DNA from: Natronococcus sp. CG52
GTDB lineage: Archaea > Halobacteriota > Halobacteria > Halobacteriales > Natrialbaceae
NCBI RefSeq assembly: GCF_023913515.1
Contig: NZ_CP099391.1
Span: 744,001-808,000 of the forward strand
DNA: 64,000 bases
Direction: 5' to 3'
The translations under genes were made by a program, and so were the position numbers. Positions 1 to 64,000 of this stretch are shown here, in pieces (position 1 is the stretch's first letter; each line of letters begins with the position of its first letter). The notes beneath the pieces were generated by a model. That model was not told the DNA's origin. It saw only the letters and a list, made by a program, of their open reading frames with translations, and ran no database searches.

Positions 1-167
1 CCCGGGGTCGTCGAGAGATACCCCCCGATCGCGTCGCGAGCGTCGCTCTCACCGGTCTCGGCCGCCGCCGACTCCGCGAAACCGGTGACCGGTGTGGCGG
101 CACCGAGAGCGGCGAATCGACGGAGGGTCGCGCGTTTGTCGTCGTCGACCCCATCGGACGATCCCAT
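1..167 (-). CDS. N-terminus of a secreted (Tat-type) protein, cut by window edge
   Basis: Only the first 55 or so residues are in the window; the gene runs off the left edge. It begins with a charged stretch (MGSSDGVDDDKRATLRRFAA), then a hydrophobic Ala/Gly run and a small-residue region typical of a signal peptide. The twin arginine followed by F-A-A-L fits a haloarchaeal Tat signal, so the mature protein probably acts outside the membrane. The ATG is the first start in frame, and a T-rich box (GTTTTA) lies about 30 nt upstream near 198-203. No catalytic domain is visible, so no function is assigned. Confidence 0.6.
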   Translation of the reverse strand, partial: MGSSDGVDDDKRATLRRFAALGAATPVTGFAESAAAETGESDARDAIGGYLSTTP

Positions 168-410
168 TGTTACTCTACAGCCAAGAAAGGGATGCCCCGT
201 AAAACCCGTTTCGCTCCGAATCGTTGTGTGAAGCGTGACTGTTTCGGTGCGATGAACTCGCCCGTTACCCCGGCGATTCGCTCGCGGTCGCGATGAACGA
301 GTACGCGGCCGACCGGGCAGCTGCGGTCGTCCAGATGGCAACGGTCGCTCGAGCGAATCCGGAAGGCGAAAAACGGCGAGAAAGAATCGTCGGCGCGTGC
401 CGGCGGGCTC

Positions 411-1589
411 TCAGTCGTCCGTGTTCGACTCGCCGGCGTCGGTCGAAGCGTCGGCGGTGCCGCCGTCGGTCTGGCCCTGAAAGTCCTGGTCCATCTCTTC
501 GATGACCTCGTCGGGATCCGTGATCTTCGCCGGATCCTTTCCTTCCTTGATCGCCTGCGCTTCCTGCTCCATCGCTTCGACGTCCATGTCGGCCTCCTGG
601 TCGATCTCGCCGATGATCTCGCTGATGTCGTCGAGGCCGATCAGTTCGCGAGTCTCGTCGTCGAACTCGAGGCTCTCGAGTTCCGCGCCGTCTTCGGCGA
701 CGTCGCTGCCGGAGAGGTGTTTGCCGTAGCGGCCGACCATCGAGGTGAGTTCCTGGGGCATGACGAACGTCGTCGACTCGCTCTGGCCGATCTCGGCCAG
801 GGCATCCATCCCCTTGTCGATGACGGCGCGCTCGCCCATCGATTCGGCCGAGCGTGCGCGCAGGACGGTCGAGATCGAGTCGCCCTGGGCCTCGAGGATC
901 TGGCTCTGCTTTTCACCCTGGGCGCGGATGATCTGGCTCTGCTTGTCACCCTCCGCCTTCTCGACGGCGCTGCGGCGTTCACCCTGGGCCTCGAGGATCA
1001 TGGCACGCCGTTTGCGCTCCGCGGAGGTCTGTTGCTCCATCGCGCGCTGGACGTCCTTCGAGGGGTTCACTTCTCGAACTTCGACGCTCTCGACGCGGAT
1101 CCCCCACTCGTCGGTGGGTTCGTCGAGTTCGTGGCGGATCTTGGCGTTGATCTCCTGGCGCTTGTTGAGCGTGTCGTCGAGTTCCATGTCACCCAGCACG
1201 GCACGCAGCGTCGTCTGGGCGAGGTTCGACGTCGCCTTCTTGTAGTCGTCGACCTCGAGGAAGGCCTTCTTCGCGTCCATAACCTTGATGTAGACGACGG
1301 CGTCGGCCGTCACTGGCGAGTTGTCCCGCGTGATCGCTTCCTGACGCGGGACGTCTAACGTCTGGGTCCGCATGTCGAACCGATAGGTGTTCGAGACGAA
1401 CGGCGGGACCCAGTTGATCCCGGGCTCGAGGAGCTTGCGGTACTCACCGAAGACGGTCAGCGCACGCTTCTCGTAGGCGTCGACGATTTCGATCGCGCTG
1501 AGGAGCGCGGCGACGACGACGACGAGAACGAGCGCACCGAGAAACAGTAGTGCGCCACCGGTTTGCAGGGGGAGTAGTTCGATCGCCAT
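411..1589 (-). CDS. SPFH/band 7 (stomatin-prohibitin) membrane protein
   Basis: A 392-residue stomatin-like protein. One membrane segment lies at residues 11-33, followed by the band 7/SPFH domain (about 35-200, with the family-type stretch EKRALTVFGEYRKLLEPG). A helical region follows with EAQGE/RAQGEKQSQ repeats (about 195-240), the coiled coil by which stomatins and prohibitins oligomerise. The last 80 residues are acidic and probably disordered. SPFH proteins scaffold membrane microdomains and often regulate membrane proteases. It lies directly downstream of an NfeD gene on the same strand (64 nt apart), the usual NfeD-stomatin pairing, so the two probably act as one membrane complex. The client is unknown. 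Confidence 0.9.
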   Translation of the reverse strand: MAIELLPLQTGGALLFLGALVLVVVVAALLSAIEIVDAYEKRALTVFGEYRKLLEPGINWVPPFVSNTYRFDMRTQTLDVPRQEAITRDNSPVTADAVVYIKVMDAKKAFLEVDDYKKATSNLAQTTLRAVLGDMELDDTLNKRQEINAKIRHELDEPTDEWGIRVESVEVREVNPSKDVQRAMEQQTSAERKRRAMILEAQGERRSAVEKAEGDKQSQIIRAQGEKQSQILEAQGDSISTVLRARSAESMGERAVIDKGMDALAEIGQSESTTFVMPQELTSMVGRYGKHLSGSDVAEDGAELESLEFDDETRELIGLDDISEIIGEIDQEADMDVEAMEQEAQAIKEGKDPAKITDPDEVIEEMDQDFQGQTDGGTADASTDAGESNTDD

Positions 1590-1653
1590 ACGTCGATCTT
1601 ACGTCGGTGACGGGAAAAATGTTCCCCTATCTAACATTTGGGACGGCGTTCGG

Positions 1654-2244
1654 TCAGCCCGACTTATCCGTCTCCGGCTCGGTCACCGAATCGTCTCCGG
1701 ACTCCGTCGTCCCACCCGTCCTGTCGGCGTCCGCATTGGAGTCTCTCGCGAGCGCGCGGTCGATCTCGTCTTCGCCGATCGAGCCGAGCGATTCGACTGT
1801 AAGGACGTTCCCGCCGCCGGGGTCGAGGACGATGATCTCCTCGCCCTCTTCGATCGTGCCGCTCGTCGTTCGCGCGCTGTAGTACGGGGCGAAGCCACCC
1901 TTCTCGAGTTTGACCTCGCCGTTGCGGTTAGTGACGGTTTCGGTCACGTACCCCGTGGTTCCGGCGAGCGAGCCCGAATCGGACGTCTGTGGCGTCCCCT
2001 TTCCGCCGTAGAAGTCGAACTCCCGGTAGATGTACGTCGCGACGATCCCGATAAGCAGCGTCAGCCCTGCCAGTACGAGCACGTTTGCCGCCGGCGGGAA
2101 GAGCATCCCGACGAGTCCCGCGCCGACCAGGGCGATGCCGATCACGATGAGGTGCGCCCCGGGCGAGAGCGCCTCGAGCCCCATCAGCACGAGCCCCACC
2201 GTCAACAGCAGCAAGGGCATGTTCTCGAAGAGGACTTCGACCAT
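1654..2244 (-). CDS. NfeD-family membrane protein
   Basis: 196 residues. The N-terminal 75 or so residues hold three hydrophobic segments; an OB-fold NfeD domain follows (about 90-160; LAGTTGYVTETV, GEEIIVLDPGGG). The tail is acidic. This is the short NfeD1b-type protein without the ClpP-like protease domain, a class normally encoded beside a stomatin, as here with the SPFH gene downstream. The OB domain is thought to bind the SPFH partner. The ATG at 2244 is preceded by ATTTAAT at 2269-2275, 28 nt from the start, so the transcript is probably leaderless and likely carries both genes. Confidence 0.9.
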   Translation of the reverse strand: MVEVLFENMPLLLLTVGLVLMGLEALSPGAHLIVIGIALVGAGLVGMLFPPAANVLVLAGLTLLIGIVATYIYREFDFYGGKGTPQTSDSGSLAGTTGYVTETVTNRNGEVKLEKGGFAPYYSARTTSGTIEEGEEIIVLDPGGGNVLTVESLGSIGEDEIDRALARDSNADADRTGGTTESGDDSVTEPETDKSG

Positions 2245-2268
2245 GGTCGATGCTAAGGTCTCGTCGTG

Positions 2269-2275
2269 ATTAAAT
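2269..2275 (-). promoter_or_regulatory. TATA box of the nfeD-SPFH operon
   Basis: ATTTAAT read on the minus strand, centred 28 nt upstream of the NfeD start codon; consistent with a leaderless archaeal transcript. Confidence 0.55.
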
Positions 2276-2318
2276 GTTTAGTGGCAATTCGGGCGGAAAT
2301 CGTCCTTACGGGAGCGGA

Positions 2319-2666
2319 TCACATCGGAAGTGAAACCACGCGAACGATGACGAGGATCATCGCGAGCGCGCCCAGAACGACGAACGCCGCGTTCTCGAGG
2401 GACGGATCCCCGCGCTCGATCGGCGTCGAACTCGGTTCGGGCGCGTAGGGATCGTCCGCGTCGTCCTCGGGGTCCTCCTCGTTCCCGTCCGCGCCGCTCG
2501 AGAGGTCGATCGGAATTCGGTCGCTGTTGGCCGGCCGGCCGTCCGCGTCCGAGTCGGTTACGTTCCACCCTTCCTCGGTCGTATTGGACGCGTCCCGATC
2601 GGTCGCCAGTGGCTCCTGGGAGCCGTCGGTCTCGTCACGTCGGCCACCGGAGGCGTCGCCTGCCAT
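2319..2666 (-). CDS. Small acidic protein with C-terminal membrane anchor
   Basis: 115 residues. The first 85 or so are strongly acidic and low in hydrophobicity, so likely disordered; the last 24 (from ENAAFVVLGALAMILVIVRV) form one membrane helix ending two residues from the C-terminus, so this is a tail-anchored protein. It resembles a family of haloarchaeal proteins of unknown function (I believe DUF7312, not certain). An in-frame TTG lies at 2693, but the ATG at 2666 is preferred. It follows pyruvate kinase on the same strand with a short gap and may be co-transcribed. No biochemical role can be read from the sequence. Confidence 0.7.
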   Translation of the reverse strand: MAGDASGGRRDETDGSQEPLATDRDASNTTEEGWNVTDSDADGRPANSDRIPIDLSSGADGNEEDPEDDADDPYAPEPSSTPIERGDPSLENAAFVVLGALAMILVIVRVVSLPM

Positions 2667-2717
2667 GCGTGACGGTAGTGGATCCGTCGACAAAAACCCG
2701 CGGTCCGAACGGGCCGA

Positions 2718-4475
2718 TCAGTCGCGCCGGGTGTGGTCGTCGATGTTGCCGCCGTAGACGACGCCGCGTTCCGCATCTAGCGTTACGGTCCTCCCGTCCT
2801 CGAGCTCCTCGACATCTGCGCCGCTGATCATCGGCACGTCGATCTCCCTGGCGACCAGCGACGGATAGCCGGTCATCCCGCGCTGGGCGTTGACGATCCC
2901 GCCGAGTTTCGTCAGGTCGCCCTCGAACTCGTCGTCGAACTCCGTCTCGAGTGCGATGATCGCTCCCTCCGGAATCGACGAGAGGTCGCCGTCCTCGAGT
3001 CGGGCGATCGGACCGGTCACGCGTCCCTCGACGACGACGCGGCCGGTCGTCAGCGCGTCGGCGGCGACGTGAACCTTCATCATGTTCGTCGTGTTCGCTC
3101 CCTCGAGTTCGGTCATCATTCCACAGAGAACGACGACGGTGTCGCCGCTTTCGGCGACCCCGGCATCCAGCGCCGCCTGGACGGCCTTCTCGACGACGGC
3201 GTCGGCACCCTGGTCGGAAACTCGAGCGTACAGCGGCGTTACACCCCACGACAGCGCGAGTCGGCGACGAACCTCGTGGCTCGGCGTCGAGGCGACGACC
3301 GGCACACCGGGGCGGTACTTCGCCGTCTTCAGCGCCGTGTAGCCGGATTCGGTCGCAGCGACGACCGCGTCCGCGCCGATATCGCGTGCAAGATAGCGCG
3401 CCGACCGAGCCAGTGCGTCCGTCCGCGCCTCGCCCGAGGCGGGGACGCGCTGCTCTAAGATTTCGGCGTACTCCTCGGACTCCTCGACCTCGTGGATGAT
3501 GCTGTCCATCGCGTCGACGACAGCGACCGGGTGGTCGCCGATCGCGGTCTCGGCCGAGAGCATGACCCCGTCGGTACCGTCGAGGACGGCGTTCGCGACG
3601 TCCGAGGCCTCCGCGCGCGTCGGACGGCGGGCGTGGACCATCGAGTCGAGCATCTCGGTCGCCGTGATGACCGGCGACCCCGTGTTCCGACACTTGCGGA
3701 TGATCCGCTTCTGGATCATCGGAACGTCCTCCATCGGACACTCGACGCCGAGGTCACCGCGAGCGACCATGATCCCGTACGAGGCTTCGATAATCTCGTC
3801 GAGATTCTCGACCGCGCCGGCGCGTTCGATCTTCGAGATGATCGGAATCTCGGCGCCCAGTTCCTCGAGCACCTCGCTGACCTCGTAGACGTCCTCGGCG
3901 TCCCGGACGAAACTCGCCGCGACGAAGTCGACCTCCTTCTCGGCGGCGAGTTCGAGGTCCATCCGATCCGATTCGGTCACGATGTCGAGGTCGAGATCGA
4001 CGCCGGGAACGTTGACGCCCTTGCGGCCGCCGAGTTCGCCGCCGGTGTCGACCCGCGCCCGAACCGTTCCGCCGTTGCGCTCGAGGACGGTCGTCTCGAT
4101 CAGGCCGTCGTCGAGCAGGATGCGATCGCCCGCTTCGACGGCTTCGATCGGCAGGGAGAGCCCGACCCGTTCCGGAGCGGCCTCCTCGCCCTCGACGAAC
4201 TCGATCTCGGAGCCGGTCTCGAGTTCGACCGTCTCGGCCTCCGGAAGCGGCGCGGTCCGGATCTCCGGCCCCTTCATGTCGAGCATGACAGCGACGGGTT
4301 CCTCTGTCTGTTCGTCGACGGTCCGCACGCGGTCGATCAGCGTCGCTCGGTCCTCGAGGCTGCCGTGGCTCGCGTTCAGCCGGGCGACGGCCATCCCGGC
4401 TTCTGCGAGTTCCGTGATCGTTCCCCGGTCGTCGGATGCGGGCCCCAGGGTGCAGACGATCTTCGCGTTTCTCAT
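2718..4475 (-). CDS. pyk: Pyruvate kinase with C-terminal PEP-utiliser-like domain
   Basis: Converts phosphoenolpyruvate and ADP to pyruvate and ATP, the last step of glycolysis, in the cytosol. At 585 residues it is longer than standard kinases (about 470) because of an extra C-terminal domain. Visible landmarks: N-terminal RNAKIVCTLGPAS, catalytic lysine in IISKIERAGA, metal/PEP-binding MVARGDLGVE, and the ITATEMLDSM and DGTDGVMLSAETA motifs. The extra domain (about residues 500-580) resembles the mobile phosphohistidine domain of PEP synthase but reads MTGYPSLVAREI where the active form reads MTSHAAIVSREL, so the phosphohistidine is missing. The start is the ATG at 4475, in line with the family N-terminus; an in-frame ATG at 4496 would add seven unrelated residues. 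Confidence 0.96.
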   Translation of the reverse strand: MRNAKIVCTLGPASDDRGTITELAEAGMAVARLNASHGSLEDRATLIDRVRTVDEQTEEPVAVMLDMKGPEIRTAPLPEAETVELETGSEIEFVEGEEAAPERVGLSLPIEAVEAGDRILLDDGLIETTVLERNGGTVRARVDTGGELGGRKGVNVPGVDLDLDIVTESDRMDLELAAEKEVDFVAASFVRDAEDVYEVSEVLEELGAEIPIISKIERAGAVENLDEIIEASYGIMVARGDLGVECPMEDVPMIQKRIIRKCRNTGSPVITATEMLDSMVHARRPTRAEASDVANAVLDGTDGVMLSAETAIGDHPVAVVDAMDSIIHEVEESEEYAEILEQRVPASGEARTDALARSARYLARDIGADAVVAATESGYTALKTAKYRPGVPVVASTPSHEVRRRLALSWGVTPLYARVSDQGADAVVEKAVQAALDAGVAESGDTVVVLCGMMTELEGANTTNMMKVHVAADALTTGRVVVEGRVTGPIARLEDGDLSSIPEGAIIALETEFDDEFEGDLTKLGGIVNAQRGMTGYPSLVAREIDVPMISGADVEELEDGRTVTLDAERGVVYGGNIDDHTRRD

Positions 4476-4595
4476 ACCGAGCGATAGCGCGAGCACGGCA
4501 AAAAAGGTGGCTGGTTTACTCGCTCTCGAGTTCGATTTCGAAACCCATCATGTGCCACGTGAACCGTTTTGCGCTGCTCCGCCCTTCGAGCGAAC

Positions 4596-4883
4596 ATGCC
4601 GACCTACGTCTCCATCGTTCAGCTCGCCGGCCGTGACGTCCAGAACATGCAAGAACTCGCGTCGATCTGGGGCGAGATCAGGACGGAGTTCGAGGAACAC
4701 GACGCCGAACTCCACGATTCGTACGCCATCCTCGGAGAGCACGACTTCCTCGTGATCTTCGATGCACCAGATCATAAAGGGGCGTTCAAGTCGGCGCTGA
4801 CGCTCCACCGGCACGGTTTGGACGCACAGACGATGGAGATCATGGACACCGACGACTTCGCGAGTCTCGTCGACGAAATCTAA
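4596..4883 (+). CDS. GYD domain-containing protein
   Basis: 95 residues with a ferredoxin-like alpha/beta pattern; it begins MPTYVSIVQLAGRDVQNMQE and contains SYAILGEHDFLVIFDAPD, typical of the GYD family (an ABM-like dimeric barrel fold, function unknown). The start at 4596 matches family N-termini; an ATG 27 nt upstream adds a poorly conserved extension. A T-rich box (CGTTTTGC at 4564-4571) sits about 28 nt upstream, compatible with a leaderless message. It is divergent from pyruvate kinase and convergent with the next gene, so it is likely monocistronic. Confidence 0.8.
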   Translation: MPTYVSIVQLAGRDVQNMQELASIWGEIRTEFEEHDAELHDSYAILGEHDFLVIFDAPDHKGAFKSALTLHRHGLDAQTMEIMDTDDFASLVDEI

Positions 4884-4977
4884 TCGCTGCATCGAGAGAA
4901 ACCGATCGGCGCATCCGCCTTTAGCTACGGTCGGCTGCCCGTACTGATCGGTTTTCGCGTTCGATCGAAACTGCTCA

Positions 4978-5814
4978 TCAGAGTCCCGGAGCGAGTGCGT
5001 GGATGAACGTCGCTGTCAGTACCAGTGCGTATCCTCCTCCAACGAGAAGGACGGCTCGAGTCGGTCGTTCGAGGATACCGCGCTCGGCTGCGACTGCAGC
5101 CAGGTATCCGACGAGCGGGAGTATCTGCAGCGCGTGGAGACCCGCGAAGTGTGCGACGCGGAAGTCACCGCTCGTCGACCACCCGACGACGGGGACGGTC
5201 TGACTGGACCCGACGGCGCTGGTTTCGAGCGCCACCATCGCGCCGCCCTCGAAGGCACCGACGACGAACAGTGCGATCCCGACTCGAATACCCCAGGCGA
5301 ACGCGGGAGCGACGCTGAATTCTCGTCGCCACGATCGAACGAGTAGCCACGCAACGAGTGCGGTCATGGCGGTTATCGTCACACCCATTACGACGTAGAT
5401 CGACTGATCGAGGACCGTCGAGTCGTTGAAGTGTGACTCGACGCCTCGGCCCGCTTGTCCGCCGATCAGCGCGATCTCGACGAACGCTGCGACGGCGACG
5501 CCGATCGATACCCGTCGGAGAAGCCGCTCGGAGACCGGGAGGTGATACCCGATCCAGCCCAACGTTGCGGTAAACAGGGCGATCGAGGCCGCGAACTTCG
5601 CGGGTTTGAGCCACGCCGGTTCGCCGCCGATCGTTCGCGGATCGAGCACGATACCGGAGAGAAACGCGACGAGCAACACCGTTTGCACGACGGCAACTCC
5701 GTAGAGGATCGCGTTCCGGCGTTTCAGTTCTGCGACGACGCGTCGCGGGCCGTTCCACCGAACGAATCGGGCCGCCGGTCGCGTCTCGGTGGCTTTCTCT
5801 CTGAATTCGCTCAT
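4978..5814 (-). CDS. Polytopic membrane protein of unknown function
   Basis: 278 residues with seven or eight predicted membrane helices after a hydrophilic, basic N-terminal stretch of about 35 residues (RRVVAELKRRNAILYGVAVV). Polar residues inside or next to helices include an H-N-D motif (ESHFNDSTVLDQS) and H-F-A-G-L-H-A-L in the second half. These suggest a transport, sensory or redox role, but I recognise no family with confidence. It is convergent with the GYD gene and about 200 nt from the bat-type regulator on the same strand, so a regulatory link is possible but unproven. Confidence 0.65.
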   Translation of the reverse strand: MSEFREKATETRPAARFVRWNGPRRVVAELKRRNAILYGVAVVQTVLLVAFLSGIVLDPRTIGGEPAWLKPAKFAASIALFTATLGWIGYHLPVSERLLRRVSIGVAVAAFVEIALIGGQAGRGVESHFNDSTVLDQSIYVVMGVTITAMTALVAWLLVRSWRREFSVAPAFAWGIRVGIALFVVGAFEGGAMVALETSAVGSSQTVPVVGWSTSGDFRVAHFAGLHALQILPLVGYLAAVAAERGILERPTRAVLLVGGGYALVLTATFIHALAPGL

Positions 5815-6022
5815 TACACGATAATCGGGCGAGGATCACCTGTGGGTTAGCCCAACGTGTTGGCTTCGCGCCGGATCGGAACTGGTCTGGTACGAAGGTG
5901 ATCGGTCCACAGTTTCGGATCCCGTCTCGACGGTCCGACTCCGTTCTCGAATAGACCGCGCGTACTCCGCACTCGAGGGTCGTTCTGGTCTGCCTCTGAA
6001 AAGAGCCGTCGCGGTCACGAGG

Positions 6023-6658
6023 TCAGTACGGATCGTCCCCGACGAGGAACCACTCGAGAACGCGGGCAGAACCGCGGCGAATCGTCTCGCTGGCAGTCGA
6101 CTTGTCGACCCCGATCGTCTCGGCGACGTCCTCGAGCGTGCACGCACGCGGGACCTGAAAATAGCCCGCTCCGAGTGCGACGGTCAGGCACTCGCGCTGG
6201 CGGTCGGTCAGAAGCGTTTCCGGATCTCGGTCCTCGACTACGGAGAGGAGTTCGTACTCGTAACCGCTCGCATCCAGTTCAGCCCCGATTCCCTCGAACT
6301 GTTCGCGGGTCGCGGTCACGTCGAACTCCATGGCGCCGTTTTCGATCCGTACGGGGAACTCCGGTGGAAGCGACGAGTCACCGAGGAACTCGTAGAGTTG
6401 CTGTTCGACTGCCTCGTACCGTGCGATCGTCCGTCGCTCGTCGGTGTACAGACGCTCGTACTCGACGACGTCCGGGTGAGCTTCGACGGCGTCGCCGGCT
6501 TCGTCGGGATCCGCGGCCGTGATCTCGCCCAATTCCAGCGCCCTATCCCCCATCGGGACGCCGGTAAGCAATCTGAACGTCGCCGCCGGAAACGACGTCG
6601 ACACGTCGGTGATCCAGATGTCCGCCGGCAGCTGCATGCGGAACCGTGCCTTGATCAT
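6023..6658 (-). CDS. Bat-type helix-turn-helix transcriptional regulator
   Basis: 211 residues ending in a bacterio-opsin-activator type HTH (HTH_10) domain: LTDRQRECLTVALGAGYFQV, then TLEDVAETIGVDKSTASETI, the recognition helix. The N-terminal 145 residues form the sensor-like region common to these haloarchaeal regulators; the ligand is unknown. The start is set at the ATG at 6658 because TATTTAT at 6731-6737 places transcription start near 6707, downstream of the earlier in-frame starts at 6778 and 6715. A GGAGG lies about ten nt upstream of the chosen ATG, so this message probably has a roughly 49-nt leader. Confidence 0.82.
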   Translation of the reverse strand: MIKARFRMQLPADIWITDVSTSFPAATFRLLTGVPMGDRALELGEITAADPDEAGDAVEAHPDVVEYERLYTDERRTIARYEAVEQQLYEFLGDSSLPPEFPVRIENGAMEFDVTATREQFEGIGAELDASGYEYELLSVVEDRDPETLLTDRQRECLTVALGAGYFQVPRACTLEDVAETIGVDKSTASETIRRGSARVLEWFLVGDDPY

Positions 6659-7156
6659 CGATCCGCCTCCCGGATCGGCTTCGGTATCGGTCCGGCCGAC
6701 ATGGTGGGCGAACATTCGCACCGTCGGCTCATAAATAGGGGACCGTAAGGAGAATTCCCCGCCTCTCGAGTCGGTCACTGTACGACGATCCCGACGACGG
6801 TCTTTCGCTCGCTCTCGAGCGGTGTTCTCCCGTAACCGGACGCTGTCGATGCCGGGGTGTCGGTCGCTCTACCGCTCGACCCGTCTGCCGTTTGCCATCC
6901 TCCCGGGGGCATTTCTCTACTCCCCACTATCGGGAGTGACCGCGCTCGGGTCTGCCCGTGTGGAAGGGAGCCGTCCTTCGACGGCGGCTCCGGTCTCGCC
7001 GAACGGAGCGCGAGTACTGATCCCCCTCACCGTTCCGCCGGACCCTGGCGACGACCGTCCGGTCGTACGCCCGGCCCATCGTCGCGAACCAGGTGAGTAG
7101 CTCGCTACTGCGCCACGACGAGAACTGACGCAACTACCAGGAAAAATCGATCGGCG
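6659..7156. other. 498-nt intergenic region without a convincing gene
   Basis: Lies between the end of metG and the start of the bat-type regulator. It holds the regulator promoter (6731-6737), a GC-rich imperfect inverted repeat near 6967-6990 (GGAGCCGTC with GACGGCGGCTCC) and a CTCCC/GGGAG pair near 6920-6938. Open frames here have Arg/Ser/Pro-rich translations without family features, typical of GC-rich shadow frames. The imperfect hairpin could help terminate metG, but that is inference. Confidence 0.5.
6731..6737 (-). promoter_or_regulatory. TATA box of the bat-type regulator gene
   Basis: TATTTAT on the minus strand. Archaeal spacing (about 27 nt) predicts transcription start near 6707, which excludes the two upstream in-frame starts and supports the ATG at 6658. 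Confidence 0.55.
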
Positions 7157-9307
7157 TTATCGGATCTTCTCGCCGACCTCGGCGTCGCCGTGGGTCGTCA
7201 GCAGATCCGCCTGCTCGCCGGCGGCGAGGATCATCCCGTTCGACTCGACGCCGAACAGTTCCGCGGGCTCCATGTTCGCGAGCAGAACGCACTTCTCGCC
7301 GGGCAGTTCGTCGAGATCGTGCAGCTGCTTGATCCCCGCGACGACCTGTCGGGTCTCGAAGCCGATGTCGACCTCGAGTCGCGCGAGGTCGTCGGCGCCG
7401 TCGATCCCCTCCGCGGTCTCGATTCGCCCGACGCGGATGTCGACGTTCTGGAACTCCTCGAATCCGATCCGGTCCTCGAGCAGGGGCTCGATATCGTCTC
7501 TATCTGCCATATCCGCGGATTCGTCCGCGGCAGTGTCGTCGTTTTCGGTTTCCTCGAGGCCTCGCGGCTCGTCGCCGCTCGGCTCTTCCGAGGCGCCGGG
7601 CGCCTCGCTCTCCTCGTCCGACGCAGCCGCGACGCGCTCCTCGAGTTTCTCGTTGAGTTCCTCGACGCGGTCGTCCTCGATCTTCGCGAACAGTTCGCCG
7701 GGTTCGTCGAAGCTCCGCGGCGGGGCCTCGAGGGCGTCCTCGAGGTGGGCGTCGGCGATCTCGCCGTCTTCACCGATCTGTGCCCACAGCTGCTGGCTCT
7801 TCGCGGGCGTGATCGGCTCGAGCAGGACGGCGACGGCCTTGGCGATCTGGACGCAGTCGCGGATAACCTGTGCGGCCTTCTCGGGCTCCTCGTCCGTGAG
7901 TTTCCAGGGCTCGTTGCGCTGGATGTACTCGTTGCCGAACTGGGCGAGTCGCGTCGCGGCCTGGCCGATCCCGCGCAGCGAGTAGTCGTTGACGGCCTGG
8001 CGAGTCTCGCCGATGGCGCCCTCGATGCGCTCGCGGACCTCCTCGGAAACCTCGGTCTCCGGCGTCCCCTCGTAGTTTCGGTAGGCAAAGAGCAGCGAAC
8101 GGTACCAGAAGTTCCCGACCGTGCCGACGAGTTCGCCGTTGACCTTCTCCTGGAAGGCGTCCCAGGAGAAGTCGACGTCCTGCTGTAGCCCGCCGGTGGT
8201 CGTCAGGTAGTACCGCAGCAGGTCCGGGTGGAACCCCTCGTCCAGGTACTCCTTCGCCCAGATGGCGCGGTTACGACTCGTCGAGAGCCCTTTGCCGTTG
8301 ATCGTGATGAAGCCGGTCGCGGCGACGCCGCGGGGCGCGTTGTAGTCGGCGCCCTCGAGCATCGCGGGCCAGAAGACGGTGTGGTGCTGGATGATGTCTC
8401 GGCCGATGACGTGGACGATCTCGCCGTCCTCTTTCCAGACGCGCTCCCAATCGTACTCGTCGGTCCCGACGCGCTCGGAGTACTGCTTCGTCGACGCGAT
8501 GTACTCGACGGGCGCGTCGACCCAGACGTAGAGGACGACGTCTTCGGTGCTCTCGTCGCCACCGTTGGGGTAGTCGATCCCCCACTCCATGTCCCGGGTG
8601 AGACACCAGTCCTGCAGCCCCTCGTCGATCCACTGGCGGGGCTGGTTGCGGGCGTTCGAGGTACCCTCGAGACCGTCCAGGAACTCGGTCAGGTAGTCGG
8701 AAAACTCCGAGACGCGGAAGAACTTGTGCGTCCGCTCGCGGTACTCGGCGGGGTTCCCCGTGATCGTGCTCGTCGGATCCTCGACCTCGCCGGGCTCCAA
8801 GTGGCGCTGACAGCCCTCGTCGCACTCGTCGCCGCGGGCCTTCTCGCCGCAGTACGGACAGGTTCCCTGCACGTACCGGTCGGGGAGGTACTGGTCGGCG
8901 TCCGGGTCGTAGGCGACCTGGATCTCCTTCTCGTAGACGTAGCCCTCCTCGTCCAGGGTCCGGACGATCTCCTGGGTCAGTTCGGTGTTGGTCTCGTCGT
9001 GGGTGTGACCGTAGTTGTCGAAGTCGACGTTGAACTTCGGGAACGTCTCTTCATACTGGCGGTGCCACTCGAGCGCGAAGTCTTCGGGGTCGACGCCCTC
9101 CTGCTCGGCGTTGACGGCGACCGGCGTGCCGTGCATGTCCGAACCGGAGACGTAGGCCGTCTCCTGGCCCAGCGTCTCGAGCGCGCGGCTGAAGGCGTCT
9201 GCGCCGATATACCCCCGCAGGTGACCGATGTGGAGGTCGCCGTTGGCGTACGGCAACCCGCAGGTCACGACCGCGGGACTGTCCGTCGGAAACTCGTCGT
9301 TGCTCAT
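7157..9307 (-). CDS. metG: Methionyl-tRNA synthetase
   Basis: Charges tRNA-Met (initiator and elongator) with methionine in the cytosol. 716 residues: class I Rossmann fold with HIGH at 26-29, a zinc knuckle inserted in the connective domain (CPYCGEKARGDECDEGC), the KMSKS equivalent as KGLSTSR, an anticodon-binding helical domain, a glutamate/aspartate-rich linker (about 565-610), and a C-terminal EMAPII/Trbp111-type OB tRNA-binding domain (about 615-716; ENRIGFEEF region to the end). The ATG at 9307 is preceded 28 nt upstream by GTTTTAC (9332-9338), consistent with a leaderless transcript. The initiator tRNA it would charge is at 62.7 kb in this window. Confidence 0.97.
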   Translation of the reverse strand: MSNDEFPTDSPAVVTCGLPYANGDLHIGHLRGYIGADAFSRALETLGQETAYVSGSDMHGTPVAVNAEQEGVDPEDFALEWHRQYEETFPKFNVDFDNYGHTHDETNTELTQEIVRTLDEEGYVYEKEIQVAYDPDADQYLPDRYVQGTCPYCGEKARGDECDEGCQRHLEPGEVEDPTSTITGNPAEYRERTHKFFRVSEFSDYLTEFLDGLEGTSNARNQPRQWIDEGLQDWCLTRDMEWGIDYPNGGDESTEDVVLYVWVDAPVEYIASTKQYSERVGTDEYDWERVWKEDGEIVHVIGRDIIQHHTVFWPAMLEGADYNAPRGVAATGFITINGKGLSTSRNRAIWAKEYLDEGFHPDLLRYYLTTTGGLQQDVDFSWDAFQEKVNGELVGTVGNFWYRSLLFAYRNYEGTPETEVSEEVRERIEGAIGETRQAVNDYSLRGIGQAATRLAQFGNEYIQRNEPWKLTDEEPEKAAQVIRDCVQIAKAVAVLLEPITPAKSQQLWAQIGEDGEIADAHLEDALEAPPRSFDEPGELFAKIEDDRVEELNEKLEERVAAASDEESEAPGASEEPSGDEPRGLEETENDDTAADESADMADRDDIEPLLEDRIGFEEFQNVDIRVGRIETAEGIDGADDLARLEVDIGFETRQVVAGIKQLHDLDELPGEKCVLLANMEPAELFGVESNGMILAAGEQADLLTTHGDAEVGEKIR

Positions 9308-9331
9308 ATTCGTGATCAGTCGGTGGCGGGC

Positions 9332-9338
9332 GTAAAAC
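9332..9338 (-). promoter_or_regulatory. TATA-like box of metG
   Basis: GTTTTAC on the minus strand, centred 28 nt upstream of the metG start codon; leaderless geometry. Confidence 0.45.
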
Positions 9339-9576
9339 CCGCCGGTTTTCGGTCGATCGTTCGGACGGTGCGATACCTATCGACAGTAGCACGAACGTCC
9401 GGGTTTCGATCCCACGTATCGACCGTATGACCGGCGGTTCGCGGGTCTCCTCCCGGTGGCACTACCGCTGCATCTGCATAGAACGAGCCGCGCGACCCTC
9501 GAGGACGGCGAGTGCCGTCATGGATTCACTCGAGCGTACGAACGTGGTCGACAAAAGTGTACTGCGACCGTGTCAC

Positions 9577-9903
9577 TCACTCGCGCGAGTCCCGGCCGAC
9601 GACCCAGACGTCCGGCAGGAGGTCCAGCCGACTGCCGAAGAGGAGGCCGATACCGAGGAGCATGAAACCGAAGAAGGCGAGCGGAAAGACCACGCCGCCG
9701 GGATCGATCACCAGGACGACGGCGGTGCCGACCCACGCCAGCCAGGCCAACGCCTCCCAGGGGCGGCCGTCGTAGAGTCGCCACGTCGCGAGCGAGAGCA
9801 AGAACCCGGCGAGCGCCGCCGCGACGACGATCCCGTCGACGAGCGCCGATGCCGCCACGAGTCCCAGGAAGCCGACGAACGCGACGACGTCGAGTCGGTC
9901 CAT
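9577..9903 (-). CDS. Small three-to-four-helix membrane protein
   Basis: 108 residues, mostly hydrophobic: segments near 5-24, 26-42, 52-68 and 71-90, separated by short polar loops (RLYDGRPWEA); the tail DLLPDVWVVGRDSRE is charged. No family is recognised. It starts 11 nt after the stop codon of the decarboxylase gene on the same strand, so the two are likely one transcript. A link to beta-alanine metabolism through co-transcription is possible but no residue supports it. The longer frame reading upstream through the decarboxylase is a shadow; the ATG at 9903 opens the hydrophobic protein. Confidence 0.7.
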   Translation of the reverse strand: MDRLDVVAFVGFLGLVAASALVDGIVVAAALAGFLLSLATWRLYDGRPWEALAWLAWVGTAVVLVIDPGGVVFPLAFFGFMLLGIGLLFGSRLDLLPDVWVVGRDSRE

Positions 9904-9914
9904 TGCCAGTTCCC

Positions 9915-11000
9915 TCAGTCGTCGCTGGTGATCGGCACGCTGGCGCGCACCTCGAGTCGGTCCAGGTCGCCGATGAAGGAGGCGAGCATCTCGCGGGTCA
10001 CGTGGGGCATGCAGACGATCCGCAGTTCGCCCGTCGCGGTCCGGGAGATGCGCCACCCTCGAGCGCGAAGCGCGTCGAACGTAGAGCGCGGGACGCTCGC
10101 GGCCACCAGCGGGAGCGTGGGGTCGACGACCTCGTAGCCGCGCTTCTCTAAGGCCTCGGCCAGCCACGCGGCGTTGTTCTGCGAGCGAACGTACTGCCGT
10201 CGGTACCCCTCGGGCCACAGCGCCTCCATCGCGGCGACCGCGCTCGCGACCCCCGCGCCCGATCGAGTGCCGGTCAGCGTCGCCTGCGAAGTCGACTCGA
10301 GGTACGGCGTGTCGACGGCGAGGTGGTCGAGGAGGTCGGCCGAGCGAACGAGCAATCCGCCGGCGGGGACGGCGGCCTGCCCCATCTTGTGCGGGTCGAT
10401 CGTCATGGTGTCGACCGGCGCGTGGCCGAAGTGCCACTCGTGGTCGGTAAACGGAAGGACGAACCCGCCCCAGGCGGCGTCGACGTGGAGCATGGCGTCG
10501 GCCGAGCGCGCGATCTCACCGAGTTCCGGGATCGGATCGACCCGGCCGTACTCGGTCGTTCCCGCCACGCCGACGACCAGCGCGGTGTCGGCGTCGACGC
10601 TGACGCGGACGGCCTCGAGGTCCGTCCGGTGGTCGTCGTCGGTCGGCACGACGCGAAGTTCGACCTCGAGCAGGTCGGCAGCCTTCTGGAAACTGAAGTG
10701 GCCCGACTCGGGCATGACGACGTTCGGCGTCCGCGAGTCGGCCCGCTCCCGGGCGATGCGGACGGCCTGGATGTTCGCCTCCGTTCCGCCGCTGGCGACG
10801 TATCCTGACGGTTCCTCGAGGCCGGCTACCTCGCCGAGCAGCGAGATGGCCTCCTCCTCGAGTTCCGCGACCTGCGGGTAGGTGCCGGGGTCCCCGGGGT
10901 TCGTCGCGAGAAATCGTTCGGCCGCATCGCGGGCGACCGGGTGTGGCTCGGTACACATCGACGAGAGCACCCGGTCGAACGCCTGCGGCTCGGCTTGCAT
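9915..11000 (-). CDS. mfnA: L-aspartate/L-tyrosine decarboxylase MfnA, PLP-dependent
   Basis: A 361-residue group II PLP decarboxylase of the archaeal MfnA family. In haloarchaea, which do not make methanofuran, the expected reaction is aspartate to beta-alanine for coenzyme A; substrate is inferred. Seen: [16 protein letters not shown] (PLP phosphate region), [12 protein letters not shown] (Asp that contacts the pyridine nitrogen) and [14 protein letters not shown] with the Schiff-base lysine. The start is set at 11000 ([10 protein letters not shown]) rather than 11021: AATATACC at 11027-11034 would start transcription at about 11001-11004, so the upstream ATG is probably not transcribed. 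A small membrane protein follows in the same direction. Confidence 0.9.
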
Positions 11001-11024
11001 ACCACGGACGTGTACGGTCATCGG

Positions 11025-11034
11025 TATATTCGTT
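11025..11034 (-). promoter_or_regulatory. TATA box of mfnA (decides the start codon)
   Basis: GAATATACCG on the minus strand. The usual spacing predicts transcription start at about 11000-11004, supporting a leaderless mRNA from the ATG at 11000. Confidence 0.5.
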
Positions 11035-11139
11035 GCGTTTGGCGGACGACTCCGTTACGTCCCGAAATCCGAGCGCCGGTCGTCCCGACCTTTTTTGTGG
11101 ACAAAAAGACTGATAGTTCACTGGTCTTGACGTACACGC

Positions 11140-12432
11140 ATGCCTTCGTCCCCGTTTCGAGTCCTCGAACACGGCGCCACCGCGTTCGGCGCGGCCGTCC
11201 TTCTGCTTTCCGGCCTCGTTCACGGGGTGCGAACGCAGACGCTGACGCTCGACCTGTTCGTCGTGACCGTCCGGTTCGTCTTCCTCGAGGCGCTCTCGGC
11301 GGTCGTCGTGTTCTCGCTGTTCGTCGCGCTGACCGGCGCGCTGCTGGTCCGCGAGGTGTGGTCGTCGCGCACCTCGTTCGACTCCCCTACGGACGGCCCA
11401 CCGCTGACGGCGATCGTTCCGGTCTACCGTGACCACCGGGTGCTCGCCACGAGCGTCGAGAGCCTCCTCGAGAGCGAGTACGAGAACCTCGATATCGTCG
11501 TCGTCGCCGAACCGACCGACGACGCCACGATCGACCGGGCCCGGGAACTGGCTGCCGAGTACGATCGCGTCGAGCTGTCGATCAACGGCAACCCGGGATC
11601 GAAAGCCGGCGCGATCAATTACGCCGTCGCCGAAACCGACGCGGACCGCTTCGCGGTGTTCGACGCCGACGAGTGGATCGCACCGGAGTTTCCGTCGATC
11701 GCGATGGGCGAACTGACCGCCGGCGCGGACGTCTTCCAGGGACGGCGGATTCCCCGTCCGACCGGCGCCGTCGAGACGATCGCCTACTGCGAGCGAATCG
11801 TCTTCCACGCGAGCTACAAGCTAGTCGAACTGTTCGGCTTCACGAACTGCCGGAGTTCGTCGACGGCGTTCACCCGCGAGGCGTTCGAGCGCGTCGGCGG
11901 CTACGACGACAAACTGACCGAGGACCTCGACTTCGCCCACGCCTGCTACCGCCAGGGGCTGGACGTCAGGCAGGCGCGCCAGTGTACTAACACCATGGAG
12001 GCGCCCCACAGCCTGGCCGACCTCTGGGGCCAGCGCAAGCGCTGGCGCGTCGGCCAGATCGAGGTGTTGCACGCGACGTTCCGGGAGCTCCTGTGCGGCC
12101 GAATCGATCGCAGGGGGCTCGTTTCGATCGGCCGGATGTGCTCGAGTCTGTTCGGAAGCCTGATCACGCTCGCACTCGCCTCGAAACTGCTGTTATTGCT
12201 CTCCCTGGACGTCGAATCGGCGTTTCTGGTTCCGTTTACGCTCCTCGTCGCGACGATCGTTCTCGTCGCCTGGCGCGACGCCAGAGATGGCCGGATCGAC
12301 GGGTTCGGCTGGGGCGTCCTGCTCGCACCGCTGCTGTATCCGGCATTCGGCGTGCTGACGCTGAAGTCGCTGCTCGAGTACGCGCTCAGCTGGGACGGGA
12401 GCTGGTACCGCGTCGAAAAAACGGGGAGTTGA
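11140..12432 (+). CDS. Processive family 2 glycosyltransferase, membrane-bound
   Basis: 430 residues. Two membrane helices precede the catalytic GT-A domain (about 85-320) and two or three follow it. Catalytic signatures: a DxD-type FAVFDADEW (nucleotide-sugar/metal), TEDLDFAHACYR (general base) and QRKRWRVGQ (the Q-x-x-R-W motif of cellulose/hyaluronan synthase-like enzymes). It therefore probably polymerises a sugar at the cytosolic face and may extrude it, contributing to exopolysaccharide or surface glycans. The sugar is not predictable. It is divergent from mfnA and ends 10 nt from the end of ppsA (convergent). Confidence 0.85.
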   Translation: MPSSPFRVLEHGATAFGAAVLLLSGLVHGVRTQTLTLDLFVVTVRFVFLEALSAVVVFSLFVALTGALLVREVWSSRTSFDSPTDGPPLTAIVPVYRDHRVLATSVESLLESEYENLDIVVVAEPTDDATIDRARELAAEYDRVELSINGNPGSKAGAINYAVAETDADRFAVFDADEWIAPEFPSIAMGELTAGADVFQGRRIPRPTGAVETIAYCERIVFHASYKLVELFGFTNCRSSSTAFTREAFERVGGYDDKLTEDLDFAHACYRQGLDVRQARQCTNTMEAPHSLADLWGQRKRWRVGQIEVLHATFRELLCGRIDRRGLVSIGRMCSSLFGSLITLALASKLLLLLSLDVESAFLVPFTLLVATIVLVAWRDARDGRIDGFGWGVLLAPLLYPAFGVLTLKSLLEYALSWDGSWYRVEKTGS

Positions 12433-12442
12433 GAGACCGGCG

Positions 12443-14785
12443 TCAGCGCACCGAATCGAGCAGCAGCTTCTGCTCGACCCGCTTGACCTCGTGCTGGACG
12501 TCGCGGACGGCGTCGATGTTAGCCGAAATGGAGCTCACGCCCTCGTTGACGAGGAACTGGACCATCTCGGGTTTCGAGCCGGCCTGGCCGCAGATGCTCG
12601 TCTCGACGTCGTGCTCGCGGCAGGTCTCGATGACGTTACCGATCAGCTGGAGGATGGAGGGGTGAAGTTCGTCGAACCGGTCGGCGACGTGCTCGTTGTT
12701 GCGATCGACCGCGAGCGTGTACTGGGTGAGGTCGTTCGTCCCGAACGACGCGAAGTCGATGCCCGCTCCGGCCATCTCCTCGACCGACAGCGCGGAGGCG
12801 GGCGTCTCGATCATCACGCCCCAAGTTCGCTTCTCGGGATCGATGCCGGCGTCGGTCATGAGCCGCTTGGCCTGGTGGACGTCCTCGGCGTCGTTGACCA
12901 GCGGAAACATGATCTCGACGTTGTCGTAGCCCATGTCGTAGAGCCGGCGGAACGCCTCGAGTTCGTGCGCGAATACCTCCGGTCGATCCAGCGACCGTCG
13001 GATGCCGCGGTAGCCGAGCATCGGATTGTGCTCGTTCGGTTCGTCCTCGCCGCCCTCGAGTTGGCGGAACTCGTCGGTCGGCGCGTCGAGCGTTCGCACG
13101 CGGACGGGTCGCGGATAGAACTCGTCTGCGACGCCCCGGATTCCCTGGACGAGTTCCTGAATGTAGGCGTCCTCACCGTTCTCCTCGATGAACTTCGTCG
13201 GCGTCTGGTTCAGCGAGAGGATCATGTGCTCGGTCCGCAGGAGGCCGACGCCGTCGGCGCCGGTCGCGGCGGCCCGTTCTGCGGCCTCGGGAATCGAGAC
13301 GTTGACTTTGACTTCGGTCGCGGTCATCGGCTTGACCGGCGACTGCGGGCGGACCTCCTCGACGGGTTCGGTCTCCTCTTCGTCGGAAACGACGTCTCCC
13401 TCGAGAACGGACCCCTTGTCGCCGTCGAGCGTGACGACCTGTCCGTCCTCGAGTACGCTGGTCGCGTTGGTCGTGCCGACGATCGCAGGGACGCCGAGTT
13501 CTCTGGAGACGATGGCAGCGTGGCTGGTCATGCCGCCCTCGTCGGTGATGATCCCGGCGGCGCGTTTCATCGCGGGAACCATATCCGGCATCGTCATCTC
13601 GGTCACGATGATGTCGCCGGCGTCGACCTTGTCGAGTTCGTCGAGTTTCGTCACGATCCGGGCCGCACCGCTTACCCGTCCCGGACTCGAGCCGAGCCCG
13701 TCGACGACGACGTTGCCGCTCCCGGTGGTATCCGTCCCCGACGTCTCGGCGCTGTCGGTGGTCTGAACGCCACTCCCGTCGGTGAGCCCCTTCGCGGCGC
13801 TGGCGGTGTCGTCCGTCACGTCGACGCCTCCGACGTCGCCCTCGTCGATCGTCGTGATCGGTCGCGACTGGAGCATGAAAACCGCTCCTTCCACGATCGC
13901 CCACTCGACGTCCTGCGGAGTGTCGTAGTGGTCTTCGACGCGTTCGCCGAGTTCGACGAGTCGATCGATCTCGTCCTGCGAGAGTACGCGCGCGTTCCGT
14001 TTATCGCCGGGAACCTCGCGCTCGACCGTCTCGCCGGTGTCGTCGTCCTTGACGTGCATCACTTTCTTTTCGGCGACGGTTACGTCGACGTCGCTGCCGT
14101 CACGCGGGACGACGTAGTTATCCGGCGAGACGGCGCCGGAGACGACGGCCTCGCCGAGCCCCCAGGCGGCCTCGATGATCATCGTCGGGTCGCCCGTCGA
14201 AGGGTGACTCGTGAACATGACGCCGGACTTCTCGGCGTCGACCATCTGCTGGACGACGACCGCGATGTTCACCGCCGAGTGGTCGAATCCCTTCTCCTGT
14301 CGGTAGTAGATCGCCCGCTGAGTGAACAGCGAGGCCCAGCAGCTTCGCACGCGTTCGAGAAGATCCTCCTCGGTGATGTTCAGGAACGTCTCCTGCTGGC
14401 CGGCGAAGGAAGCGTCGGGGAGGTCTTCCGCGGTCGCGGAGGAACGAACGGCGACGAACGCCTCCTCGTCGCCACCGACCTGTCGGTAGGCGTCGAGAAT
14501 TTCCTCGCGCAGGTCGTCGGGGAACGGCGTTTCGACGATGAGTTCCTGGGCGCGCTCCGCCGCGTCCGCGAGCGCGCTCGAGTCCTCGACGTCGACGTCG
14601 ACCGCCTCGAACAGTTCCTCGTCGATATTCGCGTTCTCGATGAACGATCGGTAGGTGCCCGCAGTTACGACGAAACCAGGTGGGACGGGTAAGCCAGCGC
14701 CCGTGAGCTCCCCCAGAGAAGCTCCTTTACCGCCGACTTTCTCGAGGTCACCGGCGCTGATTTCGTCCAACCAGAGTACAGCCAT
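12443..14785 (-). CDS. ppsA: Phosphoenolpyruvate synthase
   Basis: Makes phosphoenolpyruvate from pyruvate and ATP (releasing AMP and phosphate), the entry to gluconeogenesis and opposite to the pyruvate kinase at 2.7-4.5 kb. 780 residues: N-terminal ATP-grasp-like domain (GGKGASLGEL near the start; AVRSSATAEDLPDASFAGQQ), a Ser/Thr/Gly-rich linker, the swivelling domain with phosphohistidine in GGMTSHAAIVSREL, and the C-terminal PEP/pyruvate barrel (LLRTEHM; SFGTNDLTQYTL; the cysteine acid in SICGQAGS). The start MAVLWLDEIS at 14785 fits the family; TTTATT at 14811-14816, 28 nt upstream, supports it over 14917. The linker is longer than in most homologues I know. Confidence 0.96.
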   Translation of the reverse strand: MAVLWLDEISAGDLEKVGGKGASLGELTGAGLPVPPGFVVTAGTYRSFIENANIDEELFEAVDVDVEDSSALADAAERAQELIVETPFPDDLREEILDAYRQVGGDEEAFVAVRSSATAEDLPDASFAGQQETFLNITEEDLLERVRSCWASLFTQRAIYYRQEKGFDHSAVNIAVVVQQMVDAEKSGVMFTSHPSTGDPTMIIEAAWGLGEAVVSGAVSPDNYVVPRDGSDVDVTVAEKKVMHVKDDDTGETVEREVPGDKRNARVLSQDEIDRLVELGERVEDHYDTPQDVEWAIVEGAVFMLQSRPITTIDEGDVGGVDVTDDTASAAKGLTDGSGVQTTDSAETSGTDTTGSGNVVVDGLGSSPGRVSGAARIVTKLDELDKVDAGDIIVTEMTMPDMVPAMKRAAGIITDEGGMTSHAAIVSRELGVPAIVGTTNATSVLEDGQVVTLDGDKGSVLEGDVVSDEEETEPVEEVRPQSPVKPMTATEVKVNVSIPEAAERAAATGADGVGLLRTEHMILSLNQTPTKFIEENGEDAYIQELVQGIRGVADEFYPRPVRVRTLDAPTDEFRQLEGGEDEPNEHNPMLGYRGIRRSLDRPEVFAHELEAFRRLYDMGYDNVEIMFPLVNDAEDVHQAKRLMTDAGIDPEKRTWGVMIETPASALSVEEMAGAGIDFASFGTNDLTQYTLAVDRNNEHVADRFDELHPSILQLIGNVIETCREHDVETSICGQAGSKPEMVQFLVNEGVSSISANIDAVRDVQHEVKRVEQKLLLDSVR

Positions 14786-14810
14786 CTGTATCTGTGTGGA
14801 CTCCGGAGCG

Positions 14811-14816
14811 AATAAA
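14811..14816 (-). promoter_or_regulatory. TATA box of ppsA (decides the start codon)
   Basis: TTTATT on the minus strand, centred 28 nt from the ATG at 14785, consistent with a leaderless message. Confidence 0.55.
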
Positions 14817-15055
14817 GAAGGTTGCGAACGATTGTGTATATTAGAAACTCGATAGTGAGTCAGGTTTTCTCTCGTGCGGCAAAATTCGCTCCCCGGAGAG
14901 GACGATTCTACTACCACGCCCGGGTACGGCAGCTGGTATTTAGCGCACTTTCGAGCGGATAATCGGACGGTATCCTCCCTTTACCGGCTGTTAAACGCCG
15001 CTCGCAACACGGGAGTCCGAAACCGTCTCGACTTCATTCGGGACGCTCGGTTGGA

Positions 15056-15961
15056 TCAGGCCTCGAGGATGTCGTCTCCCCCGTCGTCGGGGACGGTGAG
15101 GGTACCCTCCAGCGCCGTCACGCCGCGGCCGCCGACCTGAACGCGGTCGTCGACGCGAACGCGGACGATCCCCGGCCGGTCGACGTAGTGGCCCTGCTCG
15201 AGGCGCAACTCCTCGGGGAGGTCGTCGTCGAACGCTCCGAACTGATCGAGGTACGCGCCGACGGCGCCGCTGGCGGTGCCGGTGACCGGATCTTCCGGGA
15301 CGCCCGCGTCGGGGGCGAACATGCGTCCGTGAAGCGTCGAGGTGCCCTCGAGCACGTCGAACGTGAAGAGGTAGACGCCCGCCGCGTCGAGTTCGTCCGT
15401 CAACTCCTCGATCGCGGCCATGTCGGGGTCCGCGTTTCCGACGTCGGAGAGGTAGGTGATCGGCACCATCAGAAACGACAGTCCCGTGGAGGAGATCGCG
15501 AGCGGTAGGTCGGCGCTCGCTCCCTCGAGTGCCGCCCGATCCACGCCGAGGGCCTCGGCGACGCGGTCGTAGTCGACCTCGGCCTCGCGAACCGTTGGCG
15601 CGTCCTGGGTCATCCAGACCGTCCCATCTTCCTCGAGTTCGATCTCGAGAACGCCGACGTTCGTCTCGAGGGTCGTCGTGCCGGCTTCGAGCCCCTCGTC
15701 GTGGAGGTGGGCGTAGCTCCCGATCGTCGCGTGGCCGCAGAGGTCGACCTCCTGGGTCGGGGTGAAGTACCGGATCCGGCGGTCGGCGTCCGCGTCGTCG
15801 CTCGAGCGCAGGAACGCCGTCTCGCTCAGCGCCAGTTCCCGGGCGATCGCCTGCATCTGCTCGTCCGTGAGTCTATCCGCCTCGGGAACGACGCCGGCCG
15901 GATTCCCCGCCAACGGCTCGTCGGTAAACGCGTCGACCTGCAGGATCCGAATCGTGTTCAT
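15056..15961 (-). CDS. PhzF-family isomerase/epimerase-like protein
   Basis: 301 residues of the PhzF fold (two diaminopimelate-epimerase-like halves). The N-terminus RILQVDAFTDEPLAGNPAGV and the catalytic-glutamate segment LSETAFL match the family, as do CGHATIGSYAHL and DPVTGTASGAVGAYL in the second half. PhzF itself isomerises a phenazine precursor, but no other phenazine genes are here, and most archaeal members have unknown substrates, so only the family is assigned. The ATG at 15961 gives the usual N-terminus; 15991 would add MMARPFDADG. The next gene on this strand ends 49 nt away. Confidence 0.87.
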   Translation of the reverse strand: MNTIRILQVDAFTDEPLAGNPAGVVPEADRLTDEQMQAIARELALSETAFLRSSDDADADRRIRYFTPTQEVDLCGHATIGSYAHLHDEGLEAGTTTLETNVGVLEIELEEDGTVWMTQDAPTVREAEVDYDRVAEALGVDRAALEGASADLPLAISSTGLSFLMVPITYLSDVGNADPDMAAIEELTDELDAAGVYLFTFDVLEGTSTLHGRMFAPDAGVPEDPVTGTASGAVGAYLDQFGAFDDDLPEELRLEQGHYVDRPGIVRVRVDDRVQVGGRGVTALEGTLTVPDDGGDDILEA

Positions 15962-16009
15962 ACCGTCGGCGTCGAACGGGCGGGCCATCAATCCATCGCC
16001 GGCGCGGGT

Positions 16010-17383
16010 TCACAGCGTTTCGATCCAGTTGTCGATATCGGCGACCACCTGCGAACCCACGTTGTTTCGCACGCGATACTCGAAGGCGACGCCGGGCCCC
16101 TCGACCGGCATGAACAGGTGGTTGAGGCCGTCGTAGCGCTCGAAACTCGTCTCGGAACGGTCGTCGAGTTCGGACTGCCACGCGCCGAAGTCGTCCTCGA
16201 GGCTGGCCTGGAAGTCCCGCTCACCCTGGAGGAAGTAGAGGGGTTCGTCGATCTCTCGAGCCGTCTCGAGGGCGTCGTACTCCTCGAGGCTCTCCCAGAA
16301 CGCGCCGGAGAAGTCGAGGAGGACGTCGTCTTCGTCGTAGTCGCCGTCGCGGACGCGGTCGATTTCGCCGGCCTGCTTCTCGTACACGTTCGTCATCGCG
16401 GGCCACTCGTGGCTGCCGACCGTGGCCTGGTGCTCGAGGTGCGCGAGGACGACCTCGTAGAACGGGCGGGCGGGAGCACCCATCGCGACGCCGCCGGCCA
16501 GGCCGCCGTCCCGGTCGACGATTCGGGGGACGGCGAGTCCGCCGACTCCCAGACCGGCGACGACGACTAAATCGTCGTCGACCGCCTCGACGCTCCGGAG
16601 TTCGTCGATCGCGAGAAGCGCGTCGTCGACGGTCGTCGCGTCGAGCGTGTGATCTTCTGGCTCGATCTCTCGCGGGCAGGCGTACGTCCGCTTGTCGTAC
16701 CTGAACGTCGCGACTCCTTCGGTCGCGAGACCCTCCGCCAGATCGGCGAACGCCCTCGTCGCAACACTGCCCAGGTTCCTGTCTGCCGGACCGGAGTCGT
16801 GGACGAGGACGACGCCGGGTATCGAGTCGGCATCCGCATCTGCGGGAAGCGTTACGGTTCCGTCCAGGGAACACTCCTCGGTCTCGAGGGTCGCCTCCTG
16901 CTCCGTGATCGAATCGCGATCGACGTACGCCGGCCGCTCGTAGGTGTCGTTGAACGTGATACCCGCGACGTCGAACTCGTCGGTGACCAGGACCTGCAGT
17001 TCGTGGTCGCTGCGCTCGAACGCCATCGTGACGTTGACGGCGTCGAAACCGCTCGCGACGGTCTCGGTCGTCTCCGCGACCTCGTGGAACTCGCCGCCGA
17101 CCGCGGTGTAGCCCAGCCAGATCTGCTCGAGTTCGCCGACGGCGACCCGCGACCGGGCATCCGGAGCGATCCGATCGTACGCCCGCTCGAACCGTTCGTT
17201 CCCCAGTTTCTCCACGAATTTGGTCGCCGTCTCCACGGCCGTCCCGGACTGTGTGGAGTCTCCGCCGGTTCCGTCGTCCGTCTCCGACAGGTCGTCGCTG
17301 AACAGGTCGGTACACCCCGCGAGAGCCGAAACCGCCGCCGTCGAAACCGAGGTCAGGAGAGTCCGTCGTCCCAGTTCGTTCAT
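16010..17383 (-). CDS. Tat lipoprotein with DUF3887 and alpha/beta-hydrolase domains; nucleophile missing
   Basis: 457 residues. A Tat signal (LGRRTLLTS) leads to a lipobox (SALAGC, Cys24), so the protein is probably lipid-anchored outside the cell. An accumulation/DUF3887-type domain follows (about 48-135), then an alpha/beta-hydrolase fold (about 165-457). The fold keeps an acid-loop candidate (LQGERDFQ) and a terminal histidine (YDGLNHLF), and an oxyanion-region VLVHDSGPADRN, but the nucleophile elbow reads A-G-L-G-V-G-G (276-282) instead of G-H-S-x-G-G. The codons are clean, so this is not a reading error of translation. It may be an inactive binding protein. The start at 17383 gives a proper signal peptide, unlike 17434. 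Confidence 0.8.
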   Translation of the reverse strand: MNELGRRTLLTSVSTAAVSALAGCTDLFSDDLSETDDGTGGDSTQSGTAVETATKFVEKLGNERFERAYDRIAPDARSRVAVGELEQIWLGYTAVGGEFHEVAETTETVASGFDAVNVTMAFERSDHELQVLVTDEFDVAGITFNDTYERPAYVDRDSITEQEATLETEECSLDGTVTLPADADADSIPGVVLVHDSGPADRNLGSVATRAFADLAEGLATEGVATFRYDKRTYACPREIEPEDHTLDATTVDDALLAIDELRSVEAVDDDLVVVAGLGVGGLAVPRIVDRDGGLAGGVAMGAPARPFYEVVLAHLEHQATVGSHEWPAMTNVYEKQAGEIDRVRDGDYDEDDVLLDFSGAFWESLEEYDALETAREIDEPLYFLQGERDFQASLEDDFGAWQSELDDRSETSFERYDGLNHLFMPVEGPGVAFEYRVRNNVGSQVVADIDNWIETL

Positions 17384-17511
17384 AGTTACTGATCGGTCAA
17401 TACCCGTTGCAATAGCTGTGTTCCACGTTGTCACTCCGTGAAACGCGCTCGCCCGACGACCGTCCGAAGGGCCGTTCCGGAGCCGAGCGCACCCCTCCTG
17501 TCGGCGAGCGT

Positions 17512-18948
17512 TCAGTCGTCAGCCGCCTCCTCGAGTGGCTCTTCGTCCAGTTTCTCGAGTTCCGAGAGGCCGCTCGAGTCGTGACTGCCGACCGGCGGCA
17601 GGTTCACGGCCGCCGCGGGCGAGGTCTCGAGGTCGGTTTCGGTGTCGAGACGCCGCATCTCGCCCGCCTTTCTCGCATCTTGGTCGATCCGCATCGAGCA
17701 GAACTCGACGCCGCACATCGAGCAGAACCGCGCCTCCTTGTAGTTGTCCCCGGGCAGGGTCCGGTCGTGGAAGGACCGCGCGCGGTCGGGGTCGAGCGCG
17801 AGGCGGAACTGCTCGCGCCAGTCGAACTCGTAACGGGCCTCCGAGAGGGCGTCGTCCCAGTCTCGAGCGCCCGGACGCCCGTTCGCCACGTCGCCGCTGT
17901 GGGCGGCGATCCGGTAGGCGGCGAGTCCGTCCCGAACGTCCTCCCGTTCGGGGAGGCCGAGGTGTTCCTTGGGGGTGACGTAACAGAGCATCGCCGCGCC
18001 GGCCTGGGCGGCTATCGCGGCGCCGATCGCACTCGTGATGTGGTCGTAGCCCGGCGCGACGTCGGTCACGAGCGGTCCCAGCACGTAGAACGGGGCGCCG
18101 TCGCAGACCTCCTGCTGGCGTTCGACGTTCTCGGCGACTTTGTGCATCGGAACGTGACCGGGTCCTTCGACCATCACCTGCACGCCGTGGTCCCAGGCGA
18201 CGTCGGTCAGTTCGCCCAGCGTGTCCAGTTCGGCGTACTGGGCCTCGTCGCAGGCGTCGGCCAGACAGCCCGGCCGAAGGCTGTCGCCGAGGCTGAAGGT
18301 GACGTCGTACTCGACGAATATTTCGCAGAGGTCCTCGAAGATCCGGAAGAACGGATTCTGTTCGCCGCGTTCTTCCATCCACTTCGCCATGATCGATCCC
18401 CCGCGCGAGACGATCCCCGTCTTGCGGCCGTCGGTCAGCGGCAGGTGCTCGGCCAAGATACCCGCGTGGATCGTCATGTAGTCGACGCCCTGCTCGGCCT
18501 GCTTCTCGACGACTTCGAGCAGTAGCTCCGTCGTGATCTCCTCGGGGCTGCCCGCTCGCTTGACCGCCTCGTACAGCGGAACCGTTCCGAGCGGGACCGG
18601 CGAGTACTCGACGTGGGTCTCCCGGATCTCGTCCAAGTCGCTGCCCGTTCCGAGGTCCATCACCGTGTCCGCGCCGTAGTGGACCGCCGTGTGGAGCTTT
18701 TCGAGTTCCGTCTCGAGGTCGCTCGACTCCTCGCTGTTCCCGATGTTGGCGTTGACCTTGGTCGCGAACTCGCGACCGATGATCATGGGATCGAGCGCGT
18801 CGTGGGCGACGTTCGCCGGAATGACGGCCCGTCCCTCGGCGACCTGCTTCCGAACGAACTCGGGGTCGCGGTTCTCTCGTTCGGCGACGCGATCCATCTC
18901 GGGCGTCACGGTTCCCTCGCGGGCGGCCTGGAGCTGCGTTCGAACCAT
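17512..18948 (-). CDS. thiC: Phosphomethylpyrimidine synthase ThiC
   Basis: Radical-SAM enzyme that rearranges aminoimidazole ribotide to the hydroxymethylpyrimidine phosphate of thiamine. 478 residues with [30 protein letters not shown] and the C-terminal 4Fe-4S motif CSMCGVEFC, in a [12 protein letters not shown] context typical of ThiC. The tail after the cluster is acidic. TTTTAT at 18975-18980 lies about 29 nt upstream of the ATG, consistent with a leaderless transcript; the short leader leaves no room for a TPP riboswitch. Other thiamine genes are not in this window. Confidence 0.97.
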
Positions 18949-18974
18949 CTACTATCGACTGGTACCACTAGGTG

Positions 18975-18980
18975 ATAAAA
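18975..18980 (-). promoter_or_regulatory. TATA box of thiC
   Basis: TTTTAT on the minus strand, centred about 29 nt upstream of the thiC start codon. Confidence 0.55.
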
Positions 18981-19010
18981 CACGGGATCATCGTTCCGCG
19001 GAAGCGCGTG

Positions 19011-20366
19011 CTACTCGATCCTGCCACCGGCGATCGCGACGTCGATCGTGTCGCTCGAATCGTCGGGGACGTCGACGACGACCTCCACCGAGCGCCGAAC
19101 TCCGTCTCGAGCCCGACCCGGGTCGTCATCGGGCTCGACCTCGAAGCGCCGACGCTCGTCGTCGATATCGAGCCAGTAGCTGCCCGGCTCGCTCGCCGCG
19201 ACGACGACCGTCGCCGCCACTCGTCTGCCGGGACGAGGCTGATCCTCGAACGTGACCGACTCGAGTTCGAGCGCCGGACCCTCGAGGTCGACCTCGACCG
19301 AGTGCTCGAACGTAGTCGTGTAGACGGGCGCGTCCCGTTCGTCGTCACCGTCGTCCTCGTCCGGCTCTCCGGTGAGAATTTCGACGCCGAGTTCCCGCTC
19401 GACGTTGGCGATCCGGTTGCAGATCGTCTGTTCGGCCGAGCCGGCGAACAGCAGGCCGACGAGCGCCCCGTCCTCGAGAAAGACGGCCGAGCCGCTGTCG
19501 CCGCCCTCCGACATGTGACCGGCGATCAGCTGCTCGCGAAGGGTGACGGTGCCGTGCTCGCCGCCGAACTCGACGCTGACGCTCGCACTCGTCGACTCCA
19601 CCGTCGCACTCGTGACGCCCGTCGTTCGGCCGGTCTTCGTGACCGTCTCACCCCGAAGCTCGTCGTAGTCGTCGCGCCGAACGTCGGTCGGCCACTCCTC
19701 CTCGAGTCCGTAGTAGGTCGCCGACTCGCGTTCGAGTTCGACGGAACGGGCGGCGACGTCGACCCGAACGCCGTCCTCGATCGGGACGTAGCCGACGAGA
19801 TCGCCGACCTCGTCGTCGTGGCCTCCGCCGTCGTGCGGAGCGGGCTGGAGAACCGGTTCGCCGAAGTCGGCCTCGTTCGAGCGCGCGTACACGTGATTGT
19901 TCGACAGTCGAACGAGATCCCCCGGCTCGGCGACGTCGCTCCAGACCGCCTCGCTCGCGTCGTCAGTGGTCTCGTCCGCGTCCTCACCGGGCTCGTTCGC
20001 GATTCGAGCGGGATACGGTCCGCCCGTCCCCGCAGTCGAGTTCGCGTTGATCTCGCTCACGCCGGCCGGGACCGGCCGGTGGCGGTCGCCGCGGTCCTCG
20101 AGCGCCTCTGGAGCCGGCTCGAGAATCGACAGCGCGTCGTATCCGTCGCGGTCCTCGTCGTAGCCGGCGTCGACGACGTCGACGGTGACGTCCGCGTCGG
20201 TTTCGACCTCCGTGATGCGCTTTTCGACGTCGTCCTCGTCGTCGAGCGCGCCGGGCGGGAGCTTCCGGGAGACGAAGACCCGAACCCTGTCCTCGCGCTC
20301 GTCGTAGTCGACGCCGATCACGTTCCGACACTCGAGGAGGTACTCGAAATCCCGCGTCGTAGGCAT
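19011..20366 (-). CDS. Trypsin-like serine protease-fold protein
   Basis: 451 residues. After an N-terminal region with a conserved-looking [20 protein letters not shown] stretch (about 13-32), a chymotrypsin-fold domain follows. A plausible catalytic triad is visible: His158 in LSNNHVYA, Asp203 in [10 protein letters not shown], Ser291 in [10 protein letters not shown]. No signal peptide is seen, so it is probably cytosolic or membrane-associated. The last 110 residues (after the protease domain) form a beta-rich region. Members of this haloarchaeal group are largely uncharacterised; proteolytic activity is inferred from the triad. The start [10 protein letters not shown] at 20366 is preferred over the extension from 20423. 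Confidence 0.75.
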
Positions 20367-20483
20367 AATTGAAGGTACAACCGGTTCGTACCGAACGGGC
20401 TTAGTCGTGTGGTCCAGTCTCACGGACCGAGACGAGGGTTCGTTTCAGCCCACTTATGGGGGTGGGACTACTTCGTCTCGAGT

Positions 20484-20489
20484 AGGTGG
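20484..20489 (+). promoter_or_regulatory. Shine-Dalgarno site for the phosphoribosyltransferase
   Basis: AGGTGG seven nt before the ATG at 20497; it decides this start over the ATG or GTG positions upstream. Confidence 0.55.
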
Positions 20490-20496
20490 CCACCAG

Positions 20497-21192
20497 ATGT
20501 CCGACCTACCGGACGATTTCGACTGTACGATAACGAACTGGGACTACATCTACAGCCTCTGTCGCGACGTCAGCGACGAGGTGCGCCGGGACGACTTCGA
20601 ACCCGACGTCATCGTCGCACTCGCCCGCGGCGGCTGGTTCGCGGGCCGCTGTATCTGTGACTTCCTGGGACTCGACGACCTGACGAGCCTGAAGATGGAA
20701 CACTACGTCGGCACGGCACAGAAGACCGGCGAGCCGACCGTTCGCTACCCGATGCCCGAGGGCAGCGTCGAGGGGAAGGACGTTCTCATCATCGACGACA
20801 TCGCCGACACCGGCGGCTCGATCGAACGCGCCTACGAGTACGTCGACGACCGCAACGCCGGCGAGGTTCGCACCGCGACCCTCCAGTTGCTCCGGACCAG
20901 CGAGTACGAACCCGACTACGTCGGCGAGCGACTCGAGGAGTGGACCTGGGTCGTCTACCCGTGGAACTTCATCGAGGACATGGTCGACCTGGTCTCCGGC
21001 GCGATGGAACGGGCCGACCAGGAGGAGTTCACGACCGACGCCATTCGTCACTACCTCTCGGAGTACCACGGCGTCGAGCGCATGGAGATGGAGATCGCTC
21101 AGCCCGACCGCCTCCAGGAGGTTCTCACGGAGATGGAGCGCCGAGGCGTCCTCGAGATGGCTAACCACGGCGAGTGGGTACTGGTCGAGTGA
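20497..21192 (+). CDS. Purine-type phosphoribosyltransferase
   Basis: 231 residues. Type I phosphoribosyltransferase core with the PRPP loop VLIIDDIADTGGSIERA and an N-terminal segment (IVALARGGWFAGRCICDFLG) typical of the xanthine/hypoxanthine-type enzymes that attach PRPP to a free purine base for salvage. A C-terminal helical extension (about 160-231) is unusual compared with 150-190 residue homologues. The exact base is unknown. The HD-hydrolase gene starts six nt after its stop, so the two form an operon joining base salvage with nucleotide hydrolysis. Confidence 0.82.
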   Translation: MSDLPDDFDCTITNWDYIYSLCRDVSDEVRRDDFEPDVIVALARGGWFAGRCICDFLGLDDLTSLKMEHYVGTAQKTGEPTVRYPMPEGSVEGKDVLIIDDIADTGGSIERAYEYVDDRNAGEVRTATLQLLRTSEYEPDYVGERLEEWTWVVYPWNFIEDMVDLVSGAMERADQEEFTTDAIRHYLSEYHGVERMEMEIAQPDRLQEVLTEMERRGVLEMANHGEWVLVE

Positions 21193-21198
21193 GTTGCC

Positions 21199-21867
21199 GT
21201 GAGCGACGGTCCCGGTACCGACGCGGAGTCGGACGTTGATCCCGACCCGAATTCGGATCGCGGACGCGGTGTCGAGGCCGTCCTCCGGGCGTTCGCGCTG
21301 AAAGACGAGGGGCGCACCGGGTGGCAACTCCGCGGCGTCGACGACCCCGAATCGGTCGCCGACCACACGTGGGGCGTCTGCCTGCTGTGTCTGTTCTACG
21401 CGCCCCTCGCGGAGGTCGACCGCGACCGTGCGCTCCGGATGGCCGTCCTTCACGACCTCGCGGAGGCCGAGACGGGCGACTTCCCGACTCGTGCCGACAC
21501 GACGGCCGAGACGATCGACTCCGCAGCGAAGGAGCGTCTCGAGCGAGCGGCCATTACGGAGTTGCTCGAGCCGTTCGACGACGACCTTCGCGGGCTGTGG
21601 GAGGCGTACGAGGACCGCGAGACCGAGACGGCGCGCTTCGTCAAGGACATGGATCTCGTCGATATGTGTCTGCAGGCCGTTCGATACGAACGCGAGCGTC
21701 GGTACGATCCGACCGCGGATCCGGACGACCGTCTTTCCGAGTACGACCACCTCGACGAGTTCTTCGCGACGGCCGAGCCTCGGGTCCGGACCGACGTGGG
21801 CCGCGAACTGTTCGAGGACGCGTTCGAGCGGTACGAAGCGGCGAAACGGTCCCCCGAGGGAGACTGA
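21199..21867 (+). CDS. HD-domain hydrolase, YfbR/5'-deoxynucleotidase-like
   Basis: 222 residues with GTG start. The HD metal site is visible: VADHTWGVCLLCLFY supplies the first histidine, AVLHDLAEAETGD the HD pair and a later aspartate (KDMDLVDM) completes it. The closest families are the YfbR/HDDC2 5'-deoxynucleoside monophosphatases. It follows the phosphoribosyltransferase by six nt and therefore probably belongs to nucleotide salvage. The stop codon ends at 21867, exactly where the stop of the MATE gene on the other strand begins. Confidence 0.83.
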   Translation: MSDGPGTDAESDVDPDPNSDRGRGVEAVLRAFALKDEGRTGWQLRGVDDPESVADHTWGVCLLCLFYAPLAEVDRDRALRMAVLHDLAEAETGDFPTRADTTAETIDSAAKERLERAAITELLEPFDDDLRGLWEAYEDRETETARFVKDMDLVDMCLQAVRYERERRYDPTADPDDRLSEYDHLDEFFATAEPRVRTDVGRELFEDAFERYEAAKRSPEGD

Positions 21868-23421
21868 TTACTCCGCCGGCGTTCCGGTGGTCGAGTCGGC
21901 TTCGTCGTCCTGCTCTCGAGGCTCGTCGGCGTCCGCTTTCCGGGCTTGCTCGTCGTCTTCGTCCACGATCGACTCCTTCCAGGTGCCGCGGGTGAACCAC
22001 GCGATGGCCGCCAGCGCGCCGACGACGTCGCCGGCGACGACGCCGATCCAGATCCCCGTCGTCCCCCAGCCGGCGACGAAGATGAGGTAGTAGCTTACGG
22101 GCACGCGCGCGATCCAGAGCGTGACCACCGAGAAGACCAGCGCGGTCTTCGTGTTCCCCGCGCCGCGGAACGCCCCGAGGATCACCTGCAGCACGCCCAT
22201 GAAGACGAACATAACCGCGGCGATCTGCAGGTAGGTAGTCCCGTAGGCGAGGGTGTCCGCTCGCCCCTCCACGTCGGCCGTGAGAAACACGCCGACGATC
22301 GGCTCCGGGAACAGGAACGCGATCGCTCCCGCCGCGAGCATGATTCCGGCGATCGCGCTCGAGGCGAGCCACGTCGCCCGCTCGGCGCGGTCGGGTTTCT
22401 CGGCGCCGAGGTTCTGGCCGACGATCGTGTCGGTCGCCTGCCCCATCCCCATCGCGGGGAGAAACGCCAGCGAGATGAGTCGGTTTCCGAGTCCGTAAGC
22501 CGCGACGACCGCGGGCGGAAACGTCGCGACCATCGCCGTCATCGAGATCATCGCGAGCGAACTCATCGACTGCTCGGCCGCCGTCGGGACGCCCAGTCGA
22601 GTGATCTTCGAGACGTACTCGAGACGCGGAACGAGGTGGTCGGCCTCGATGTCGGGCCCGACGTCCGTGTAGAACAGGACGTAGAACCCGATTCCGGTGG
22701 CGATCGCCCGTGAGATAACCGTCGCGACCGCGGCGCCCTGAATCTCGAGGCGGGGGAACGGTCCGACGCCGAAGATCAACAGCGGGTCGATCGCGAGGTT
22801 GATCAGGACGCTGACGAACATCACGCGCATCGGGGCGTGAGTGTTGCCGTAGCCGCGCATCAGCGAGACGAAGATGAAGAAGCCGAACAGGAACGGCATC
22901 CCGAGGAAGAACACCCGCATGTAGTCGCCCGCGAGCGGGACGATCCGGGCCTGCGTCTCGGGGTCCGCGGGCAACAGCGCGAGCATCGGATCGGTCAGGA
23001 AGTAGCCCGCGATGCCGAGGACGATCGCGACGATCGAGATGAACGAGAGCGTCTGTCCGGCGATCAGTCCGCCCTCGCCGCTCTCGGCGCCGGTGTGCTG
23101 TGCGACGAGGATCGCTCCCGCCGCGGTGAAGCCGCCGCCGATCGAGATCAGGAAGAAGATCAACGGAAACGCCAGGCTGAGCGCGCCGACGGCGTCGGGC
23201 GAGAGCGCACCGAGCCAGAAGGTGTCGCCGACGTTGTAGGCGACCTGCAGCAGCTGGATGACGACCAGCGGCCAGGCGAGCCTGAACATCGGCCGTATAA
23301 GGTCCCCGTCGGTGAGGTCCCCCGCGTCCTCCGCATCGTCTGCGTCGTCCGCCCCTCCGAGGTTTTCCGCGCTGCTCGTCGCCGGGGCTCCGTCCTCGTC
23401 GGCGTCCTGCTCGGAGGGCAT
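21868..23421 (-). CDS. MATE-family multidrug/sodium exporter
   Basis: 517 residues with twelve membrane helices in two homologous halves (DLIRPMFRLAWPLVVIQLLQ; RLGVPTAAEQSMSSLAMISM), the MATE pattern. Such proteins expel cationic organic compounds in exchange for Na+ or H+; Na+ is likely in a halophile. Hydrophilic acidic tails at both ends (about 45 residues at the N-terminus) are common in haloarchaeal membrane proteins. The start is the ATG at 23421 (MPSEQDADED). The extension from 23475 reads through a region with no support. Confidence 0.9.
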   Translation of the reverse strand: MPSEQDADEDGAPATSSAENLGGADDADDAEDAGDLTDGDLIRPMFRLAWPLVVIQLLQVAYNVGDTFWLGALSPDAVGALSLAFPLIFFLISIGGGFTAAGAILVAQHTGAESGEGGLIAGQTLSFISIVAIVLGIAGYFLTDPMLALLPADPETQARIVPLAGDYMRVFFLGMPFLFGFFIFVSLMRGYGNTHAPMRVMFVSVLINLAIDPLLIFGVGPFPRLEIQGAAVATVISRAIATGIGFYVLFYTDVGPDIEADHLVPRLEYVSKITRLGVPTAAEQSMSSLAMISMTAMVATFPPAVVAAYGLGNRLISLAFLPAMGMGQATDTIVGQNLGAEKPDRAERATWLASSAIAGIMLAAGAIAFLFPEPIVGVFLTADVEGRADTLAYGTTYLQIAAVMFVFMGVLQVILGAFRGAGNTKTALVFSVVTLWIARVPVSYYLIFVAGWGTTGIWIGVVAGDVVGALAAIAWFTRGTWKESIVDEDDEQARKADADEPREQDDEADSTTGTPAE

Positions 23422-23574
23422 TACGGATCGAAATAGCACCCGACCCACTTGAACACTCGTGGAGAGTGATACCACACCTCGTATCGATCAGTCGATCGAT
23501 CGGCGGACGGGCGATTCAGCGGAAACCGCATCGAACCCGTATCGTTTACGTCCTCGCCCGCGCGAGGTGTGGGC

Positions 23575-24429
23575 ATGACCATCGGCGTCATCGGCGGAAG
23601 CGGTATCTACGAGGCACTGCCACTCGAGAAGGTCTCCACGAAGTCGGTCTCGACCCCGTACGGAGAACCGAGCGAGGACGTCACCCTCGGCGAACTCGGG
23701 GGGCGAGAGGTCGCGTTCCTCCCGCGACACGGCCAGAACCACCAGCACACGCCGACGGGAGCGGGCTACCGGGCGAACATTTACGCGCTGAAGTCCGTCG
23801 GCGTCGATCGCGTGATCGCGACCAACGCGGTCGGCAGCCTCCGGGAGGAGTTGCCTCCGCGGACGCTCGTCGTTCCGGACCAGATCTACGATCGGACGAA
23901 ACACCGCACGCCGACCTTCTTCGGCGACGGGATGGTCGTCCACATGAGCTTCGCCGAACCGTACTGTCCCGAGATGGTCGGCCACCTCGCCGAGTCGGCA
24001 CGGGAGGCGACCGACGCCGACGTCTCGGAGGACGGTACCTACGTCTGTATCGAGGGACCGCAGTACTCGACGAAAGCCGAGAGCGAGTTCTACCGCGAAC
24101 AGGGCTGGGACATCGTCGGGATGACGACCATCCCGGAGGCGAAACTGGCTCGGGAGGCCGAGTTGAGTTACGCGACCGTCGCCGGCGTCACCGACTACGA
24201 TGTCTGGAAGGACGACAGCGAGGTGAGCCTCGAGGAGGTACTCGAGAACGCCGAGGCCAACCAGGAGTCGATCAATGCGGTCGTCGAACACGCGATTCGG
24301 ACGATGCCCGAGGACTTCGAGAGCGAGGCCTGGAGCGCACTCGAGGGAACGATCAACACGCCGACCGACGCCATTCCGGCGGAGACCCGCGAGCGGGCCG
24401 ACCTGTTGGCCGGCGAATATCTCGACTAG
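23575..24429 (+). CDS. mtnP: S-methyl-5'-thioadenosine phosphorylase
   Basis: Cleaves methylthioadenosine with phosphate to adenine and methylthioribose 1-phosphate, feeding methionine and purine salvage. 284 residues. Landmarks: MTIGVIGGSGIYE (phosphate loop), FLPRHGQNHQHTPTGAGYRA, YVCIEGPQYSTKAES, and TDYDVWKDD at the base-binding site, where MTA phosphorylases have aspartates rather than the PNP residues. The ATG at 23575 is chosen over a GTG six nt upstream. The adenine product could be used by the phosphoribosyltransferase at 20.5 kb, but that link is inference. Confidence 0.94.
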   Translation: MTIGVIGGSGIYEALPLEKVSTKSVSTPYGEPSEDVTLGELGGREVAFLPRHGQNHQHTPTGAGYRANIYALKSVGVDRVIATNAVGSLREELPPRTLVVPDQIYDRTKHRTPTFFGDGMVVHMSFAEPYCPEMVGHLAESAREATDADVSEDGTYVCIEGPQYSTKAESEFYREQGWDIVGMTTIPEAKLAREAELSYATVAGVTDYDVWKDDSEVSLEEVLENAEANQESINAVVEHAIRTMPEDFESEAWSALEGTINTPTDAIPAETRERADLLAGEYLD

Positions 24430-24491
24430 CGTTTCAGGAATAGAATACCGCGTGGGCGGTCCGCCGCCGGATTGTTCGCCTCCCAGAACAG

Positions 24492-24497
24492 TTTTTT
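24492..24497 (+). terminator. T-run terminator after mtnP
   Basis: Six T residues about 60 nt downstream of the mtnP stop, in line with archaeal poly-U termination; no strong hairpin is needed. Confidence 0.45.
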
Positions 24498-24868
24498 CGG
24501 AAAATCCGCGCGTTATTGATCGGCTACGAGACCCGTATCAACTTCTTATTGAGTTCCAGCGTTTTTTACTGGAGCCTCGATTTCGCCGTTGCCGGGACGC
24601 GAGTCCGTTATGGACACCCTACGCTATTGTAGTGAACCGCTACCATACCAAATAGCATTGGAACAACCCATATACCTCTTTCTACCATCTCTTTGAGTGC
24701 GAGATAATCTGACCCCGCTACGACCGTCAGTTCAACTCGACTGCCGATCGGTCGGCCTGACCGGCAGCCGGAGAAAGTATGGTGTTTGTGCAGTTTTATA
24801 CCTATTCTCGGCCCATTAGGCCACCATGTCTCCGTATATTTTCAAAAATACAGATTGTCACAGAAAGA

Positions 24869-24876
24869 TTTATGTA
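24869..24876 (+). promoter_or_regulatory. TATA box of the DUF7344 gene
   Basis: TTTATGTA centred at 24872; predicted transcription start near 24899, seven nt before the ATG at 24906. Confidence 0.55.
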
Positions 24877-24905
24877 TCTATAGACTTCATTATCGGGTGC
24901 AGAGC

Positions 24906-25520
24906 ATGACCCTCAAAACTGACCGTTCAGCCCACTCATCGGACGACCCTGCCCCCGAAGCAGAGTCGGGTGAGACGCCGAAACTCTCCAGCGACGAGAT
25001 CTTTCACATCCTCCAGACGAACCGCCGGCGGGACACGATTCGATATCTCCTCGAGGAGGACGGCCCCGTCAAGATGCGCGACGTTGCAGAGTACGTCGCC
25101 GCTCGCGAAAACGACACGACCGTCGCGAAACTGTCCTCGACGGAGCGACAGCGCGTCTACATCCCGCTGTACCAGTCGCACCTGCCGAAACTCGACGAAG
25201 AAGGTGTGATCGAGTACAACCAGCCGCGCGGAATCGTCCGTCCGACGGACCAGCTGGAAACCTTCGAGCCGTACATCAAGGCGACCGAGGACGGCGCGTC
25301 GAGTCTGGAAGCCCAGACGCCCGACGGCCGTACGGTCAAAGAGTACTACGTCACCGCAGTCGCCGCGAGTGCGAGTCTGCTGCTCGCATCCGTGGCCGGC
25401 ATCCTCACGATCCCGGGACTGGTTCTCGGAGCGATCATCACCGCGCTGTTCGCACTGATCACCCTCGTCACGAACCTGTCGCAGTTCGTCGAGTCCGTCA
25501 ACAGTATGACCCCTCAGTAA
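24906..25520 (+). CDS. DUF7344 winged-helix protein with two membrane helices
   Basis: 204 residues. The N-terminal part (about 25-130) is a DUF7344 domain, a winged-helix fold common in haloarchaeal regulators: LSSDEIFHILQTNRRRDTIR, then YQSHLPKLDEEGVIEYNQPR. The C-terminal 65 residues hold two membrane helices (about 152-195). It is therefore probably a membrane-tethered DNA-binding or sensor protein. The start at 24906 fits the TATA box at 24869; the frame continues upstream from 24786 but only into AT-rich promoter DNA. Two other DUF7344 proteins occur at 34.9 and 57.6 kb. Confidence 0.82.
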   Translation: MTLKTDRSAHSSDDPAPEAESGETPKLSSDEIFHILQTNRRRDTIRYLLEEDGPVKMRDVAEYVAARENDTTVAKLSSTERQRVYIPLYQSHLPKLDEEGVIEYNQPRGIVRPTDQLETFEPYIKATEDGASSLEAQTPDGRTVKEYYVTAVAASASLLLASVAGILTIPGLVLGAIITALFALITLVTNLSQFVESVNSMTPQ

Positions 25521-25607
25521 TCGACGATACCGACGCTGCCGAGACTTGCTGATATCTCTCTCGAAGCTACCCGAAGAGGATCGTCCGTTCTCCGTGCCGA
25601 CGTCGCG

Positions 25608-26825
25608 TTAGTTAGCGATCGCTCCGGAGGGGTCCGGATCGACCGTCGTCCGCTGAATCCAGAGATCACCGAACAGTTCGTCCTGTTCGAGCACGATTTC
25701 TCCCCGGTGGGCCAAGAAGAGCAGCGCGAGGTATGTCATCACGCGCGAGCCGCCGGTCTCATCGATCTCGGCGTAGAGGACCTCCTCGCGTCCTCGCTCG
25801 TAGCGGGACTCGAGTTCCGCCTCCACGTCTTCGATAACCCGGTCGATGTCTTCCTCGTGAGTCGTGTGCGTGACGTCGTCGCTCGTCGGCTCGTCGTCCA
25901 CCCGAAAGTCGTCGCCCGAGTGGTAGCTCAGCTCCTGAACGCCGCGGTCGTACCCCTGGGGGGAGTCGCTCGTATCGTAGCTCCGGGAGTCCTTCCACCA
26001 GGTGTCGCGCTCCGCGTCGCGAAGATCGCGCACCAGTTCGTCCAGCGTCTCGGGCTTGCCGCGGGCGTGCTTGCGCTCGAGTCGCCGCTCCATCTCCGCC
26101 TCGAGCCCCTCGACGGGGTCGAACGCCGGCGCTCCGTCGGAGTCGTCTACCGGGCCCTCGTCCGCGAACGGAGCCTCCCAGGGCGGAAGCTCCTCCTCTT
26201 CGGGTTCGTCCGGCGCGAACAGTTCGTCGCTTTTCATTCGCAACAGGACGCTCGCGTAGAACAGCGCTCGGCCGGACGTCCGCAGGTCGGCGTCGTCGAG
26301 CGCCTCGAGGAACTTGTCGGTTACCGCGACGATGTCGATGTCCCACGGATCGATCTCGCCGTCCTTGGCGAGCTGGACGAGGAGTTCGACGGGTTCGACC
26401 TCGTCGTCGTCGGCTTCCGACTCCTCCAGATCGGCTTCGCTGTCGGTGAACTCGAGCACCGAGCCGCCGTCCTCGCCCGGCGGGTCGCGGTCGTCGTGTC
26501 CGGCGATGTTCAGCGGGATGTCGTCGTCTGTGGAACGAGACGCGTCTCGGGACGACTCGCGCTCACCGCCGTCGGTTCGAACGGGGTGGCTCGAGCCGCG
26601 TGGCGGCTCGCTACCTCGCGGGCCACTCCGTTCCCCGTCTGCTCGCGGACCGTCGGTCCGCCCGCACGGTTCGAGGAACGCAGAGCGCCCCTCGCTGCTC
26701 GGTTTTTCCGAGGACCCCTTCGTCGTCTCCGACTCCTCGAACCCTTCGCTGCTCGCGGTTTCACCGCTCGCTTCTATCGAGGACCCCTTCGTCGTCTCCG
26801 ACTCCTCGGACTCCTCGCTAGTCAT
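25608..26825 (-). CDS. scpA: Segregation and condensation protein A (kleisin)
   Basis: Kleisin subunit that bridges the SMC heads for chromosome organisation. The 250-residue core (about residues 145-400) is ScpA: VELLVQLAKDGEIDPWDIDI, DKFLEALDDADLRTSGRALF, MKSDELFA and a C-terminal winged helix near TYLALLFLAHRGEIVLEQDE. Total length is 405 residues, against 230-290 usual, because of a low-complexity N-terminal extension (about 1-145) with the repeat ESETTKGSS twice and sequence encoded by palindromic DNA. The ATG overlaps the end of smc by eight nt, so the two are translationally coupled. A start inside the extension cannot be excluded. No scpB is adjacent. Confidence 0.88.
   Translation of the reverse strand: MTSEESEESETTKGSSIEASGETASSEGFEESETTKGSSEKPSSEGRSAFLEPCGRTDGPRADGERSGPRGSEPPRGSSHPVRTDGGERESSRDASRSTDDDIPLNIAGHDDRDPPGEDGGSVLEFTDSEADLEESEADDDEVEPVELLVQLAKDGEIDPWDIDIVAVTDKFLEALDDADLRTSGRALFYASVLLRMKSDELFAPDEPEEEELPPWEAPFADEGPVDDSDGAPAFDPVEGLEAEMERRLERKHARGKPETLDELVRDLRDAERDTWWKDSRSYDTSDSPQGYDRGVQELSYHSGDDFRVDDEPTSDDVTHTTHEEDIDRVIEDVEAELESRYERGREEVLYAEIDETGGSRVMTYLALLFLAHRGEIVLEQDELFGDLWIQRTTVDPDPSGAIAN
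26593..26660. repeat. Two perfect 3-nt-loop hairpins inside scpA
   Basis: GAGCCGC-GTG-GCGGCTC at 26593-26609 and CGGACC-GTC-GGTCCG at 26646-26660. The same architecture occurs in the clusters at 56.9, 59.2 and 63.0 kb, and GCACGGTTCG next to the second hairpin also recurs in the 59.2-kb cluster. Confidence 0.75.
26709..26739. repeat. 31-bp direct repeat in scpA, copy 1
   Basis: Identical to 26778-26808, offset by 69 nt (23 codons), so the copies are in the same reading frame and encode the repeated ESETTKGSS stretch. Confidence 0.85.
26778..26808. repeat. 31-bp direct repeat in scpA, copy 2
   Basis: Second copy of the 31-bp repeat at 26709-26739, close to the scpA start codon. Confidence 0.85.
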
Positions 26826-29800
26826 CAGCCAGCACCTCTTCGCCCTCTCCCTCGCTCAGGTCGATCCCCGTCACCGCGCTCACGTTGTCCTGTTGCATCG
26901 TGACCCCGATGGCGCGCTCGGAGCGATCGAGCATCGCCGAGCGGTGAGAAACCACGACGAACTGCGCCTTCTCGGAGAGTTCGTCGACCATCTGGCCGAT
27001 TCGCTCGGCGTTGACGGCGTCGAGGAAGGCGTCGACCTCGTCGAGCGCGTAGAACGGCGCCGGGTTGTGCCGCTGGATCGCGAAGATGAAGGCCAGCGCG
27101 GTCAGCGACTTCTCGCCGCCCGACATCGCGTCCAGCCGCTGGATCGGCTTGTCGCCCGGCTGGGCCTTCATGGTCAGCCCGCCCTCGAACGGATCCTCCT
27201 GATCCTCGAGGTGGAGGGTGCCGGTCCCCTCCGAGAGCTTCTCGAAGATCTCCGTGAACTGAGCGGCGATCTCGTCGTAGGAGTCCATGAACGTCTGCTT
27301 CTTCTGGGTCTCGTACTGCTCGATCCGTTCTCGGATGCCGTCGGCCTCCTCGACCAGCGTGGCCTTCGCGTCCTCGAGGCCCGCGAGGTCGTCGCGAACC
27401 TCGTCGTACTCGTCGATCGCGAGCATGTTCACCGGCTCCATCGCCTCCATATCCGCTTGCAGGAGCTCGATCATCTCGAGGACGGTCTCGTGATCCGGCA
27501 CGTCTTCGGGATCGTAGTCGCCGACCTCCGCCTCGAGGCTCTCGATCTCCCACTCGAGGTCACCCAGCCGGCTCCGCTTGTCCTCGAGTTTGCTCTCGAC
27601 GGCGTTGACGCGGTCCTGTTGCCGGTCGCGCTTCGTCCGCGCGTCGGCGAGTTCCTCTTTCAGGTCGCTTCGTTCGTCTTTCAGCTCGGCGAGCTCGGTC
27701 TCGAGCTCTTCGACCGCCTCGTGTTTCGCCTCGAGCGTCTCGCGCTTCTCGGCGATCGTCTCCTCGTAGTCGTCGATCCGGCCTTCGTGTTCGGCCTTCC
27801 GGTTCTGGGCGTCCTCGATGTCGTCGTGAAGCTCCTCGATGGCGTCCTCGGCGTACTCCTTCTCGAGGCTCAGCTCGTTGAGTTCGCCGTCGAGTTCGCC
27901 GATCTGGGCCTCGCGGTCGTCGATCTCTGCCTCGAGATCCTCGATCTCGGCGGTGAGTTCGGGGATCTTCGAGTCCGCGAGCTCCGTCTCGAGGTCGTCG
28001 ATGTCGGCTTCGATCTCCTCGATCACCGCCGTCCGCTCCTCTATCTCCGCGGAGATCTCGGTCATCCGCTCGTCGACGGACTCGCGTTCGTCGCGGAGTT
28101 CCTCGAGTTCGGCCTCGAGATCCTCGATCTCGGCCGTGATCGCCTCGCGGCGCTCCTCGAGTTTCTCGATCTCTCCCTCGATCGAACGCACCTCGTCGGC
28201 CGCGTCGGTCTTCCGGTCGCGGGCGTCGTCGAGTCGATCCTCGACGTCCCGGAGGTCGTCGCGCAGCGACTCGCGTTCCTCTTGCAGGTCGGTGATCTGT
28301 TTCGCGACGCGTTCGAGCTGTCCCTCGCCGCCGCCGGTGAACGAGTAGCGCGACCCCTTCCGGGAGCCGCCGGTCATCGCGCCGCTCTTTTCGACCAGGT
28401 CGCCGTCGAGCGTAACCATCCGGTAGTCACCCATGTACGAGCGGGCGGTCTCGATGTCCTCGACGACCAGCGTATCCCCGAGGACGTACGAGAAGATGCC
28501 GGCGTACTGCTCGTCGAAATCGACGAGGTCGTAGGCGAAGCCGACGATGCCGGGATCGGTCGGCGCGTTCGGCAGCCGACGCTTGCTCATATCGGTCATC
28601 GGGAGGAAGGTTGCGCGACCGGCGTTGCGCGACTTCAGGTGCTCGATACACTGCTGTCCGACGACATCGTCGTCGACGACCACGTTCGCGAGCCGCCCGC
28701 CAGCGGCCGTCTCGCAGGCGACCGCGTACTCGCCCGAGACGCTGCCGAGCTGGGCGACCGCGCCGTGAACGCCGTTGATTCCCGCGTTGAGGATCGTCGT
28801 GACCGCTCGGCCGAAGGAGGAGTCGCCGCTCTCGCCGGCCTTGGCCTCGAGTTCGGCGTACTCCTGTTGTTTCGCCTGTATCTCGTCGTCGAGTTCGTCG
28901 AGTTCCGACTGGACGCGTCGCTTCTCCCCTTTCAGGTCGTCGACGACGCTCGCGATGTTCTCGCGGTTCGCCTCCGCCTTCTGCAGTTCCCGCTCGAGTT
29001 CGCTCTTCTTGCTCTCGAGTTCGGGGATCTCCTCGCGTTTTTGCTCGATCGTCTCCTCTTTCTCGCTGATGGCGTTCGATCGCCGTCGGGCCTCGTCGAG
29101 CAGGCGGTCCTGCTCGCGCTGGCGGTCGTTCTTCTCGGTCTTGGCTTCCTCCAGGTCGTCCTTGCGGTCGGCGAGGTCGGCTTTCAGCTCGTCGAACTCG
29201 GTGTCGACGGCCTCGATCTCGGCCTCGAGTTCGTCGCGTTCGACCTCGCGTTCCTGAATCTCCGTCTTGATCGAGGCCTTCTCGAGTTTGTGGTCGCGGA
29301 TCTCGTCCGCGAGGTCGTCGATCTGCTCCTGTTTGCGGTCGATCTGGACGAACGCCTCGCGGCGGTCGGACTCGGCGGCCTCGATCTGTTCCTCGCTGGC
29401 CTCGATCTTGTCCTCGAGCCGCGAGATGTCGCCCTTGATCTCCTCGATCTCGCTCTTGATCCGGAGCTGTTCGTCCTCGCCCTTGCGCTCGATCTCCGCG
29501 TTCAGGTCCTCGAGGTCCTCCTGCAGGCGGATCACCGTCCCCTGGCGTTCGTCCAGGGTGCGCTGGAGGTCCTCGAGTTCGTCCTCGAGCTCCCCGACGT
29601 TCTCCTCGAGCGCGTCGAGTTCCTCGCGCTTCTCCTCGAGTTCGCTCGCCTTCTTGTACCCCTCGTACTCCTCCTTCTCGCGGCGCAGCCGCCGGTATCG
29701 CAGCGCTTCCCGGCGCTCGTCCTCGAGCTGGGCGAGCCGGTCGCGCTTCTCCTCGATGCGGAGTTCGGCCTCGTCGATCCGCTCCTGGACGACCTCGAGC

Positions 29801-30399
29801 TCCTCGAAGGCGTCCTCCTTCTTGGCGTCGAACTCCGCGACGCCGGCGATCTCGTCGATGATCTCTCGGCGTGCGTGGGGCGTCATGTTGATGATCTCGG
29901 TGACGTCGCCCTGCATGACGACGTTGTACCCTTCCGGAGTGACGCCGGCCTGTGCGAGCAGGTCCTGGATGTCGGAGAGATTGACCGCCCGGTCGTTCAG
30001 GTAGTAGTAGGAGTAGTAATTGTCCTCCGTCTCCTTCACGCGCCGACGGATCCGAATCTCGTCGATGTCGCCGACGTCCTCGGTTCCGGCGGCGTTGATC
30101 ACCTGGGATCGCTCGAGGGTCTCGTCGGAGTTGTCGAGAATGACTTCGACGACCGCCTCGCGCGGGCCGCCGGACGTGGAACTGTCCTCGTGTCCGGGAT
30201 TGTAGATGAGATCGGTCAGCTTCTCGGCGCGGATCCCCCGCGTTCGGGCGAGACCCAGCGCGAAGAGGACGGCGTCGATAATGTTCGACTTTCCGGAGCC
30301 GTTCGGCCCGGTGACGACGGTGAAGTCCTCGTAGAACGGGATCTTGGTCTTTCGGCCGAAGCTCTTGAAGTTGTCTAAAACGATCGCCTTGATGTACAT
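26818..30399 (-). CDS. smc: Chromosome segregation protein SMC
   Basis: ATPase that compacts and segregates chromosomes by DNA looping, acting as a dimer with ScpA. 1193 residues: head N-lobe with Walker A GPNGSGKSN (about 32-40), long coiled coil rich in E/R/L, the globular hinge in the middle (SFGRAVTTILNAGINGVHGA ... AACETAAGGRLANVVV), second coiled coil, and head C-lobe with signature LDAMSGGEKSLTALAF and Walker B FYALDEVDAFLDA. This is the full condensin-type architecture. The ATG at 30399 (MYIKAIVLDNFKSFGRKTKI) is the standard N-terminus. It overlaps scpA by eight nt. Confidence 0.97.
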   Translation of the reverse strand: MYIKAIVLDNFKSFGRKTKIPFYEDFTVVTGPNGSGKSNIIDAVLFALGLARTRGIRAEKLTDLIYNPGHEDSSTSGGPREAVVEVILDNSDETLERSQVINAAGTEDVGDIDEIRIRRRVKETEDNYYSYYYLNDRAVNLSDIQDLLAQAGVTPEGYNVVMQGDVTEIINMTPHARREIIDEIAGVAEFDAKKEDAFEELEVVQERIDEAELRIEEKRDRLAQLEDERREALRYRRLRREKEEYEGYKKASELEEKREELDALEENVGELEDELEDLQRTLDERQGTVIRLQEDLEDLNAEIERKGEDEQLRIKSEIEEIKGDISRLEDKIEASEEQIEAAESDRREAFVQIDRKQEQIDDLADEIRDHKLEKASIKTEIQEREVERDELEAEIEAVDTEFDELKADLADRKDDLEEAKTEKNDRQREQDRLLDEARRRSNAISEKEETIEQKREEIPELESKKSELERELQKAEANRENIASVVDDLKGEKRRVQSELDELDDEIQAKQQEYAELEAKAGESGDSSFGRAVTTILNAGINGVHGAVAQLGSVSGEYAVACETAAGGRLANVVVDDDVVGQQCIEHLKSRNAGRATFLPMTDMSKRRLPNAPTDPGIVGFAYDLVDFDEQYAGIFSYVLGDTLVVEDIETARSYMGDYRMVTLDGDLVEKSGAMTGGSRKGSRYSFTGGGEGQLERVAKQITDLQEERESLRDDLRDVEDRLDDARDRKTDAADEVRSIEGEIEKLEERREAITAEIEDLEAELEELRDERESVDERMTEISAEIEERTAVIEEIEADIDDLETELADSKIPELTAEIEDLEAEIDDREAQIGELDGELNELSLEKEYAEDAIEELHDDIEDAQNRKAEHEGRIDDYEETIAEKRETLEAKHEAVEELETELAELKDERSDLKEELADARTKRDRQQDRVNAVESKLEDKRSRLGDLEWEIESLEAEVGDYDPEDVPDHETVLEMIELLQADMEAMEPVNMLAIDEYDEVRDDLAGLEDAKATLVEEADGIRERIEQYETQKKQTFMDSYDEIAAQFTEIFEKLSEGTGTLHLEDQEDPFEGGLTMKAQPGDKPIQRLDAMSGGEKSLTALAFIFAIQRHNPAPFYALDEVDAFLDAVNAERIGQMVDELSEKAQFVVVSHRSAMLDRSERAIGVTMQQDNVSAVTGIDLSEGEGEEVLADD

Positions 30400-30459
30400 A
30401 CCCTTCTCGAGTCCTCCATTCGCCCCCGCCGCGAACCGAACTGCGGCGTAGCCGTGCAG

Positions 30460-30768
30460 TTATGCGACGATAATGTCGTCGGTACCTGAGTCTTCCGCTT
30501 CGTCACCGGTCGCGGGGTCGTCCGCATCGGCGTCGGCCGTCGCTTCGGCGACCTCGTCGGGTGCCGCTTCCTGCGTCTCCTCTCCTTCGGTCGCTTCCGC
30601 CTCCTCGCTCCGACGCTCGGGAACGCGAGTCGGCGTGTCCGCGTCGAGTTCGGCCTCGAGAACCCGGATTCGCTCCTTGGCTTCGATCAGTTCGCTCGTG
30701 AGTCCCTCTACGGTCGACTCGAGTTCCGCAACGGTCGATTCGAGCTGCTCGACGCGATTTTTCGACAT
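30460..30768 (-). CDS. Small coiled-coil protein upstream of smc
   Basis: 102 residues. The N-terminal 45 form a coiled coil with heptad leucines (VEQLESTVAELESTVEGL), and the rest is acidic, Ala/Glu/Asp-rich and likely disordered. It resembles a haloarchaeal family of unknown function often located before smc (probably DUF7518, not certain). It lies 60 nt upstream of smc on the same strand and may be transcribed with smc and scpA, so a role in chromosome organisation is conceivable but not shown. The ATG at 30768 is preferred to the in-frame start at 30795, which would add MWPHESLEC. Confidence 0.7.
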   Translation of the reverse strand: MSKNRVEQLESTVAELESTVEGLTSELIEAKERIRVLEAELDADTPTRVPERRSEEAEATEGEETQEAAPDEVAEATADADADDPATGDEAEDSGTDDIIVA

Positions 30769-30870
30769 ACACTCTAGGGACTCGTGTGGCCACATAAACG
30801 TACGTCAGACACAACTAACAGTTCTGGTAACTCTCCGGAGTCGTTTCGTGACGTGCTCAGCCGCGGCGAC

Positions 30871-30993
30871 GTATACAGTAGCCGCTGAAAGTCGCTGCGC
30901 ACCCGATCGCACGACGGGAGCGCGGTTCGGAGCGAGCCAAGCAAGCGAGAACCGCGGACACTGCGATCGGTGTGTAAATCGTTACTATAGCTG
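30871..30993. mobile_element. MITE-like inverted-repeat element, copy 1
   Basis: About 123 bp, closely matching the element at 57127-57256. It carries the left end GTATA(CA)GTAGCCGCTGAAA, internal inverted arms around ACCCGATCGCAC / GTGCGATCGG, and a right end TTACTATAGCTG that has lost the TCAGTTG found in copy 2. It encodes no protein. The right end overlaps the last codons of the bat-type regulator gene. Confidence 0.72.
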
Positions 30994-31680
30994 CCCACCG
31001 TCTTCGATCCCTTCCAGTGCCGTCAGTGCGGCCTTCAGAATCTTTCGCTCGCTGCGTCGCAGGTTCATCGAGACGGCGGTCTTCGAGATGCCGAAGTGGT
31101 CCGCCAGTTCGTCGAGCGTCGTCCCCCGCGGCGTCTCGTAGTAGCCGTTCCGCGAGGCGACTTCGAACGTTTCCCGCTCGGTCTCGGTCAGGGAGCGACA
31201 CCCCTCGAGGAGAGACATTGCGCTACTCGAGTTCTCGAGCAGATCGAACAGCGTGGTCGGCCCGAACTGGTCGCGACCTTCGACCTCGTAATCGTTGTGG
31301 CGCTCGAGTTCGGCGAGGGTCCGATCCTCGGCGTCGTCGTCGTCGAAGCCGACGTGCCAGCGCTCCCGGCCGTTCTCGATCTGGAACGGGCCGGTGATGT
31401 AGCCGTCGTTCTGCTGAATCGTCTGCATCGCGTTCGTCTGTTCGATCGTCGTCCCGATCTGGGCGACGTTGTCCCGTTTCGAGAGGATGTAACACTCGGT
31501 CATGTTCGGATGTGCCCGAAGCTCGCGCAGCCCCTCCTCCAGCGCCCCCGTCGAGTCCCCCTTCGCGATGAGTCTCGTCTCGAGTTTCTCGGCGTCCGTA
31601 TCGAGTTGCCACTGGACGGCGGAGAAGGCGATATCGACGTCGTCGGTGGTATCGATGAAGGGGCAGTCGTACTGCCGCAT
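30985..31680 (-). CDS. Bat-type HTH regulator; stop codon lies in a MITE
   Basis: 231 residues. C-terminal HTH_10 domain: LTETERETFEVASRNGYYET, then TLDELADHFGISKTAVSMNL and a terminal helix (RRSERKILKAALTALEG). The N-terminal 165 residues are the sensory region of DmsR/bat-type regulators; a QYDCPF motif begins it. The start at 31680 is preferred because GTTTATAC on the other strand sequence at 31711-31718 predicts transcription start near 31688, downstream of the ATG at 31701. The last residues (GGQL) and the TAG stop are read from the end of a MITE-like repeat, so the natural C-terminus may have been trimmed or replaced. It is divergent from the SDR gene. Confidence 0.8.
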   Translation of the reverse strand: MRQYDCPFIDTTDDVDIAFSAVQWQLDTDAEKLETRLIAKGDSTGALEEGLRELRAHPNMTECYILSKRDNVAQIGTTIEQTNAMQTIQQNDGYITGPFQIENGRERWHVGFDDDDAEDRTLAELERHNDYEVEGRDQFGPTTLFDLLENSSSAMSLLEGCRSLTETERETFEVASRNGYYETPRGTTLDELADHFGISKTAVSMNLRRSERKILKAALTALEGIEDGGQL

Positions 31681-31710
31681 GTCGATATCGAGGTCGATCA
31701 TTTCACGGTA

Positions 31711-31718
31711 GTTTATAC
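31711..31718 (-). promoter_or_regulatory. TATA box of the bat-type regulator
   Basis: GTATAAAC on the minus strand; transcription start predicted near 31688, which favours the ATG at 31680. Confidence 0.5.
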
Positions 31719-31843
31719 CATAATAGGGCTATTAACTGTTAGCATTCTCCGGTTCGCGGACTCTCGGGACCGCTCCGGCCGCTGTTGATATGTTAACAGA
31801 CTCGTTTTAGCGTGTCCCGGGCCTCGTAAGAGCTGTAAGTGCT

Positions 31844-32701
31844 ATGTCTCAGGATCACGTGACTCCGCCGACGGTTACGCGCGAGAGCATTCATACGATC
31901 GCGGACGACTCCTTCACGGATCGAAACGTCTGTCTCGTCACGGGCGGGGCCTCGGGCATCGGTCGGGCGACCGCGCTCGCGGCAGCGGGGAACGGTCTCA
32001 CCGTCGCCATCACGGATCTCGACGAAGACGGCCTCGAGGAGACGGTCGCTCGAGGCGAGGAACTCGACCTCGAGGGAGAGATCGAGCCGATTCCGGGGGA
32101 CCTCACGGTCGACGACGACATCGAGCGGGTCGTCGAAGAGGCGGCCGACCTGGGCGACCTCAAGTACCTCGCGAACGTCGCGGGGATGCAACACATCGAC
32201 TCGATAGCGGAGTTTCCGATGGAAGCCTACGATCGGATGCACCGGGTGATGCTCCGGGCACCGCTCTACCTCTCGAAGCTCTGTATTCCCCACTTCCGGG
32301 AGACCGAAGACGGCGAGGGCTGCGTCGGGAACATGGCGTCGGTCCACGCCCACTACGTCACGAGCGACAAGGTCGCCTACAACGTCTCGAAGTTCGGGCT
32401 GCGCGGGCTCACCCAGTCGATCGCCGCGGAGGGCGACGGGAAGATCCGGTCGTTCTCCGTGAGTACGGGCTACGTGAAGACGCCGCTCGTGACGGATCAG
32501 CTTCAGGACACCGCCGAACAGCGCGGTATCAGCGTCGAGGAGGTGGTCGAAGACGTGATGCTCGGCCAGTCCCGGGTCAAGGAGATGATGGAACCGATCG
32601 ACGTCGGGAACCTCTTCCTGCTCGGCTTCTCCGATCTCGGCCGCCACCTCGACGGCGGCGACCTGTTGTTTGATGGGGGTATGACGCTTACCTACGAGTG
32701 A
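31844..32701 (+). CDS. Short-chain dehydrogenase/reductase, 3-hydroxybutyrate dehydrogenase-like
   Basis: 285 residues, NAD(P)-dependent SDR. Cofactor motif TGGASGIGRA, N-A-G (LANVAGMQ), catalytic serine in NMASVHAHY and Y-x-x-x-K as AYNVSKFG. The order and the following GLRGLTQSIA match classical SDRs; similarity is greatest to D-3-hydroxybutyrate/acetoacetate type enzymes, but a glycine-to-variant difference at the NNAG motif makes substrate uncertain. The acyl-CoA synthetase gene starts eight nt after its stop, so the two probably act in one pathway, for example oxidising a hydroxy acid before or after CoA activation. Confidence 0.8.
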   Translation: MSQDHVTPPTVTRESIHTIADDSFTDRNVCLVTGGASGIGRATALAAAGNGLTVAITDLDEDGLEETVARGEELDLEGEIEPIPGDLTVDDDIERVVEEAADLGDLKYLANVAGMQHIDSIAEFPMEAYDRMHRVMLRAPLYLSKLCIPHFRETEDGEGCVGNMASVHAHYVTSDKVAYNVSKFGLRGLTQSIAAEGDGKIRSFSVSTGYVKTPLVTDQLQDTAEQRGISVEEVVEDVMLGQSRVKEMMEPIDVGNLFLLGFSDLGRHLDGGDLLFDGGMTLTYE

Positions 32702-32709
32702 GAGTAACG

Positions 32710-34728
32710 ATGGCAGGAAACACCTCCCTCGAGAACGTCGACGAAGTGGTACACGAACCGAGCGACGAGTTCGTCGAATCCACCAACGTCTACGACTTCA
32801 TGCAGGAGTACGGTATCGACGACTACGAGGAGCTCATCGAGCGCACCACGACGGACCTCGATGGAGTTCCCGAAAGCGGCGTCGACTGGTTCTGGGACGA
32901 ACTGGTCGACTACCTCGACCTCGAGTTCTACGAGGAGTACGAGACGGTTCGGGACGACAGCGAGGGGCCGCAGTTCACCGACTGGTACCCCGGCGGCGAA
33001 CTCAACATCGCCCACAACGTCGCGGATCGCCACGCCGCCGTCGACGAGGAGCGCCGGAACAAGGTCGCGACCATCTGGGAGGGCGAGGACGGTGAGATCC
33101 GGGAGATAACCTACCACGAACTCCACCGCCAGTCGAATCAGGTCGCCAACGCGCTCGAGGAGCGAGGCATCGAGACGGGCGACACGGTGGGACTCTACAT
33201 GCCGATGGTCCCGGAGGTCGTCTCGATCCTCTACGGCTGTTTCAAGGTCGGTGCGATCGCGGTCCCCATCTTCTCGGGATTCGGCGTCGACGCCGCCGCG
33301 ACCCGGATCGCGGACGCGGAGTGTTCCGTCCTCTTTACCGGCGACGGCTTCTACCGCCGGGGCGATCCCGTCTTTCTCAAGTCCGCCGCCGACGAGGCGA
33401 TCGAGGAGGCCGGTTACGTCGAGCACACGATCGTCTTCGATCGGCTGGGGTCCAGTACCCGGGCGAGCGAGCACGAGATCCCTTGGACCGACGACCGCGA
33501 CGAGTGGTGGACAGGGGCCGTCGAGACCGAAGGCGACGAGTACGAGACCAAATCGCTCGACTCGAGCCAGGAGTCGATGCTGCTGTACTCCTCGGGAACG
33601 ACGGGCAAGCCGAAGGGGATCGTCCACACCCACGCGGGCGTGCAGGTCCAGTGCGCGAAGGAGGTCTACTTCGGAATGGACCTCAAACCGTCGGACCGGT
33701 TCTTCTGGGTCTCCGACATCGGCTGGATGATGGGGCCGTGGACGCTGATCGGGACTCACAGCTTCGGCGGCACCGTCTTCATGTACGAGGGCGCGCCCGA
33801 CTACCCCGAACCTGACCGATTCTGGGAGATGATCGACCGCCACAAACTCACGCAGTTCGGCATCTCGCCGACCGCAATCCGCGCGCTGCGCAAGCACGGC
33901 GACGACTGGCTCGAGGGACACGACCTCTCCTCGCTTCGCCTCCTCGGTTCGACTGGCGAACCCTGGGATCCCGAATCCTGGCGCTGGTTCCACGAGAACG
34001 TCGGCGGCGGCGAGGCGCCGATCATCAACATCTCCGGCGGGACGGAGATCTGCGGCTGCTTCCTGATGCCGATGCCGTCCGAACCGCTCAAGCCCTGTAC
34101 GCTCGGCGGCCCCGGTCTCGGGATGGACATCGACATCGTCGACGCCTCGGGCGAGTCCGTCAGGGAGGACAACGAGCGCGGCTTCCTCGTCGCGCGCGAC
34201 TCCTGTCCGTCGATGACGAAGTCGCTCTGGTCGGGCGACGAGCGCTACCTGAACGAGTACTGGTCGACGTTCGAGGACATGTGGGACCACGGCGACTGGG
34301 CCCAGAAGGACGAGGACGGCTTCTGGTTCCTCCACGGCCGGGCCGACGACGCGCTGAACGTCGCCGGCCGCAAGGTCGGTCCGGCGGAGGTCGAGGGCGC
34401 GCTCATCGACCACGACGCCGTCAACCAGGCCGCGGCGATCGGCGCCCCGGACGACACCACGGGCACCGCGGTCGTGACGTACGTGATTCTCGAGGACGGC
34501 GCCGAGGAGAGCGACGACCTGCGCGAGGAACTGCGCGCGCAGGTCGGCGAGGAACTCGGCAAGCCGTTCCGCCCCCGCGAGGTGCTGTTCGTCGACGAGT
34601 TCCCGAAAACCCAGTCGGGCAAAATCATCCGACGAGCTATCGAGGCCGCCTACACGGGCGAGGAGCTGGGCGATATGAGCAGTATCGAGAATCCGGAGGC
34701 CCTCGAGGACCTCGAGGACGCGCGGTAA
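32710..34728 (+). CDS. AMP-forming acetyl-CoA (acyl-CoA) synthetase
   Basis: 672 residues, ANL superfamily adenylate-forming enzyme that activates acetate or a similar short acid with ATP and CoA. Motifs: LYSSGTTGKPKGIVHTHAG (P-loop), WMMGPWTLIG, NISGGTEICG, GRADDALNVAGRKVGPAEVE (hinge) and the conserved lysine in KTQSGKIIRRAI, the acetylation site in bacterial Acs. The N-terminal 110 residues match the ACAS_N region (WFWDELVDYLDLEF). A GTG at 32698 is possible but the ATG at 32710 is preferred. It is co-directional with the SDR, with an eight-nt gap. Acetate is the likely but unproven substrate. Confidence 0.9.
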   Translation: MAGNTSLENVDEVVHEPSDEFVESTNVYDFMQEYGIDDYEELIERTTTDLDGVPESGVDWFWDELVDYLDLEFYEEYETVRDDSEGPQFTDWYPGGELNIAHNVADRHAAVDEERRNKVATIWEGEDGEIREITYHELHRQSNQVANALEERGIETGDTVGLYMPMVPEVVSILYGCFKVGAIAVPIFSGFGVDAAATRIADAECSVLFTGDGFYRRGDPVFLKSAADEAIEEAGYVEHTIVFDRLGSSTRASEHEIPWTDDRDEWWTGAVETEGDEYETKSLDSSQESMLLYSSGTTGKPKGIVHTHAGVQVQCAKEVYFGMDLKPSDRFFWVSDIGWMMGPWTLIGTHSFGGTVFMYEGAPDYPEPDRFWEMIDRHKLTQFGISPTAIRALRKHGDDWLEGHDLSSLRLLGSTGEPWDPESWRWFHENVGGGEAPIINISGGTEICGCFLMPMPSEPLKPCTLGGPGLGMDIDIVDASGESVREDNERGFLVARDSCPSMTKSLWSGDERYLNEYWSTFEDMWDHGDWAQKDEDGFWFLHGRADDALNVAGRKVGPAEVEGALIDHDAVNQAAAIGAPDDTTGTAVVTYVILEDGAEESDDLREELRAQVGEELGKPFRPREVLFVDEFPKTQSGKIIRRAIEAAYTGEELGDMSSIENPEALEDLEDAR

Positions 34729-34942
34729 TCGGCTTCGATCTCTTCCTCTATCCTCTCGAAGCAACACAACACGTCAGTTATTCACTCGTCGCCGTCCGCA
34801 CAGACGAGATCTGAACCAACTGCATCAAGTGACGATATTTCTGTGGATTCATTTTGAGAAATGAGGAGTGGCTGAAGAAAGTATTGACTTATAACCGATC
34901 TACCTAAACACTCTTCAATCTCTAGTCCGATACTCGAAGATA

Positions 34943-35287
34943 ATGCCACTCTCGCTCGTCGAGGCGGCTATCGCCCTCGTCAGCTTGATCGATGAGGTTT
35001 GTATATACGCGTTAAAATCTAGCGGGGCGCTCGCTCATCCCGTCCGTCGTCGCGTGGTTTCGATCCTCGTCGATTACGATGTTTTGCGGCGAGAGGAGTT
35101 AGCAGAGTTGATCGCCACCGGTGGATCGATCTCGCGGAACGATTCCGAACGACTCGAAATAGCGCTCCACCACGCCCACCTTCCGAAACTCGACGAAGAG
35201 TTACTCATCGACTACGATCAGCGTACCGGTGACGTAGTGCTCTGGGAAGATCCAGACACTGTGAACGAAATGCTGGACTCAGCGTGA
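34943..35287 (+). CDS. Small DUF7344-type winged-helix protein
   Basis: 114 residues, essentially a single DUF7344 domain: ALAHPVRRRVVSILVDYDVL, then HHAHLPKLDEELLIDYDQRT. The N-terminus is hydrophobic (MPLSLVEAAIALVSLIDEVC), a possible signal or helical lead. The wing region (GDVVLWED) is followed by a short tail. It probably regulates transcription, but no target is evident. A TATA-like CTTATAAC lies near 34888, giving a leader of about 28 nt. It ends 155 nt before the end of the convergent symporter gene. Confidence 0.72.
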   Translation: MPLSLVEAAIALVSLIDEVCIYALKSSGALAHPVRRRVVSILVDYDVLRREELAELIATGGSISRNDSERLEIALHHAHLPKLDEELLIDYDQRTGDVVLWEDPDTVNEMLDSA

Positions 35288-35441
35288 CGGAAAACGGTGT
35301 CGGATCGACCACTTCGACCCGTACGCGACAGCCGTTGCGAGCGAGACGTCATCCGCGGGCGGGAATTTCGACGGAATCGTTTTCTTTTCCCTCGAGTTTT
35401 CGGCCGCATCAGAAATAGCGATCCGAAGCGCGCTTCGGAAC

Positions 35442-36767
35442 TCAGTCGTCGCTCGGGGCGCTCTCGCCGCCCATCTCCAGCCCTCGAGTCGGATCGACCC
35501 ACGAACCGCTCGAGAAGTCGATTCCGTCGTTCCAGTGTGCGACGACCGTGGTGACCGCGAGGTCGCCGGTCACGTTCGTCATCGTCCGGAGCCGATCGAG
35601 GATCGGATCGACGCCGGCGACGAATCCGACCACCGCGAGGGGCAGCTGAAGCTGGGTCAGCACCATCGTCAGCATGATCAGCCCCGTCCCGGGGACGCCG
35701 GCGGAGCCGATGCTCGCGAGCACGGCGATGAGCACGACCGTCACCTGTTCGCCGACCGTCAGCTGAACGCCGACGAGGTTGGCGGCGAAGATGGCGGCGA
35801 CGCCCTGGTACATCGCGGTACCGTCCATGTTGATCGTCGCACCCAGCGGCAACGAAAAGCCGTAGATCCCCTCGTTGATGCGGAGATTTTCGTCGGCGTT
35901 CGCCATCGTCACCGGTAGGGTCCCGCTCGAGGAGCGGATCGAGAGCGCGGTGATGATCGCGTCCTTCGATCCCGTGAGGAACGCGACCGGCGACTCCCTG
36001 GTGAGCGCGACGATCAGCCCGCCGAGGTAGACGACGGTGATGTGGATCAGCACTGCGGCGAGCAGCGTGCCGATCAACAGCGCGAAGGGAACGAGCGCGT
36101 CGGCGCCGGCCTCGCCGAAGACGGCGGCCATGAGCGCGAAGACGCCGATGACGCCGTACTCCATGACGCCCCAGACGATCTTGAACATCGCCTCGGTGCC
36201 GGCCTCGACGATGTTGAAGAACGATTCCACGCCCGCCTGGACGGCCTCGTCCTCGCTGGTCTCCTCGAGTATCAGCAGCGCGATACCGAAGACGATGACG
36301 AAGAAGATCGTCGCGAGGACGTCTCCCTCGGCCATCGCGCCGATCGGGTTCTCGGGGACGATCCCGAGGAATACCTCAAGGAAGTCGGGTGTCTCCGCCG
36401 GGTCAAACTCCGTGTCCTCGGTCAGCGTTAGCCCGCGACCCGGGTTGACCAGGTTCGCGACCGCCAGTCCGATGAACACCGCGACGGCGGACATCACGGC
36501 GTACAGCGCGACGATCTGTCCGCCCACCTTCCCGAGAGTGGACGGCGAGATACGTCTGATCCCCATCAGCAGCGTGAAGATGATGATCGGAATGACGATC
36601 ATGCTCAGCAGTCGAACGAAGAGATCTCCCAGCGGCTGGAGTGTCGTCGCGGGTTCGCCGACGGTCAACCCGAGAATCGAACCGAGTACGAACGCGGCGC
36701 CGATTCGATACACGATCGGTACGGAACGGTATCGCGACCAGTACTCTCCGATGTTACCACGTGGCAT
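35442..36767 (-). CDS. Dicarboxylate/amino acid:cation symporter (DAACS), copy 1
   Basis: 441 residues, GltP/DctA-type transporter that takes up dicarboxylates or acidic amino acids with Na+ or H+. The N-terminus (YRIGAAFVLGSILGLTVGEP) and first helices are typical, and the substrate-site hallmarks are present: the serine-rich SSSGTLPVTM, NMDGTAMYQG in the helix 7 region and the second re-entrant loop (GVPGTGLIML). CTTTATAG at 36792-36799 sits 28 nt upstream of the ATG. A close paralogue lies at 39.0 kb; the two flank the cupin and ATP-grasp genes. Confidence 0.92.
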   Translation of the reverse strand: MPRGNIGEYWSRYRSVPIVYRIGAAFVLGSILGLTVGEPATTLQPLGDLFVRLLSMIVIPIIIFTLLMGIRRISPSTLGKVGGQIVALYAVMSAVAVFIGLAVANLVNPGRGLTLTEDTEFDPAETPDFLEVFLGIVPENPIGAMAEGDVLATIFFVIVFGIALLILEETSEDEAVQAGVESFFNIVEAGTEAMFKIVWGVMEYGVIGVFALMAAVFGEAGADALVPFALLIGTLLAAVLIHITVVYLGGLIVALTRESPVAFLTGSKDAIITALSIRSSSGTLPVTMANADENLRINEGIYGFSLPLGATINMDGTAMYQGVAAIFAANLVGVQLTVGEQVTVVLIAVLASIGSAGVPGTGLIMLTMVLTQLQLPLAVVGFVAGVDPILDRLRTMTNVTGDLAVTTVVAHWNDGIDFSSGSWVDPTRGLEMGGESAPSDD

Positions 36768-37067
36768 GTTTGTCCGAAAGTGGAGACTGTGCTATAAAGA
36801 TGGGTGTATTCGATCGGCGATATCCACATATTTTGGCGAAATATAGCGATCCGATGACAACATTCGCAACAATCGTTGTCTCATTAATCTTCGGATCACG
36901 AACGAACCGCCGATACCATCGTTTTGCCGTGAGAACGGAGTATCCCGGCGTCGTGAAAAACGGTTATGCGACGAGCGGTCGTTCTAGTACGTGATTCAGG
37001 CCGATAAACGTCGAGTCGGCGTCTTTATACTGTCGTATGACGGCCCGTAATCACCCAGGTGAGAGCC
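36768..37067. other. 300-nt divergent promoter region
   Basis: Separates the symporter (minus) from the cupin gene (plus). It holds the symporter TATA (36792-36799) and the cupin TATA (TTTATAC at 37023-37029). The middle is AT-rich (36830-36900, with several TTG/CAA-rich steps). I see no further gene. Confidence 0.55.
36792..36799 (-). promoter_or_regulatory. TATA box of symporter copy 1
   Basis: CTTTATAG on the minus strand, centred about 28 nt from the start codon; leaderless geometry. Confidence 0.6.
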
Positions 37068-37556
37068 ATGGCAACAACACCGAAAAAACAACACGAAGCG
37101 GCTCGAGCCGTCGATCTCTACCAGTTCGAGGGGGCCGACGTGTACCAAAAAGGCGACGAACGAGCCCGGATTCGCGGCTACTTCCCACTTACCCCAGGGA
37201 TGCCGAACGGGAGCGACGTCGGTGCCGACGATCTGATGATCGTCTGCATCGAGATCGAGCCGGGCAACTACCTCCCGTCCCACCGAGACAGCAACGAGGA
37301 ACTCCTCGTCGTGACCGCGGGAGCGGTCGAGGCGACGATCGGCGACGATACGATCGCCCTCGAGAACGGTCAGTGTGCGGTCGTTCCGGAGATGGCACCG
37401 CACGGCCTCTACAACGCCGGCGATGAAACCGCTCACGTCATCGGGTTCTTCCCCGAAAACGAGCTGACCGCCACGTTCGAGGAGACGCTACAGCCGTTCG
37501 GAACTGACGTCGTAACCATCGGCGGAACCCCTCCGGAGGAACCCTCGAAGCGGTGA
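37068..37556 (+). CDS. Single-cupin-domain protein
   Basis: 162 residues. One cupin barrel (about 55-135): the first motif begins around ENYLPSHRDSNEELLVV, with histidine and glutamate in place for metal binding; the second includes APHGLYNAGDE with histidine. It could bind a metal and a small carboxylate or sugar, but no substrate can be assigned. TTTATAC at 37023-37029 and an AGGTGAG site (37058-37064) support the ATG at 37068 over the one at 37059. It lies between two symporter paralogues and before the ATP-grasp gene, separated from it by 80 nt. Confidence 0.8.
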   Translation: MATTPKKQHEAARAVDLYQFEGADVYQKGDERARIRGYFPLTPGMPNGSDVGADDLMIVCIEIEPGNYLPSHRDSNEELLVVTAGAVEATIGDDTIALENGQCAVVPEMAPHGLYNAGDETAHVIGFFPENELTATFEETLQPFGTDVVTIGGTPPEEPSKR

Positions 37557-37636
37557 CCGCCGAACGGTAACCCGTCCGCGGGGCTCCGTTCGAGCAGTTC
37601 CGATCGATTTTTGCGCTTCGAACGGTAGCAATTCAC

Positions 37637-38872
37637 ATGGCCGAGACCGTCTACGACACGCGGACGTTCCTGGACGAACTGGTGACGCGGTCGTTCGACC
37701 GAGCCCCGGCGATCGTCTGTAACGCTCATATTACCGGACTGGCGGTCGCCCGGGCGCTCGCGGCCCGCGACGTGCCGGTGATCACCCTCGATCGGTCGCC
37801 GGACGGCGTGGCACCGTACTCGGACGCCGTCGACCTCGCCGGTCTGGTCACGTACCCGCTCGAGGACCTGGCGGCGTTCGGCGAGGAGCTGACGGCGATC
37901 GCGGACGCGCTCGAGCACGAGCCGGTGTTGTTCCCGTGTATGGACGAGTGGGTCCACGCGGTCGCCGAGATCGATCCGGAGGGGATCCGGCTCCCGTTCG
38001 CCGACTTCGAGACGGTCGACGCCGTCCTCGACAAGACCGAACTCTACGCGCGGGCGGACGAGCAGGGCGTGCCGACGCCGGAGACCTACCGGCTGGACGA
38101 GACGGATCCCGGCGACGCGGCCGACGAACTCGGCTTCCCGCTCATCGTCAAACCGGCTCTGAAGCGCCGGTTCGAGGAGGCCTTCGGCACGAATCTCGTA
38201 GAAGCCGAGACGCGGGAGGAGTATCACGATATCGTCGAGCGGGCCCACGCAGCCGATATGCGAGTGATGGCCCAGGAGAAGATCCCGAAAGAGCAGGGCG
38301 ACCTCTACACGCTCGCGTCGTACGCCCCCGAATCGGGCGTCGACGACGCCGTCACCTTCGTTGGCCGGCGGCGGGCGATCTACCCGCCGGAATTCGGGAC
38401 TACCTGCCTCGTCGAAGGGGCCGACGCCCCCGAGATCGAACGCGACGCGCTCGCCGTGCTCGAGGACGCGGGCTACCACGGCATCAGCGAGGCGGAGTTT
38501 CTCTACGATGCGCGCACGGACGAGTACCGCCTGCTCGATATCAACACCCGGCCGTGGAAGTGGATCGGGCTGCCGATCGCGGCGGGTGCGAACCTCCCCG
38601 CGGCGGCCTACGCCGACGCGACCGATTCCGCGTACGAATCGGGCGTCGTCCGGGACGTCAGTTGGGTGTACCTCAAGGACTACGCGGCGCTGCTCTCGAA
38701 CAATCCGGTCGACGACGTCCTCTCGCGCGACCAGTGGTTCTCGATCGTCTCCGGAGAGTTCGAACGACGAGACGACCTCACGACGGCCGTCTACCGCCCG
38801 TCCGATCCGGGACCGACGTACCAGCTTCTCGCGACCGAATTCGGCACTCGAGAGTACTACTGCCCCTGTTAA
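37637..38872 (+). CDS. ATP-grasp carboxylate-amine ligase-like protein
   Basis: 411 residues with the ATP-grasp order: pre-ATP-grasp lobe (1-115, AIVCNAHITGLAVARALA), central lobe with GFPLIVKPALKRRF (ATP-binding lysine) and Q-E-K-I-P at the loop to the adenine, and GISEAEFLYD...LLDINTRPWKWIG, whose acidic residues and Asn bind Mg. Such enzymes join a carboxylate to an amine through an acyl phosphate. Homologues that I know are annotated only as carboxylate-amine or D-aspartate-ligase-like. The C-terminus ends YYCPC, an unusual exposed Cys-Pro-Cys. Neighbours are a cupin protein and dicarboxylate transporters, which hints at an amino acid or dicarboxylate substrate (inference). Confidence 0.8.
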   Translation: MAETVYDTRTFLDELVTRSFDRAPAIVCNAHITGLAVARALAARDVPVITLDRSPDGVAPYSDAVDLAGLVTYPLEDLAAFGEELTAIADALEHEPVLFPCMDEWVHAVAEIDPEGIRLPFADFETVDAVLDKTELYARADEQGVPTPETYRLDETDPGDAADELGFPLIVKPALKRRFEEAFGTNLVEAETREEYHDIVERAHAADMRVMAQEKIPKEQGDLYTLASYAPESGVDDAVTFVGRRRAIYPPEFGTTCLVEGADAPEIERDALAVLEDAGYHGISEAEFLYDARTDEYRLLDINTRPWKWIGLPIAAGANLPAAAYADATDSAYESGVVRDVSWVYLKDYAALLSNNPVDDVLSRDQWFSIVSGEFERRDDLTTAVYRPSDPGPTYQLLATEFGTREYYCPC

Positions 38873-39009
38873 CCCGGTCCTGCTCGGCTCGGTAGCGAAT
38901 ATAAGGTCTCAGTATCTCTCAGTAGTATTTAAACGGTATGTGTTAGCAAGGACCCCCCCTTTCTACGACCGGAAGCCTCGGGCTACGCTGAGGAACACTC
39001 GAGGGCACA

Positions 39010-40323
39010 ATGGCACGAAACACGATTGGAAACGTGTGGAATCGGTATCGGTCGGTGTCGATCGCCTACCGCATCGGCGCCGCGTTCGTCCTCGGCTCGA
39101 TCCTCGGGTTAACCGTCGGCGAACCCGCGACCGCACTGGAACCCCTCGGCGATCTGTTCATCAGGTTGCTGGAGATGCTGGTGATCCCGATCGTCGTGTT
39201 TACGTTACTGATGGGGATTCGCCAACTCTCGCCGGCCACCCTCGGCAAGGTCGGCGGGCAGGTAATTCTCCTGTACGCGTTCACGTCCGCGATCGCGGTA
39301 GTTATCGGGCTCACGGTGGCGAACGTGATCGATCCGGGAACGGGGTTGACGCTGACCGAGGGAGCCGTCGAGACCGAAGACCCGCCCAGTGCGACGGAAG
39401 TGTTCCTGGGAATCGTCCCCGAGAATCCGATCGAAGCGATGGCGGCTACCGATCTCCTCGCGACGCTCTTTTTCGTGATCGTCTTCGGACTCGCGCTCGT
39501 GCTGGTCCTGGAAGAAATCGACGACGAGCCGGTCGAGAGGGGCGTCGAGACGATCTTCGATATCGCGGAGGCCGGTTCGGAGGCGATGTTCAAGATCGTC
39601 TGGGGCGTCATGGAGTACGGCGTCATCGGCGTTTTCGCGCTCATGGCTGTGGTCTTCGCCGACGCCGGTCCGGGAGCGCTCCGGGTGTTCGTGACGCTGA
39701 TCCTCGCGCTCGTGCTCGCCGTCGCCTTGCACATCGCGATCGTCCACATGGGGGTTCTGATCGTCGTGCTGACCCAGCAGTCGCCGATCGCGTTCCTAAT
39801 CGGCGTGAAGGAGGCCCTAGTGACCGCACTCGCGCTCGCCTCCTCGAGCGCGACGCTCCCCGTCTCGATGGCGAACGCCGAAGATAACCTCCGGATCAAC
39901 GAGGGGATCTACGGCTTCTCGCTCCCGCTGGGCGCGACGATCAACATGGACGGCACCGCGATGTACCAGGGCGTCGCCGCCGTCTTCGCCGCCAACCTCG
40001 TCGGCGTCCAGCTGACGCTGACCGAACAGTTCATCGTCGTCACCATCGCGGTTCTCGCCAGTATCGGGGCCGCCGGCGTGCCCGGAGCGGGACTGATCAT
40101 GCTCACGCTCGTGCTCACCCAGCTCGGGCTGCCGCTGGAAGTCATCGGCTTCGTCGCCGGCGTCGACCCGATCCTCGATCGGCTCCGGACGATGACGAAC
40201 ATCAGCGGCGATCTCGCGGTCGCGACCGTCGTCGCCCACTGGAACGGCGCCGTCGACTTCGGCTCGGGAATCTGGGACGGCGCCGTTTCCGAGACGCCCC
40301 CGTCGGCCGACGTCTCCGATTAG
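39010..40323 (+). CDS. Dicarboxylate/amino acid:cation symporter (DAACS), copy 2
   Basis: 437 residues and clearly a paralogue of the transporter at 35442-36767: the two share the N-terminal YRIGAAFVLGSILGLTVGEP and the NMDGTAMYQG motif, and differ in the serine motif (SSSATLPVSM here). It is expected to import dicarboxylates or acidic amino acids with cations. Divergence is mostly in loops and the first periplasmic region. The TATA-like TATTTAAAC lies near 38925-38933, giving a long leader (about 50 nt). It is followed by gatB, 66 nt later, on the same strand. Confidence 0.92.
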   Translation: MARNTIGNVWNRYRSVSIAYRIGAAFVLGSILGLTVGEPATALEPLGDLFIRLLEMLVIPIVVFTLLMGIRQLSPATLGKVGGQVILLYAFTSAIAVVIGLTVANVIDPGTGLTLTEGAVETEDPPSATEVFLGIVPENPIEAMAATDLLATLFFVIVFGLALVLVLEEIDDEPVERGVETIFDIAEAGSEAMFKIVWGVMEYGVIGVFALMAVVFADAGPGALRVFVTLILALVLAVALHIAIVHMGVLIVVLTQQSPIAFLIGVKEALVTALALASSSATLPVSMANAEDNLRINEGIYGFSLPLGATINMDGTAMYQGVAAVFAANLVGVQLTLTEQFIVVTIAVLASIGAAGVPGAGLIMLTLVLTQLGLPLEVIGFVAGVDPILDRLRTMTNISGDLAVATVVAHWNGAVDFGSGIWDGAVSETPPSADVSD

Positions 40324-40389
40324 GCTCCGCGTTTCGATCGCGATCCGCCAGTCGTTAGGCTTTACAGCCGTCGCGCCGAATCCCGACTA

Positions 40390-41886
40390 ATGACTGCCCA
40401 GACCGTCCAGCAGGGCGACCTCGTGACCGTCATCGGCCTCGAGGTCCACGTCCAGCTGGAGACCGACACGAAGATCTTCTGTGGGTGTTCGACCGAACAG
40501 ACCGACGAGCCCAACGAGAACGTCTGCCCGGTCTGTCTCGGCCTCCCCGGCGCCTTGCCCGTCCTGAACGAGGCCGCCGTCGAGGCCGCCGTCAAGATCG
40601 GCAAGGCGATCGACGCCGAGATTCCGGAGGAGACGCGCTTCCACCGGAAGAACTACTACTACCCCGACCTCCCCAAGAACTTCCAGATCACCCAGTACGA
40701 CGAGCCGATCTGCGCCGACGGCGACCTCGAGATCTCGGTCGAGGGCGACCGTCGGACGGTAACGATCGAGCGGGCCCACCTGGAGGAGGATCCGGGGAGC
40801 CTCCAGCACGTCGGCGGTGGCGGCGGGATCGACTCCGCCGACTACACGCTGGTCGACTACAACCGCGCCGGCACGCCGCTGATGGAGATCGTCACGGCGC
40901 CGGACTTCCGCAGTCCGAGCGAGGTGCGGGCGTTCCTCGCCGAACTCGAGGAAGTGCTCGAGTACTTGGGCGTCTTCGACGCCGAGCGGGACGGCAGCCT
41001 GCGAATCGACGCTAACCTCTCGATCATCCCCGAGGACGAAATCGAGAGCGACGACGTCACGGAGATCGGCGCGGAGGCGCTCGCGGCCGCGAACCGCACG
41101 GAGGTCAAGAACATCTCGAGTCACAAGGGCGCCGAGAAGGCGCTGGCCTACGAGGAGACCCGCCAGAAGAACGCGATCCAGCGCGGCCGTGCGGTCGAGC
41201 AGGAGACCCGCCACTGGGACGAGTCTCGCGGCATCACGGTCTCGATGCGCTCGAAAGAAGAGGAGAAAGACTACCGGTACTTCGAGGAAGCCGACCTGCC
41301 GCCGCTTCGAGTCTCCCACTGGAAGGACGAGATCTCGATTCCGGAACTCCCCTCCGCACGACGCGAGCGGTTCCAGGCGGAGTACGGCCTGAACGACGAG
41401 GCAGCTTCAAAACTCACCTCCACCAAACAGGTCGCGGACTTCTACGAGGACGTCGCGAGCGAGTTCGACCCCGACCTCGCCGCCACCTGGGTCGCTGACA
41501 ACCTGCTGGGCGAACTCAACTACCGCGACATGGAGATCACGGATCTCGGGGGCCGACTCGAGGAGGTCACGCGACTCGTCGAACTCGTCGCCGAGGACGA
41601 AATCACGGCGAAAAACGCCCGCGAGACGGTGTTGCGGTCGATGCTCGACGACGAGAAAGCACCGGACGAGATCGTCGAAGAAGAGGGACTCGGCAAGACC
41701 GGCGAGGACGAGGTACAGCAGGCCGTCGTCGAGGCGATCGACGAGAACCCCGACGCGGTCGACGACTACGAGTCGGGCGACGACGGCGCGATCAACTTCC
41801 TCGTCGGGCAAGTGATGCAGAAGACCGGCGGCAGTGCGGACCCCGGCGACGTGAACCAGTTGCTGCGGACCGAACTCGAGGGCTGA
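40390..41886 (+). CDS. gatB: Asp-tRNA(Asn)/Glu-tRNA(Gln) amidotransferase subunit B
   Basis: tRNA-binding and kinase-type subunit of the GatCAB transamidosome, which makes Gln-tRNA and/or Asn-tRNA by amidating misacylated tRNA. 498 residues: GLEVHVQLETDTKIFCGCST with zinc-type cysteines, VCPVCLGLPGALPV (second cysteine pair), KNYYYPDLPKNFQITQYD, PLMEIVTAPDFRSP and a C-terminal YqeY/GatB helical tail domain (about 350-498). The partners gatA and gatC are not in this window, which is common in archaea. Confidence 0.97.
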   Translation: MTAQTVQQGDLVTVIGLEVHVQLETDTKIFCGCSTEQTDEPNENVCPVCLGLPGALPVLNEAAVEAAVKIGKAIDAEIPEETRFHRKNYYYPDLPKNFQITQYDEPICADGDLEISVEGDRRTVTIERAHLEEDPGSLQHVGGGGGIDSADYTLVDYNRAGTPLMEIVTAPDFRSPSEVRAFLAELEEVLEYLGVFDAERDGSLRIDANLSIIPEDEIESDDVTEIGAEALAAANRTEVKNISSHKGAEKALAYEETRQKNAIQRGRAVEQETRHWDESRGITVSMRSKEEEKDYRYFEEADLPPLRVSHWKDEISIPELPSARRERFQAEYGLNDEAASKLTSTKQVADFYEDVASEFDPDLAATWVADNLLGELNYRDMEITDLGGRLEEVTRLVELVAEDEITAKNARETVLRSMLDDEKAPDEIVEEEGLGKTGEDEVQQAVVEAIDENPDAVDDYESGDDGAINFLVGQVMQKTGGSADPGDVNQLLRTELEG

Positions 41887-42013
41887 GCCACTCGAGCGGA
41901 CCTGCAGAAGCACCAGCTTTCGAACGCTGTTCGCTTTCTATCCCGCAGCAGTTAACAGTCTGGCATCTCCGCAACCGCCCGAACTAATACCGGTCACGCT
42001 GTCTGTACGGGAC

Positions 42014-43018
42014 ATGGATCGCATTTCGCTGGGTAACGAGGAGTTCGAGGGGCGAAACAACGCCTACGTGCTCGCCGACGAGGAACGGGACGAACTCGCG
42101 CTGGTCGACACCGGGATCGCGACCGACGCCGTCCGGGCCGACCTCCGCGACGGGCTGGCCGAACGGGGATACGAGTTCGCAGATATCGACGACGTCGTTC
42201 TGACGCACTTCCACGTCGACCACGCCGGTCTCGCCGGCGAGATCCAGCAGGAGAGCGACGCGACGGTCTACGTCCACGAGGCCGACGCGCCGCTCGTCGA
42301 GCGGGATTCGGGCGCGGTCGCCGCCGTCGAGGAACGCCGACTGGAACTGCTCGAGCAGTGGGGTGTCCCAGACGACGCCCGCGAGGAACTGCTCTCCTTC
42401 CTCGAGGCGGGAACCAGTCTCGAGGGAGAACCGGCCGAGACGACGCCGGTCGAGGGTGGGGACGTTCTCGAGGTCGGCGGGCGGACGCTCGAGGCGCTCC
42501 ACGCGCCCGGTCACGCGGCCGGACTCTGCTGTTTCGAGATCAGCGGTGCGTCGGAGACGCACCGAGGAGGCGGCTCGGAGGCGTTCGTCGGCGACGCCGT
42601 GTTACCGGTCTACACGCCGAACGTCGGCGGGGCCGACCTCAGGGTCGACCGACCCCTGGCGAAGTACGCGGAGACGCTGGGGAGGATCGTCGATCGGGAC
42701 TACGACCGCGTCTGGCCCGGCCACCGCGATCCGATCGACGAACCGACCGAGCGAGCGCGGACGATCCTCGAGCACCACCGGGAGCGGACCGAAAACGTCC
42801 TCGACGTGCTCGAGGATCACGGACCGGCCGACGCCTGGACGGTCAGTGCCCACCTGTTCGGTGACCTCGAGGGCATTCACATCATCCACGGACCCGGCGA
42901 GGCGTACGCACACCTCGACCATCTCCGCCACGAGGGCGCCGTCACGTTCGACGAGGGCCGATACGCCCTCCGTGACTCTGCGACCGACCGCGAGTCGATC
43001 GGCGAATTCGTCTCGTAA
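42014..43018 (+). CDS. Metallo-beta-lactamase fold hydrolase
   Basis: 334 residues. The metal motif is THFHVDHAG (His65, His67, Asp69, His70), with later ligands in APGHAAGLCC (His) and GDAVLPVY (Asp) and a final PGHRDPID (His). The C-terminal 90 residues include a winged-helix-like segment (ERTENVLDVLEDHGPADA ... HLDHLRHEGAV), as in the LACTB2-like group of MBL enzymes that hydrolyse nucleic acids or thioesters. The exact substrate cannot be told. It is 127 nt from gatB and 141 nt from the ABC importer, probably its own unit. Confidence 0.82.
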   Translation: MDRISLGNEEFEGRNNAYVLADEERDELALVDTGIATDAVRADLRDGLAERGYEFADIDDVVLTHFHVDHAGLAGEIQQESDATVYVHEADAPLVERDSGAVAAVEERRLELLEQWGVPDDAREELLSFLEAGTSLEGEPAETTPVEGGDVLEVGGRTLEALHAPGHAAGLCCFEISGASETHRGGGSEAFVGDAVLPVYTPNVGGADLRVDRPLAKYAETLGRIVDRDYDRVWPGHRDPIDEPTERARTILEHHRERTENVLDVLEDHGPADAWTVSAHLFGDLEGIHIIHGPGEAYAHLDHLRHEGAVTFDEGRYALRDSATDRESIGEFVS

Positions 43019-43148
43019 CGATCCCACAAATCTGTGTGATCGTCCGCGCGTGAGGGCCGTCACCGACCTACATATTTAATAGACAGGAACCAGAACCGGG
43101 AACCAGAGTTGCTAACCTAGTGGTCCACAATGACTAACAAAGATAGCA

Positions 43149-43153
43149 GGAGG
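43149..43153 (+). promoter_or_regulatory. Shine-Dalgarno deciding the substrate-binding protein start
   Basis: GGAGG with six nt to the ATG at 43160. The in-frame ATG at 43130 has no such site and would place extra charged residues before the Tat signal. Confidence 0.6.
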
Positions 43154-43159
43154 GCGAAA

Positions 43160-44467
43160 ATGAAAAACGCTGGTAACAAAACCGTTAAACGAAGAACCTT
43201 TCTCGGGGCGGCCGGTGCCGGTACAGTAACGACGGCACTCGCCGGTTGTCTCGGCGGAATCAGCGGCGAGGACGACGATATTTTCCGGATCGGACATCTG
43301 GCACCGACGCGATCCCAGATGGGGCTCGGGGCGGAACGGAGTATCGAAATCGCCGTCGACGAGGTGAACGACGACGGCGGGATCCTCGACCAGGAAGTCG
43401 AACTGCTCTCGGAGAACACGGAGGGACAGGTCGACGAGGGGACCGCAGTCGTCGAGAGTCTGATCCAGGAGGACAACGTCGACCTGCTGGTGGGGACGTT
43501 CGTCAGCGAGGTGACCCAGGGCATCATGGACTTCGTTGCCGACCGGAACGTCCCGTTCATCATCACCGGGTCGGCCGACCCGGACTCGATCACGGAGTTC
43601 CACGGACGGGACTACGAGGAGTACAAGAACGTCTTCCGAACGGGACCGATTAACTCCGACCTCCAGGCGGAGGCGATGGGGCAGTACGCCGAGTTCCTCT
43701 CGGACGAACACGGCTGGGAGGACTTCGCCATCCTGGCCGACGACGCCGCCTGGACCGGTCCGTTCATCGAGCGACTGCCCGACGAGATCGAGGATCTGGG
43801 GTTCAACGTCGTCCACGCCGACACGATGGGAATCGAAACGGACGACTTCACGCAGTACCTCGACGACGTGGACAGCGCGGACGCCGACGCCGTCTTCCGG
43901 TTCATCGCTCACGCCGACTCCGCGGCGTTCGTCTCGACGTGGCAGAGCAACGAGTACCCGTTCGCGGTGGAAGGGATCAACGTCCCGGGTATGTCGCCGG
44001 CGTTCTGGGACGCGACCGAGGGGGCGTGCCTGTACGAGACGACGTCCCAGTCGGGAGCCGGCGGTGTCACAGAGCTCACCGACCGAACGATGCCGTTCGT
44101 CGAGGAGTACGAGGACCGCTACGCCGACGAGGATCCGCCGAGCAAACCCATGTACATGGGGTTCAACTCCTACGACGCGGTCCACTTCTACAGGGAGGCC
44201 GTCGAGAGCGCCGGCACCGCCGACTACGAGAACGAACTGGACGGCATCGTCGACGCGATGCTCAGCACCGAACACACCGGTGCGACCGGCGAGATGGTGC
44301 TGTACGACGAGGATTCCGAGTACCCGAACGACGTCCAGGAAACGCGCGACGAGGACGACTACATCTCGAACTTCCCGATGACCCAGTGGCAGGAGGGCGG
44401 GGAGGTCGAGTGCGTCTTCCCCGAGGCCGACGCGACCGCCGACCACGTCGCGCCGGAGTGGCTGTAA
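43160..44467 (+). CDS. ABC importer substrate-binding lipoprotein (branched-chain amino acid type)
   Basis: 435 residues. Tat signal KRRTFLGAAG leads to the lipobox (LAGC), so it is exported folded and lipid-anchored. The mature part is a periplasmic-binding-protein type 1 fold (Peripla_BP_6): FRIGHLAPTRSQMGLGAERS, then DLLVGTFVSEVTQG and later APEWL. Such proteins bind branched-chain amino acids, amides, urea or short organic acids; the ligand is not predictable. The permease gene starts six nt after the stop and the rest of the transporter follows in order, so all five genes form one operon. A TATA-like ATATTTAATA lies near 43072-43081. Confidence 0.9.
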   Translation: MKNAGNKTVKRRTFLGAAGAGTVTTALAGCLGGISGEDDDIFRIGHLAPTRSQMGLGAERSIEIAVDEVNDDGGILDQEVELLSENTEGQVDEGTAVVESLIQEDNVDLLVGTFVSEVTQGIMDFVADRNVPFIITGSADPDSITEFHGRDYEEYKNVFRTGPINSDLQAEAMGQYAEFLSDEHGWEDFAILADDAAWTGPFIERLPDEIEDLGFNVVHADTMGIETDDFTQYLDDVDSADADAVFRFIAHADSAAFVSTWQSNEYPFAVEGINVPGMSPAFWDATEGACLYETTSQSGAGGVTELTDRTMPFVEEYEDRYADEDPPSKPMYMGFNSYDAVHFYREAVESAGTADYENELDGIVDAMLSTEHTGATGEMVLYDEDSEYPNDVQETRDEDDYISNFPMTQWQEGGEVECVFPEADATADHVAPEWL

Positions 44468-44473
44468 GCAGAT

Positions 44474-45358
44474 ATGCTCGGCACACTGCTGTCGATACTG
44501 ATTCTGGGCGCGATGATCAGCGCCGTCTACGCGCTGATCGCGATCGGCTTTACGATGATCTTCGGCGTGGGCGGGGTGTTGAACCTCGCACACGGTGCCC
44601 TGATCATGATCGGCGCCTTCGCGTATCTTGGACTCACCTCGACGGGAGGGATGCTCTCCCTGCCGCCGATGGTCGGATTCGTTATCGCCGTCGCCGTTTC
44701 GGCCGGTGCCTCCTACGCGATGTACGCGGGGCTGGTACAGTTCATCGAGGAGAACGTCGTCATCACGTTCCTCGCAACGGTCGTCCTCGCGCTGTTGGCG
44801 ACCGAACTCGTGACCTTCTGGTTCGGGACGGATCCCTACCAGCTCGTGCCGCTCGTCGCCGGTTCCTTGCACCTCGAGAACGTGGGGACGCGCGTTCGCT
44901 ACATGGAGTTACTCGGGTTCGTCATCTCCTGGATCGCGATCGGTCTCCTCTGGTACTACGTAACCCAGACCGACGAGGGACGATCGATCCTCGCGACGTC
45001 GATGAGCGAGCGCGGCGCGCAGCTCACGGGCGTCGACCTCGACTTCGTCAAGTCCCGGACCTGGCTGATCGCCGGGGCCTTCGCCGGCATCGCCGGCGTG
45101 TTCCTGGGATCGTTGCTCTCGACGTACCCGGTGATGTGGCTCAACCCGCTCGCCATCGCGTTCATCATCGTCGTCATCGGCGGAATCGGGAGCATCAAGG
45201 GGTCGGTCGTCGCGGCCTACCTCATCGGCTACCTCGAGACGGTGACGATCCAGTTCCTCGGCTCGAGTTTCCAGGGGATCTTCTCGCTGGTCGTCCTCGT
45301 CGTCGTTCTGCTCGTCCTACCGCAGGGACTGTACGGGAGGGAGTTCGTCCATGAGTAG
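44474..45358 (+). CDS. livH: Branched-chain amino acid-type ABC permease LivH
   Basis: 294 residues, eight membrane helices. Family marks: ALIAIGFTMIFGVGGVLNLAHGALIMIGA at the N-terminus (shown only in part by YALIAIGFTMIFGVGGV) and IGGIGSIKGSVVAAYLIG near the end. It forms the inner-membrane channel with LivM. It starts six nt after the binding-protein gene, and its end overlaps livM by eight nt. Confidence 0.93.
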   Translation: MLGTLLSILILGAMISAVYALIAIGFTMIFGVGGVLNLAHGALIMIGAFAYLGLTSTGGMLSLPPMVGFVIAVAVSAGASYAMYAGLVQFIEENVVITFLATVVLALLATELVTFWFGTDPYQLVPLVAGSLHLENVGTRVRYMELLGFVISWIAIGLLWYYVTQTDEGRSILATSMSERGAQLTGVDLDFVKSRTWLIAGAFAGIAGVFLGSLLSTYPVMWLNPLAIAFIIVVIGGIGSIKGSVVAAYLIGYLETVTIQFLGSSFQGIFSLVVLVVVLLVLPQGLYGREFVHE

Positions 45359-46460
45359 CGAAACCGATCGTTCGACCGGCTCGACGCGGGCGCTGGGAGA
45401 CACCTGGCGCAGCGTCGACGACGGACTACGCACCGTCGGCAGTCGAATCAACCCCGTCTTCCAGCCCCTCGCAGACGGCTACAACCGGCTGTTCGGGGCG
45501 TACTTCGGCGAGATGAACGGCCTGCAGTTCCTGCTGATCTTCGGATCGCTGCTCGGGCTGCTGACGGCCCCCTTCTGGGGGACGTTCTCGCTCGTTCAGA
45601 CGATGACGATCGCCTGCATCTGGGCGGTGTTCGCTATGAGCTGGGACATCCAGAGCGGCTACACCGGCTACATCAGCTTCGGCCACTCCGTGCTGTCGGG
45701 CGCGGCGGCGTACGCGACGGCGATGCTCGTCTACAACGTCGATCCCGAGATGTCGATGGCCGTTACGATTCCGCTCTCGATCCTCGCGGCGCTCGTCGTC
45801 GGGCTGCTGATCGCGCTCCCGACGCTTCGATTGAGCGGACCGTACTTCTCGCTGATCACGTTCGTCGCCGTGTTGATCTTCTACCGGTTGATCCGGCCGT
45901 TCAGCGAGTACACCGGCGGCGAAACCGGGATCCAGGGCGTGGAGGTGTTCACGTACGATCCGCTCGTGCGCTACTACTACATGCTGATCCCGATGCTCGT
46001 CGTCGCCGTCGCGCTGACGTTCGTCGCCCGCTCGAACATCGGGCTCGTGCTCATGGCGATCCGGGAGAACGAGTCGGCGGTTAACGCCGCCGGGCTCGAC
46101 GCGACCAAGTTCAAGCTCTGGTCGTTCGTCCTGAGTTCGATTCCGATGGGGATCGGCGGCGTCCTCCTGGTGCACTACTACGGCTCCGTCGATCCGACGA
46201 CGTTCGTCGTGGTCGACAACAGCATCGAGATGATCGCCATGGCGGTTCTGGGCGGAATGAGTTCGATCCTCGGCCCGCTGGGAGGTGCGTTCCTCTTCGT
46301 CGTGCTCGAGGACTTCCTCCTCGAGGGGTTGCCGGCGTCGGCTCGTTGGACGATCCTCTGGGTGATCATCCTGCTCGTGCTCGTGTTCGCCCGGGACGGA
46401 CTGTTCCGGAAGTTGTGGCACAAGCTCGACAGCTACGGACATCGAGGTGAGAATCGGTGA
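45351..46460 (+). CDS. livM: Branched-chain amino acid-type ABC permease LivM
   Basis: 369 residues with about ten membrane helices and a hydrophilic N-terminal tail of roughly 50 residues (TGSTRALGDTWRSVDDGL). Family marks: IQSGYTGYISFGHSVLSGAA and AIRENESAVNAAGLD, GGMSSILGPLGGAFLF. It pairs with LivH. The start overlaps livH by eight nt, and its stop overlaps the livG start (GTGA), so translation is coupled. Confidence 0.93.
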   Translation: MSSETDRSTGSTRALGDTWRSVDDGLRTVGSRINPVFQPLADGYNRLFGAYFGEMNGLQFLLIFGSLLGLLTAPFWGTFSLVQTMTIACIWAVFAMSWDIQSGYTGYISFGHSVLSGAAAYATAMLVYNVDPEMSMAVTIPLSILAALVVGLLIALPTLRLSGPYFSLITFVAVLIFYRLIRPFSEYTGGETGIQGVEVFTYDPLVRYYYMLIPMLVVAVALTFVARSNIGLVLMAIRENESAVNAAGLDATKFKLWSFVLSSIPMGIGGVLLVHYYGSVDPTTFVVVDNSIEMIAMAVLGGMSSILGPLGGAFLFVVLEDFLLEGLPASARWTILWVIILLVLVFARDGLFRKLWHKLDSYGHRGENR

Positions 46461-47188
46461 GTCTGCTCGAGATCGACGGCGTCACGAAGCGCTTCGGCGG
46501 GCTCGTCGCCGTCGACGACGTCTCGTTTACGGTCGACCGCGGCGAGATCGTCGGACTGATCGGCCCGAACGGCTCGGGCAAATCGACGATATTCAACTGC
46601 ATCATGAGCGAGTACGACGTCACCGCGGGAACGATCCGGTTCGACGGGAAGGACGTCACCGACTACCGGACCCACCAGGTCGTCAACCACGGGCTGTCGC
46701 GGGTTTCCCAGGAGTCGAACCCGATCGACGCGCTGCCCGTCGCCGGGAACATCAAGCTGTTCACGCTGCCGAACAGCGTCGTCTCCCTGCGCGGCGGCGC
46801 GAGCGAGGAGGAAATCTACCGGTACGCCGCTCGGGTCGGCCTCGAGAACGAGCTCCAGGAGCTCCCGGACGAACTGCCACACGCCGACGTCCGCCGGCTC
46901 GAGGTCGCGAAGGCGCTCGCGACCGAGCCGGAACTGCTCCTGCTCGACGAGCCCTTCGCGGGGATGAACCAGCAGGAGATCGGCGAACTCGCGGCGACGT
47001 TCGAGACGTTCCGCGAGGACGGGATCACGATGGTTATCGTCGATCACAACATGGGCGGACTGATGGGTCTCGTCGATCGGGCCGTCGTCCTCGACAACGG
47101 CGACTTCCTCATGGAGGGCAGTCCGGACGAGGTCACGACGGACGAACGCGTCAAGAAAGCCTACCTCGGCGGGACGGAGGTGGCGTAG
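46457..47188 (+). CDS. livG: ABC importer ATPase LivG with non-canonical signature motif
   Basis: 243 residues. Powers the liv importer with LivF. Walker A is GPNGSGKST (36-44), Walker B LLLLDEPFAGM (160-170) and the H-loop VDHNM. But where the ABC signature LSxGQ should stand, the sequence reads L-P-H-A-D-V (140-145) before RRLEVAKALA. LivF has the canonical MSGGEQ. The site of this subunit that pairs with the LivF Walker A may therefore be impaired, as in asymmetric ABC transporters. GTG start overlaps livM. Codons are in frame throughout, so it is not a frameshift. Confidence 0.92.
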   Translation: MSLLEIDGVTKRFGGLVAVDDVSFTVDRGEIVGLIGPNGSGKSTIFNCIMSEYDVTAGTIRFDGKDVTDYRTHQVVNHGLSRVSQESNPIDALPVAGNIKLFTLPNSVVSLRGGASEEEIYRYAARVGLENELQELPDELPHADVRRLEVAKALATEPELLLLDEPFAGMNQQEIGELAATFETFREDGITMVIVDHNMGGLMGLVDRAVVLDNGDFLMEGSPDEVTTDERVKKAYLGGTEVA

Positions 47189-47899
47189 ATGGCCGCCCTC
47201 GAACTCGCGGACGTCCACGTCCGGTACGGCAAGTCCCACGCGCTGAAGGGGGTCTCGCTGGCGATCGAGTCCGGCGAGATCTACGGCGTGATCGGCCCCA
47301 ACGGCGCCGGCAAGACGACCATGCTCGACGCGATCGCCGGCTTCGTCGACTACGAGGGGCGGATCGAGTACGCCGGAACCGACCTCGCCGGGCGCAGCGC
47401 CCAGGAGATCGTCAACGACGGTCTCGTCTACTGCACCGAGGACCGGGACCTGTTCCCGTTCTTCTCGGTTCACGAAAACCTGCTGATGGGCGCGCAGTTC
47501 CGCGAGGACCGGGATGCGGTCCGCGAGGACTTCGAGATGGTCTACGAGCTGTTCCCCCGGCTCGACGAACGGCGGGATCAGGAGGCCGAAACGATGAGCG
47601 GCGGCGAACAGCAGATGCTCGCGATCGGCCGGGCGCTGATGAGCGATCCCGACGTGTTGATGCTCGACGAACCGACGCTCGGGCTCGCACCGATCATCAT
47701 CGAAGACATCAATGAGGCGATCGAGCGGTTGAACGACGAGGGGCTGACGATCCTGCTGGCCGAACAGAACTCGACGTTCGCGCTTCGTCACGCCGAGCGG
47801 CTCGCGCTGCTCGAGACCGGGACGATCGAACTGTCCGGCTCCGCGTCGGAGCTCCGGGACGACGAGTACATCCGCGACGCCTACATCGGCGTTCACTGA
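47189..47899 (+). CDS. livF: ABC importer ATPase LivF
   Basis: 236 residues. Walker A GPNGAGKTT, Q-loop VYCTEDRDLFPFFSV, canonical signature MSGGEQQMLAIGRAL, Walker B VLMLDEPTLGLAP and H-loop LAEQN. It starts directly after the livG stop codon (no gap) and completes the operon. It should provide the fully competent signature site of the heterodimer. Confidence 0.95.
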   Translation: MAALELADVHVRYGKSHALKGVSLAIESGEIYGVIGPNGAGKTTMLDAIAGFVDYEGRIEYAGTDLAGRSAQEIVNDGLVYCTEDRDLFPFFSVHENLLMGAQFREDRDAVREDFEMVYELFPRLDERRDQEAETMSGGEQQMLAIGRALMSDPDVLMLDEPTLGLAPIIIEDINEAIERLNDEGLTILLAEQNSTFALRHAERLALLETGTIELSGSASELRDDEYIRDAYIGVH

Positions 47900-47923
47900 G
47901 CGGCACGTCGCTCGAGCGCCCCG

Positions 47924-48718
47924 TTACAGTCCGTTTCGGAGCGTCTCGAGGTCGGCCGCGTCGTGTCCGCAGATAACCTGCGCGTCGTTTCGCCGCTCTT
48001 CCTCCTCGAGTAGCCGCAGACTCTCGAACCAGGCGCGCTTGCTCCAGAGCAAGCTGCCGCCCATCGGGTGTTCGTCCTCGTAGTTCGCCCGGACGTAGGC
48101 CTGGTCGCCCGCGACGAACACCGTCCCGGCCTCGTCGAGTTCGAGCCGGACGCCGAGCAGGCCGGGCGTGTGGCCCGGCAGGTGGACGAACTCGAGGTCT
48201 CGGAACTGCTGCTCGCGCTCGCCGTGGACGATCTCCCAGTTCAGGTCGCGGTCGAAGTCGCCGGAAACGTAGGCGTCGCTGCCGGCGTCGGTCTTGGCGC
48301 TGTAGTAGGCGTACTTCAACTCCTCCTCGTGGACGAAGACCGGGACGTCGGTTCCCTCGAAGGCGTAGAGGCCGCCGGCGTGGTCGAGGTGGAGGTGGCT
48401 CTGGATCACGTAGTCGATATCCGAGACGGCGTACCCCGCCGACTCGAGGTCGTCCTCGAGCGGCCGGAGGCCGGTGTGCTCGAAGGCCGCGTACAGTTCG
48501 TCGGGCCAGTGGCCCGAGTCGGCCTCGGGATGCGAGCCGGTGTCCCAGAGGATCGTCCCCTCGGGGTGGTCGATCACGAGGTTGTAGACGGGCCCGTCGC
48601 CCATGACCGTCTCGGGGTCGGGGTCGACGGCCGACCCCATCGTATGGGCCTCGAGAACGTGGTTGAAGTCCGTGGTGATCGTCCCGCGTTCGATCGGTGT
48701 GACGGTCGCATCGACCAT
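47924..48718 (-). CDS. MBL-fold hydrolase, N-acyl homoserine lactonase-like (AttM/AiiB type)
   Basis: 264 residues. Metal ligands are in SHLHLDHAGG (His108, His110, Asp112, His113), LPGHTPGLLG (His), AGDQAY (Asp) and CGHDAADLE (His), the full dinuclear set of AttM-like lactonases. Family members hydrolyse homoserine lactones or other esters; quorum quenching in this organism is not established. It is convergent with livF (24-nt gap), so no operon link to the importer. Confidence 0.85.
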   Translation of the reverse strand: MVDATVTPIERGTITTDFNHVLEAHTMGSAVDPDPETVMGDGPVYNLVIDHPEGTILWDTGSHPEADSGHWPDELYAAFEHTGLRPLEDDLESAGYAVSDIDYVIQSHLHLDHAGGLYAFEGTDVPVFVHEEELKYAYYSAKTDAGSDAYVSGDFDRDLNWEIVHGEREQQFRDLEFVHLPGHTPGLLGVRLELDEAGTVFVAGDQAYVRANYEDEHPMGGSLLWSKRAWFESLRLLEEEERRNDAQVICGHDAADLETLRNGL

Positions 48719-48875
48719 ATTCCGATCACGACTGACTGAGAGTTATAAATACCGGGCGCGTTGATGCGTTCTCGCCAGTGACGGGCAGCGAGACCGATCC
48801 AATCGAGTCGGCGGTCGTTTCTCGAGTTGTGAATGCCGGCCGTGGTGCTACCCGTCTTCCCGACAATTCGAGCAT

Positions 48876-49010
48876 ATGGTCCGAGTCTCGACACTCCTGA
48901 TCCCGCTCGGTATCGGCCTGCTGTTCGTTCCAATCCCACCGGTCGCAACCGTCCTCGGCGCGCTCACGATCGTAGTAGGGATCGCGCTCAGAGTACTCAC
49001 CGATATGTAG
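48876..49010 (+). CDS. 44-residue small membrane protein
   Basis: MVRVSTLLIPLGIGLLFVPI and a further hydrophobic helix ending in LRVLTDM: two short membrane segments joined by a PPVAT turn. Small proteins of this design occur in haloarchaea as unnamed conserved genes, from memory; I cannot check homologues. It has an ATG start, a TAG stop and no in-frame interruption. It is divergent from the lactonase-like gene. No function is known. Confidence 0.6.
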   Translation: MVRVSTLLIPLGIGLLFVPIPPVATVLGALTIVVGIALRVLTDM

Positions 49011-49116
49011 GACGAGCGTTCGCGCTCTCGCTTCCGTCCGCGACGCTCTCGCGGGCGACGTTCACCGGGAACGACGCTCGAGGCGATCGGGATCGCCCTC
49101 CCGTTCGCGGACGCGA

Positions 49117-50886
49117 TTACGATTCCGCGTCCACGAGCAGGTCGGGGTTGTCGAGGTACTCTTGGATTCCCTCCGCGGCCCTGAAGGCCAGCGCGCCGAC
49201 CGTCCCCGTGGGGTTGTAGCCGCTATTGTGGGCGAACGCCGAGGCGCCGGGAACGAACAGGTTGTGCGCGTCCCAGTTTTGCAGGTAGTTGTTCACGACC
49301 GACTGCTCCGGATCGGCGCCCATGATCGCGCCGCCGGTGTTGTGCGTCGACTGGTAGGGCGTGATGTCGAAGCTCTCCTCGATGGTCGTGCTGGCGTCGA
49401 CCGTGTCGGCGCCCATCTCTTCCATGATCTCCTCGAGGCGCGGGCCGACGTACTCGACGAGGTTGCGGTCCTGCTCGCGCCAGTCGAAGGTCATCCGGAG
49501 CAGCGGCCGGCCGTACTGGTCGGTGTACTCCGGATCGAGGTCGAGGTAGTTCTCCCGGAAGGGGAGTACCGATCCCTGGCAGGAGATCGAGATCGAACTG
49601 TGGTAGTACTCGAGACTCTCCGCTTTGAACTCGGATCCCCACTCCGAGGTTCCCTCGGGTACCGGGTGGTTGGCGATCGGTCGCTCGCCGGTCTGGCTGA
49701 TGGCGACGTTGCCGCCGTGGAGGAAGTCCAGGTCCTCGTGGTCGAAGTTGTCGCCGTTGAAGTCGTCGATCGCTGCCCCCAGCGCTCCGGCACCCATGTA
49801 GAGGTTCCACTCCTCGTCGTCGAAGAACCCGCGAGCGCTGGCCTGGAAGTTCTGGTAGCAGTAGTTCTTCCCGACGACGCCCTCGCCCGTCTCGGGGTCG
49901 TACGGCTCGCCGATCTCCGACAGCAACAGGAGCCGGACGTTGTTCAGCACGTACGCGGTCAGCGCGACGACGTCGGCCGGCTGCTCGTACACCTCGTCGG
50001 TCCGCCGGTCGACGTACCGGACGCCCTCGACCCGCTGTTCGTCTTCGTCGTACAGCAGCTCCACGACGTCAGAGTGCGTTCGCAACTCGAAGTTCCCGGT
50101 CTCCCGTGCGGCGGGTAAGACGGTGGTGATCGGCGACGCCTTCGCGCCCCACTCGCAGCCGAACCGCTCGCAGTAGCCGCAGTACTCGCACTGGCCCTGC
50201 TGGACGCCGTCCGGGTTCGTGTACTGCTCCGTGAGGTTGGCCGAGGGCTGCTGGAACGGTTCGTATCCCATCTCCGCCGTCGTCTCCTTGAACAGTTCGA
50301 GCACCGGAGTATCCAGCATCGGCGGGAGCGGGTAGTCCCGCGAACGCGGTCCCTCGTAGGGGTTGCCGTCGTCCTGGATTTCCCCCTCGATGTTGCCCGC
50401 CTCGCCCGCGATGCCGGCGGTGTACTCGAACTCGTCGAAGTACGGCTCCAGCTCCTCGTAGCTGATCCCCCAATCCTGGAGCTGCATGTTCTCGGGGATC
50501 TTCTCCTCGCCGTATTCCTCGATCGTCCGCGACCGGATCTCGAAGTCGTAGGGGAGGAACCGCCAGGTGACGCCGTTCCAGTGGACGCCCGCGCCGCCCT
50601 CGCCGGATCCCGGCAGGAACGCGCCGAAGCGGCGCATCGGCAGGGCGGGTTCGTCGACGTTGTTCCGGAACGTGATCGTCTCCTTCGAGAGGTCCTGCAT
50701 CAACTTGTACCGGAGCGCGTACCCCAGCTCGTCGTGGACCGTGAAGAAGTCCGCCGTTTCGCGCTCGCCGCCCCGTTCGAGGCTCACCACCTGGTAGTCG
50801 TTCTGGGCGAGCTCCTTGGCGATGATGCCGCCGGTCCAGCCCGCGCCGACGGTCACCACGTCGACGGGATCGAGTTCTTGAACCAT
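49117..50886 (-). CDS. GMC-family FAD oxidoreductase, large subunit of a sugar/alcohol dehydrogenase
   Basis: 589 residues. FAD-binding GAGWTGG (14-20) and the GMC C-terminal pair of histidine and asparagine (STHNTGGAIMG; NPTGTVGALAFRA). A cysteine cluster C233-x2-C236-x2-C239-x4-C244 (CEYCGYCERFGC) resembles that of FAD-dependent glucose/gluconate dehydrogenase catalytic subunits, where it carries a 3Fe-4S centre; the iron-sulfur claim is inferred. The small subunit is encoded immediately upstream, with its stop overlapping this start. No signal peptide; it is probably carried across the membrane with the Tat-tagged partner. Confidence 0.87.
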   Translation of the reverse strand: MVQELDPVDVVTVGAGWTGGIIAKELAQNDYQVVSLERGGERETADFFTVHDELGYALRYKLMQDLSKETITFRNNVDEPALPMRRFGAFLPGSGEGGAGVHWNGVTWRFLPYDFEIRSRTIEEYGEEKIPENMQLQDWGISYEELEPYFDEFEYTAGIAGEAGNIEGEIQDDGNPYEGPRSRDYPLPPMLDTPVLELFKETTAEMGYEPFQQPSANLTEQYTNPDGVQQGQCEYCGYCERFGCEWGAKASPITTVLPAARETGNFELRTHSDVVELLYDEDEQRVEGVRYVDRRTDEVYEQPADVVALTAYVLNNVRLLLLSEIGEPYDPETGEGVVGKNYCYQNFQASARGFFDDEEWNLYMGAGALGAAIDDFNGDNFDHEDLDFLHGGNVAISQTGERPIANHPVPEGTSEWGSEFKAESLEYYHSSISISCQGSVLPFRENYLDLDPEYTDQYGRPLLRMTFDWREQDRNLVEYVGPRLEEIMEEMGADTVDASTTIEESFDITPYQSTHNTGGAIMGADPEQSVVNNYLQNWDAHNLFVPGASAFAHNSGYNPTGTVGALAFRAAEGIQEYLDNPDLLVDAES

Positions 50887-51941
50887 CAGCGCTCACCTCC
50901 GTCGTCCGCGGCGTCTTCGTCGAGGCTCGTCCGGGTGACCTTCCCGTCTGCGTCGCCGCGAGCGGCCTCCGGATCGACGATCTTCGGGAAGTCCGCCTCG
51001 GCCGCTTCGTGGACGTGCGCGTGGCCGCCCTCGCCCTGTTCGTTGGCCGGTTCCTCGTTCTCGTCGTCGATCCCGAGCGATCCGACGTCGTCGGCCAGCT
51101 CTCGGAAGTCGTCGTCTTCGAGTTCGATGTACTCGTCGTCCTCGATCAGGCCCCGATAGCTGCCCAGCGCGCCGGGCGTCCCGGGGAACCCCTTCAGTCG
51201 CCAGCCGACCATCTCGCGGTTGCCGCCGTACATCGGGTCGCTGAACATCCCCTCGAGGGTGTTCTGCCGGACCATGAGGAAGAAGCCGCCCGCGTCGATG
51301 TCGCTGTTCTCGAACGTCTCCACCTCGTCTTCCTGGAGCGCGGTGACCACCTCGTCCTGCTGGTCCCCGTCGAGTTCCGTGAACGAATCGCCGTCGTACT
51401 CCTGCTGGGCGTACTCCTCGACGGCCGCGATCCCCTGGTCGTAGGCTTCGTTCGGCGTGAGCGCGTACTGCCACCCCTGCGTCTCCGCCGGGTTCGTTTC
51501 GGCCCAGGGGACCTCCGTCTCCTGGTCGACGTCCTCGGGCTCTTCCGCCTCGTCCTCGAACGGATCGGTCGGGTCTTTCCCGGCGAACGGCCCCTGCATG
51601 TACCACCGCTCCCCGCGTCCCCACGCCGAGTTCATCTGCTGGTCGATGAAGTACACGACGCCGGCCTCCGGCGCGCCCGGGCCGTTATCGTCGGACGGGT
51701 ATATTCGCGCCGTCAGGTCGTAGACCACCCGCGCCTGCCGAATGGTAAAGTACTGGAGGCCGCCTTCCGCAACCTCGGCCTCCTGCATCTGCTCGAGGGG
51801 TGTCACGTCGAAGTCCTCGGGCGTGAACCCTTCCGCCGTTCCGGCGATTCCGAAGACGGCCAGTCCGCCGCCCATCTGCATTACCGTTCGCCGTGAGAGG
51901 TCGTGAGAGAAGCTCATCGCAGGTTTGTCATCGTCTGGCAT
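50886..51941 (-). CDS. Gluconate 2-dehydrogenase subunit 3-like protein, Tat-exported
   Basis: 351 residues. The Tat signal (LSRRTVMQMGGGLAVFGIAG) precedes the subunit-3 region: RQARVVYDLTARIYPSD and EAGVVYFIDQQMNSAWGRGE. It is the non-catalytic partner of the GMC enzyme downstream and likely directs export of the complex. The stop (TGA) and the GMC start (ATG) share one base. An N-terminal start at 51941 (MPDDDKPAMS) is preferred to 52115, which reads through the upstream control region. The usual third component, a multiheme cytochrome c, is missing here, so the electron acceptor is unknown. An Asp/Glu-rich insertion (EDEAEEPEDVDQETEV) is halophile-typical. Confidence 0.83.
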   Translation of the reverse strand: MPDDDKPAMSFSHDLSRRTVMQMGGGLAVFGIAGTAEGFTPEDFDVTPLEQMQEAEVAEGGLQYFTIRQARVVYDLTARIYPSDDNGPGAPEAGVVYFIDQQMNSAWGRGERWYMQGPFAGKDPTDPFEDEAEEPEDVDQETEVPWAETNPAETQGWQYALTPNEAYDQGIAAVEEYAQQEYDGDSFTELDGDQQDEVVTALQEDEVETFENSDIDAGGFFLMVRQNTLEGMFSDPMYGGNREMVGWRLKGFPGTPGALGSYRGLIEDDEYIELEDDDFRELADDVGSLGIDDENEEPANEQGEGGHAHVHEAAEADFPKIVDPEAARGDADGKVTRTSLDEDAADDGGER

Positions 51942-52165
51942 ACAAACGACGAACCCCGAGTCCCCACATAATGCATCGCCTTGCAGCTGCCGGTGGCTAT
52001 ATCCGTTGAAGATCGTGAACGACCGAGAACTGACCGAACGACGAACCAGCCGAGGCGGTCTCGAACGTCGCTGGGACGGCGGCACGCGAATCGACTCCCT
52101 CGAGCGACGCGCCACTCGAGTCGACGACCCCCCGAAACCCGACCGCCTGCAGTGGTAGGTCGTCG

Positions 52166-52173
52166 ATTTTATT
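52166..52173 (+). promoter_or_regulatory. TATA box of the FAD oxidoreductase
   Basis: ATTTTATT-type box centred about 27 nt before the ATG at 52196; leaderless geometry. Confidence 0.5.
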
Positions 52174-52195
52174 CGTCACCGGCCGAGAATCACCT

Positions 52196-53497
52196 ATGGG
52201 TTCGACTCCAGCGGTGATCGTCGTCGGTGGCGGACTCGCCGGCCTCGTGGCAACGCGCCACCTCGCCGGTGCGGGACTCGACGTAACGCTGTTCGAACGC
52301 GACGAGGTCGTCGGCGGTCGTGTCCGGACGCGATCGCGCGACGGCTTTCGGTTCGATCGCGGCTTTCAGGTGCTCTTCCCCGCCTACCCCGCCGTCCGTC
52401 GCGAACTCGACCTCGAGGCGCTCGATCTCCGCCGGTTCGCTCCCGGTGCGTGTATCGCCCGTCCGAACCACCGGTCGACGCTTGCGGACCCGCTCCGAGA
52501 ACCGAGGACGTTTCCGGCGACGCTGTTCAACCCGGACATCTCGTTCGGGGACAAACTCCGCGTCGTTCGACTCGCCCTGGAACTCGGACGCACCGATCCG
52601 GAGGCGATCTTCGAGGGCTCCGGACCGGACGCGTCGATCGAGGCGTACCTCCGCGAACGCGGCTTCTCCGACGGGTTCGTCGAGAACTTCGTCGCCCCCT
52701 TCTACGGCGGCATCACCCTCGACCGGTCGCTGTCGACCTCGAAGCGGATCTTCGAGTACACCTTCCGGACGCTCGCCGCGAGCGAGGCTGCCGTTCCGGC
52801 CGCGGGGATGGGCGCGATTCCGGCCCGGCTCGCCGACGAGGTGCGGACCGCCGGCGGAGCGATCGAGACGGGCATCGGCGTCACGGCGGTCTCGAGCGAC
52901 GAGGCGGCCGCCGGAAGCGGTAGGGCGACGGTGACGACCGACGAGGGCGAGGAGATCGACGCCGCTGCGGTCGTCGTCGCGACCGACCCGCCGACCGCTC
53001 GAGACCTGACCAACGTGGATTCGATCCCGACCGAGGCGCGGGCCTGCGTCACCCAGTACTACGAACTCCCTCCGGGAACGGACCTCGAGACCGGCGGACG
53101 CCTCCTCCTGAACGCGAGCGATGAGGGGCCGAACCAGGTCGTTCCCCACAGCGCGGTCGCACCCGAGTACGCGCCCGACGACGCGACGCTGATCAGCGCG
53201 ACCTATCTGGGCGAACGCGAGGAGAGCGACGAGGAACTCGCCGCGATCACGCGGGAGACGCTCGCGTCGTGGTACCCCGAACGCCGGTTCGACCGGCTCG
53301 AGACGCTACGGACGGATCGGATCGGGTTCGCCCAGTTCGAACAGCCGCCGGGAATCTACGACCGGTTACTGGACGCCCGCGATCCGGACGGATCGGTCTA
53401 CCTGGCCGGGGATTACACGCAGTGGTCGTCGATCCAGGGGGCGATGAAGAGCGGACGACTCGCGGCGAAGGCGGTGCTCGAGGACTGCTCGGGGTAA
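52196..53497 (+). CDS. FAD-dependent amine/carotenoid oxidoreductase (phytoene-desaturase-like)
   Basis: 433 residues. N-terminal dinucleotide-binding GGGLAGLVATRHLA followed by the second GG (VVGGRVRTRSRDGFRFDRGF) of the flavin amine oxidase/phytoene desaturase superfamily. The C-terminal motif VYLAGDYTQWSSIQGAMKSG matches that of protoporphyrinogen/phytoene oxidoreductases. Likely substrates in haloarchaea are carotenoids or porphyrins, but no carotenoid gene is adjacent. Divergent from the GMC pair with a 254-nt control region between. Confidence 0.84.
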   Translation: MGSTPAVIVVGGGLAGLVATRHLAGAGLDVTLFERDEVVGGRVRTRSRDGFRFDRGFQVLFPAYPAVRRELDLEALDLRRFAPGACIARPNHRSTLADPLREPRTFPATLFNPDISFGDKLRVVRLALELGRTDPEAIFEGSGPDASIEAYLRERGFSDGFVENFVAPFYGGITLDRSLSTSKRIFEYTFRTLAASEAAVPAAGMGAIPARLADEVRTAGGAIETGIGVTAVSSDEAAAGSGRATVTTDEGEEIDAAAVVVATDPPTARDLTNVDSIPTEARACVTQYYELPPGTDLETGGRLLLNASDEGPNQVVPHSAVAPEYAPDDATLISATYLGEREESDEELAAITRETLASWYPERRFDRLETLRTDRIGFAQFEQPPGIYDRLLDARDPDGSVYLAGDYTQWSSIQGAMKSGRLAAKAVLEDCSG

Positions 53498-53538
53498 CTC
53501 GCAGGTGATCGGCTCTCGAGTCGACCGTTCCCGTCCTC

Positions 53539-53934
53539 TCAGAGTCGATCCTGAACCAGGTAGCCGTTCACGACGAGAACCATGGTCATGGCGGCGATCT
53601 CGAACGAGACGATGCCGGCGAGCCAGAAACAGAAGGCGGCACCGTTGAATCCCAGTGCGATACTCGGTGCACTCGTCCGGATCGTCTGCAGGTAGCGTCG
53701 TGTCCGGTCGTCACTGCTCCCGTCGGCGGCTTCCTCGCCGCGTTCGTCGCCGACGACCCCTTCCGCGTCCGCCTCGTCGCTTCCGGCATCCCGTGCATCG
53801 TCGGGAGCCAGGAACTCGGACTCACAGCGCCGACAGGTGATGTATCGCCTCGAGAAGGGCGTCGGATAGTCCGCCGGACAGTTCGGGCAGACGAGGCGAT
53901 CGGGGATTTGTTGGTGCTCCGCACGTTCAGCCAT
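53539..53934 (-). CDS. Zinc-ribbon protein with C-terminal membrane helices
   Basis: 131 residues. A four-cysteine zinc ribbon (CPNC and CRRC, residues about 16-37) is followed by an acidic low-complexity stretch and two hydrophobic segments (SIALGFNGAAFCFWLAGIV; AMTMVLVVNGYLV). It may sit at the cytosolic face as a metal-binding adaptor. No family is recognised. It is convergent with the FAD oxidoreductase (41 nt). Confidence 0.68.
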   Translation of the reverse strand: MAERAEHQQIPDRLVCPNCPADYPTPFSRRYITCRRCESEFLAPDDARDAGSDEADAEGVVGDERGEEAADGSSDDRTRRYLQTIRTSAPSIALGFNGAAFCFWLAGIVSFEIAAMTMVLVVNGYLVQDRL

Positions 53935-54068
53935 TTTGATACTGGTTGAATTCGAACGCTCCGGTATAGGTTTTCCCCATCGTGACAGTCTCGAATGGTG
54001 GTACTTCCCGGCAACGTCGTCGACGAGAGGAACGGAGCCGTCGAAATCTCGAGGCTGGGTCAGCCCGA

Positions 54069-54782
54069 TTACAGGAGTCGACGTGACTGGCCGAGCGGCG
54101 GGAACCAGAGCGTCTCGTCGCTCGAGGGGTCCCGAACGGCGGGATAGCAGGCGTCGACGTCCGTCACCAGCGGCGACTGGAAGTCTCGAGAGCGCATACG
54201 GTTGACGGTCGCGCCGGATGCGAGGCGGGTAAAGGCCGGGAGCATGAGGACGCTCGCGCCCTCGTAGCTATCGGGTCCGTAGAGGAAACACGGTCGTTTT
54301 CGCCCGTCGATCGACAGCGCTGGATGGTCGTGACCGACGACGTACCGGTCGGCGTCCGCACTCGGCGGTTCGTGCCCGTGACAGACGACGGTCTCTCCGT
54401 CCGCTAGCCGGTACGCCGGTGTCGTTTCACCCGGGAAAACCGCCTCGAGCATCGTGTCGTGATTGCCGGGGGTGACGACCAGCGACGCGCCGACCGTTTC
54501 GACCCGATCGACGAACCGGGAAACCGATCGCTCGACGCCGCGCGGAATCCGCGAGAACGAGTGAAGCAGGTCGCCGGCGACGACGACCGTTTCCGGCTGC
54601 CACGCCGAGAGCGACTCCTCGAGTCGATCGCAGACGTCGCCGCCGTCGTCGACCGGCGCGTCGACGCTCGAGGCGGCGACGCGACCGAAGTGAACGTCGG
54701 CGAGGACGAGCGCGTCCGCTTCCGGAAGGTAGACCGCCCGGTTAGTGAGCGTAAACGGGACGTCGACGGCTCGGTCGCTCAT
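54069..54782 (-). CDS. Metallophosphoesterase
   Basis: 237 residues. Calcineurin-like motifs: DVHFGR (DxH), VVVAGDLLHS (GD), TPGNHDTM (GNHD) and the later histidines CHGHEPP and VVGHDHPA. These coordinate two metal ions for phosphoester hydrolysis. The substrate is not known. Its ATG overlaps the stop of archaeosortase A by four nt (ATGA), so both are translationally coupled, a hint of a link to surface-protein processing. Confidence 0.88.
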   Translation of the reverse strand: MSDRAVDVPFTLTNRAVYLPEADALVLADVHFGRVAASSVDAPVDDGGDVCDRLEESLSAWQPETVVVAGDLLHSFSRIPRGVERSVSRFVDRVETVGASLVVTPGNHDTMLEAVFPGETTPAYRLADGETVVCHGHEPPSADADRYVVGHDHPALSIDGRKRPCFLYGPDSYEGASVLMLPAFTRLASGATVNRMRSRDFQSPLVTDVDACYPAVRDPSSDETLWFPPLGQSRRLL

Positions 54783-55813
54783 CGGTCGTCCGATCGTGAG
54801 CCGTCGACTTCAGTGCCGCCATCGGCCCGGACGTCGTCACCGAGGGCGTGCTCGAGGTCGTACTCGGTACCGGTGAGGACGAACAGCACCTCCTCGAGGG
54901 GTCTGAGCACTTCCGGGAGGATTTTGATGACGAGAAAGGTGATCCCGACGAGCGCGACGACCGACAGCAACTGCGAGATGTAGTTGTGGGCGACGAGGTA
55001 GGAGACGCGGTTCGCCTCCGCACCCATGTACGTCGTCATGAACGACACCAGCCAGTCCTGCTGGAACCAGCCCCACGGCGTCGCCAGTCCGATGAAGACG
55101 TTGCGGACGAGGTTGAGGAACCAGATGACGCCGATCGCGAGGGCGAACGCGGCCGCCTTTCGCTCGAGCGGGGCCGTAACCGACGCGATCAGGCCGCCGA
55201 AGATCGCCATGCTCCCGAGACCGGTACAGGCCATGACGATGTAGGTCGTTCGTCCGGTGACCGTCTCGTCGGAGTCGAAGTTGAACCGGCTCTCGTAGCC
55301 GTTTACTCCCTCGTCGAGCCCGGGGCTGTAGCCGAGCAGTTCCATCCCGTAGTGGGTGTGGATCGCCGTGGTCTCGATCAACCACTGGCGGACGACCGGA
55401 ATCGTCTCCGCCGGCAGGTAGATCAGGCCCATGATCGCGACCGCTTTCGTGAGGACGAACAGCGAGTCGCGCCCGCCGAACAGGAGGTAGCCGGCGTAGA
55501 CACACAGCGGCAGCGCGGCGAGTGCCAGTATCGTCTGAAGGGGACTCTGGACGTCGTAATAGTAGTGGGGCACCATCGACAGCCAGTACGTCCCGAACGC
55601 GACCCAGGCGACCGCACCGAGCGACCGGGCGGAACCGGCGCCACCGCGCCATCGGACGAGGAGCGCCGCGACGAACGCGGCGATCGCGATCCAGGCGAGC
55701 GCATCGATCGGCTGGCTTCCGAGCACCGCCGGACCGAGCGGCCCGCTCGCCACGGATTCGAGCCCAGCGACCGTCTCGAGTGCGGCGGTCGTCACGGAGG
55801 GCCACATATTCAT
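54779..55813 (-). CDS. artA: Archaeosortase A
   Basis: Cysteine transpeptidase-like membrane enzyme that removes the PGF-CTERM tail of surface proteins and enables lipid attachment (established in Haloferax). 344 residues, about eight membrane helices; the catalytic triad candidates are Cys196 (ACTGLGSMA), Arg237 (NLVRNVF) and Arg269 (EANRVSYLVAHN). The C-terminal tail is acidic. No PGF-CTERM substrate is visible in this window, as expected since substrates are scattered. The gene is divergent from the winged-helix regulator and followed by the metallophosphoesterase with four-nt overlap. Confidence 0.94.
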   Translation of the reverse strand: MNMWPSVTTAALETVAGLESVASGPLGPAVLGSQPIDALAWIAIAAFVAALLVRWRGGAGSARSLGAVAWVAFGTYWLSMVPHYYYDVQSPLQTILALAALPLCVYAGYLLFGGRDSLFVLTKAVAIMGLIYLPAETIPVVRQWLIETTAIHTHYGMELLGYSPGLDEGVNGYESRFNFDSDETVTGRTTYIVMACTGLGSMAIFGGLIASVTAPLERKAAAFALAIGVIWFLNLVRNVFIGLATPWGWFQQDWLVSFMTTYMGAEANRVSYLVAHNYISQLLSVVALVGITFLVIKILPEVLRPLEEVLFVLTGTEYDLEHALGDDVRADGGTEVDGSRSDDR

Positions 55814-55998
55814 GTTATCCAGAAGGACGCTCCCGCTATCAACTTGACGACTCGACCGCCGGATCGAACCGCCGACGACCCGCGTGGGAAGACGCGACGT
55901 TCGAGTCGCCGGCGCTGCGCCGGCGTTCGTGCGCGCTCGAGCGCCGACGCGCCGTCGAGACCGCCTACCTTTTTGCCGTGCTGGAAGGAATTGCCGGT

Positions 55999-56778
55999 AT
56001 GGTCGACGTCCTCGACAACAAGCGGGCCGCGACGCGGTTTCGGATCCTCGTCCAGATCGCCGAGCGCCAGCCCGCCGTCAGCCAGGGAGAGATCGCCGAG
56101 GAAGTCGGCGTAACGAGTCAGGCCGTCAGCGAGTACATCCGCGAACTCGTCGACGACGGTCTCGTGGAGAAGGAGGGACGATCCCGGTACCGCGTCACCA
56201 AGGAAGGCGTCGACTGGCTCTTCCAGGCCGCGGGGGACGTCCGCCGGTTTGCCGATCACGTCACCGAAGACGTCCTGGGCGCGATGGGCGAAGATAGTGC
56301 CATCGCGACCGCGGACCTGCAGGAAGGCGACATCGTCTCGCTGTCGATCGAGGACGGACTGCTCCACGCGAGTCCGGGCGAGGAGGGACCGGCGACCGGT
56401 GTCGCGACGACGAACGCCGATGCAGGAACGGACGTCGGCGTGACTAGTTTCGAGGGCGTCATCGAACTCGAGCCCGGGAGCGTGACGGTCCTGCAGGTTC
56501 CGGCGGTTCGATCCGGCGGCAGCCGCGAGATCGACGCCGAGACGGTCACCGACCACTGTGCGGACGCCGACCTCGTGCTCGCGACCGGGATCGAGGCGGT
56601 CGTCGCCTGCCGGCAGGCCGGGACCGAGCCCGCGGTCACCTTCGCGGTCGGCGACGTCGCTGCCGACGCCGCTGAACGCGGCCTCGCAGTTACCGCGGTC
56701 GCGACGACCGACGCCGTCGGCCGCGTCACCGACACGCTCCGGGACGCCGACGTTTCGTACGAAGTGCTCGAGGGGTAA
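55999..56778 (+). CDS. MarR-like winged-helix regulator with C-terminal sensor domain
   Basis: 259 residues. The winged helix is at about 13-72: RFRILVQIAERQPAVSQGEI, VTSQAVSEYIRELVDDGLV, KEGRSRYRVTKEGVDWL. The remaining 180 residues (ATADLQEGDIVSLSIEDGLL; later EGVIELEPGSVTVLQVPAVR) form an alpha/beta domain of a haloarchaeal family with unknown ligand. The start at 55999 is taken where the HTH begins; the frame upstream is Arg-rich shadow. It lies divergent to archaeosortase A. Target genes are not visible. Confidence 0.78.
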   Translation: MVDVLDNKRAATRFRILVQIAERQPAVSQGEIAEEVGVTSQAVSEYIRELVDDGLVEKEGRSRYRVTKEGVDWLFQAAGDVRRFADHVTEDVLGAMGEDSAIATADLQEGDIVSLSIEDGLLHASPGEEGPATGVATTNADAGTDVGVTSFEGVIELEPGSVTVLQVPAVRSGGSREIDAETVTDHCADADLVLATGIEAVVACRQAGTEPAVTFAVGDVAADAAERGLAVTAVATTDAVGRVTDTLRDADVSYEVLEG

Positions 56779-56928
56779 TCTCGATCGATCATAACCGCCA
56801 GAAAACCGTGCTCGCCGTTATTACCGATCCACTGACTTACGGCCGACAGTATAACGGCAGTCGTTGGTGTACGTTCTTTATCCAGTCTCGTAGCTGAAAC
56901 TGAATTAGCTTATCCGTTACGTGAACTC

Positions 56929-57060
56929 CCTCGGAGTCAAGTGGTTCGAGAGAGCGTCGCTCTCTCGTCGTACTGCAAGACCAGAGGTCTTGCATAGATC
57001 GCAAACGCGAAGCGTTTTCTCACTCACGGAAGACCGAAGGTCTTCCGAACGACCCCGAGG
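56929..57060. repeat. Composite palindromic element: four hairpins between inverted arms
   Basis: Outer arms CCTCGGAGTC (56929-56938) and GACCCCGAGG (57051-57060) are inverted with one mismatch. Inside are four perfect hairpins with 3-nt loops: GAGAGAGC (56948), GCAAGACC (56975), AAACGC (57003) and GGAAGACC (57028), each followed by loop and complement. Together they could fold into a branched RNA or DNA structure. Confidence 0.7.
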
Positions 57061-57126
57061 CACTCGCCCTGCTCAGCCTGTAGAGATGTGAACGGCACAG
57101 TGAAACTCCGTCACGTTCCGGCGTTA

Positions 57127-57256
57127 GTATAGTAGCCGCTGAAAGTCAGTGCACACCCGATCGCACGACGGGAGCGCGGGTCGGTGCGAGCGAAGCAAGC
57201 GAGAACCGCGGACAGTGCGATCGGGTGTGTAAATCGTTTCAGTTGTTACTATAGCT
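57127..57256. mobile_element. MITE-like inverted-repeat element, copy 2
   Basis: About 130 bp. Terminal inverted repeats TATAGTAGCCGCTGAAA (left) and its counterpart TTTCAGTTGTTACTATA (right) agree at 14 of 18 positions; the interior contains the perfect 15-bp inverted pair CACACCCGATCGCAC / GTGCGATCGGGTGTG. It has no coding capacity. The copy at 30871-30993 is the same element, so this is a mobile, probably transposase-dependent MITE. The parent transposase is not in the window. Confidence 0.72.
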
Positions 57257-57317
57257 GGTGCGTCATGAATAGAGAGTACCTCAACCGGAGACAAAGAACC
57301 GATCTCGTCCGGCGACA

Positions 57318-57572
57318 TCACTCTGACCGGGCAATCAGTATTTTGTGAGAAGTTATCGTAATTTGGCATCCATAGTAGTTGAACGTGACCGTTACGGAAG
57401 ATCCATTTCCGGCGTTACTCTCGAGAATCTTGTCTAATGCATCAGCATCGATCGTCTCCGTAAGAGGTTCCATCACTACTGTGGATTGATTCGTCAATTC
57501 AGCTACTGCGGCCACCACAGCCATGCTCGGCGACTCGTCGGCATTCAGTTCGTACACCGTGTTGTCTCCCAT
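57318..57572 (-). CDS. HalOD1 output-domain protein
   Basis: 84 residues, a stand-alone HalOD1 domain: SMAVVAAVAELTNQSTVVM, LTETIDADALDKILES and VTFNYYGCQITITSHK. HalOD1 domains are small haloarchaeal output modules found near or fused to sensors and regulators. It starts 16 nt after the DUF7344 regulator gene on the same strand, so the two are probably co-transcribed and may form a regulatory pair. Confidence 0.85.
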   Translation of the reverse strand: MGDNTVYELNADESPSMAVVAAVAELTNQSTVVMEPLTETIDADALDKILESNAGNGSSVTVTFNYYGCQITITSHKILIARSE

Positions 57573-57588
57573 CTATAGTATGCGTGCG

Positions 57589-58791
57589 TCAAAACGGCAG
57601 ATTTGACTCGATCCTCTCGCTTTGTTCGTCGAACTGATCGAGCTTGGAGCCCAACATCTGGCGCATCAGGACGACGAGAACATTATCTGCCCCTTCGCCG
57701 GTGATGGCCCGTTCTTCGTGGATGCCTTCACCGTTCTTCTTTCCGAGCGTCCCGATTAGGACAGCTTCGCGATCAGCGAATACCAGTCGGCCAACGTTCT
57801 CTCCGTCGACTGGAAGATCAAGCCAGTTGGCTTGCGGTTCCCAAAGGGTGACCGCTGGAGTGTGTTCCTGGACGAACTCGCGAACGGTCGAATCACACGT
57901 TCCAAGGTAGACATCCACGCCTCGATCGACGGCCTGCTGAACGCGGGAGAGACACCCCGCCTCGAGGAGCCCCGTCGTGGTGAACATCATGAACAGTTCC
58001 TCGTCAGCGTCCTCACAGAGCGACTGGCCATATGAAACGATGTTCTCACGCCCTTCAATCGTCCAGATGTCCTCGTCTTTCGAACTGTTCGTGAGGCTCG
58101 TTCGGAAGTCAGGACTGAACTGAGAGTGCAGCCACGGAACGCGCAGGAGGGGATGGCCGTCGTAGGCAACTGTCCGCTCATCGGCATCGTATTCGATTAG
58201 CCCTGCTTTGGACAGGGGTGGAAGATGAACGTGACGGAAGAGGACGAGTAGCTCTTCCACCGCCTCTGGCGGCACGTCCTGCTCGGTCGTCCCTCGTTCT
58301 TTGGCGACGACTTCACGTGCTAGCGTCTCCGTTTGGATCGACTGATATTGGCGACTGAGCACGTCGAGGATGGTTCGTCGGTGGGCATCAGCGAGCGCTG
58401 CAAAGAGCGAATCATATGACTGAATATCTGCGGACTCCTCACCGGCTATCGCTTCACGGATACCGACGTCCTGAAATGCGGAGTGATCGGTGACAGTAAC
58501 GGTATCTCTGTCGGTATCCTGTTCGATTAGCATCGCCTCGTCTAGTTTCGGCAAATGCACGTGCTGGAGAGTCATCAGCGCCTCCTGGCGCTCCTCGCTT
58601 GTCACTTGGTCTCGCGGTTTCTTATGGATCCAAGTAGCGAGAGCCGTAGCGAGTTCCCTCCGGGGTATTGGGGTGGATGCCCGGTCATCCACGGTCCGTA
58701 GGAGACGGCGTCGGTAACTGTTTGATAAGCAGGAAAAGAGGGTGCTGAGTGGATCTCCGTCGTCTCTGCCGGTGATATTTGTTGTAGCCAT
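57589..58791 (-). CDS. Regulator with two DUF7344 winged-helix domains and a C-terminal sensor-like domain
   Basis: 400 residues. Two tandem DUF7344 domains: the first from DPLSTLFSCLSNSYRRRLLR to HLPKLDEAMLIEQD (about 13-100), the second from DSLFAALADAHRRTILDVLS to HLPPLSKAGLIEYD (about 125-210). The C-terminal 170 residues (VSYGQSLCEDADEELFMMFT ... DVYLGTCDSTVREF) resemble the effector-binding part of TrmB-like or TbsP-like regulators. It is likely a DNA-binding protein with a built-in dimer-like HTH pair. An AAATTTATGAA box lies about 70 nt upstream of the start. No target is known; HalOD1 follows in the same operon. Confidence 0.82.
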   Translation of the reverse strand: MATTNITGRDDGDPLSTLFSCLSNSYRRRLLRTVDDRASTPIPRRELATALATWIHKKPRDQVTSEERQEALMTLQHVHLPKLDEAMLIEQDTDRDTVTVTDHSAFQDVGIREAIAGEESADIQSYDSLFAALADAHRRTILDVLSRQYQSIQTETLAREVVAKERGTTEQDVPPEAVEELLVLFRHVHLPPLSKAGLIEYDADERTVAYDGHPLLRVPWLHSQFSPDFRTSLTNSSKDEDIWTIEGRENIVSYGQSLCEDADEELFMMFTTTGLLEAGCLSRVQQAVDRGVDVYLGTCDSTVREFVQEHTPAVTLWEPQANWLDLPVDGENVGRLVFADREAVLIGTLGKKNGEGIHEERAITGEGADNVLVVLMRQMLGSKLDQFDEQSERIESNLPF

Positions 58792-59460
58792 TTTTAGAAC
58801 ACGTTACTTGCCTCGAGGAAAGGGCGGCTAGCGTTTTAATGTGTCTGTCGTCTTTTCATAAATTTAGGAGTGGTAACGTGATGAATCGGGGGTACAAGGC
58901 GGATATGAGCCTCCAAAACTGAGATCGATTCCTGTCGTTCATCTGTGGTATTCAATCTTGGCCGATCACGATGCTACTGACCTCCCCCTAAATCGTTTTC
59001 CTGTTCGTACGTACATCGCCCGCACGAGAACCAGGATCTTCACTGGTAGTTCTAAACAAGGAAAGAACACTACTCCATTCTGACAATTGCGGCGAGACGG
59101 ATGTCTTGCTCGCACGAAACGCAGGGAATTCCCGCGTCCTCCCAGCCGATTTCTGCTCACGGGTGCTGCGCACCCTCCGCTCACGGACGCACGGCGCCCA
59201 TTCGCACGGTATGCGAGACCTTCGGTCTCGCACTATTCGCACGGTTCGCGGAACCTCTGGTTCCGCGCTACCGCTCACCCCGTTCGCTCGTCCACCGTCA
59301 GAGTGCTCCGACGAGCCCTCGCTCACGTGTTCGCGAAGACCTCGCACGGCTTTGCGCCGCGGGTCACGCGTCGTTCCCCCGGTTCGGCGTGCCACCGCAA
59401 CCAGCGAGCGTTCGAAGCGTCGAAACGAGACCCGGCGAGCGAGAACGATAACAGAAACCG
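58792..59460. other. 669-nt intergenic region with hairpin array
   Basis: Left part (58800-59050) is AT-richer with the promoter of the DUF7344 regulator. Right part (59100-59400) is an array of GC-rich hairpins. Open frames on both strands encode Arg/Ser/Pro-rich sequence without family features, and I do not support a protein here. Confidence 0.6.
59124..59268. repeat. Hairpin array with 35-nt spaced units
   Basis: Perfect palindromes: GGGAATTCCC (59124-59133), GGGTGC-TGC-GCACCC (59161-59175), GCGAGACC-TTC-GGTCTCGC (59213-59231) and CGCGGAACC-TCT-GGTTCCGCG (59248-59268). The flank TTCGCACGGT precedes the last two (at 59201 and 59236, 35 nt apart) and CTA follows each; CGCTCACGG-type flanks recur beside the others. 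No CRISPR-like spacer uniqueness or repeat constancy is seen. Confidence 0.72.
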
Positions 59461-60228
59461 CTATCCGATGTAGCGCAGGTCGTCGTCCGTCGGAACGTCC
59501 ATCTGCTGTTGCTGTTCCATCTCCTGGATCTTGCCGATGACTTCCTCCATCTCGTCGGCCCGCTCGTCGAGCGTCTCGTAGTCGACCTCGAAGCCGAGCA
59601 GCGCCTCGAGCACCTCGAGCACCGCACGGGCGCTCTTGGGATCGACGAGGTAGCCGCTGGTCTCGCCCATCAGGCAGGCGGCCTCGAACCCGCGCCGTTC
59701 GCCCAGTCCGAGCAGGAGTCCGGAGACGCCGACGATGCCGCCGGCGGGTTCGTCCTCGCGGAACTCGACGCCCGCGTCCTCCAGCGGTTCGAGCATCGAT
59801 TCGTGACTGACGGCTCCCACGACGGCGTACTCGTCAATCAGTTCGCCGGTCGGAACGCCGCCGAGCGCGTACAGCTCCGTCGCGCCGAACTCCTCGGCGA
59901 TGTCGAGAAAGGCCGTCGTCAGCACGTAGTGACCGTCGTTGGTCTGGGCCTGGTGATCGCCGGTCAGCACGAGGAGGTCCCGGCCGTCAGGTACCGAGAC
60001 GGCGTGGATCTCCGCGCAGGTCAGTTCGGCGACGCCGTCCTCGACGCTCACCTTCGGCGGGAACTCGCGGGAGTAGATGCGCCGAACGAGCGTACTCTCG
60101 CCCTCGAGCTCCTCGAGCAGGTGCTCGGCGGCGAGGCTGCCGACGTGTCCGACACCTGGTAACCCCTCGACGAGTACGGGGTCGTCCAGTTTGACCTCGG
60201 CGACCGCGTCGATCTCGAGTTCGTCCAT
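59461..60228 (-). CDS. Proteasome assembly chaperone (PAC2) family protein
   Basis: 255 residues of the PAC2 fold. Family landmarks: DPVLVEGLPGVGHVGSLAAE and DLLVLTGDHQAQTNDGHY, then EFGATELYALGGVPTGELID. The C-terminal 35 residues are Glu-rich and end with QQQQM (polyglutamine stretch). Archaeal members are thought to help assemble proteasomes. It is the last gene of the translation operon, so expression with ribosomal genes is likely. Confidence 0.88.
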   Translation of the reverse strand: MDELEIDAVAEVKLDDPVLVEGLPGVGHVGSLAAEHLLEELEGESTLVRRIYSREFPPKVSVEDGVAELTCAEIHAVSVPDGRDLLVLTGDHQAQTNDGHYVLTTAFLDIAEEFGATELYALGGVPTGELIDEYAVVGAVSHESMLEPLEDAGVEFREDEPAGGIVGVSGLLLGLGERRGFEAACLMGETSGYLVDPKSARAVLEVLEALLGFEVDYETLDERADEMEEVIGKIQEMEQQQQMDVPTDDDLRYIG

Positions 60229-60234
60229 ACCGTA

Positions 60235-60414
60235 TCAGCGATTGCGACGTTTAAGAGCGCGTCGGTACTCGCCGTAGGAGTCCTCGGGATCGAACGGAGC
60301 CGGGGCGCTGTTGACGGCGTCGGCTCCGCACTCGGGACAGTCGGTAGAAAGCGTGTACACCGGGCGATCGTGGGCGTCGCGCCACGCCGAACAGACCCGG
60401 ATGTTGGATTTCAT
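60235..60414 (-). CDS. nop10: Ribosome biogenesis protein Nop10
   Basis: 59 residues. Zinc-ribbon-type Nop10 of the H/ACA guide RNP that carries out rRNA pseudouridylation with Cbf5, Gar1 and L7Ae. Sequence features: [11 protein letters not shown] at the start, Cys pairs at CSAW and DCPECG, and RPVYTLSTDCP, then PFDPEDSYGEYRRALKRR, all family hallmarks. Its stop is six nt before the PAC2 start, and its ATG shares one base with the aIF2-alpha stop (TAATG). Confidence 0.93.
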   Translation of the reverse strand: MKSNIRVCSAWRDAHDRPVYTLSTDCPECGADAVNSAPAPFDPEDSYGEYRRALKRRNR

Positions 60415-61214
60415 TACTCGTCGTCGGTGCGACGCTCGCGGTGGAACTCGCCCGTGCCGCCGTGCTCTTCGATAGCGACGACCGCGCGCTGGGCGCTCTC
60501 CTCGAGTTGCGCTTCGGCGGTCTTGTAGTTCGGCGCCTTCACGGTGATCCGGTACTCCGGCGCGCCGACGTAGTTGACCTCGAGGTCGACTTCGTCGGGG
60601 ATCTCGCCGTTGCCCTCCGCGGCCGAAAGCGCCTCGCGGATCCCGTCGACGCCGCTCGGCGACGCGTTCTCGAGGTCGACGTAGCCGGTGACGTTGACGT
60701 ACGGCACCGAGACGTTCTCGCGGGCGGTCTCGACGATGGCGTCGATCTCGTCCTCGGAGAGATCGGTCCCCTCGAGCGCCTCGTCGCCGTGGATGGCGGC
60801 CTGCTTGAACCCGTTGTAGAGGCTGTCGTGGGTGCCGATCAGCTCGTTGGCGATTGCGGTGTAGGTTTCGTCGTCGGCGTCCTCACCGAGTGCCAGACCC
60901 ATCCAGTTGTCGGCCTTTTGCTCGTTTTTCCACTGCTGGATCTTCTCGGATCGCTGGTGGTCGTTGACGTCCTTCAGCGAGAGGTCGATCTGCTGGGAGC
61001 CTTCGTCGACGTCGAGTACCTTGCAGACGACGATCTGGCCCTCGCGAACGTGATCGCGGACGTTCTTGATCCAGCCGCTTGCGACCTCGGAGATGTGGAT
61101 CAGCCCGCGCTGGTCCTGGTACTCCTCGAGGTCGACGAAGACGCCGAAGTCCTCGATCTCGTCGATCTTGCCGACGACGAGTTCGCCGGGGTCGGGCCAG
61201 CCGCTGTACTTCAT
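60414..61214 (-). CDS. Translation initiation factor aIF2 subunit alpha
   Basis: 266 residues. Part of the aIF2 trimer that delivers initiator tRNA-Met to the ribosome; that tRNA gene is 1.5 kb away. An N-terminal S1/OB domain ([20 protein letters not shown]), a helical middle, and the C-terminal alpha/beta domain ([20 protein letters not shown]) are all visible. It overlaps S27e (4 nt, ATGA) and Nop10 (one base), a tightly coupled operon. Confidence 0.96.
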
Positions 61215-61384
61215 CGTGACTCGACTGTTTCGAGGATCTCGTGGTCTATCTCGGCTTTGCCGCCGGTCGGTCGGGCGAGCGTCGTGCCACAGACGGCACA
61301 GGCGACCTCCGTGGAGGCCTTGCCGAAGACGGTCTGTTCGTTCTCGCAGTCACCGCAGCGGACGTTGTAAAAGTTTCCTGCCAT
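61211..61384 (-). CDS. rps27e: Ribosomal protein S27e
   Basis: 57 residues, zinc ribbon of the small subunit: [20 protein letters not shown] and [16 protein letters not shown], with four metal cysteines (C10, C13 and the second pair). The start at 61384 (MAGNFYNV) matches the family; 61423 would read into the L44e gene end. The stop overlaps the aIF2-alpha start. Confidence 0.95.
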
Positions 61385-61389
61385 CGTAA

Positions 61390-61671
61390 TCACTCCTGGA
61401 ACTCGAGTCGGCCCGTCCGCCATCCCTCGCGAAGGTGGGCTTTCCCGCAGTCGTTACAGCGGTACTTGAGGTCGGTCTTCTTGGTCGGCTTGTCGCCACC
61501 AGGAACCTTCGAGAAGCGGCCGGCGTTACCGATGACCGCCGTGTTGCGACGCGTTCGGCGAGCGTCCCACTTCATTCCCGAGGAGCGGCCCGAGCGGACC
61601 TTCTCGACTTCGTGTTCGTGGTGTTCGTTGCAGTGCGGACAGTACGTATTGAATCGGCGTGGCATCTGCAT
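61390..61671 (-). CDS. rpl44e: Ribosomal protein L44e
   Basis: 93 residues, zinc-binding large-subunit protein at the E-site. [20 protein letters not shown] at the start and [20 protein letters not shown] at the end hold the two zinc cysteine pairs. It leads the operon rpl44e-rps27e-aif2a-nop10-PAC2. TTTTAAAC at 61708-61715 lies about 41 nt upstream, so transcription probably starts near 61684, giving a short leader. The start may be the second ATG (MPRRF) six nt in. Confidence 0.96.
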
Positions 61672-61707
61672 GGTTATCTCACTTGACGTGGGCTAAGATA
61701 GCGCTGT

Positions 61708-61715
61708 TTAAAACC
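61708..61715 (-). promoter_or_regulatory. TATA box of the rpl44e-PAC2 operon
   Basis: TTTTAAAC on the minus strand, centred about 27 nt from a predicted transcription start near 61684. Confidence 0.55.
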
Positions 61716-61788
61716 CGTTTGGTTCGTCGTCGCCGTTCGCCCCTCCGCCTTCGAAGCGTTTAATCCCCTCTCGCGTAAACGCACCCGC

Positions 61789-62055
61789 ATGAAGCGCCTG
61801 ATCATTCACGGGGACCCCGGCATTCGGAAGGGGGCCATCATCGAGTACGAGGGGGAGGAGGTGGTCTGTTTCGCCATCAGCCGGAACGGCGAGTGGCACG
61901 GCCCCGAGAAGGTCCAGCTGTGGTGCACTGTCGGCACCGAAGACGAGTTCGAGGACTTCGAGAAGCGAAACTTCACCCCACACTTCCTCGACGTCGACCG
62001 CGCCGACGCCGAAGCCGTCGACGTCGTTCGACCGAAGGCCGATCTCGCGCTGTGA
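61789..62055 (+). CDS. HAH_0734-family conserved haloarchaeal protein
   Basis: 88 residues. KRLIIHGDPGIRKGAIIEYE and FAISRNGEWHGPEKVQLWCT match the HAH_0734 family of conserved haloarchaeal proteins; no function is known. Beta-rich, no membrane segment, acidic. CGTTTAATCC at about 61757-61766 sits 27 nt before the start codon, so the message is probably leaderless. It is divergent from rpl44e. Confidence 0.78.
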   Translation: MKRLIIHGDPGIRKGAIIEYEGEEVVCFAISRNGEWHGPEKVQLWCTVGTEDEFEDFEKRNFTPHFLDVDRADAEAVDVVRPKADLAL

Positions 62056-62228
62056 GCCGGGGGTGACGAGCAGCACCGATCCACCGACCGTATCCGTCGC
62101 CCGTCCCGGCGAGGGGTCTCCCCGATCACGGACGAGGAGACTCCGGGGATCGACCCGTCCAGGCGCGGTTCACCTCTCACTACCGACCGACGGCGACCGA
62201 CTCGAGTGCCGTATCTGAACCAGCGACG

Positions 62229-62675
62229 ATGTCACGTTCACCCGTCGACGCCATTCGAATACGATTTCGGGCGTTGCTCTCGACGACGCGATTCACACAG
62301 TTCGCCGGCGTCGGCCTCGTGGGGGCGACCGTGGACAACGCCGTCCTCTTCGCACTGGTCGAACTGACGGTTCTGGGACCGGTCGTCGCGAAGACGATCG
62401 CCTGGGAGCTCGCCATCGCAGTCATCTTCGCGATCAACGAGCGGTGGACGTTCGCCAGTCACGGAACGATGTCGGCTCGAGCGCTCGGAAAGCGGTTCCT
62501 GCGGTCGAATCTGGTCCGGCTCGGGGGCCTGCTTGTGGCGCTTTCGGTTCTCTGGGTACTGTACCATCAGTTCGGGGTCTGGTACGTGACGGCGAACGTG
62601 ATCGGAATGGCGATCGGCTTCTTCGTCAACTACACCTGTGAGAGTCTCTACACGTGGAAGGTGCATCGAGAGTAG
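62229..62675 (+). CDS. GtrA-family membrane protein
   Basis: 148 residues with four membrane helices in the GtrA pattern (RFTQFAGVGLVGATVDNAVL; LFALVELTVLGPVVAKTIAW; a conserved short W-T-F; ending in VNYTCESLYTWK). GtrA proteins help move lipid-linked glycans across the membrane, often with a glycosyltransferase, but none is adjacent. A Thr/Arg-rich N-terminus precedes the first helix. No obvious operon link; the initiator tRNA follows. Confidence 0.84.
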   Translation: MSRSPVDAIRIRFRALLSTTRFTQFAGVGLVGATVDNAVLFALVELTVLGPVVAKTIAWELAIAVIFAINERWTFASHGTMSARALGKRFLRSNLVRLGGLLVALSVLWVLYHQFGVWYVTANVIGMAIGFFVNYTCESLYTWKVHRE

Positions 62676-62711
62676 CGGTAGAAACCCACATACGGCGGTC
62701 GAATCACAACC

Positions 62712-62717
62712 CTTAAC
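62712..62717 (+). promoter_or_regulatory. TATA-like box of the initiator tRNA gene
   Basis: CTTAAC centred 27 nt before the first base of the tRNA. Confidence 0.45.
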
Positions 62718-62741
62718 TAGCGCACCGGGTTATGATGTGAT

Positions 62742-62816
62742 AGCGGGATGGGATAGCCAGGAGATTCCGGCGGGCTCATAACCCGCAGATCGGTAGTTCA
62801 AATCTACCTCCCGCTA
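62742..62816 (+). tRNA. Initiator tRNA-Met (CAU)
   Basis: 75 nt, all arms fold: acceptor AGCGGGA with TCCCGCT, D-arm with GGATAGCCAGGAGATTCC, anticodon stem GCGGG / CCCGC around loop CTCATAA (anticodon CAU), variable AGATC, and T-arm GGTAG-TTCAAAT-CTACC, discriminator A. Three consecutive G-C pairs in the anticodon stem next to the loop and an A1-U72 pair are the archaeal initiator features. No intron and no encoded CCA. Confidence 0.96.
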
Positions 62817-62874
62817 TGTTTTGGCGCGAACAAGTTCGTGAGCGCCATTCATAGCACGGAGTAGTTTGAATCGG
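62797..62874. repeat. Palindrome formed by the tRNA 3' end and an inverted copy
   Basis: The tRNA end plus flank (TTCAAATCTACCTCCCGCTATG then TTTTGGCGCGAAC shown in parts) meets an imperfect inverted copy: the minus strand of 62836-62874 reads TTCAAACTACTCCGTGCTAT before AATGGCGC. The arms of about 35 bp are centred near 62833. Confidence 0.72.
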
Positions 62875-63183
62875 ACGAGACGCCGCAGCGTAGCGAGGAC
62901 GTCTCGGCGTGGTTCAAATCTACTCTCGATACTTCTCGACGCGAACAACAACGAAGAACGGAACCGTTCGAAACGGCTTCGCCGTTTCGTGATGACGAGC
63001 GAAGCTCTCTCGAACCACGATGAGTGTCGCGAGCGTCGAAAGTACGACGAGTAGATTTGAAGGAGACGACGATGGAACGAAGCGGCCGAAATCGGCATCG
63101 CTCAAATTTACTGCCCGCGATACGCTTGCTGCAACCGCCGGCGAAGAGCAACCGTACGCGGAACCCCGGCCAGCAGAGCCGCC
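62817..63183. other. 367-nt region downstream of the tRNA, palindromic, no gene
   Basis: Consists almost wholly of the tRNA-end palindromes (62797-63120). No coding sequence is supported. The last 60 nt (63121-63183) are GC-rich and lead into the stop of the small zinc protein. Confidence 0.6.
62911..63062. repeat. Second palindrome with tRNA-3'-end-like arms
   Basis: Left arm GGTTCAAATCTACTCTCGAT (62911) and further ACTTCTCGACGCGAAC; right arm on the minus strand TTCAAATCTACTCGTCGTAC then TTTCGACGC. A perfect 3-nt-loop hairpin GAAACGGC-TTC-GCCGTTTC sits inside at 62970-62988. A further direct copy, CTCAAATTTACTGCCCGCGA, is at 63101-63120. Confidence 0.7.
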
Positions 63184-63315
63184 TCAGCCGTCAGTAAACT
63201 GGAAATTGCTTTTGTTACAGTTTGGACACACGTCCTGCCGTTTTGGGATCGGGTCTCTCCCATTGGCAGCTAAAAGAACGAAGTCACAATCGATACATTC
63301 GATATAGTCTCCCAC
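63184..63315 (-). CDS. 43-residue zinc-ribbon mini-protein
   Basis: Starts with GTG and has two cysteine pairs: DYIECIDCDFVLL and VCPNCNKSNF, with 25 residues between pairs, a classical zinc ribbon. A stop codon (TGA) is in frame two codons before the GTG, so the start is fixed. GTATATC (63341-63347) on the minus strand predicts transcription start near 63318, three nt before the GTG, so the message is leaderless. Haloarchaea carry many such micro zinc proteins that regulate growth and stress. No partner is evident. Confidence 0.7.
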   Translation of the reverse strand: MGDYIECIDCDFVLLAANGRDPIPKRQDVCPNCNKSNFQFTDG

Positions 63316-63340
63316 TGGTCACCTCTATCGATTCTATAGA

Positions 63341-63347
63341 GATATAC
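63341..63347 (-). promoter_or_regulatory. TATA box of the zinc mini-protein
   Basis: GTATATC on the minus strand; predicted transcription start near 63318, consistent with a leaderless GTG-started message. Confidence 0.5.
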
Positions 63348-63510
63348 CTCATACCTCGTTACTTAGGTCGCGAGTTGTGCCACGGTGTGAGGAGTCAACT
63401 CGAACGTTCGAGACTGAACCGCGACCAGTCCGGTGGCTGTGACGAGCGCCGGGAGCCGACGACGCACTCGAGCCCGCCCGTTTTTGGTCACCCGGTCACA
63501 ACCGGTTGGC

Positions 63511-64000
63511 ATGACAGATTCGGTCCGAGACGTGCTTTCCGAGCTCCAAAATTCGGAGTACACCGGCGAGAACCGGTGTGTACCGTGTACGATCGTCAAC
63601 GTTCTGATCGCCGCCGCCGCGAGTGCCCTCGTCGGGATCGTCTCGCGGAGGGGCGGCGTCCTCACCTTCGCGGGGTCGCTCGCCGCGATCGCCCTTCGCG
63701 GGTATCTCGTTCCCGGAACGCCGACGCTGACGAAGCGGTACTTTCCGGATCGGGTGCTCGCACAGTTCGACAAGCATCCGCTCGAGGAACGCCAGCGAGC
63801 GGAGCGAGAGCAGTCGGCGGAGGGAGAACCGGCGGTCGTCGACGAGTTCGAGCGCCAACAGGAGAGCGCGGTCGATCCCGAACAGTTCCTCCTCGAGGTC
63901 GACGCCGTCGAGCCGTGTGAAACCCAGGACGATCTCTGTTTCACCGACGAACTCGCGGACATGATCGACGACCGAGTGGCGGGCCTTCCCGAGGAACCGC
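63511..64000 (+). CDS. Conserved haloarchaeal membrane protein, cut by window edge
   Basis: At least 163 residues, running off the right edge. A CxxC pair (ENRCVPCTIVN) is followed by two hydrophobic segments (VLIAAAASALVGIVS; GVLTFAGSLAAIALRG), and a conserved-looking GYLVPGTPTLTKRYFPDRVL. The rest is acidic, with further cysteines (EPCETQDDLC). I recall similar unnamed haloarchaeal proteins; the CxxC may bind metal or be redox-active. The ATG at 63511 is the first start in frame. No function is known. Confidence 0.75.
   Translation, partial: MTDSVRDVLSELQNSEYTGENRCVPCTIVNVLIAAAASALVGIVSRRGGVLTFAGSLAAIALRGYLVPGTPTLTKRYFPDRVLAQFDKHPLEERQRAEREQSAEGEPAVVDEFERQQESAVDPEQFLLEVDAVEPCETQDDLCFTDELADMIDDRVAGLPEEP

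What the first reader, a model, noticed from the sequence alone, without database searches (positions are those of the whole stretch)
62797..63127. Initiator tRNA followed by direct and inverted copies of its own 3' end
Downstream of the tRNA, TTCAAATCTAC-type segments occur in the order direct (62797), inverted (62860), direct (62912), inverted (63050), direct (63101), forming two palindromes of about 80 and 150 bp. tRNA 3' ends are typical attachment sites, so these may be relics of integrated elements. The alternating orientation, however, is not explained by tandem integration and may reflect a distinct haloarchaeal repeat class that grows from tRNA 3' ends.
Basis: partly seen in the sequence, partly recalled or inferred. 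Interest (0 to 1): 0.65.

Follow-up and report, generated by a model that had tools for sequence, protein, structure and literature searches.

The report
Hairpin cassette arrays at haloarchaeal tRNA ends
Behind about half of all tRNA genes in salt-loving archaea sits a row of short non-coding units, each made of two hairpins and ending in a fresh copy of that tRNA's own 3' end; the units are swapped, gained and lost between relatives, which points to an undescribed small mobile system built on tRNA genes.

Summary
Downstream of the initiator tRNA (62742-62816) the order is D-I-D-I-D, where D is a direct copy of the tRNA 3' end and I is an inverted copy of its T-loop. The same anatomy (D - oligoT - hairpin H1 - I - hairpin H2 - D) follows 24 of 46 tRNA genes in this Natronococcus-like genome and 20 of 44 in a distant haloarchaeon. 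A non-haloarchaeal control gave 1 of 38, and upstream flanks almost none. Each array copies its own tRNA. Boundaries are sharp: D runs from G53 to the 3' end, I covers T54-C64. A spacing pattern for I-H2-D hits 37 of 43 Halobacteriales genomes, usually several times, but only sporadically elsewhere in the phylum.

Units behave as cassettes bounded by D. Two Haloferax gibbonsii strains with about 99.5% identical flanks carry wholly different proximal units. Two species of one genus carry the same units in different order on the same flank. Copies nearer the tRNA match it better. Integrase elements in the same genome use other duplications and, in three of four cases, lie between tRNA and array, so the arrays are not their scars. 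Cassette turnover at D is well supported; the recombinase is inferred.

The parts
62742..62816 (+). tRNA-iMet (CAU), anchor of the array; its 3' end 62796-62816 (G53 to the discriminator) is the master copy D0
   Evidence: ARAGORN, Rfam RF00005 58.5 bits
62817..62857 (+). oligo-T then hairpin H1a (GTTTTGGCGCGAACAAGTTCGTGAGCGCC...), followed by a partial inverted copy of the acceptor end
   Evidence: same H1 family after iMet in other Natrialbaceae genomes
62858..62870 (-). inverted copy I1 of the T-loop and 3' T-stem (GGAGTAGTTTGAA)
62871..62911 (+). hairpin H2a (TCGGACGAGACGCCGCAGCG...GACGTCTCGGCGTG)
   Evidence: similar loops recur in other haloarchaeal genomes
62912..62932 (+). direct copy D1 of the tRNA 3' end
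62933..63048 (+). hairpin H1b of the CGACGCGAACAA...GTGAGCGTCG type, enlarged by a nested dispersed hairpin at about 62963-63018 (54 nt)
   Evidence: alignment to the uninterrupted H1 of a same-family relative, L043; dispersed copies
63049..63061 (-). inverted T-loop copy I2 (GAGTAGATTTGAA)
63062..63099 (+). H2b, decayed
63100..63122 (+). decayed direct copy D2 (GCTCAAATTTACTGCCCGCGATA)

Best explanation
This is a tRNA-anchored array of short (about 110 bp plus a 20 bp repeat), non-coding, D-bounded cassettes, one example of a class found behind roughly half the tRNA genes in the two haloarchaeal genomes examined in full. Each cassette is oligoT/H1 - inverted T-loop (I) - H2 and ends in a copy of the host tRNA's 3' end from G53 to the last base (D), so that entry at the T-loop leaves an intact tRNA. 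SHOWN: the anatomy; the sharp G53 and 3'-end borders; own-tRNA specificity; fixed orientation; co-varying hairpin arms; D-to-D gain, loss, swapping and reordering between strains and species; better preserved copies near the tRNA. INFERRED: new cassettes enter next to the tRNA by site-specific recombination at the T-loop, by an enzyme supplied in trans, probably a tyrosine recombinase; the I-H2-D hairpin is the folded recognition site, with I needed only to pair with D; recombination between D copies then deletes, duplicates and reorders cassettes.
For: Genome-wide and own-specific: 24/46 and 20/44 tRNAs downstream against 2 upstream in each, control archaeon 1/38. Clade-restricted: pattern in 37 of 43 Halobacteriales genomes, 18 of 204 others with one or two hits; backward control 0 of 43 and 3 of 204. 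In the window's genome and in G035 all strict hits lie at tRNA genes (with 54). Borders: D identity 0.98 at G53 against 0.56 one base before, falling off at the tRNA 3' end; I identity above 0.88 from T54 for 9 bases, falling to 0.27 after C64. Turnover: H. gibbonsii ARA6 against LR2-5, 1492/1499 identical upstream and 1974/1985 downstream, with the whole proximal cassette different and identity resuming at GTTCAAATCTACC; a further same-genus genome, G414, holds both types in series. G035 against G096 tRNA-Gly(gcc): order B-C-X-B' against A-B-X-C on the same flank; tRNA-Ser(tga): 2 against 5 cassettes, including a duplicated pair. Identical H2 under tRNA-Ser and tRNA-Pro. Polarity 18 to 2, p = 0.0013; own hairpin arms pair better than swapped arms in 68/81 (H2) and 67/81 (H1). 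Orientation: 34 H2 with both forward end motifs, 0 reversed.
Against: No recombinase or free circular or single-stranded form was found. The cassettes carry no ORF. Strain differences can also arise by differential loss from a longer array through homologous recombination between D copies. Polarity could reflect homogenisation of the proximal copy. No similar unit was found in phage records or viral contigs.
Confidence: 0.55

Rival explanations
1. No special enzyme: D copies and palindromes arise by replication slippage and hairpin-templated strand switching at highly transcribed tRNA genes, and are then reshuffled by homologous recombination between D copies.
For: Alternating D and I and the palindromic anatomy are what fold-back copying would give; D-by-D duplication of a two-cassette block is visible at tRNA-Ser(tga) in G096; in tRNA-Ala(ggc) only the H2 tip differs between species.
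Against: H2 loops are shared across different tRNAs and H2 families recur across genera; adjacent units in one array belong to different families; borders are always G53, T54 and the tRNA 3' end; orientation is fixed; confined to one order within the phylum.
Confidence: 0.2
2. Functional RNA: the units are transcribed 3' trailers (terminator hairpins or tRNA 3'-end mimics) kept by selection on tRNA expression or processing.
For: H1 starts with a T-run in 69 of the 77 distinct cassettes counted; strong, co-varying hairpins; some plasmid-borne iMet genes keep H1 alone.
Against: About half of the tRNAs lack the units; whole units are swapped within a species; copy number varies from 0 to at least 5; three of four integrase elements separate tRNA and array in this genome.
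Confidence: 0.17
3. Scars of ordinary tRNA-integrating plasmids and viruses (att relics).
For: D is a typical T-loop-to-3'-end att duplication; integrase elements do use tRNAs in this genome.
Against: Those elements leave other duplications, mostly lie between the tRNA and its array, and lack the H1-I-H2 anatomy at the ends examined; units are uniformly short with conserved hairpins and no gene remnants.
Confidence: 0.08

Closest known systems
E. coli tyrT rtT repeats (from memory, not found in the paper library)
   Same: Tandem units behind a tRNA gene, each containing the 3' end of that tRNA.
   Different: One locus with 178-bp near-identical units; no inverted T-loop between two hairpins, no families shared between many tRNAs.
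Integron cassette arrays / attC sites (from memory)
   Same: Row of cassettes growing from a fixed anchor, folded hairpin sites with variable tips and a fixed orientation, cassette loss and reordering.
   Different: Anchor is a tRNA 3' end, no integrase gene next to it, no genes in cassettes, site sequence is that of the host tRNA rather than GTTRRRY.
tRNA-targeting integrative elements with tyrosine recombinases (SNJ2, pNOB8, pT26-2 types; review PMC8371274)
   Same: tRNA 3' end as recombination site restored by the element; the T stem-loop is one of three known target regions.
   Different: Units of about 110 bp without genes, with hairpins and an inverted T-loop; in this genome three of four such elements lie between the tRNA and its array.
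Haloquadratum SMR, PATE and MITE elements (PMC3119063)
   Same: Short non-coding haloarchaeal mobile repeats with palindromes and an unknown mobiliser (SMR).
   Different: SMRs have their own terminal inverted repeats, no duplication, >95% conserved copies, and target PATE/IS605 elements; here the flanking repeats are the host tRNA's 3' end and the units are at tRNAs.

Membership tests
tRNA-integrating element / att relic | direct repeat of the tRNA 3' end at the borders | tested here: met
   D = G53 to the 3' end
tRNA-integrating element / att relic | integrase or other genes, or their remnants, between the repeats | tested here: not met
   intervals of about 110 bp consisting of hairpins and I
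Integron | hairpin recombination sites in a cassette array of one orientation | tested here: inconclusive
   hairpins, co-varying arms and one orientation seen; use as recombination sites not tested
Integron | IntI-type integrase next to the anchor | tested here: not met
   no PF00589 gene beside an array except within separate integrated elements
Integron | GTTRRRY core | tested here: not met
   core is the tRNA T-loop GTTCRAAT
SMR (Haloquadratum) | no flanking duplication; insertion into PATE or IS605 elements; >95% conserved copies | tested here: not met
   every unit ends in a 20-bp tRNA copy, lies at a tRNA, and diverges between loci (definition from PMC3119063)
MITE | terminal inverted repeats of a known transposon with a short target duplication | not tested
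   no transposon search was made; the flanking repeat is 20 bp of tRNA and differs with the host tRNA
rtT-like tandem repeat | near-identical tandem units containing the tRNA 3' end | tested here: not met
   adjacent units usually belong to different H1 and H2 families
Known RNA family | Rfam covariance model match | tested here: not met
   only the tRNA itself in the window

The most novel reading that the evidence does not exclude
Haloarchaea run an integron-like system in which many tRNA genes are the platform: minimal hairpin cassettes, recognised as folded single strands through the pairing of an inverted T-loop with the T-loop, enter at G53/T54 next to the tRNA, are mobilised in trans, and can re-target to other tRNAs by exchanging the hairpin between matching T-loops.
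Probability: 0.25. Interest if true: 0.88.

Novelty: new variant of a known kind. Interest (0 to 1): 0.72.

Why it matters
About half of the tRNA genes in the two haloarchaeal genomes examined in full carry these units, the pattern recurs through the order, and the searches of the open-access library found no description of it. If confirmed, it is a tRNA-based cassette system without genes of its own, it explains many intergenic hairpins beside haloarchaeal tRNAs, it warns against reading every tRNA 3'-end copy as a provirus scar, and it makes site-specific use of the T-loop in archaea directly testable. Two natural strains already give a ready comparison.

Tried and rejected
Phage records: none. 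The plasmid hits looked at turned out to be iMet genes on megaplasmids, two with H1 only and one species with full units. The dispersed 225-284 match of the window query is a general intergenic hairpin, not tRNA-linked. A core I-H2-D query in plasmids found nothing. The neighbour-gene scan gave few iMet loci because synteny is lost in most genomes. Ten literature searches returned no description of tRNA-linked arrays in haloarchaea; three of them returned no paper at all, and three other attempts were rejected for syntax.

Full report
OBSERVATION. The initiator tRNA gene lies at 62742-62816. Behind it, direct (D) and inverted (I) copies of its 3' part alternate at the stated places. The stretch folds into consecutive long hairpins, z = -5.0 against dinucleotide shuffles. 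The second, 149-bp palindrome is an ordinary H1 hairpin interrupted by a 54-nt dispersed hairpin.

IT IS GENERAL. In the window's own genome (4.74 Mb, 47 tRNA matches) I compared each tRNA's 3' end with its own flanks. A copy matching at least 15 of 20 nt lies within 400 bp downstream for 24 of 46 tRNAs, upstream for 2 (both because of an adjacent duplicate tRNA gene); other tRNAs' ends match the same flanks at about 12 of 20 on average. G035, a haloarchaeon of another family, gives 20 of 44, mostly perfect 20 of 20, against 2 upstream. G223, a non-haloarchaeal genome of the phylum, gives 1 of 38 against 0. A spacing pattern for I-H2-D hits 37 of 43 Halobacteriales genomes, usually several times, against 18 of 204 other genomes of the phylum with one or two hits; the backward control gives 0 of 43 and 3 of 204. 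Strict hits in the own genome and in G035 all lie at tRNA genes. The window's genus is probably Natronococcus: the neighbouring gene is 87% identical to that of N. pandeyae.

ANATOMY. I is the inverted T54-C64, with a weaker extension. H1 has a median of 64 nt, H2 of 38 nt. H1 begins with a T-run in 69 of the 77 distinct cassettes counted; H2 has a fixed orientation (34 with both forward end motifs, none reversed). Own arms pair better than swapped arms in 68 of 81 (H2) and 67 of 81 (H1) cases; H1 has a median z of -2.7, H2 of -1.5. D and I follow unusual T-loops too, e.g. tRNA-His TTCGATTCT, tRNA-Pro(ggg) TTCAATTCT, tRNA-Val(tac) TTCGAACCC, so the copies belong to the host tRNA, whereas H2 hairpins are shared between tRNAs, e.g. 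an identical 39-nt H2 at tRNA-Ser(tga) and tRNA-Pro(tgg).

DYNAMICS. In two strains of Haloferax gibbonsii the plasmid-borne iMet locus has flanks identical at 1492/1499 and 1974/1985 positions, yet the unit between tRNA and second D is unrelated, with identity resuming at the G of GTTCAAATCTACC. A further genome of the same genus, G414, carries both types in series, so insertion with later loss, or differential loss from a longer array, explains it. Between G035 and G096 (one genus), tRNA-Gly(gcc) has units B-C-X-B' (G035) against A-B-X-C (G096) before the same homologous flank; tRNA-Ser(tga) has two (G035) against five (G096), including a duplicated pair; tRNA-Ala(ggc) keeps H1, I and D but has a different H2 tip. 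Within arrays the first D copy is closer to the tRNA than the second in 18 arrays and further in 2 (Wilcoxon p = 0.0013), as expected if new units enter next to the tRNA.

CONTRAST WITH TRUE INTEGRATED ELEMENTS. The own genome has seven tyrosine-recombinase genes. Four lie close to a second copy of a tRNA end: tRNA-Val(cac) 2226538 with a 38-bp copy at 2239281; tRNA-Met 312415 with a 14-bp acceptor copy at 320584; tRNA-Ala(ggc) 903214 with a 14-bp copy at 920881; tRNA-Lys(ctt) 1410746 with a T-arm copy at 1372179. In three of the four the H1-I-H2-D unit of that tRNA lies just beyond the distal copy, so the element went in between tRNA and array. This separates the arrays from classical att scars.

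MECHANISM. Shown: D-bounded units, own-tRNA specificity, turnover, polarity, paired arms. Inferred: entry at G53/T54 by a trans-acting site-specific recombinase, with I-H2-D as the folded site, then recombination among D copies. The inference rests on the T-loop being a known target region of tyrosine recombinases in tRNA genes (review PMC8371274), on the exact duplication from the putative crossover to the tRNA end, and on I covering only the short core. The main rivals are enzyme-free slippage plus homologous recombination, and a functional transcribed trailer; neither is excluded.

NOVELTY. Of the Haloquadratum repeat classes (PMC3119063), SMRs fail on tested features and MITEs were not tested; the units also differ from integrons and from single-locus rtT repeats (from memory). 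The ten paper searches found no description, but subscription journals are not covered. I rate it a new variant of tRNA-3'-end-anchored arrays; the integron-like reading would be more.

Noticed in passing
G000:C1:2226538-2239320 (outside the window; L026, L392): Integrated element of about 12.7 kb in tRNA-Val(cac) with integrase at 2238327-2238860 and a 38-bp duplication; the tRNA's own hairpin array lies beyond the distal copy.
   Followed up: partly
G000:C1:312415-320597, 903214-920894 and 1372179-1410819 (L393, L394, L397): Three further probable integrase elements, at tRNA-Met(elongator), tRNA-Ala(ggc) and tRNA-Lys(ctt); the first two leave only a 14-bp acceptor copy.
   Followed up: partly
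window 62963-63018; also G000 C1:1850981, C1:3681448, C1:3560524, C2:5149, C2:362409: A dispersed intergenic hairpin (CGTTCGAAACGGC..GCCGTTTCGTGATGACGAGAG..CTCTCTCGAACCACGA) is nested in H1b and occurs elsewhere in the genome, mostly away from tRNAs.
   Followed up: partly
G000:C2 about 4900-5460 and 362160-362720 (L076, L077): The two copies of that hairpin on contig 2 have identical flanks for at least 250 bp on each side, a long repeat on that replicon.
   Followed up: no
L130, L131 (tRNA-Gly) and L134, L135, L144, L313 (tRNA-Pro, tRNA-Ala) in G096/G035: Other insertions behind the arrays: a D-bounded unit with CCCACTTTTTCCGAGGGGCTGC.. and GCACCTTTTTCGTCGTCGGGTGCGC..-type hairpins next to short acceptor-end copies; perhaps a second family using the acceptor site.
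   Followed up: no
L270-L274: Several haloarchaeal megaplasmids carry an extra initiator tRNA gene, with H1 only (Natronorubrum) or a full unit (Haloferax gibbonsii).
   Followed up: partly
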